The notes beneath the pieces are model-generated. The model worked only from the letters and a program-made list of their open reading frames with translations. It did not search any database and was not told the origin of the DNA. From a virus: a DNA stretch of 23,550 bases. A program made the position numbers and the translations under genes. Location of the stretch: the IMG/VR virus record IMGVR_UViG_3300033388_001587, positions 1-23,550 of that record; one strand, written 5' to 3'. Below, one piece after another: positions 1 to 23,550 of this stretch (the stretch's first letter is position 1; the number at the start of each line of letters is the position of its first letter).

Positions 1-2537
1 TCTCCTGCGCTAGCCCTAAATGCTTCTTCATCATCAAAGTCTACAGGTGTAAATGGTTTCTCAGGAGTTAATGCTTCTGTATCGGGTGCAGAACTTTCAC
101 TACTTACCCCAGCAAGCGGATTATCCAAGTCAATACCTTGTAAATTCAATTGTGGATCACGTATTGCGTGAAGCTCTTGTGTAAATTGTCCGCCGCTAAA
201 GCTATGCTGTACAGTCTTTACGCCATACACACCACTTAGCATATTTCTATTCTTATTGTTTTTGGGTGTAAGCCCTGTTGTTGCACTAAACTCGTCAGGA
301 GTAAAATTGCGGAATACAAAATACGTTTGTTGTGACGTAGTTTCTACACCATTAAATGATATAGCATTGTCTCGGTCTGCGTTATTCTGTCTGTTTCTAT
401 CGGCAACAGCACGTTCAACTTTTGTTAGTGGCGCGGCCTGACGACCAATCGGTGTTGGCTCAAGCCAATACGGATCGCCCTTAATCTTGAGTGTTATGTC
501 TAACAAGTCAGCAGACAATGGTGAGTTAGCTTGTTCAAACAATGCGCTCAACATGTTTTGTCCTGCGCTGCCTGAATAAGCACCAGTGCCACCCTGTGAT
601 TTACTTGGGGTGGACTCAATGTATGTGGTATTAAACAACCGCACATCATCTTCGCCTCGGGTTTGGTCTTCAAGTTTATAATCTTGTGCTTCCAAATTCT
701 CTTGTGCTGCTGCTGCATTTGGGTTAGACTTATCAACTACACGACCAAATTGTGTTGAGTTTTGTAGATTAGCTAAAGTATTATTAAGGCCAATAATGGT
801 TTGATTAACGTCAGCAATTGAATTGGTAATAGCTGAATTTAAAATATTATTAGGGTCAGGCAAACCAGCCACATTTGGTAGAGTTGGTAATCCTCCAATA
901 CCCACAGTAGGAATAACCATGCCAGGCTGTATCGCATCTGTTACGGTTCCTACCGCATCTGAGATTTGTAATTGTACGGCGTTTATTTGCTCTTCAACTG
1001 ATTCTTGTAGATCTGTAATCTCTTGTGGAATAAACCCCTTCAAGAAATCTTCGATAGACCAACCAGTAAAGCTAGCAAGTGAATTGGGGAATTCAGCGGC
1101 TATTTTGTCTTCAATAAACTTTGCTGCATCCGCAATATCTATAATGCCTGCCTCTAATCGTTTCTGAGCTTCTGTCTTACCTGCACTCACCTCAGTATTA
1201 CGTGGTACGTTACGTCCGCCCTGAATAGGCAATGCAGCATACCAGTTAAAATTGAATACTATTTCAAAATCTAGTACTTGGTCATTTAAACCAGTAAACA
1301 AATAATCATACTGCTTAGTAAGCAGTCCTCGTTTATATATCGCAGCAAATCTTTCTGGGCTTCCTACGTTAGCCGAAGAATTACTCTGCGTCTGAATAGT
1401 AGTCATTGTATATGGAATAATTAAGTAGGTGTGGTGCCGTTGATAATCTTCTCTAACTGGATCATAGTTACCCATTTGCGAGTCGCCTACAATACGGTAT
1501 AGTGTCTGAAAAATAGCGTCCTCACCTTGGTTTGCTTTCTTTTGCGCATCAGCTTCATCTGTGCCTTTAGCACGAGTTTGGAAGTAGTTTGTCAAGGACA
1601 GAATATTCTGCGTGATTTTATCAAGGTCGGCAGGAGGCTGGAATGTAATACGCATTTTGCCATCCACTTCTGAAAAGGTAGCTGCGCGATTCTGTCGTTC
1701 ATCTGATGCATCAGGAACAATTTTTTCATTATAAATATCTGAGTCAACTATGAAAGAATAAGTGTCGGGATGAACAGCCGTTGCATTTTCTTCTTTTTCA
1801 GCCTCTCGCAAGTTAAGTTGCAAGGCCAACTTTTGGTAGAACTCGCCAACAGTTTCGGCGTCAATACTGATCGGCTTACTAATGTCAGCTACGTGGTTAG
1901 TATAAGATACATCACTATAAAGACTGGCCTCAACAGCATATGTGCTGCCGCCCACGTTAACATCAATTGACATTTTAGTGAAGACTATAGGCCAAACCCA
2001 AATTAAGTTACTAAAATCGCTTTGTGCTGACTGTGCCGTGTCTTCCCTAGAACGTCCTCGAAAAGATAGCTCCAAGAAAAATGGTGCTTTTGCATAGTTC
2101 TGTATGCCTAGTTGGTGTGCAGCACTTACAATTTCATCTAGTAGTGTTGCGCCAAAGGGCTGGGTCAACATAAAACTAAAGTTTGTTGATATACCCGTTC
2201 CTGTTCCCTTAGTCATTCCAGTTACAGCACTTATTTCAACATCATCTATTTGTACTGATGTTACTGCTGATTCAGCAATAACAATACGTTGTTCTCGTGA
2301 CTGCGGCCCAAAGCGTCGTGTTCGCACAGCCTCATCATTCATCATGTAAAGACGAAAATGATAGGTTGGCTGGTCAAACTGATCCAACTGATTCGGTCGG
2401 ATGCCTAAATCAAGGCCACGTTCCTCTTCAAGATGCGGTATTTCTGTTGCAGTTTTGGATACAGATGCTGGATCCGCTGCTGCTGCCGCTCGGTATTCCT
2501 CGGACGAAATTGCTGCTGTTGATGGCTTTAAGCCCAT
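1..2537 (-). CDS. Large baseplate protein, possibly hub-like (C-terminus beyond window)
   Basis: An open frame of 845 codons runs from an ATG at 2537 to the left edge without a stop, so the C-terminus is missing. The start lies one base after the stop of the upstream baseplate gene, which supports it. After about 50 polar residues comes a beta-rich domain (about residues 58-160; YHFRLYMMNDE, then FSFMLTQPFGATLLDEI). The middle holds a helical segment (about 480-600). Near the end are LDITLKIKGDPYWLE and a segment LSGVYGVKTVQHSFSGGQFTQEL followed by an RD pair. Patterns of this kind (GDPYWL; G-x-Y-x-V-x-x-V-x-H-x-F-x-x-G-x-F-x-Q) remind me of hub proteins of the gpD/gp27 type. That is an inference from pattern and from context next to gp53- and gp48/54-like genes. 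A wedge or other large tail protein is the alternative. Coding is certain; the role is moderate. Confidence 0.6.
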   Translation of the reverse strand, partial: MGLKPSTAAISSEEYRAAAAADPASVSKTATEIPHLEEERGLDLGIRPNQLDQFDQPTYHFRLYMMNDEAVRTRRFGPQSREQRIVIAESAVTSVQIDDVEISAVTGMTKGTGTGISTNFSFMLTQPFGATLLDEIVSAAHQLGIQNYAKAPFFLELSFRGRSREDTAQSAQSDFSNLIWVWPIVFTKMSIDVNVGGSTYAVEASLYSDVSYTNHVADISKPISIDAETVGEFYQKLALQLNLREAEKEENATAVHPDTYSFIVDSDIYNEKIVPDASDERQNRAATFSEVDGKMRITFQPPADLDKITQNILSLTNYFQTRAKGTDEADAQKKANQGEDAIFQTLYRIVGDSQMGNYDPVREDYQRHHTYLIIPYTMTTIQTQSNSSANVGSPERFAAIYKRGLLTKQYDYLFTGLNDQVLDFEIVFNFNWYAALPIQGGRNVPRNTEVSAGKTEAQKRLEAGIIDIADAAKFIEDKIAAEFPNSLASFTGWSIEDFLKGFIPQEITDLQESVEEQINAVQLQISDAVGTVTDAIQPGMVIPTVGIGGLPTLPNVAGLPDPNNILNSAITNSIADVNQTIIGLNNTLANLQNSTQFGRVVDKSNPNAAAAQENLEAQDYKLEDQTRGEDDVRLFNTTYIESTPSKSQGGTGAYSGSAGQNMLSALFEQANSPLSADLLDITLKIKGDPYWLEPTPIGRQAAPLTKVERAVADRNRQNNADRDNAISFNGVETTSQQTYFVFRNFTPDEFSATTGLTPKNNKNRNMLSGVYGVKTVQHSFSGGQFTQELHAIRDPQLNLQGIDLDNPLAGVSSESSAPDTEALTPEKPFTPVDFDDEEAFRASAG

Positions 2538-2538
2538 G

Positions 2539-2835
2539 TTATACTAGATCCTGTACAGTCTCAGGTGATGGGACAAAGATGGAAACACCTGCTTTGAAAT
2601 CCTCGATAGGATCAATCAGTATATCCATATTGCGTGTGGGTAAAATCCACCACAAACGTGGTGAACCATAATAGTCATTTGCGAATTTGTCTGGTCGTCT
2701 ATCGTATTTTGGTTCGATAGTTATAATTCTATCGTTTGGACTAGGCGGGATGCTACGCTTCACCATCAAGTCCATGTAAAAGTCTCTGATAGGTGTTTCA
2801 AAATACGGCGATGTTGTTTTGTTTAGTTTTGACAT
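2539..2835 (-). CDS. 53: Baseplate wedge protein, gp53-like (short)
   Basis: A 98-residue protein. The segment at about residues 47-90 (RRPDKFANDYYGSPRLWWILPTRN, then DPIEDFKAG and IFVPSP) matches the LysM-like pattern of the T4 gp53 family: RPD-x-x-A-x-x-x-YG-x-x-x-LWW-x-x-x-x-N, followed by an aG-x-x-I-x-x-P end. Gp53 joins wedges during T4 baseplate assembly. T4 gp53 is about twice as long, so this is a reduced version keeping mainly the C-terminal domain. The start codon overlaps the upstream stop by one base (TAATG) and the stop is one base before the next start, so the three genes form a tightly coupled late operon. Confidence 0.65.
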   Translation of the reverse strand: MSKLNKTTSPYFETPIRDFYMDLMVKRSIPPSPNDRIITIEPKYDRRPDKFANDYYGSPRLWWILPTRNMDILIDPIEDFKAGVSIFVPSPETVQDLV

Positions 2836-3533
2836 TAGACAAATCCTTTACCAATCATTCTACCACTCTTGAAATCATCAAGACTGAAATTATCACGTAC
2901 ATCTCTAGGATTAGGTTGTACTTGTAACATAACAGTAAGTGTCATTATTGACGGCATCCATGTTGTTTGGTCAGTGCCGATTGTGACGATTCCCTCTGAG
3001 TTCTCGCTTATGAGATTCTCATTTGATAGCGCGCCTGGAAGCTGAACCTGAACGTAATCTACATCATTCTCTAAAATATAGTTGAACGTAGATACAACAA
3101 CAGGAACATTATTGAACATGTGTCCACCCATGTAGTTGAATCGTAGTACGGGAGGAGGTGTTCCTGCCTTTCCTGTTTGTGCAGCCTGTGTACCGAATTC
3201 AATCATGGTGGCTGCACGTAAAAACTTCAGAACTGCTAGCATATAACGTGCCTCTTCGTTTGTTTGTGCAGTAAAATCACCAGTAATAGTGATAGCATCA
3301 GGTTGTGAGTTTTGATATTGGTAATGTGGATAGTTACTGTGGGTAAAATGGAAGTTACCATAGTTCGCAATAGCGCCTGTCATTACGTTAGGCGTATACG
3401 GAAAGATGATTCCTCTAGTTTTGCGTATAGGCTGCAATAGGTTATCACAATCTTGTGCGCTACCTAGTACTTCGTCCAGCGCGCCGAACGCTGGCCCTAA
3501 TCTTGCTCGTTTATGAATTGTTAAATTGCTCAT
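2835..3533 (-). CDS. Baseplate tail-tube junction protein, gp48/gp54-like
   Basis: A 232-residue protein. It carries the pattern I associate with T4-like tail-tube cap proteins: YTPNV at about 46, HTHSNY-like FTHSNYPHYQYQN, an ITGDFTAQTNEEARYMLAVL stretch, FLRAATMIEFG, GTPPPVLRF, MFNNVPVVVSTF, and NDVDYVQV. These match the tube-fold proteins that link baseplate hub and tail tube (gp48 and gp54 in T4); I cannot say which of the two it is. It is the first gene of the minus-strand baseplate operon. The leader contains AGAGGAG just upstream of the ATG and a GATAAATA late promoter 22 bases before the start. Confidence 0.62.
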   Translation of the reverse strand: MSNLTIHKRARLGPAFGALDEVLGSAQDCDNLLQPIRKTRGIIFPYTPNVMTGAIANYGNFHFTHSNYPHYQYQNSQPDAITITGDFTAQTNEEARYMLAVLKFLRAATMIEFGTQAAQTGKAGTPPPVLRFNYMGGHMFNNVPVVVSTFNYILENDVDYVQVQLPGALSNENLISENSEGIVTIGTDQTTWMPSIMTLTVMLQVQPNPRDVRDNFSLDDFKSGRMIGKGFV

Positions 3534-3554
3534 CGTCTCTCCTCTACGTATTGT

Positions 3555-3562
3555 TATTTATC
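3555..3562 (-). promoter_or_regulatory. Late promoter (GATAAATA) for the left baseplate operon
   Basis: On the minus strand the context reads GTGATAAATAAC. T4 late promoters are TATAAATA at about -10 with the start about 6 bases downstream. By that rule transcription begins near 3549, leaving a leader of about 16 bases that carries AGAGGAG before the ATG at 3533. The same octamer precedes other structural genes in the window. Confidence 0.65.
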
Positions 3563-3590
3563 ACACTTTTAATAAGGGGTTTTTATGAGT

Positions 3591-3598
3591 GATAAATA
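3591..3598 (+). promoter_or_regulatory. Late promoter-like GATAAATA upstream of gp55
   Basis: The context is GTGATAAATAGT, placed back-to-back with the minus-strand copy at 3555-3562. It lies 85 bases before the gp55 start and just upstream of a sigma-70-type promoter, so gp55 could also be transcribed late. Possible autoregulation is an inference. Confidence 0.45.
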
Positions 3599-3624
3599 GT
3601 AGTGTAAATACTCTTATCTATTTG

Positions 3625-3653
3625 TTGACACTGTAACCTATTGATGTTATACT
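3625..3653 (+). promoter_or_regulatory. Sigma-70-type promoter for the gp55/47/46 operon
   Basis: TTGACA at 3625-3630 and TATACT at 3648-3653 are separated by exactly 17 bases, close to the ideal host housekeeping promoter. The expected start is around 3660, leaving a short leader with AAAAGGAG before the gp55 ATG at 3683. This suggests early expression by unmodified host polymerase. Confidence 0.75.
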
Positions 3654-3682
3654 TAATAGATAATAAGAATAAAAGGAGCAAA

Positions 3683-4600
3683 ATGGCTGCCAGAAATCCC
3701 TACCTTAACAATAAGGATCTGTTGAAGGAAATCCACAACAGTAAAACATCCTACTCAGAATTTGACAAAGAAGAATATCACCGCTTTGACGCAATAGCGG
3801 AAACATACGACGACCTATTCATTTATGCTGAAGAGGTTACGGTTGACAAAGAGACAGGCACTGAAACAAAAACAGGAGTCTGGTCTTACCCAATCGTGCG
3901 TGAAGCACAAAAGAATAAGGCTGCACGTATCGCTGCTGAAACATACGCAGAATCATTGGCTGCATACGATGGCCCAGTAAGTGGCAAGCCGCGCCTAATC
4001 GACCACAAGATTGATCCTGCTACACTTAATGTAGATGAATTGATATATCGGGTAACGACATATGAGCATATTCCGTTAGAACCAGGGCGCAAAAAGAATC
4101 CACGTAAAGAAGCTGAACATTATGCGAAACTAAATTTCATTCCCTTCAAGCACTATTTCATTACTGATATGAAAAAGAAGAAGGCAGTAGAGATTGGTCG
4201 TAGTCATAGTCAGGATGGAGAATTCTGCCAAACACATGGAGCAATGACTGATGCACTGGCTCGCATGTTTATGCTATTGGTGGAACGATATAGTCAACGC
4301 GCTAACTGGCGTGGCTACACATACGTAGATGAAATGAAGGGACAAAGCTTGTTACAGCTATCCTCAATGGGATTGCAGTTCAATGAGGCACGTTCATCTA
4401 ATCCGTTCGCATACTTTACCCAAGCACTCGCACACTCATTTACGCGAGTACTTAACATCGAGAAAAAGAATCAAAATATACGGGACGAAATCCTTGTAAG
4501 TCAGGGACTATCTCCTAGCTTCTCCAAGCAGATCGAACACGAAAATAAAATTCGACAAATGCGCGAAGACGCTAAATCGACTGATAATAACAGCGAATAA
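3683..4600 (+). CDS. 55: Late-transcription sigma factor gp55 with a large internal insertion
   Basis: Gp55 is the T4 sigma-family protein that directs host polymerase to late promoters. The start at 3683 is chosen because AAAAGGAG precedes it, because upstream in-frame starts lie inside the promoter, and because the resulting N-terminus (NPYLNNKDLLKEI, residues 5-17) matches the family start (T4: YVNNKELLQAI). The sigma-like core is at about 188-262: ALARMFMLLVERYS, NWRGYTYVDEMKGQSLLQL, then SSNPFAYFTQALAHSFTRVL with a following EKKNQ. The protein has 305 residues against 185 in T4. The extra length is mainly between the N-terminal motif and the core (about 25-165) and is lysine- and glutamate-rich, without a motif I recognise. 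It is the first gene of the early operon. Confidence 0.85.
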   Translation: MAARNPYLNNKDLLKEIHNSKTSYSEFDKEEYHRFDAIAETYDDLFIYAEEVTVDKETGTETKTGVWSYPIVREAQKNKAARIAAETYAESLAAYDGPVSGKPRLIDHKIDPATLNVDELIYRVTTYEHIPLEPGRKKNPRKEAEHYAKLNFIPFKHYFITDMKKKKAVEIGRSHSQDGEFCQTHGAMTDALARMFMLLVERYSQRANWRGYTYVDEMKGQSLLQLSSMGLQFNEARSSNPFAYFTQALAHSFTRVLNIEKKNQNIRDEILVSQGLSPSFSKQIEHENKIRQMREDAKSTDNNSE

Positions 4601-4623
4601 TAAACACACAACACGGGTGCTAC

Positions 4624-5640
4624 GTGAGTAATGACTTATTTAAGAAAGTGGCTGTCTTTACGGACATACACTTTGGCCTGAAGCATAACAGCAAGAGGCA
4701 TAATCAGGATTGTATAGACTTCCTTACCTGGTTTATCGAAGAAGCGAAAAGCCGAGGATGTGAAACATGCATATTCATGGGCGACTGGAATCATCATCGC
4801 GCATCAATTAATGTGTCCACACTCAACTACACTATGGTTGCATTTGCGATGCTTAACAAAGCATTCGACAATACCTATTTTATAGTAGGCAACCATGACC
4901 TCTACTACAAAGAGAAACGTGAGATCAATTCAATCCCTATGGCTGAATTGTATCCAAACATCCACTTGATTGATGAGATAACAACGATGAACGACGTCGC
5001 TGTTATTCCGTGGCTAGTCGGTGATGAGTGGAAGAAGGTTGCCAAAATCAAATCGAAATATATGTTCGGTCACTTTGAATTACCGAAATTCAAAATGAAC
5101 GCATACGTAGAAATGCCAGACCACGGCCAACTACACGCAGAAGACTTCCAACATCAGGACTATCTCTTTAGCGGACATTTACATAAGCGACAACAGAAGG
5201 GAATCATCCACTACATCGGAAATCCATTTGGTCATAACTTTGCTGACACAGGAGATCGTGACAGGGGAGCAATGTTCCTTGAGTGGGGCGGTGCACCTGA
5301 GTATGTGAATTGGGAAGATGGGCCGCGCTATGTCTCTTTAGATTTAAGTAAACTACTCAAGGACACAGACAAATACCTAAGTGGAAAAACATATGTTAAG
5401 GTCGAATTAGATGTTGACATTTCATATGAGGAAGCAAACTTCCTACGTGAAACATTCTTTGACCACTATGACCTACGTGAACTCAAACTGATTCCAAAAC
5501 ATGAGAGCAGCGAGTCAGAGGAACTACTGGGCGAGATTAGATTTGAAACAGTTGACCAAATTGTGGTTGACTGCATACAGACAATGGACTCGGCTACATA
5601 CAAAGTCGATACACTTACACAAATATACAACGATCTATGA
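4624..5640 (+). CDS. 47: Recombination endonuclease subunit gp47 (SbcD/Mre11-like)
   Basis: The nuclease subunit of the gp46/gp47 complex, which resects DNA ends for recombination-dependent replication and host DNA breakdown. The 338-residue protein shows the calcineurin-like metal-binding motifs in order: DIH (14-16), GDWNHH (53-58), GNHD (89-92), GHFELP (149-154) and GHLH (184-187). The start is GTG at 4624 with only a weak ribosome-binding site (ACGGGTG); no in-frame ATG fits better. The stop overlaps the start of gp46 (ATGA), the usual arrangement for this pair, giving coupled synthesis. T4 gp47 has a similar length (339). Confidence 0.93.
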   Translation: MSNDLFKKVAVFTDIHFGLKHNSKRHNQDCIDFLTWFIEEAKSRGCETCIFMGDWNHHRASINVSTLNYTMVAFAMLNKAFDNTYFIVGNHDLYYKEKREINSIPMAELYPNIHLIDEITTMNDVAVIPWLVGDEWKKVAKIKSKYMFGHFELPKFKMNAYVEMPDHGQLHAEDFQHQDYLFSGHLHKRQQKGIIHYIGNPFGHNFADTGDRDRGAMFLEWGGAPEYVNWEDGPRYVSLDLSKLLKDTDKYLSGKTYVKVELDVDISYEEANFLRETFFDHYDLRELKLIPKHESSESEELLGEIRFETVDQIVVDCIQTMDSATYKVDTLTQIYNDL

Positions 5641-7403
5641 TAATAATTAAGAACATAGCGATCAAGAACTTTATGAGCGTAGGCAATGTCACACAAAGTA
5701 TCAACTTTGTAGACAAAGACCTTGTGCTTGTGTTGGGTGAGAACTTAGACATGGGCGGCAACGACTCACGCAACGGTGTGGGTAAGAGTACTATAGTGAA
5801 TGCATTATCATACGCACTGTATGGCACAGCACTGACTAAGATCAAAGTAGACAACCTTATCAACAAGACCAATGCTAAGAACATGATCGTCACATTAGAA
5901 TTTGAAAAGGATGGTGTTGAGTACTTAATTGAACGCGGGCGTAGGCCAGCTAAGTTTGCATTTATGGTAGCAGGTATGGAAACAGATGCAGATGATGCTG
6001 ACGAAGCGCAGGGCGACAGTCGCGTTACACAGAAAGAACTTGAACGTGAGTTAGGCATTAGCCACACTATGTTCAAAAACATTGTAGCACTCAATACATA
6101 CAGCGAACCATTCCTTGCTATGAAGGCAGCAGACCAACGTGAACTTATTGAGCAGTTGCTTGGTATTACTCAGCTTTCAGAAAAAGCAGAGATACTAAAA
6201 GAGAAACTGAAGACTACTAAGGACAGGTTGCGCGAGGAAGAATTGAAGATAGCAGCGACTAAGTCTGCTAACAAACGCATTGAAGATAACATTGAAGATA
6301 CACGTTTAAAATCTGATGCATGGAATGTTGCACAAGAGAAACTTATAATAGAGACACGGGCTGCTATCAATGTGCTTGAGGGCATTGACATTGAAGAAGA
6401 GATTGAGAATCATAAGACAATTGCCGACATTAAAGATCAGCGCACAAAACATGCTGCAATAGATGCCACATGCAAAACACATAAACGTGCTGTAACAGGT
6501 CTTGAGTTAACATTGAAAAAATCTGAGGACAACCTTGTTGTTGTTGACGGACAGTTGTGCCACACATGTGGGCAAGACCTGCATGACGACGCACATGAAA
6601 AATTGATGGGTGAGTTGGTTGTTAAGATCACAGAGACAGAAGCGAGCCTAACTGATAAGCGAGTCAAGCTAGCCGAATGTGAAGCAGAGCGTGGTGACAT
6701 AGATATGCCTGCCAAGCCCGAGACATTTTACGATGACTTGGAGGGCGCATACGATCATAGGTCTAGCTTGGAGAGTTTGCAAAAGAAGCTAGAGGAAGAA
6801 AGCGCAAGAGAGAATCACTTTGTGGAACAGATCGCGTCTCTTGAAGAATCAGGCATTCAAACTATCGACTACACAAAAATGAATGACTTTACTGTATTAC
6901 GCGATCACCAAGATTGGTTGCACAAACTACTAACAAGCAAAGATAGCTTTATACGTAAGAAGATCATTAACCAGAATCTAGCATACCTTAACTCGCGCCT
7001 TGAGCATTACATTGAACGTACTGGCTTGCCGCACCGTGTTAAGTTCCTTGCTGACCTTAACGTAGAGATACGTGAGCATGGTCGTGATCTTGACTTTGAT
7101 AATTTGAGCAGAGGTGAACGAACACGCTTGATCCTTAGCTTGAGTTGGGCGTTTAGAGATGTGTACGAGAGTCTTAACACACCTATTAGCTTGTTGTTTG
7201 TTGACGAGTTGATTGACAGTGGACTTGATGCTGCTGGTGTAGAAAGCTCGCTTGCCGTACTCAAGAAGATGGCGCGAGAATCACAGCGTAACGTATTCCT
7301 AATTAGTCACAGAGATGAGCTAGTAGGTCGAGTAGGTTCAGTGATGAAGGTTATTAAAGAGGGCGGCTTTACAAGCTTCGAGCATGAGGTTGAGCCAGAA
7401 TAA
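5637..7403 (+). CDS. 46: Recombination endonuclease subunit gp46 (SbcC/Rad50-like ATPase)
   Basis: The SMC-type ATPase partner of gp47. The 588-residue protein has an N-terminal Walker A (GENLDMGGNDSRNGVGKST, 34-52), a long coiled-coil middle broken by a zinc-hook-like CHTC (308-311, within GQLCHTCGQDL), a C-terminal ABC signature LSRGE (490-494), Walker B LLFVDE (519-524) and the H-loop histidine in LISHRDE (558). T4 gp46 is slightly shorter (560). Its start overlaps the gp47 stop and its own stop overlaps the start of a short ORF (TAATG). Confidence 0.94.
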   Translation: MIIIKNIAIKNFMSVGNVTQSINFVDKDLVLVLGENLDMGGNDSRNGVGKSTIVNALSYALYGTALTKIKVDNLINKTNAKNMIVTLEFEKDGVEYLIERGRRPAKFAFMVAGMETDADDADEAQGDSRVTQKELERELGISHTMFKNIVALNTYSEPFLAMKAADQRELIEQLLGITQLSEKAEILKEKLKTTKDRLREEELKIAATKSANKRIEDNIEDTRLKSDAWNVAQEKLIIETRAAINVLEGIDIEEEIENHKTIADIKDQRTKHAAIDATCKTHKRAVTGLELTLKKSEDNLVVVDGQLCHTCGQDLHDDAHEKLMGELVVKITETEASLTDKRVKLAECEAERGDIDMPAKPETFYDDLEGAYDHRSSLESLQKKLEEESARENHFVEQIASLEESGIQTIDYTKMNDFTVLRDHQDWLHKLLTSKDSFIRKKIINQNLAYLNSRLEHYIERTGLPHRVKFLADLNVEIREHGRDLDFDNLSRGERTRLILSLSWAFRDVYESLNTPISLLFVDELIDSGLDAAGVESSLAVLKKMARESQRNVFLISHRDELVGRVGSVMKVIKEGGFTSFEHEVEPE

Positions 7404-7579
7404 TGCCACGCATACACCCAAAACAATTACGTATAGAGAAGAAGGAACGCAAGCAGAGAAGGGACATCGCTGAACAGCAAGTGATAGATAGTCTAGCACA
7501 GAACATAGCAATGGAAATTGATAAAGAAATACTAGACCACCTTAAGAAACTAAATGAAGCAAAAAAGATTACATCCTAA
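7403..7579 (+). CDS. Short basic protein, tag ORF 1 (58 aa, unknown)
   Basis: An ATG overlapping the gp46 stop (TAATG) opens 58 codons. The product starts MPRIHPKQLRIEKKERKQRR and continues with a predicted helix rich in E, K and L. I do not recognise a family. The N-terminus contains HPKQLR, a variant of a motif that begins each of the next four ORFs. The last 26 bases overlap the next ORF in another frame. Support for coding comes from the overlapping start and stop, the shared N-terminal motif and the operon position. Function unknown; the charge would suit nucleic-acid binding or a capsid-internal protein, but nothing shows this directly. Confidence 0.6.
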   Translation: MPRIHPKQLRIEKKERKQRRDIAEQQVIDSLAQNIAMEIDKEILDHLKKLNEAKKITS

Positions 7580-7703
7580 AATATATAGGAACACACCAAT
7601 AACAACTCCCGCGGCCAAGTTTATGCCTAAGAGTGTTATAGATGATATGAATAGAATGTTTAAGAAAAATGAAAAGAAAAAGACTACATCCAAGACAGCA
7701 TAG
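7554..7703 (+). CDS. Short basic protein, tag ORF 2 (49 aa, unknown)
   Basis: A 49-codon frame starting MKQKRLHPKIYR and ending in a lysine-rich tail (MFKKNEKKKTTSKTA). The N-terminus is nearly the same as that of the next ORF (MKRKRLHPRQHR). It overlaps tag ORF 1 by 26 bases and tag ORF 3 by 35 bases. There is no strong ribosome-binding site, so translation is probably coupled to the upstream gene. No family recognised. Confidence 0.5.
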   Translation: MKQKRLHPKIYRNTPITTPAAKFMPKSVIDDMNRMFKKNEKKKTTSKTA

Positions 7704-7848
7704 GATTGAGCAAGGGACAGCAAAACAAATGTTTACTGCCTTAGATCCTGCTATCTCTGACGATACAATTGTCTTATACAGGCTTGTACGAGACATGGAA
7801 GGCAAAATTAAGAACGCAATGTATATAAATCCAAAATATGAAAAGTAA
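7669..7848 (+). CDS. Short protein, tag ORF 3 (59 aa, unknown)
   Basis: A 59-codon frame starting MKRKRLHPRQHRIEQG, then an apparently folded helical part (MFTALDPAISDDTIVLYRLV, then RDMEGKIKNAMYINPKYEK). The region from the internal ATG at 7729 would give only 39 residues; the longer form is preferred because its N-terminus copies the motif of the neighbouring ORFs. It overlaps tag ORF 2 by 35 bases and tag ORF 4 by 11. Function unknown. Confidence 0.55.
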   Translation: MKRKRLHPRQHRIEQGTAKQMFTALDPAISDDTIVLYRLVRDMEGKIKNAMYINPKYEK

Positions 7849-8185
7849 ACGTAAATCACCTAAACAACTTCGGGCAAAACGCTGGGGTATAATTACATTG
7901 GGTAATCCCTTTGTTGCTGCTGGCACCCTTACATTTAGTGGTGGTTTGGTAGATGATGACGCAGCAATCTTTACATTTAATTATGATACAGGATTACAAG
8001 CAGGCGATTACATCAAGATAGTTGATAATGGCGAATCAGTTGGCATAGATCATAGGAAGGTACACGTAGCACGACGCAGACAATCAAAGGGAAAAACTAA
8101 ACGACTCGTTTATCAGATAGAGAACGCAACAGCAACATGCATTACAGTGAAAGCTGATAAGGGAACAACAATTACATATGCGTAA
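7838..8185 (+). CDS. Basic beta-rich protein, tag ORF 4 (115 aa, unknown)
   Basis: It starts MKSKRKSPKQLRAKRWG with the shared N-terminal motif. A glycine- and hydrophobic-rich beta-like section follows (about 17-70), then a very basic stretch KVHVARRRQSKGKTKR (about 73-88), then a C-terminal beta-like section. The VHVARRR stretch is shared with the next ORF and is encoded by an identical 17-base DNA repeat, so the two are diverged duplicates. The start overlaps the end of tag ORF 3, and the stop overlaps the start of tag ORF 5. I do not recognise a domain. The basic patch could contact nucleic acid; that is only an inference. Confidence 0.7.
   Translation: MKSKRKSPKQLRAKRWGIITLGNPFVAAGTLTFSGGLVDDDAAIFTFNYDTGLQAGDYIKIVDNGESVGIDHRKVHVARRRQSKGKTKRLVYQIENATATCITVKADKGTTITYA
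8060..8076 (+). repeat. 17-bp direct repeat, copy 1 (copy 2 at 8328-8344)
   Basis: GTACACGTAGCACGACG occurs identically at 8060-8076 and 8328-8344. The match extends to 21 bases with one mismatch. It encodes VHVARRR in both tag ORF 4 and tag ORF 5 and marks these as paralogues. Confidence 0.85.
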
Positions 8186-8522
8186 GCCTACCCCAAAAAC
8201 TCATCGCAAAATTCTGCGACGACCTATTAAACTAGAGCCAGGTATAAGTATTACCTCATTTGATGTTAGTGATCGTGGATCGCGCATTGAAAAGCTTCCA
8301 CCCTTTGGTGAATACGATCCCAACCGAGTACACGTAGCACGACGTAGAAGGGCACACAAAGAGAACAAAATGTTTCCAAGAGGCTGGAAATTTGAATTTG
8401 GTGGAGCTACTGATTACCAAATTAGTGAAAGCGCAGTTAAAGCACTTACAGATGGAGCTATGACTACAATTACTAAAACATCAAAAGGTCATTGGACTGT
8501 TTTTGGAGAGGACATATCATAA
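8178..8522 (+). CDS. Basic protein, tag ORF 5 (114 aa, unknown), paralogue of tag ORF 4
   Basis: It starts MRKPTPKTHRKILRRP, a variant of the N-terminal motif of this gene group. The centre has RVHVARRRRAHKENK (about 50-64), matching tag ORF 4 in sequence and order. The C-terminal half (WKFEFGGATDYQI and on) looks like a small alpha/beta segment of no recognised family. Its stop overlaps the purF start (TAATG), and the purF ribosome-binding site (GGAGAGG) lies inside it, so it is coupled to purF. Confidence 0.68.
   Translation: MRKPTPKTHRKILRRPIKLEPGISITSFDVSDRGSRIEKLPPFGEYDPNRVHVARRRRAHKENKMFPRGWKFEFGGATDYQISESAVKALTDGAMTTITKTSKGHWTVFGEDIS
8328..8344 (+). repeat. 17-bp direct repeat, copy 2 (copy 1 at 8060-8076)
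   Basis: Identical to 8060-8076, in the same reading register (VHVARRR) of tag ORF 5. Confidence 0.85.
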
Positions 8523-9973
8523 TGTGTGGTGTAGTAGGAATATTTGGCAGATCGCCTGTTAATCAATCGTTGTATGACTCATTAACAATGTTGCAACACA
8601 GAGGCCAAGATGCCGCAGGCATTGTAACATGTGATGGTGAGGGTTTACATACACGTAAAGGCAATGGCATGGTACGTGACGTATTTCACACACGACATAT
8701 GCGCAGGCTAAAAGGTAACGTAGGCATAGGCCACGTTCGCTATCCCACATCAGGCAAAAAGAAGGCAAAAGAGGCGCAACCATTCTATGTTAATAGTCCC
8801 TACGGTATTTGTTTAGCACACAACGGCAACCTCGTTAATTATGAACAGCTATCTGAAATGCTAGCTACCACTGATTTGCGTCACCTTAACAGTAAGAGTG
8901 ATAGTGAGGTGCTGTTAAATGTATTTGCACATGAGTTACAAAAGATAGGACAACATGGACTAATGGCTGACCGAGTGTTTAACGCTGCAAGCGAACTATT
9001 CAAACGTGTAAGCGGTGGTTATGCTGTTGTGTCAATCATAGCAAACAATGGGCTCGTAGCATTCCGTGATCCTCATGGGATTCGTCCACTAGTGTTAGGC
9101 AAACGCGACGGTCCCTCAGGGATCGAGTATATGATTGCAAGCGAGAGCGTGGCACTTGACGCATTGGATTTTGAGCGTGTGCGTGACGTAGCTCCAGGTG
9201 AGGTAATATTTATCGACAACAAGGGACGCCTACACACAAAAATATGTTCAGACAAAACACAATGGTCACCATGTATATTTGAATTTGTGTACTTGGCTCG
9301 TCCTGACAGCATAATTGATGGACTCTCAGTTTATAAGGCTCGGCTACGTATGGGCGAGCAGTTGGCAGAGAAGATTATACGTGAGAACAAACACCTTGAC
9401 ATTGATGTTGTTATCCCTATACCTGACACAAGCCGCACACCTGCTGTGCAAGTAGCACACGGACTGGGTGTTAAGTTCCGTGAGGGATTCATTAAGAACC
9501 GATACATAGCTCGCACATTCATTATGCCAGGACAGGCTGAACGTGAAAAGTCTGTCAAACAAAAACTTAATGCTATTGAACTAGAATTCAAAGACAAAAA
9601 TGTACTGTTGGTAGATGACAGTATTGTGCGCGGCACTACGTCGCGTGAAATCATAAAAATGGCGCGCAGGGCAGGGGCGAGGAAAGTATACTTCGCATCT
9701 GCTGCACCCCCTGTGCGCTATCCTAATGTATACGGCATCAACATGCCCACTTTCTCCGAACTAATTGCAGCGGACTGTTCGGAAAAAGAAGTGGAACAAT
9801 TGATTGGTGCTGATTGGCTTGTGTATCAAGACCTTGACGCGCTGATTGATTCAGTCAAGTATGAGACAAGCGACATAAACACGTTTGACACATCGTGTTT
9901 TTCAGGCAACTATATTACGAACGATGTTACAGCCGAATACTTAATCAACTTAGAAAAGAGAGAAAACAAATGA
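8522..9973 (+). CDS. purF: Amidophosphoribosyltransferase (PurF)
   Basis: Catalyses the first committed step of purine synthesis: PRPP plus glutamine gives phosphoribosylamine. The start at 8522 puts the nucleophile cysteine at position 2 (MCGVVGIFG), as needed for an N-terminal glutaminase site after Met removal, with GGAGAGG upstream. Further in-frame starts upstream would bury the cysteine. Other motifs: LQHRGQDAAGI (24-34), GIGHVRYPTSG (68-78), HNGNL (100-104), ARPDSIIDGLSVY (259-271), and the PRPP loop VLLVDDSIVRGTT (361-373). At 483 residues it is close to full length (E. coli 505), has no propeptide, and its C-terminus (CFSGNYITNDV) follows the E. coli-type pattern. All catalytic motifs are intact. 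The stop overlaps the glutamine synthetase start (ATGA). Confidence 0.95.
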   Translation: MCGVVGIFGRSPVNQSLYDSLTMLQHRGQDAAGIVTCDGEGLHTRKGNGMVRDVFHTRHMRRLKGNVGIGHVRYPTSGKKKAKEAQPFYVNSPYGICLAHNGNLVNYEQLSEMLATTDLRHLNSKSDSEVLLNVFAHELQKIGQHGLMADRVFNAASELFKRVSGGYAVVSIIANNGLVAFRDPHGIRPLVLGKRDGPSGIEYMIASESVALDALDFERVRDVAPGEVIFIDNKGRLHTKICSDKTQWSPCIFEFVYLARPDSIIDGLSVYKARLRMGEQLAEKIIRENKHLDIDVVIPIPDTSRTPAVQVAHGLGVKFREGFIKNRYIARTFIMPGQAEREKSVKQKLNAIELEFKDKNVLLVDDSIVRGTTSREIIKMARRAGARKVYFASAAPPVRYPNVYGINMPTFSELIAADCSEKEVEQLIGADWLVYQDLDALIDSVKYETSDINTFDTSCFSGNYITNDVTAEYLINLEKRENK

Positions 9974-10986
9974 TAAAACTACGCTACCTATGGCTTGATG
10001 CAAGAGGACATATAAGAAACAAACTAAAGATTTTGGAACAGGATTACTTAGATGAAGATGATATTCCTGTGTGGAGCTACGATGGTTCTTCAACTGGTCA
10101 AGCACCAACAGGTGATTCAGATTTGTTTATCACCCCAGTAACCTCATACGCAAGTGGAGTACATGACGAAGTGTTAGTGTTGTGTACTGTATCAAGATTT
10201 GATGGCACACTACCTGAGTCAGAGAAGCGACCACAGCTAGAAAGCTTGTACAAGCAATACGCTAGTAATGGCTGGTTGTTTGGAATTGAGCAGGAGTATG
10301 CGCTAATGGATGACACGGGCACTAAGCTCTATCGTTGGCCTGAGGGCGCGTTCCCAGGTGAACAGGGCCCATACTATTGCGGCGTAGGGTACGATGAAGC
10401 TTATGGTGCGTATATCGTTGACGAGCACACAGATGCTTGCATCGAATATGGTCTAGCTATTTGTGGCACTAACGCTGAGGTCATGCCCTCACAATGGGAG
10501 TTTCAGATCGGTGCGAAAGATCCGCTAACTGTTGCTGACGATCTTATTGTTGCGCGCTACTTGTTATACAAGACAGCGGCAAACTATGAGGCAACTGCAA
10601 CACTACATCCTAAGCCTGTTAAGGGCAACTGGAATGGCAGTGGTGCGCACACTAACTTCTCAACGCTAAATATGATGGACCCTACTGTAGGGCCAACAGC
10701 AATTGAAAATGCAATTGCTAATCTAGCTCAGACTCATGACGACTGTATCGAATTATATGGCGAAGACATTCACCACAGGATGACAGGTGAACTTGAAACT
10801 TCTGACATTAGTACATTCTCATACGGCGACAGTGATCGTGCTTGTAGTATACGCAAGCCAATTGGGGTGCGCAAAGATGGTTACGGTTACTTAGAAGATA
10901 GGCGACCGTGCGCTAACATTAATCCATACGTTGTTTGTGCTGCAATTATGCAAAGCGTAGAGGAAGGAATTTGCACAGTAAAATAA
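9970..10986 (+). CDS. Glutamine synthetase, type II (GSII, eukaryote-like)
   Basis: Makes glutamine from glutamate, ammonia and ATP. The ATG at 9970 overlaps the purF stop and gives 338 residues, the short GSII length; a longer upstream frame would lie within purF. GSII landmarks in order: WSYDGSSTGQA (35-45), GIEQEY (105-110), GPYYCGVG (133-140), NAEVMPSQWEFQIG (168-181), HPKPVKGNWNGSGAHTNFST (213-232), RMTGELET (270-277), SIRKP (293-297), GYLEDRRPCANINPY (306-320). Metal and substrate glutamates, the HTNFS histidine and the EDRRP segment are kept. The usual SIRIPR reads SIRKPI, one arginine fewer. GSI and GSIII are excluded by length and motifs. It would feed PurF, encoded next door. Confidence 0.93.
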   Translation: MIKLRYLWLDARGHIRNKLKILEQDYLDEDDIPVWSYDGSSTGQAPTGDSDLFITPVTSYASGVHDEVLVLCTVSRFDGTLPESEKRPQLESLYKQYASNGWLFGIEQEYALMDDTGTKLYRWPEGAFPGEQGPYYCGVGYDEAYGAYIVDEHTDACIEYGLAICGTNAEVMPSQWEFQIGAKDPLTVADDLIVARYLLYKTAANYEATATLHPKPVKGNWNGSGAHTNFSTLNMMDPTVGPTAIENAIANLAQTHDDCIELYGEDIHHRMTGELETSDISTFSYGDSDRACSIRKPIGVRKDGYGYLEDRRPCANINPYVVCAAIMQSVEEGICTVK

Positions 10987-10989
10987 CAG

Positions 10990-11019
10990 TTGACAGGAAC
11001 GTACAGTTCGTGTTACTAT
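10990..11019 (+). promoter_or_regulatory. Sigma-70-type promoter before the nuclease gene
   Basis: TTGACA at 10990-10995 and TACTAT at 11014-11019 with an 18-base spacer. It sits in the 44-base gap between glutamine synthetase and the next gene. The -35 is perfect and the -10 matches 4 of 6. It would start near 11026, so the following gene would have a very short leader. Confidence 0.55.
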
Positions 11020-11030
11020 AAGAAGATAAT

Positions 11031-11534
11031 ATGGCAAAAGTAAATGGAAAACAAAAAGGTAACTCATTTGAGCGTAAGATAGCAAACGCATTATCGGCGC
11101 GATTTGCTGAGTACTCAGGTATATCACAGAGCTTCAGGAGAAATCCAGACTCGGGGTCATTCTTTGGTGGTACTAATATCTCTCGCGCTGAGACACACGA
11201 CACAGATTGGGCTATTTATGGCGACTTAATTTGCCCAAGAGCTTTTAACTTCTCAATCGAATGTAAGCATTACAAAGCCGCACCTAAGCTAAATGGAATA
11301 TTAACTCAGAAGTTGGCTGAGTGGGACAAGTGGATAGCACAAGCAAAGCAAGACGCCGAAGCGAGTAAAAAGGATGTACTTATCGTTATACGATACAACA
11401 ATACCGAGACACTTGTGATGACAGAACCAGGCGCTTCACCACTACAACCTATAATAAATTACAACAATATGGAAATACAAACACTGGAAAATATACTGGA
11501 ATTACCTGACTCGTTTTTCTTCGGTAAAAAATAA
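11031..11534 (+). CDS. PD-(D/E)XK nuclease-like protein
   Basis: A 167-residue protein with the layout of small phage nucleases of the PD-(D/E)XK fold: an N-terminal helix with GNSFERK (E14), a region RNPDSG (37-42), an aspartate in IYGDLICP (D65), and the core strand SIECKHYK (E77, K79). Then come KLAEWDKWIAQAKQDA, a helix seen in the resolvase-like branch, and DVLIVIRYN. A role in DNA repair, recombination or packaging fits gp46/47 upstream, but the substrate cannot be read from the sequence. The ribosome-binding site is AGAAGA, weak. The gene has its own promoter. Confidence 0.65.
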   Translation: MAKVNGKQKGNSFERKIANALSARFAEYSGISQSFRRNPDSGSFFGGTNISRAETHDTDWAIYGDLICPRAFNFSIECKHYKAAPKLNGILTQKLAEWDKWIAQAKQDAEASKKDVLIVIRYNNTETLVMTEPGASPLQPIINYNNMEIQTLENILELPDSFFFGKK

Positions 11535-11564
11535 AAATTAGATATATAGTAGTAGTAGGACATT

Positions 11565-11744
11565 ATGGATAACGAAACATATCAAGCATTACGGATAGTA
11601 TACTCTGCAGCAAAAGAACATTTGCGTGACATGCCTAGCTTAGGAACTCACGACGCAGCAGAACTAGGTTACTCAATAACTATGGTTAGTAATTACATGG
11701 CAATACTTCAAGGCAAACCTCCTCATGGAACACACGATGAATAA
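11565..11744 (+). CDS. Small protein, 59 aa, unknown
   Basis: A 59-codon frame (MDNETYQALRIVYSAAKEHL, mostly helical) with AGTAGTAGGA just before the ATG. It is 30 bases after the nuclease gene and likely in the same transcript. No motif recognised. It is the last plus-strand gene before the convergent gap. Confidence 0.55.
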   Translation: MDNETYQALRIVYSAAKEHLRDMPSLGTHDAAELGYSITMVSNYMAILQGKPPHGTHDE

Positions 11745-11769
11745 TACACAATCAGCCTTGACGGATTCA

Positions 11770-12060
11770 TAATCCTCCCTTGAGAGTGCGGTCGCGCTCA
11801 GATTCTGGGATGCTGGGAATATAAATTAAAGATAGTGCTCTGAGAAAAAGCAACACTAGCTCATGTGAGGATTGATGACCTTATGTGAGTTGCGGTACTC
11901 TACAGGTAACAGCGTAGAGGTGAGGATTTAACTGGTAGGCGCGTACCCGCCAGGCGTTTAGTTATCACATCTAAACTTGGTGAAGGCATAGGCAAGTTAA
12001 TGGGACTGTCGCTACGGCGGTTCCATGGCTCCGACAACGGCAAATATCTCTTTTGAATTA
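11770..12060 (+). ncRNA. Candidate structured RNA or leader/trailer element in the convergent gap
   Basis: The gap 11745-12144 has no convincing gene on either strand but many potential hairpins that follow each other on the plus strand. These are 11784-11789 with 11794-11799 (6 bp, 4-base loop); 11857-11870 with 11879-11892 (14 uninterrupted pairs, 5 of them G-U, 8-base loop); 11898-11903 with 11914-11919 (6 bp); 11956-11961 with 11971-11976 (6 bp); 11974-11979 with 11993-11998 (exclusive with part of the previous one); and 12007-12011 with 12032-12036 (5 bp). The G-U pairs fit a plus-strand RNA. I do not recognise a known family, and no covariation evidence is available here. Confidence 0.35.
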
Positions 12061-12068
12061 AAACAAAA

Positions 12069-12133
12069 CGAAAGCTTCTAGAACGAAGCGAAAGCGAAGT
12101 GATAGAACTTGAAGTTTCGTAGCTTTAGCTACG
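12069..12133. other. Inverted repeats at the convergent junction
   Basis: CGAAA(G)CTTC at 12069-12078 can pair with GAAGTTTCG at 12111-12119, and a perfect 6-bp hairpin CGTAGC-TTTA-GCTACG follows at 12118-12133. The segment between them repeats CGAAG/GCGAAAGCGAAG. The site lies where plus- and minus-strand genes converge, so a bidirectional terminator is possible, but neither strand has the T-run expected of an intrinsic terminator. Confidence 0.35.
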
Positions 12134-12144
12134 TACTAGGATTA

Positions 12145-12366
12145 CTAAGTGTTCTTAAGTATCTCTAAAAAGTATTGTGTTTCAGTTAATGGTGGACCAC
12201 ATTGACCAGTTGTTACTTTATATGTTTTTCCGTTTTCCATCTTTACGATTGCTTGATTCCCAGAAAATATTTTGAATATTCGTGCGGGTTGAACACCCTC
12301 GCCACGACGCCACAGATGCTTGACTGTTACTAGATCGCCTACTTGATGTTTGGCTTTAGTTGCCAT
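12145..12366 (-). CDS. Small beta-rich protein, 73 aa, unknown
   Basis: The product MATKAKHQVGDLVTVKHLWRR... alternates short hydrophobic strands and turns (DLVTVKHL, ARIFKIFSGN, QAIVKME, TYKVTT), like an SH3-type or KOW-like barrel. That is a pattern impression only. The ATG directly follows the stop of the preceding gene (TAAATG). It is the last gene of the minus-strand tail operon. Confidence 0.6.
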   Translation of the reverse strand: MATKAKHQVGDLVTVKHLWRRGEGVQPARIFKIFSGNQAIVKMENGKTYKVTTGQCGPPLTETQYFLEILKNT

Positions 12367-12540
12367 TTAAGTGAATGTGTGGGGAGTAGATTCCCAGACG
12401 ATCTTATAGTCGCCTAGTCCTTCCTTCTCAAGCAATGCTTTTGCATCATCTTTATTGTGTGCTACAAACGTTACAGACCTTCCTGTCTCTTTGCAAGCTG
12501 CCATAAATGTTTTGCAATCAGGTTGTTGTCCATCTAGCAT
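12367..12540 (-). CDS. Small protein, 57 aa, unknown
   Basis: An ATG at 12540, one base after the stop of the 186-residue gene, opens 57 codons whose stop abuts the next ATG at 12366. The product (MLDGQQPDCKTFMAACKETG, then SVTFVAHNKDDAKALLEKEGL and DYKIVWES) has a beta-alpha-beta look. It fills the only space between two coding genes with no gap, which supports coding although the frame is short. Function unknown. Confidence 0.6.
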   Translation of the reverse strand: MLDGQQPDCKTFMAACKETGRSVTFVAHNKDDAKALLEKEGLGDYKIVWESTPHTFT

Positions 12541-12541
12541 T

Positions 12542-13102
12542 TTACTTACCCCAAGGACGCCTGTTGTAGATGCGCAGGACGCGCTTTAGCCAATCTTCAG
12601 GATACTGGTCAACAACATCTGTACTCATACGTAAACGTACAGCAATAATGTCGTGTCCAATTGTGTCTACTGAAATGATACCAGCAAACTTTTTAAAGTG
12701 TAATGTAGTTAGTGCAGAGATACGTAGTTCAATATCACCACGTAGTTCAGTTAATAGTTCGCGTGTGCCATCGTCAGCAACACTGTGATGTGCAGCCCAC
12801 TTAATGTCGCCTTTCATAATAGCTACATCTGTTGTTAGCCTGTCGCCTAGCAAAGAGCGAGTGTAAATAGTACCTGCTTCAGGCCCATCTACTAAAGGGA
12901 ATTCAGTTAGTGGAAATTCAGTGCCCGCCATTGAAAATGGTGACCAGTCAATATTTTGCATATCGAGTACACGACTAGTAGAGTATACCCAATTGTAGCG
13001 AGGGTATAGCTTGTATGCTGTTTCGTCGTTTAGTGGAACATCAATGTTCGTTTCGATATTCTCAAACGGTGTGTCTTTTAATTCTATGCCTATAAATGTC
13101 AT
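12542..13102 (-). CDS. Conserved-looking phage protein, 186 aa, possible ATP-grasp-like remnant
   Basis: Recognisable patches are YNWVYSTSRVLDMQNI (about 35-50), a stretch GDIKWAAHHSV, and a C-terminal run IISVDTIGHDIIAVRLRMSTD followed by YPEDWLK. The order (YNWVY, a Dvai-x-x-G-x-x-W-x-x-H segment, then TIG-x-x-I-x-x-V-x-LRM and an acidic/aromatic end) resembles a family of uncharacterised T4-like cyanophage proteins that I recall. The last part resembles the end of ATP-grasp domains. Both comparisons are from memory and weak. AAAGG lies upstream of the ATG. It is in the tail operon, but no structural role can be shown. Confidence 0.6.
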   Translation of the reverse strand: MTFIGIELKDTPFENIETNIDVPLNDETAYKLYPRYNWVYSTSRVLDMQNIDWSPFSMAGTEFPLTEFPLVDGPEAGTIYTRSLLGDRLTTDVAIMKGDIKWAAHHSVADDGTRELLTELRGDIELRISALTTLHFKKFAGIISVDTIGHDIIAVRLRMSTDVVDQYPEDWLKRVLRIYNRRPWGK

Positions 13103-13114
13103 GTGTGTTTACCT

Positions 13115-13330
13115 TTACATCTGTTCTGGTGCGTCTGGATCTTTGTTCATCTCGTTTACGTAATCAACTACTGCGTTTCTCTGTATGGAACTCATGCCCC
13201 AAGCTTCTTCCCAACTAACCCCGCCCTTCATATGATAACAAATGGATATGATTGAACTCTCGATCCGATTGTTAACCGCAGCTAGCATGTTTATATAGTC
13301 CTTAATCTCTTCCGCGGAAGCATATGTCAA
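13115..13330 (-). CDS. C-terminal extension ORF of the tail-assembly chaperone (probably made by -1 frameshift)
   Basis: A 71-codon frame whose first start-like codon is TTG at 13330. There is no ribosome-binding site before it, and the frame stays open upstream to 13357, across the end of the preceding gene. Its -1 register relative to that gene, together with a slippery heptamer at 13342-13348, suggests it is translated as a fusion: residue 283 of the upstream protein followed by 75 residues here, 358 in all. The product is helical, with ICYHMKGGVSWEEAWGMSSIQRN. An independent start is possible at the ATG at 13288 (57 residues), which has AAGGA ten bases upstream. The layout copies lambda G/GT tail chaperones. 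Confidence 0.6.
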   Translation of the reverse strand: MTYASAEEIKDYINMLAAVNNRIESSIISICYHMKGGVSWEEAWGMSSIQRNAVVDYVNEMNKDPDAPEQM

Positions 13331-13335
13331 GAACT

Positions 13336-14190
13336 TTAAGAAAAATTTACAGGGTTAAACTCGATAGGCGCATCCCATTGTGTGCCACATTCTGTGCATG
13401 TAGCAGGTACTGTTTTAGCAATACCAATTTTATTTACGTCGATAATTTTCTCCTCTATCTTATCAACTGTTGACTTATCAATATTTTGAATCCATTCGTT
13501 TATAAATTTTAGCTCAGTAACTTCCTTTACTTCACCTTCTTCATCTGTGTATGCAATACCCTTAATTGAATTACTAATGAGTTCAAAGTTAAGCTTAGAC
13601 ATGTTTTCAAATACATTTGACAGTATTTTAAGACGTTGTTCGTCAGTCATTTCGGGTGTAGCTACTGCATCCTGTAGTTTAGTATTTTCAAATGCCGCCT
13701 TTTGTTGGCGAACCATAGAATCAAATGATCCAGGACGTATATAGACTGTCAATGCATCATCAATAACAACTTCATAGCTTTCATCAATTGTTTCTGCTTG
13801 GTTCAATAATGTTTCAAGCGGCAATGTGAACGTGTTTTCATGCTTGCAATCAAATTTAGGGCACTCTAATTCCATATTGGCTTCTTCACCGTAGGAAGCT
13901 ACACGTATAGCAATCATTAGCACATCAATATCACATGCTAGCAGGGAACGTGGCTTACTAATGTTTGGGACACAACTCTTTATTACATCAAGAGCCGCCT
14001 GTCCAGTTAGTAGTGCATCTGGATTCTGAAGTGTAATCTCATCCTGTGCCGTCATTGGATAGATAGGTAGTTCATCTGCATCATCGAATGTTAATACATT
14101 ATCAGCATAGTACTTGCCGCGTGAGGGCAGTCCTACTGAAAGCTTCACATTCCTGTAATACTTTTGTAATGGGTTGTCGCCTTGTGCCAT
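13336..14190 (-). CDS. T4 baseplate hub/tail-assembly chaperone, gp26/gp51-like
   Basis: A 284-residue protein matching the T4 base plate family that includes gp26 and gp51: LPSRGKYY (21-28), LPIYPMTAQDEITLQNPDALLTG (41-63, the strongest signature), IKSCVPNI (70-77), DIDVLMIAIRVASYG (87-101). Four to five possible zinc ligands follow: C110, C115, H117, and C265 with C268 (CTEC). Members are thought to act in hub and tape-measure assembly and are not all in the mature virion. It is the first gene of the minus-strand tail operon behind a late promoter at 14264-14271. AGAGGAACG precedes the ATG. Its end overlaps the extension ORF through a slippery sequence. Confidence 0.8.
   Translation of the reverse strand: MAQGDNPLQKYYRNVKLSVGLPSRGKYYADNVLTFDDADELPIYPMTAQDEITLQNPDALLTGQAALDVIKSCVPNISKPRSLLACDIDVLMIAIRVASYGEEANMELECPKFDCKHENTFTLPLETLLNQAETIDESYEVVIDDALTVYIRPGSFDSMVRQQKAAFENTKLQDAVATPEMTDEQRLKILSNVFENMSKLNFELISNSIKGIAYTDEEGEVKEVTELKFINEWIQNIDKSTVDKIEEKIIDVNKIGIAKTVPATCTECGTQWDAPIEFNPVNFS
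13342..13348 (-). other. Candidate -1 ribosomal frameshift site (A AAT TTT)
   Basis: On the minus strand the chaperone gene ends GTA AAT TTT TCT TAA. The heptamer A AAT TTT fits the X-XXY-YYZ slippery rule in the correct zero-frame register. A -1 slip reads AAA TTT TTC TTA AAG TTC TTG and enters the downstream frame without a stop. A 12-base palindrome (CTTCCGCGGAAG, 13309-13320) starts 21 bases downstream and could form only a weak stem. Confidence 0.55.
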
Positions 14191-14225
14191 TGTTCGTTCC
14201 TCTTAAAACTATAGTTAATTCTTGT

Positions 14226-14233
14226 GATAAATA
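14226..14233 (+). promoter_or_regulatory. Late promoter (GATAAATA) for the tape-measure gene
   Basis: The context is GTGATAAATAAC. The octamer is exactly flanked by a 5-bp inverted repeat, CTTGT (14221-14225) and ACAAG (14234-14238). The predicted start is near 14239, giving a leader of about 60 bases to the ATG at 14299. It faces the minus-strand late promoter at 14264-14271. Confidence 0.65.
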
Positions 14234-14263
14234 ACAAGTATAGATCAATTGTTATTATAACAG

Positions 14264-14271
14264 TATTTATC
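14264..14271 (-). promoter_or_regulatory. Late promoter (GATAAATA) for the minus-strand tail operon
   Basis: On the minus strand the context is TAGATAAATACT. The predicted start is near 14258, giving a leader of about 68 bases to the ATG at 14190. It transcribes toward and across the plus-strand late promoter at 14226-14233. Confidence 0.6.
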
Positions 14272-14298
14272 TACAAAATTATGAGGGGTTTTTAAAGC

Positions 14299-16467
14299 AT
14301 GGCAGACATGGGCGGCGACGTATATATAACTGGAGCGGACTTCGGTGGCGATCTTCCACAGTGGGCAACTGAGACTACTGCCGTATCTATGGCGGCAGCA
14401 CTCGCTGAATTAGTGGAAATTACTGACAAGCAACAACAGAAACTAGTTGACCAGCTAAAGAAAAACGGCGAAGCCACTAAAGAAGTTGCTGAGACAATAG
14501 GCAAAAAAGGAGTTGCAGGATCACTGAAGGAAGACCTCGCAAAAGTAAGTGATGAAGCATTAGATACCGCTGCAGGATTTGATAAAGTAAACAAACATAT
14601 GCCAGGATTTGGCAAGTATCTCAAGGAGATGCCAAAGTCCTTGAAGCTAGGACTTGCGGGCTTTGGTGGTTTAGTAGCAGGTATGACGTATGCTATAGAT
14701 ATTATACGTAATACTGCTGGTGTAATGAAGGACATGAATGATTCTGGTATCATCGTTGAAGGCGGGATACGTGAATTACAACACAGTCTAGCACAAACAG
14801 GTATGACCCTTGACCAGTTAAGTTCAATCACCGAGAAGTATTCACGAGTTGTAGGAACAAATGGCTGGAAAGCAATCACAAGTCTTACTGCTTCTGTCAA
14901 TGAAGCAGACGGCGGCTTCAGGAAATATGGTATTACAACGGCTGAAGCAACAGAATTTACAGCAGAATACTTAGATCAACAGCGTATGGCTGGTGTATTC
15001 GGTGCAGCATCGCAGCGCGGCCAAAGTAAGGCATTACAAGAGAATGTTGAACGCTTGACTGCATACTCCAAGACCCTAAACGTTTCACGTAAAGCAATGA
15101 TGGATTCAGTTACAGCATTGAAGGGCAGGGAAGACGTACAGGCAGCATTTGCACTAATGTCAGTCGAAGAGAGGAAGGCAGCAAGTGCCGCATTCGACGC
15201 TACTATACAGGGCTTTGCGTCACTTGGTCCTGCTGGTGAAAAGTTTGGTTCAATGCTAACAGATATGATAGCAAATCCAACTGCAGAAGCATCAGAATCA
15301 TTTAAAGCAATTGCAGCGGCTGCTCCTGACCTAGCACAAGATTTGGTTAGCATGTCTAAGCGTGTTAAGGCTGGCGAGAAAATATCTCAAGAAGAAATTA
15401 TGACCACGCTTGAAAAAGCAGGCAACAACAAAGAAGTATTGAAGCAACTAAAACGTGCAGGCGGCGAAATTGGTGCAATGGCTGACTCAATTCTAGTAGC
15501 ATCACTAGCTAGAGAAAATGCTGAGAAGAATGAAGCTATAAATAAGGAAAAGTTCTCTAAGGAATCCGAAGAAATACAATCAAAAGGCTATGAGGCATGG
15601 CTAGCAACATCAGGTGAAGCAATACAAGGTGTTACTGGTGTAGATGATGCGATGGCTAAGTTACATGCAACTATTGAGGAACAAGTATCAGGTGCATTCT
15701 TAGACTTAGTAGGTGACGAAGGCGGACAAGGTGTTAAAGGATTGATTGCAGGCATTGACAAAATGACTGAGATGATTGGTATGTTTGATGATTCAGGCAT
15801 AGTTAAAAACTTTAGGGCACTTTTTGGTGAAGGTGTCCCAGGATTGCTTGGTGCATTAGGTACCCTATCAGCAGTAATATTACTCGGTCCTTATGCACTA
15901 GTAAATCTACCTGCTATAATAACGAAGGTAGGAACTTCGTTCAAGTCAGTATTTACAGGTCTTTTTGGAAAGGAAAGTATGTTTGCTAAAGGATTAACGA
16001 GACTAGGCGGACAATTATCAAAATCGGTAACTAGTTTAGGTGGGTGGGGCAAAGCATTAGGTAAAGGTAGCCTTGTAGCAGGCGCGGCATATGCTGGATG
16101 GAAAGTTGGTAGTGAAATATACAAACGAAATGCAGTAGGTATTCAGGACAAGCTAGCAGAATGGTTTCCACACGATAAAGGCGATCAACCAGATTATGCT
16201 AGCGGTAAAGTAGATTTCAAAACAGGCAAAGTCCGAACAGCAGATGAACAAAAGCTGCATGAAGAAATGCGAGCAAAACGACGAGCAGAAGCAGCCTCAG
16301 TAGCAGCCACAAGTTCAGCAACAGGAGCACCAAGCCAAACTCCACCTGAGGCAGCACCATCAATGAGTGACGCAGACATAGCTAAACTTGATGTTGCAGG
16401 CCAACAACTCTATTATGCTAAACGAATGGTTAGATTAATGGAAGCTAGCGGCGGAATGATGGCCTAA
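14299..16467 (+). CDS. Tape-measure-like tail protein
   Basis: A 722-residue, alanine-rich, mostly helical protein with hydrophobic segments at about 116-137 (LGLAGFGGLVAGMTYAIDII), 511-540 (LLGALGTLSAVILLGPYALV and on) and 588-605 (GSLVAGAAYAGWKVGS), and a low-complexity A/S/P region near 655-690. Long helices with membrane-like segments are typical of tape-measure proteins, which set tail length and enter the host envelope. By the usual rule of about 0.15 nm per residue, 722 residues fit a tail near 100 nm, T4-sized. The divergent neighbour is the gp26/51-like chaperone, which supports the call. T4 gp29 is shorter (590). An internal head or other structural protein is the alternative. GAGGGG precedes the ATG. 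Confidence 0.6.
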   Translation: MADMGGDVYITGADFGGDLPQWATETTAVSMAAALAELVEITDKQQQKLVDQLKKNGEATKEVAETIGKKGVAGSLKEDLAKVSDEALDTAAGFDKVNKHMPGFGKYLKEMPKSLKLGLAGFGGLVAGMTYAIDIIRNTAGVMKDMNDSGIIVEGGIRELQHSLAQTGMTLDQLSSITEKYSRVVGTNGWKAITSLTASVNEADGGFRKYGITTAEATEFTAEYLDQQRMAGVFGAASQRGQSKALQENVERLTAYSKTLNVSRKAMMDSVTALKGREDVQAAFALMSVEERKAASAAFDATIQGFASLGPAGEKFGSMLTDMIANPTAEASESFKAIAAAAPDLAQDLVSMSKRVKAGEKISQEEIMTTLEKAGNNKEVLKQLKRAGGEIGAMADSILVASLARENAEKNEAINKEKFSKESEEIQSKGYEAWLATSGEAIQGVTGVDDAMAKLHATIEEQVSGAFLDLVGDEGGQGVKGLIAGIDKMTEMIGMFDDSGIVKNFRALFGEGVPGLLGALGTLSAVILLGPYALVNLPAIITKVGTSFKSVFTGLFGKESMFAKGLTRLGGQLSKSVTSLGGWGKALGKGSLVAGAAYAGWKVGSEIYKRNAVGIQDKLAEWFPHDKGDQPDYASGKVDFKTGKVRTADEQKLHEEMRAKRRAEAASVAATSSATGAPSQTPPEAAPSMSDADIAKLDVAGQQLYYAKRMVRLMEASGGMMA

Positions 16468-16499
16468 ACCGTAGATTCAAGCGGAATTTGTAAACCAGT

Positions 16500-16507
16500 G
16501 ATAAATA
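16500..16507 (+). promoter_or_regulatory. Late promoter (GATAAATA) for portal and head cluster
   Basis: The context is GTGATAAATACG. The predicted start is near 16513, giving a leader of about 28 bases that includes AAGGA before the portal ATG at 16541. Confidence 0.7.
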
Positions 16508-16540
16508 CGATTAACGATATTTAACTAAGGAACAAACATA

Positions 16541-18265
16541 ATGGCTTGGACAAAATTTTTTAAACCAGTAAACTCGGCGCTGCCTAAGCAAGCATCTGCT
16601 AATACTGGATACGGCTCATCAGCGATGTCCAAATTTTCTTCCTGGCTTCCCGAATTCTATCAAGGTCCGCCTAACCGACTACTGCGTTACTCGCAGTACG
16701 ATCAAATGGATCTTGACCATGAAGTTGCAGCAGCCCTAGATACAATTGCTGACTTTTCAACTCACCTAAGTGAAACAACTAAGACTCCATTTGAAATTGA
16801 ATACAACGAGGAAGCTAGTAGCTCCGAAAAAGAAATTCTAATACGCGCACTAAAGCAGTGGTCAAACTTGAACGAGTTTCCTAAGCGCATGTTCCGTATT
16901 TTCCGCTCTACACTTATGTATGGCGACCAATTCCTAGTCCGTGATCCAGAGACATTCAAGTTGCATTGGGTTGATCCAGCAACAGTTGAAAAGGTACTGA
17001 TTAACGAGAGCGAAGGTAAAAAGATTGAAGCTTATTATATACGCGAGCTTGATCTAAACTTACAAACAATGACTGCAACTAATACGCATAAGAAGACAGG
17101 GATGGGTTACAATGCTCAGGATACTATCTTCCCTAATGCGCCGTTTACAGGCCAAGCAAACTACAGCAGTGGTTCAGCAGCACCTGTCATTAGCACACAA
17201 GGACAGGCGTATCAAAATGCAGAAGCGTTTCCTGTTGATGCAGCACACGTTGTACAGCTAAGTCTTACTGAAGGCATGAACAATAGTTGGCCGTTCGGTG
17301 TTAGCATACTTGAAGGTGTATTCAAAGTATACAAGCAGAAGGAACTACTTGAAGACAGTATCCTAATCTATCGCGTACACAGAGCACCTGAACGTCGTAT
17401 CTTTTATATTGACGTAGGTACAATGCCACCAAACAAAGCAGCACAATACCTTGAGCGCATTCGCTATGAAGTACAGCAGAAGCGCATCCCATCACGAACA
17501 GGCGGTGGTGAGTCTATTGCTGACTCTGCATACAATCCAATGTCAATGCTTGAAGATTACTTCTTCGCATCAACAGCAGATGGACGCGGCTCAAAAGTTG
17601 AGACACTTCCAGGCGGTGAGAACCTAGGCCAGATTGATGACTTGAGATTCTGGAACAATAAGATGCTACGTGGCTTGGGTGTTCCAAGCAGCTATCTCCC
17701 AACAGGGCCAGAAGATGGTAGCGCAACATATAATGATGGTAAGATAGGAACAGCATTTATTCAAGAGTTCCGCTTCTCTCGCGTATGTCAGCGCCACCAG
17801 CGTGTAGTATGTCCAGTACTTGATGAAGAATTTAAACTATTCCTCAAGCACAGAGGCTTTACTATTGACAGCAGCATTTTTAACATTAAGCTATTAGAAC
17901 CACAGAACTTCTCTGAGTATCGACAAATTGAAATTGACGCAGCATACGCAAACTTGTTTGCTAGTGTCAAAGACATCCCTTACATGTCTAAGCGTTTTGC
18001 TATGAAACGTTACCTAGGCTTGAATGACGATGACATTGCTTTGAATGAAAAGCTATGGCGTGAAGAGCAAGCTGTAGAACATGCTACTCAAGATGGCTCA
18101 GGCGCTGCCGCAGACCTACGTAGTGTGGGCGTTGGTGGCGGTGGCTTTGATGATTTCAGCGGCGACGAATTTGAAGGCGACGAAGGTGAAGAAGATATGG
18201 ACGGCGCCGATATTCCAAGCGATGATATTGACTTAGAATCACCTGAGGGCGCAGATCAGCTATAA
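16541..18265 (+). CDS. 20: Portal vertex protein gp20
   Basis: A 574-residue protein, near the T4 gp20 length (524). The body follows gp20 closely: YDQMDLDHEVAAALDTIADF, a segment RIFRSTLMYGDQFLVRDPET, SILIYRVHRAPERRIFYIDVG, MLEDYFFASTADGRGSKVETLPGG, WNNKMLRGLGVPSSYLPTGPE, and a C-terminal SRVCQRHQRVV. The portal is a dodecamer at one capsid vertex that nucleates prohead assembly, docks the terminase and lets DNA through. The last 40 or so residues are unusually acidic and glycine-rich (DEFEGDEGEEDMDGADIP), probably a disordered tail. It heads the T4-type order 20, core proteins, 21, 22, 23. Confidence 0.95.
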   Translation: MAWTKFFKPVNSALPKQASANTGYGSSAMSKFSSWLPEFYQGPPNRLLRYSQYDQMDLDHEVAAALDTIADFSTHLSETTKTPFEIEYNEEASSSEKEILIRALKQWSNLNEFPKRMFRIFRSTLMYGDQFLVRDPETFKLHWVDPATVEKVLINESEGKKIEAYYIRELDLNLQTMTATNTHKKTGMGYNAQDTIFPNAPFTGQANYSSGSAAPVISTQGQAYQNAEAFPVDAAHVVQLSLTEGMNNSWPFGVSILEGVFKVYKQKELLEDSILIYRVHRAPERRIFYIDVGTMPPNKAAQYLERIRYEVQQKRIPSRTGGGESIADSAYNPMSMLEDYFFASTADGRGSKVETLPGGENLGQIDDLRFWNNKMLRGLGVPSSYLPTGPEDGSATYNDGKIGTAFIQEFRFSRVCQRHQRVVCPVLDEEFKLFLKHRGFTIDSSIFNIKLLEPQNFSEYRQIEIDAAYANLFASVKDIPYMSKRFAMKRYLGLNDDDIALNEKLWREEQAVEHATQDGSGAAADLRSVGVGGGGFDDFSGDEFEGDEGEEDMDGADIPSDDIDLESPEGADQL

Positions 18266-18266
18266 C

Positions 18267-18274
18267 GATAAATA
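18267..18274 (+). promoter_or_regulatory. Late promoter-like GATAAATA abutting the next start codon
   Basis: The context is ACGATAAATACT. By the T4 late spacing the transcript would start about at 18280, the A of the next gene's ATG, predicting a leaderless message. Confidence 0.5.
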
Positions 18275-18279
18275 CTACT

Positions 18280-18726
18280 ATGAAACATAACAGCTATGAA
18301 GATGCAGTCGACCGCGCAGAAGCGCACCTAAGAGCTAAGAGACAATCTGTCCTTATATTGCAAAGCAAAACCACAGGCCAGTTTGAAACTATTGCTGCAG
18401 GTGCTTATGCATATTGGACTATGCCAATGCGAGATGAGTATACGATAATGAAGACAGTCGAGACAAAATGGACTGAATCAGTTAACGAAGATATACACAT
18501 GAAGACAACAGAAACAATGGAAATGCTTCTGGAAAATTATTGGCCTGAAGATGATGAGTCTAATAAGACTGAGTTGAATGACACCAGGCGTCCTAGGCTC
18601 ACACTTCGACATTTGAACAAGCTTCGTAAGATACAGGAGCTTAAGAAGATGGAAATGCTAGCACACAAAGACTTTGTTAAAACTATGTACGGCACACCAC
18701 CAGAGGGTGAAGGGCCAGAGTTTTAA
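18280..18726 (+). CDS. Head-cluster protein between portal and prohead core (gp67/68 region)
   Basis: A 148-residue protein located where T4 has genes 67 and 68. The recognisable part is RPRLTLRHLNKLRK (104-117), followed by a basic helix, KKMEMLAHKDFVKTMYG. I associate this pattern with a conserved protein of T4-like cyanophages in the same place, so it is likely a minor prohead core or head protein; the exact T4 counterpart is uncertain. No ribosome-binding site is visible before the ATG, and a late promoter octamer ends five bases before it, so translation is either leaderless or coupled to the portal gene. Confidence 0.7.
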   Translation: MKHNSYEDAVDRAEAHLRAKRQSVLILQSKTTGQFETIAAGAYAYWTMPMRDEYTIMKTVETKWTESVNEDIHMKTTETMEMLLENYWPEDDESNKTELNDTRRPRLTLRHLNKLRKIQELKKMEMLAHKDFVKTMYGTPPEGEGPEF

Positions 18727-18754
18727 AAACTAGTATAATCGCTAGTACTGAGTG

Positions 18755-18761
18755 CTAAATA
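18755..18761 (+). promoter_or_regulatory. Possible late promoter variant (CTAAATA)
   Basis: GTGCTAAATAC occurs in the 172-base gap before the acidic core gene. It differs from the GTGATAAATA motif seen elsewhere mainly at one base and matches the CTAAATA form I recall for T4-like cyanophages. Its position 138 bases before the next gene, upstream of a hairpin, makes its role uncertain. Confidence 0.35.
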
Positions 18762-18777
18762 CAAAAAGAAGCACTTT

Positions 18778-18797
18778 TAGGGCCCTTTCGAGCCCTA
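18778..18797 (+). terminator. Weak hairpin between head genes
   Basis: TAGGGC pairs with GCCCTA around an 8-base loop (6 bp). No T-run follows on the plus strand, so it is at best an attenuator or RNA-stability element. Confidence 0.25.
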
Positions 18798-18898
18798 TCT
18801 CCCTATATTAATTAAATACGTATTGTAACATCCTTACAAGTACATTCTGTGCGTGTGGGGACTTACGCAAACTAAACTTTTAATTAAGGAGAAAAGGA

Positions 18899-19723
18899 AT
18901 GGCACATCAGCAGAAACTTGAGCAGATCCTAGATCTACTCATTAATGAAGAAACTGGTCCTGCATCCGAACTTCTACACTCCGTCATCGTTGAAAAAGCA
19001 CGTACTATGTACGAAGATCTTGTTGAAGAAGATTTTGGTGGCGACGAAAAAGAAGACTTTGCAAGTGAGATCGAAGCCGATAAGGAAGAGATCGAGTCAG
19101 ATGAAATTTATGATGACGAAGGCGAAGAGGAAGGCGACGAAGAAGGTGATTCGGACGAGCCTGCAGAAGAAGAAGAAATTGAAGACCGCATTGAAGATGT
19201 TGAAGCGCAGCTAGCCGAGCTAACTGCACAGTTTGAACAGATTATTGGCGGCGACGAAGGCGAACTTGAAGGCGAAGTTGAGCTAGGCGGAGAAGAAGCG
19301 TTCGGTGACGAAGGTTTTGGCGAAGTTGAGCTAGGCGGAGAAGAAGAGTATGCTGAAGAAAGCATGTACGAAGAGGTCATTGATGAACTCGACGAAGCAA
19401 CAAAGCTACAAGACGAAGTCTCAGGCAACCCACTTGACAGCGAAGGTAAACTAGCTGGCACTGGCAAAAACTCTAAGACAGGCGCAACAGGCAAGGAAAG
19501 CCCATTTACAAGAGCTCCATCAAAAGCAGATCACGGTGGCAAGCCAGTAGTAAGAAAAGGTGGCGACGAGTCTAGCAAGAAAGTAGGCGAAGGCGAAGAC
19601 AACACTCCAACATCAAACATTGACGTTAAATCAGGCGAGAAACAGTCTGCAAGCAACGATGCTAAAGATGACAAGGGTGCAAAAAGCCCACTAGGTAGCA
19701 AGGGTAGCCCAAAAGGCAACTAA
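18899..19723 (+). CDS. Acidic prohead core protein (gp67-like)
   Basis: A 274-residue, extremely acidic protein. A short helical start (residues 1-45, ELLHSVIVEKARTMYEDLVEE) is followed by about 130 residues dominated by E, D and G, including a helix DRIEDVEAQLAELTAQFEQI. The tail is low-complexity and rich in K, G, S and N (TGKNSKTGATGKESPFTRAP and on). Its place after the portal and before gp21 is that of T4 gp67, a small acidic core protein cut by gp21, but this one is over three times longer. A duplicated segment GEVELGGEE lies in the acidic part. TTAAGGAGAAAAGGA precedes the ATG. The role is inferred from position and composition. Confidence 0.7.
   Translation: MAHQQKLEQILDLLINEETGPASELLHSVIVEKARTMYEDLVEEDFGGDEKEDFASEIEADKEEIESDEIYDDEGEEEGDEEGDSDEPAEEEEIEDRIEDVEAQLAELTAQFEQIIGGDEGELEGEVELGGEEAFGDEGFGEVELGGEEEYAEESMYEEVIDELDEATKLQDEVSGNPLDSEGKLAGTGKNSKTGATGKESPFTRAPSKADHGGKPVVRKGGDESSKKVGEGEDNTPTSNIDVKSGEKQSASNDAKDDKGAKSPLGSKGSPKGN
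19271..19346 (+). repeat. 28-bp tandem-like direct repeat in the acidic core gene
   Basis: An identical 28-base segment beginning GGCGAAGTTGAGCTAGGCGG occurs at 19271-19298 and 19319-19346, 48 bases apart and in frame. It encodes GEVELGGEE twice. Perfect identity suggests a recent in-frame duplication. Confidence 0.85.
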
Positions 19724-19737
19724 AACGGGGTTAGTGT

Positions 19738-20358
19738 ATGAACAAGCTATATGAATTTATGTCATTTGACCAGGCTAATTTAGTCCTGGAATCATCAGAA
19801 GATGGAAAGGATCTTTATATGAAAGGGATTTTCATTCAAGGCGACGTAAAAAATCAGAACCAGCGTGTTTACCCGATTAACGAAATCAATCAAGCTGTAC
19901 AACAGATTAATGAGCGAATTCAAAAAGGGGAAACAGTGCTTGGGGAGCTTGACCATCCTGAAGAGCTATCCATTAACTTAGATCGTGTATCACACATTAT
20001 TGAGTCGATGGATATGAACGGAAGAGATGGACACGGAAGTTTGAAGATTATACCAACACCAACAGGACAAATTGTAAGAACATTACTAGAAAGCGGCGCA
20101 AAACTTGGTGTAAGCTCTCGCGGTTCAGGTAACGTAGGGAATGATGGGGCAGTAAGCGAATTTGAGATCATAACGGTCGATATCGTTGCTCAACCATCAG
20201 CACCCGACGCTTATCCAAGAACCATTTACGAAAGCTTATTTAACATGCGCGGTGGACAAACAATGTACAATCTTGCAGCAGACGCAACACAAGATGCAGT
20301 AGCAGAAAGATATCTCTTAAAAGAGATGACCAAGTTTATTAAAGACCTAAAGATATAA
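19738..20358 (+). CDS. 21: Prohead core protease gp21
   Basis: A serine protease of the herpesvirus-assemblin-like family that cleaves scaffold and capsid proteins during prohead maturation. The 206 residues (T4: 212) contain GIFIQGDVKNQNQRVYP (30-46), the histidine motif GELDHPEEL (69-77, H73), and the serine motif LGVSSRGSG (123-131, S126/S127), followed by EIITVDIVAQPSAPDA (143-158). All catalytic elements are present. It lies directly before gp22 and gp23, as in T4. CGGGG about 9 bases before the ATG is the likely ribosome-binding site. Confidence 0.94.
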   Translation: MNKLYEFMSFDQANLVLESSEDGKDLYMKGIFIQGDVKNQNQRVYPINEINQAVQQINERIQKGETVLGELDHPEELSINLDRVSHIIESMDMNGRDGHGSLKIIPTPTGQIVRTLLESGAKLGVSSRGSGNVGNDGAVSEFEIITVDIVAQPSAPDAYPRTIYESLFNMRGGQTMYNLAADATQDAVAERYLLKEMTKFIKDLKI

Positions 20359-20370
20359 GGAGAACGAAAC

Positions 20371-21492
20371 ATGACACAACAGTTCGCAGATATCCTAGCT
20401 GAAAGCTCAAACCTCTCTGAGGAAGCTCGTCAGCAAGTTCAAGAAGCATGGGATTCCAAGCTTGTTGAAGCACGGGAAGAACTAACTGCGGAACTTCGTG
20501 AAGAATTTGCTCAAAAGTTCGAACATGATAAAACTATCATGGTCGAGTCAATTGACAAGTTTCTAAACGATAAAGTTTCGGCAGAGATTGCAGAGTTCGC
20601 TGAAGATAAGAAGGCACTAGCAGAAGAAAGAGTTACATATAAAGCCCGTGTTGCAGAGCACGTAAAGGTACTAGAGCGTTTCATCACTGAGACACTGGCT
20701 ACTGAGATCAAAGAACTACGTTCAGATCGCTCCGCACAACAGGCTAATGTACACAAGCTTGAAGATTTTGTACTGAAGCAGCTAGCTGAAGAAGTCAAAG
20801 AATTCCATAGCGATAAGAAAGCTCTAGCTGAACAACGTGTTAAAATCATTAGTGAAGGGAAGCAAGAACTAGTTAAGACCAAGCGTGAGTTTGTTAAGAA
20901 GGCTGCTCAAGTAATTGAGAAGAACATTAACGAATCACTCAAGAAAGAGATTGGTTCTTTCCGTACTGACATTAAGGCAGCACGCGAGAACGATTTCGGT
21001 CGTCGTATTTTTGAAGCATATGTTGGCGAGTACATGACATCACACTTGAATGAGAGTGGTGAAGTGCGTAAGCTACAAGATGCAGTTGCTAATTTAAACG
21101 AGCAAGTAAAAACTACGAAGATTGCAAATGCAAAACAGAAGCAACTAACTGAATCAGTAGAGCGCAAGCTAAGTGCAGCACAAGATCGCGTTAATCGTGA
21201 TAAGAAGCTAAACGAATTGCTTGGCCCATTGTCCAAGAAGGATCGAGGAGTAATGGAAGAGCTACTACAGACAGTTAAGACAGAAAAACTGGATGAGGGA
21301 TTCAAGAAATTCATTCCTGCAGTCCTAAAGGAAGACACAGTAATACGCAACACAGGCAAGAAACGCACCCCACTGAAGGAATCAGTAAGGACTGCAAAAA
21401 CAGGTAATAAGCGGGGCATGATCGCCCAAGAAGAGGATCAAAGTGACCTCGCAGAAATTTCTCAGCTACAAAAAATGGCTGGGATTAAATAA
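20371..21492 (+). CDS. 22: Prohead scaffold protein gp22
   Basis: A 373-residue, nearly all helical, highly charged protein, longer than T4 gp22 (269). It builds the inner core around which gp23 assembles and is degraded by gp21. Coiled coils fill residues 1-205. A motif with the form F-x-x-x-x-x-x-x-E-[IV]-x-x-[FL]-x-x-D occurs at about 61, 101, 130 and 182 (for example AEIAEFAEDKKALAEERV and EEVKEFHSDKKALAEQRV). The section RRIFEAYVGEYMTSHL (211-226) and the C-terminal IAQEEDQSDLAEISQLQKMAGI match the gp22 family end. TAAGGAG precedes the ATG. Confidence 0.88.
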   Translation: MTQQFADILAESSNLSEEARQQVQEAWDSKLVEAREELTAELREEFAQKFEHDKTIMVESIDKFLNDKVSAEIAEFAEDKKALAEERVTYKARVAEHVKVLERFITETLATEIKELRSDRSAQQANVHKLEDFVLKQLAEEVKEFHSDKKALAEQRVKIISEGKQELVKTKREFVKKAAQVIEKNINESLKKEIGSFRTDIKAARENDFGRRIFEAYVGEYMTSHLNESGEVRKLQDAVANLNEQVKTTKIANAKQKQLTESVERKLSAAQDRVNRDKKLNELLGPLSKKDRGVMEELLQTVKTEKLDEGFKKFIPAVLKEDTVIRNTGKKRTPLKESVRTAKTGNKRGMIAQEEDQSDLAEISQLQKMAGIK

Positions 21493-21515
21493 CTATAAAG
21501 GTAAGGAGAAAGATA

Positions 21516-22694
21516 ATGGCCGATAAGCTATTTGAAAGTAAGTGGAATGCGACGAAAGAAGCTCTTCTAGAAGGGCTAACAGGATCCCGTCGTGATTCAC
21601 TAGGCGTTGTGCTTGAAAACACACGCGCACAGCAATTGAAAGAGTCTGCAACAGCAGGCGCAACAGGCGCTGGTAACATCGCAACATTAAACAAGGTAAT
21701 GCTACCGTTGATCCGACGTGTCATGCCTACAGTGATCGCTAACGAAATCCTAGGCGTACAGCCAATGACAGGACCAGTTGGTCAGATTCACACTCTACGT
21801 GTACGTTACGCTGATACAGCATCAGGCGTAACCGCAGGAACGGAAGCATTAGGTCCGTTTGATCTAGCACGTGGCTATTCTGGTGACGAAGCTGCTAACC
21901 CATTGGGTCAGCCAGCAGGTACAGCAGCACTTGAAGGTGTTCCTGGTAACCGCCTAAGCATCCAGATTCTCAAAGAGACTGTAGAAGCTCGCTCACGTAA
22001 GCTATCTGCACGTTGGACTTTTGAGTCTGCACAGGACGCACAGGCAGTTCATGGCATCGACATTGAAGCTGAGATCATGCAAGCACTAGCACAGGAAATC
22101 ACAGTTGAGATCGACCAAGAGTTGATCGGACGTCTTCGTGTACTAGCAGGAGCAGCACCAGTAACATTCGACCAGAGCGCAGTATCAGGTACAGCTACTT
22201 ACGTAGGTGACGAGCACGCTGCACTGGCTGTAATGATTAACCAGCAAGCTAACCTAGTTGCAGCACGTACACGACGTGGCGCAGCAAACTGGGCAGTAGT
22301 ATCTCCTACAACACTAACAGTGTTGCAGTCAGCTACAACTTCTTCGTTCGCTCGTACTACAGAAGGTACATTTGAAGCACCAACAAACACAAAGTTTGTA
22401 GGTACTTTGAACAACAGCATGAAGATCTACTCTGACCAGTACGCGGCTGATAACACAGCAGTACTACTTGGTTATAAGGGTCCTACAGAGACAGATGCAG
22501 CGGCGTTCTATTGCCCTTACATCCCTCTAATGTCAACAGGTCCAGTAATGGATCCAGCAACATTCGAGCCTGTAGTAAGCTTTATGACACGTTACGGCTA
22601 CCAAGAGCTATCTAACACAGCTAACTCTTTGGGTAACGCGGCAGACTACCTATCACAGGTTGGGATCAACAGCGGTACACTAACATTCTTCTAA
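21516..22694 (+). CDS. 23: Major capsid protein gp23 (compact form)
   Basis: A HK97-fold capsid protein. Family landmarks include TLNKVMLPLIRRVMPTVIANEILGVQPMTGPVGQI (around residues 57-90), LRVRYA, the segment LEARSRKLSARWTFE-like VEARSRKLSARWTFESAQD, AEIMQALAQEITVEIDQELI, WAVVSPTTLTVLQS, YKGPTETDAAAFYCPYIPLM, and FMTRYGY near the end. At 392 residues it is far shorter than T4 gp23 (521), implying a missing or small insertion domain and a short N-terminal delta region. QLKE|SATAG (cut after E43) fits the gp21 rule (L or I)-x-E. GGTAAGGAG precedes the ATG, and a strong terminator follows. Confidence 0.95.
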   Translation: MADKLFESKWNATKEALLEGLTGSRRDSLGVVLENTRAQQLKESATAGATGAGNIATLNKVMLPLIRRVMPTVIANEILGVQPMTGPVGQIHTLRVRYADTASGVTAGTEALGPFDLARGYSGDEAANPLGQPAGTAALEGVPGNRLSIQILKETVEARSRKLSARWTFESAQDAQAVHGIDIEAEIMQALAQEITVEIDQELIGRLRVLAGAAPVTFDQSAVSGTATYVGDEHAALAVMINQQANLVAARTRRGAANWAVVSPTTLTVLQSATTSSFARTTEGTFEAPTNTKFVGTLNNSMKIYSDQYAADNTAVLLGYKGPTETDAAAFYCPYIPLMSTGPVMDPATFEPVVSFMTRYGYQELSNTANSLGNAADYLSQVGINSGTLTFF

Positions 22695-22722
22695 GTCGAA
22701 GAATCTAGCAAACCAAACAATC

Positions 22723-22746
22723 AAGCGCACTTCGGTGCGCTTTTTT
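22723..22746 (+). terminator. Intrinsic terminator after gp23
   Basis: AAGCGCAC pairs with GTGCGCTT around a UUCG tetraloop, followed by a run of T. A textbook rho-independent terminator, closing the head transcript. Confidence 0.95.
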
Positions 22747-22784
22747 GTGTCTAAAATTCCTCCCCTGAAAATTTAGTAATTAGT

Positions 22785-22792
22785 GATAAATA
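22785..22792 (+). promoter_or_regulatory. Late promoter (GATAAATA) after gp23
   Basis: The context is GTGATAAATACA. The predicted start near 22798 leaves a 20-base leader to the ATG at 22818. It lies just after the gp23 terminator and restarts late transcription. Confidence 0.7.
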
Positions 22793-22817
22793 CATGCATA
22801 ACAGCAACAGGTGACAC

Positions 22818-22913
22818 ATGACTAATCAAGAAAAACTAGACGCATTTCAAGCTAAAATAGATAATTTTATCAATAGTAATCATTCTGGTGATAGACGGAT
22901 AATAAATGTCTAA
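22818..22913 (+). CDS. Short ORF, 31 aa, unknown
   Basis: MTNQEKLDAFQAKIDNFINS and 11 further residues, mostly one helix. It is preceded by CAGGTGAC and is the first frame after the late promoter. Its end overlaps the ATG of the next gene by 8 bases in another frame, so it may work mainly as a leader ORF that couples translation. No family recognised. Confidence 0.4.
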   Translation: MTNQEKLDAFQAKIDNFINSNHSGDRRIINV

Positions 22914-23550
22914 AAGAATAACAGTACAAGACGGCAACCTAGTATTTGATCTTATAACAGGTGCAATATCGTTCCCGTCGGAAACTCGTGATTTAGATTT
23001 TGTAGGTGAATCTGGTACTATTGCAGCATTCCATGATGTAATAATTACAACAGATGCAGCTACACTACAAATTACTGAAGCTGGAACCTGGGATACAATA
23101 ACACGCACTGGTGGTGCGTCTGATTTCCTCGCTGAAGGATTTTTCTCTGGACAAGTAATTACCATTAGTGGTTCAGGAACTACTAATGATGGCGTATATG
23201 AAATTGCTAACGATGGTGTTACCGCACTAGTAATTACTGTAGAATGGTTCTATGACCTTGCTGCTGAAGGGCCAAGTGGCACGTTAACATTGACGGGTAG
23301 CGATAAGTATTTTGAACTTAGCGATGACTCAAAATTAAAACTTACAAGTTGGGAAGACCCAACACTTTATGGTACGTTTGAAACGACAGGAGGTGGTCAT
23401 CTTCAAATAAGAATGTCAGATCCTGACCCACTCGGCGGCAGCATATTTGCATACGGTGGTGGACACATAGGTGTTCTCGATAATCTTAATACTGTTTCAA
23501 ATCCTCCAGCAGATACAGACGTAGCCGAATCCACAGTAGGAGGCTGGTCA
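22906..23550 (+). CDS. Beta-rich structural protein (C-terminus beyond window)
   Basis: An ATG at 22906 opens 215 codons up to the right edge with no stop. The product is rich in T, G, D and V and shows repeated beta patterns. One stretch (FFSGQVITISGSGTTNDGVY, then EIANDGVTALVITVE) follows the form G-x-x-I-x-I-x-G-t-x-x-N-x-G-x-Y-x-I that I recognise from phage virion and tail-associated proteins. A later segment is YGTFETTGGGHLQIRMSDPD. The late promoter and position after gp23 suggest a virion protein (decoration, tail or fibre-related), but the exact role is unknown. Confidence 0.6.
   Translation, partial: MSKRITVQDGNLVFDLITGAISFPSETRDLDFVGESGTIAAFHDVIITTDAATLQITEAGTWDTITRTGGASDFLAEGFFSGQVITISGSGTTNDGVYEIANDGVTALVITVEWFYDLAAEGPSGTLTLTGSDKYFELSDDSKLKLTSWEDPTLYGTFETTGGGHLQIRMSDPDPLGGSIFAYGGGHIGVLDNLNTVSNPPADTDVAESTVGGWS

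Follow-up and report, generated by a model that had tools for sequence, protein, structure and literature searches.

A gp26-like gene of a T4-like phage very probably encodes two tail assembly chaperones by -1 frameshifting

One gene of the window, the whole 23,550-base IMG/VR virus record analysed here, very probably gives rise to two tail assembly chaperones by programmed -1 ribosomal frameshifting, as judged from its sequence and from those of its relatives. The frameshift arrangement at positions 13115–14190 is confirmed at the level of sequence. The initial annotation had proposed a G/GT-type -1 frameshift in this T4-family chaperone gene, here assigned to PF12322, and the proposal is supported by the conservation of the slippery heptamer and of its register, by a -1 frame that is conserved up to the heptamer, and by a stem-loop located downstream.

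Organization of the chaperone gene

The 0-frame gene occupies positions 13336–14190 of the minus strand and encodes a gp26-like protein of 284 residues, a putative short tail assembly chaperone (TAC-N) belonging to PF12322 (T4_baseplate) and phrog_150. Its 3′ end reads CCT GTA AAT TTT TCT TAA. The heptamer A AAT TTT (13342–13348, minus strand) is in phase with the 0 frame, in the register that is right for tandem -1 slippage, and is followed after one codon by the 0-frame stop TAA (13336–13338). After a slip, reading would continue as TTC TTA AAG TTC TTG and so on to the TAA at 13117–13115. The -1 frame extension (13115–13342, minus strand) comprises 75 codons and a TAA; it would add 75 residues beyond F283 and result in a fusion (TAC-NC) of 358 residues. 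The listed 71-codon open reading frame in this region (13115–13330) begins with TTG, and the earliest ATG of the extension is at 13288, with a weak AAGGA about 10 nt upstream. The coordinates and the length of the fusion given in the initial annotation are correct.

Elsewhere in the window, a gene for a PurF-like glutamine amidotransferase/phosphoribosyltransferase (8519–9973, plus strand) is directly followed by a glutamine synthetase-like gene (PF00120; 9967–10986, plus strand). This pair of nitrogen and purine metabolism genes on a T4-like phage contig is positioned downstream of a gp46/gp47-like pair. A putative PDDEXK endonuclease (PF24608; 11031–11534, plus strand) is encoded downstream of the glutamine synthetase-like gene. 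A 274-codon open reading frame (18899–19723, plus strand) located between the portal and head-protease genes specifies a very acidic, Glu/Gly-rich product with no PHROG match.

Conservation of the slippery site

Scanning IMG/VR with the single sequence identified one close relative only, and the wider set of relatives was found by an alignment query. The heptamer in phase and a -1 extension were present in all 18 of the first relatives examined. The complete set contains 185 single-gene gp26-like relatives, including that of the window, with 127 distinct extensions; it spans jumbo phages, cyanophages, a schizotequatrovirus, rhizobial and Stenotrophomonas phages, and IMG/VR contigs, and excludes T4-type phages with separate genes 26 and 51. 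Comparing the overlap among these relatives, as the initial annotation had suggested, identified a heptamer in phase, T TTT TTY or A AAT TTT, together with an open -1 frame in 183 of the 185 genes, a count that overstates independence because the loci are related to each other. The arrangement is present in 100 of 101 jumbo-type, IMG/VR and other loci, and T TTT TTC in 80/80 cyanophage loci from IMG/VR; the heptamer is also found in Mendera, the schizotequatrovirus ValKK3, and the cyanophage syn9. The extensions are 58–103 codons long, with a median of 77.

The 127 distinct extensions follow T TTT TTC (112), A AAT TTT (11), T TTT TTT (3), or T TTT TTA (1). In the T6 class (116 distinct loci), the codon that contributes the first T specifies N, S, D, A, H, T, R, or Y and invariably ends in T. 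The log10 probability of this would be -25 if the loci were unrelated, but they are not. Where the heptamer is A AAT TTT, its first A belongs to a valine codon, which is GTA in all 11 distinct loci, although GTA makes up 39% of the valine codons in these genes. Among loci with AAT TTT TTN, the preceding codon ends in A in 41 of 47; therefore, many sites are overlapping double heptamers, A AAT TTT TTC, of which the clade of the window retains the first half only. A Shine-Dalgarno-like stimulator upstream of the heptamer is not a common feature (43 of 127 distinct loci).

The two genes of the 185 in which the canonical heptamer is absent are those of locus L027 and of Salmonella phage Marshall (Ackermannviridae; L190). 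The sequence of L027 at about 3330–3355 is ATG TCT TTT TCT TCC, and the -1 frame FFRFLISAPPEEI is kept; a weaker site, T TTT TCT, may serve in L027, or its sequence may contain an error. In phage Marshall (about 2300–2480 of L190), the gp26-like gene is followed by a 57-residue -1 frame resembling the extension, and the junction, GAA ATT TTC ATT TAA, has no X XXY YYZ heptamer.

Selection on the extension

The reading of the extension as protein-coding is reflected in its substitutions. In 111 pairs of relatives with 75–97% DNA identity, pN/pS of the -1 frame is 0.15, compared with 1.3 and 2.0 for the two other frames, and pN is lower than pS for the -1 frame in all 111 pairs. Even in loci that have no start codon within codons 3–34, pN/pS of these codons is 0.34, as opposed to 1.2 and 1.5 in the other frames; therefore, the coding constraint reaches up to the heptamer.

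This bears on the strongest alternative, which is nevertheless very improbable: that a small gene of its own encodes the extension, with translation initiated at TTG 13330 or ATG 13288, perhaps by termination coupling to the gp26-like gene. The records of most relatives do annotate the extension separately, an ATG overlaps the 0-frame stop in some of them, and in the window the weak AAGGA precedes ATG 13288. However, independent initiation does not explain, on the sequence data, the purifying selection on codons between the heptamer and the first possible start. The extension of PA5oct contains no ATG, GTG, or TTG anywhere in frame, and 37 of 121 full-length extensions are devoid of any start codon in their first 20 codons. 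Furthermore, the heptamer marks the start of a conserved motif, FF(R)..L, and its own wobble positions are conserved as well. Some relatives carry an ATG near the 0-frame stop, yet the heptamer is also present there; among the relatives, none was found that combines a well-placed ATG and ribosome-binding site with the lack of a slippery sequence.

Predicted stem-loop downstream of the heptamer

A stem-loop with a predicted stimulatory function and a folding energy of -10.6 kcal/mol is located 6 nt past the heptamer (13297–13335, minus strand). Its outer stem consists of 9 base pairs, formed by positions 13335–13327 with 13305–13297. Relative to recodings that keep the -1 protein, the stem-loop of the window has a z-score of -2.79, with 0.7% of the recodings being equally stable. 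Mean z-scores against synonymous recoding are -2.28 in the clade of the window (8 of 11 sequences below -2), -1.40 in other gp26 loci, and -2.32 in cyanophages, whereas the corresponding values for a control region of the same extensions are 0.27, -0.47, and -0.17. Across 12 sequences, 95.8% of cells for the four outer pairs are paired, a value that falls to 29–58% when the pairing partner is slid; two pairs of the outer stem show changes on both sides. The stem-loop is missing from L018, which at 60% is among the closest relatives. In its placement and spacing, the structure corresponds to a classical frameshift stimulator, and it may function as one.

The stem-loop also helps to distinguish ribosomal slippage from a second, still less probable alternative, in which RNA polymerase slips on the T run and adds a base, so that a mixture of mRNAs specifies the same fusion. 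The site is indeed a run of five to seven T, and one inserted T would produce an identical protein. However, the runs are short, with T6 in 113, T5 in 11, and T7 in 3 distinct loci, and efficient slippage of bacterial RNA polymerase is known at longer runs. Moreover, the T5 loci invariably keep AAA before the run, which is needed by tandem tRNA slippage and not by slippage of the polymerase, and the 6-nt spacing of the stem-loop suits a stimulator acting on the ribosome.

Chance occurrence

The last alternative, that the frame is open by accident or that a single contig carries a sequencing indel, is hardly credible: an in-phase AAATTTN or TTTTTTN heptamer does occur in the last 60 nt of 9 of 298 other open reading frames of 150 or more codons from the fetched loci (3%), and dinucleotide shuffling of the window stretch leaves the -1 frame open 37 times in 5000 (0.7%), but the arrangement recurs in more than 180 related genes, including those of isolate genomes, with the -1 frame under selection. 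None of the 298 control ends has a heptamer followed by 60 or more open -1 codons, the sole apparent matches being the window gene itself. Chance is ruled out by the conservation of both heptamer and -1 frame in relatives.

Proposed synthesis of the two chaperones

In the proposed mechanism, one gene would provide two tail assembly chaperones by programmed -1 ribosomal frameshifting. Most ribosomes would stop at the TAA at 13338–13336 and release the short, 284-residue gp26-like protein. In a minority of ribosomes, tRNA-Asn and tRNA-Phe positioned on AAT TTT would slip back by one base on A AAT TTT, assisted by the stem-loop 6 nt downstream, and these ribosomes would complete the 358-residue protein with its additional helical C-terminal domain. 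The lambda G/GT pair suggests by analogy that the short form may coat the tape-measure protein and that the long form may recruit the tail-tube subunit. In T4, the short and long products come from the separate, related genes 26 and 51. We infer the slippage itself, its efficiency, and the roles of both products.

Relationship to gp26 and gp51 of T4

The 284-residue protein matches PF12322 with 81.7 bits (cut-off 24.5) and phrog_150 'baseplate hub' with an E-value of 5e-28. T4 gp26 and gp51 both belong to PF12322, and each of the 31 sequences aligned as A7 matches this family. When the two T4 proteins are aligned with their relatives, C110 and C115 are invariant, and C265 and C268 nearly so. 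The 284-residue protein is matched by 63 phage records, 61 of them over at least 80% of its length; among isolates, the nearest are jumbo phages (PA5oct, Phosso, Atu_ph07, CBB, 121Q, RaK2, and others), with 26–36% identity over nearly the full length. Comparisons by hhalign of single T4 sequences with alignments of the jumbo-phage N-domain were weak; the assignment to the family is based on the Pfam and PHROG profiles.

T4 genes 26 (208 codons) and 51 (249 codons) are separate and divergent, and neither ends in a slippery heptamer, unlike the single frameshifted gene of the window. The heptamer is likewise absent from the genes of phage 31 and RB43, which have the two-gene arrangement. In the phrog_150 profile of 282 columns, T4 gp26 stops at column 235, gp51 reaches column 280, and the -1 extensions of cyanophages match columns 231–277. 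The cyanophage extensions also match phrog_634 'baseplate hub assembly catalyst'. Comparison by hhalign with the C-termini of gp51 resulted in a probability of 96.7% for the extensions of cyanophages and vibriophages, and of 85.5% over 34 columns for extensions of the window type. The extension thus resembles, in its sequence, the C-terminal domain by which gp51 exceeds gp26.

The extension is predicted by AlphaFold to form four helices (pLDDT 86.6), and the 284-residue protein is modelled with a pLDDT of 87.4. Neither model has a significant match in the PDB; that of the 284-residue protein resembles many predicted phage baseplate-hub proteins.

In a tree of the shared part, T4-type gp26 and gp51 are separated from all the frameshifting genes by a branch with support of 98/95. 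The split tentatively fits a single duplication that produced the two-gene arrangement of T4; the tree has long branches and midpoint rooting, and which state is ancestral is something that we infer.

The divergent neighbouring gene

The chaperone gene adjoins a divergently oriented gene of 722 codons (14299–16467, plus strand) that probably encodes the tape-measure protein, the client of the chaperone, an identification that derives from the annotation of relatives and from position. The orthologue in L018 occupies the same position and is 31% identical over the full length; the gene in this position is annotated as a tape measure in SNUABM_47 and has been likened to one in RaK2. CBB_251, which is in the tape-measure position, is an abundant protein of the CBB virion (29 peptides). 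CBB_250, which is gp26-like, and CBB_249, the extension, are absent from the 55 CBB virion proteins, as chaperones would be, which is weak evidence and comes from a relative. The window protein itself has weak family matches only, and tblastn identified no match to it in isolate phages. The tape-measure assignment of the initial annotation is plausible from the relatives.

Comparison with known chaperone systems

The tail assembly chaperones G and GT of phage lambda (Levin 1993; Xu 2004; reviewed in Atkins 2016, PMC5009743) can be likened to the window locus by arrangement. In lambda, one gene specifies a short product and a -1 product with an extra C-terminal domain, as is proposed for the window, and it is located beside the gene for the tape measure, the probable identity of the neighbour in the window. 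However, the tape-measure gene of lambda is downstream on the same strand, whereas the probable one of the window is divergent, and the heptamers here are A AAT TTT or T TTT TTY. Lambda gpG and gpGT are not present in virions (PMC5009743); among the relatives of the window, CBB weakly points to the same.

According to PMC5009743, the lambda-type frameshift is widely conserved 'except T4'. Vladimirov, Gautam and Davidson identified the T4 chaperone genes in 2022 (doi 10.1016/j.virol.2021.11.003, as cited in PMC10885494 and PMC12846349). PMC10885494 cites their study for the replacement of the frameshift in T4-like phages by a short gene and a fused long gene, and PMC12846349 cites it for poly-T frameshift signals in the TAC-N genes of such phages. 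In Pseudomonas phage Adele (Vandenendeviridae/Andersonviridae), a conserved -1 frameshift at poly-T GTTTTT, resulting in TAC-N and TAC-NC, has been proposed (PMC12846349); it is like that of the window in arrangement and comes from other phage families. The frameshift in phage chaperone genes, the T4 chaperone genes (2022), and, according to the citing papers, poly-T signals in chaperone genes of T4-like phages are already known. The initial annotation had suggested that the frameshift, if real, links the T4 chaperones to the general scheme; as a new link this is only partly right, since the T4 chaperone genes had been published in 2022. Four points may be new: how widely the arrangement occurs, the stem-loop, the use of A AAT TTT as a variant site, and a reason for the 'truncated' gp51 of cyanophages.

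The gp51 protein of cyanophage and marine vibriophage genomes is without the first ~200 residues and has been called 'reduced gp51' (Sullivan 2010, PMC3037559). Its gene, which directly follows that for gp26, has been annotated on its own as a shortened one. The reduced gp51 of all 80 IMG/VR cyanophage loci, of syn9, of Sf-FS3, and of vibriophage ValKK3 lies in the -1 frame downstream of T TTT TTC, and judged by sequence it is best read as a frameshift extension of gp26. A limited literature search found no link of cyanophage gp51 to frameshifting. Short genes annotated separately under the name 'baseplate hub assembly catalyst gp51' are found at 3199–3390 of L022, at 2271–2414 of L192, and at similar cyanophage loci; they occupy the -1 frame downstream of T TTT TTC in the gp26 gene.

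It is likely that a -1 frameshift with a 3′ stem-loop is general, and probably ancestral, in the T4 supergroup, taken here as jumbo phages, cyanophages, schizotequatroviruses, and rhizobial phages; that gp51 of cyanophages is the frameshift tail of gp26 rather than a separate catalyst; and that the two genes of T4 arose by one duplication and an in-frame fusion. If this is true, the T4 exception (Atkins 2016, PMC5009743) would be limited to the closer relatives of T4, and the rest of the supergroup would obey the rule. Re-annotation of many database entries as a single frameshifted gene would then be needed, and the unusual shortness of cyanophage gp51 (Sullivan 2010, PMC3037559) would be accounted for. 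The extra domain of gp51 would become testable as a T-like domain.
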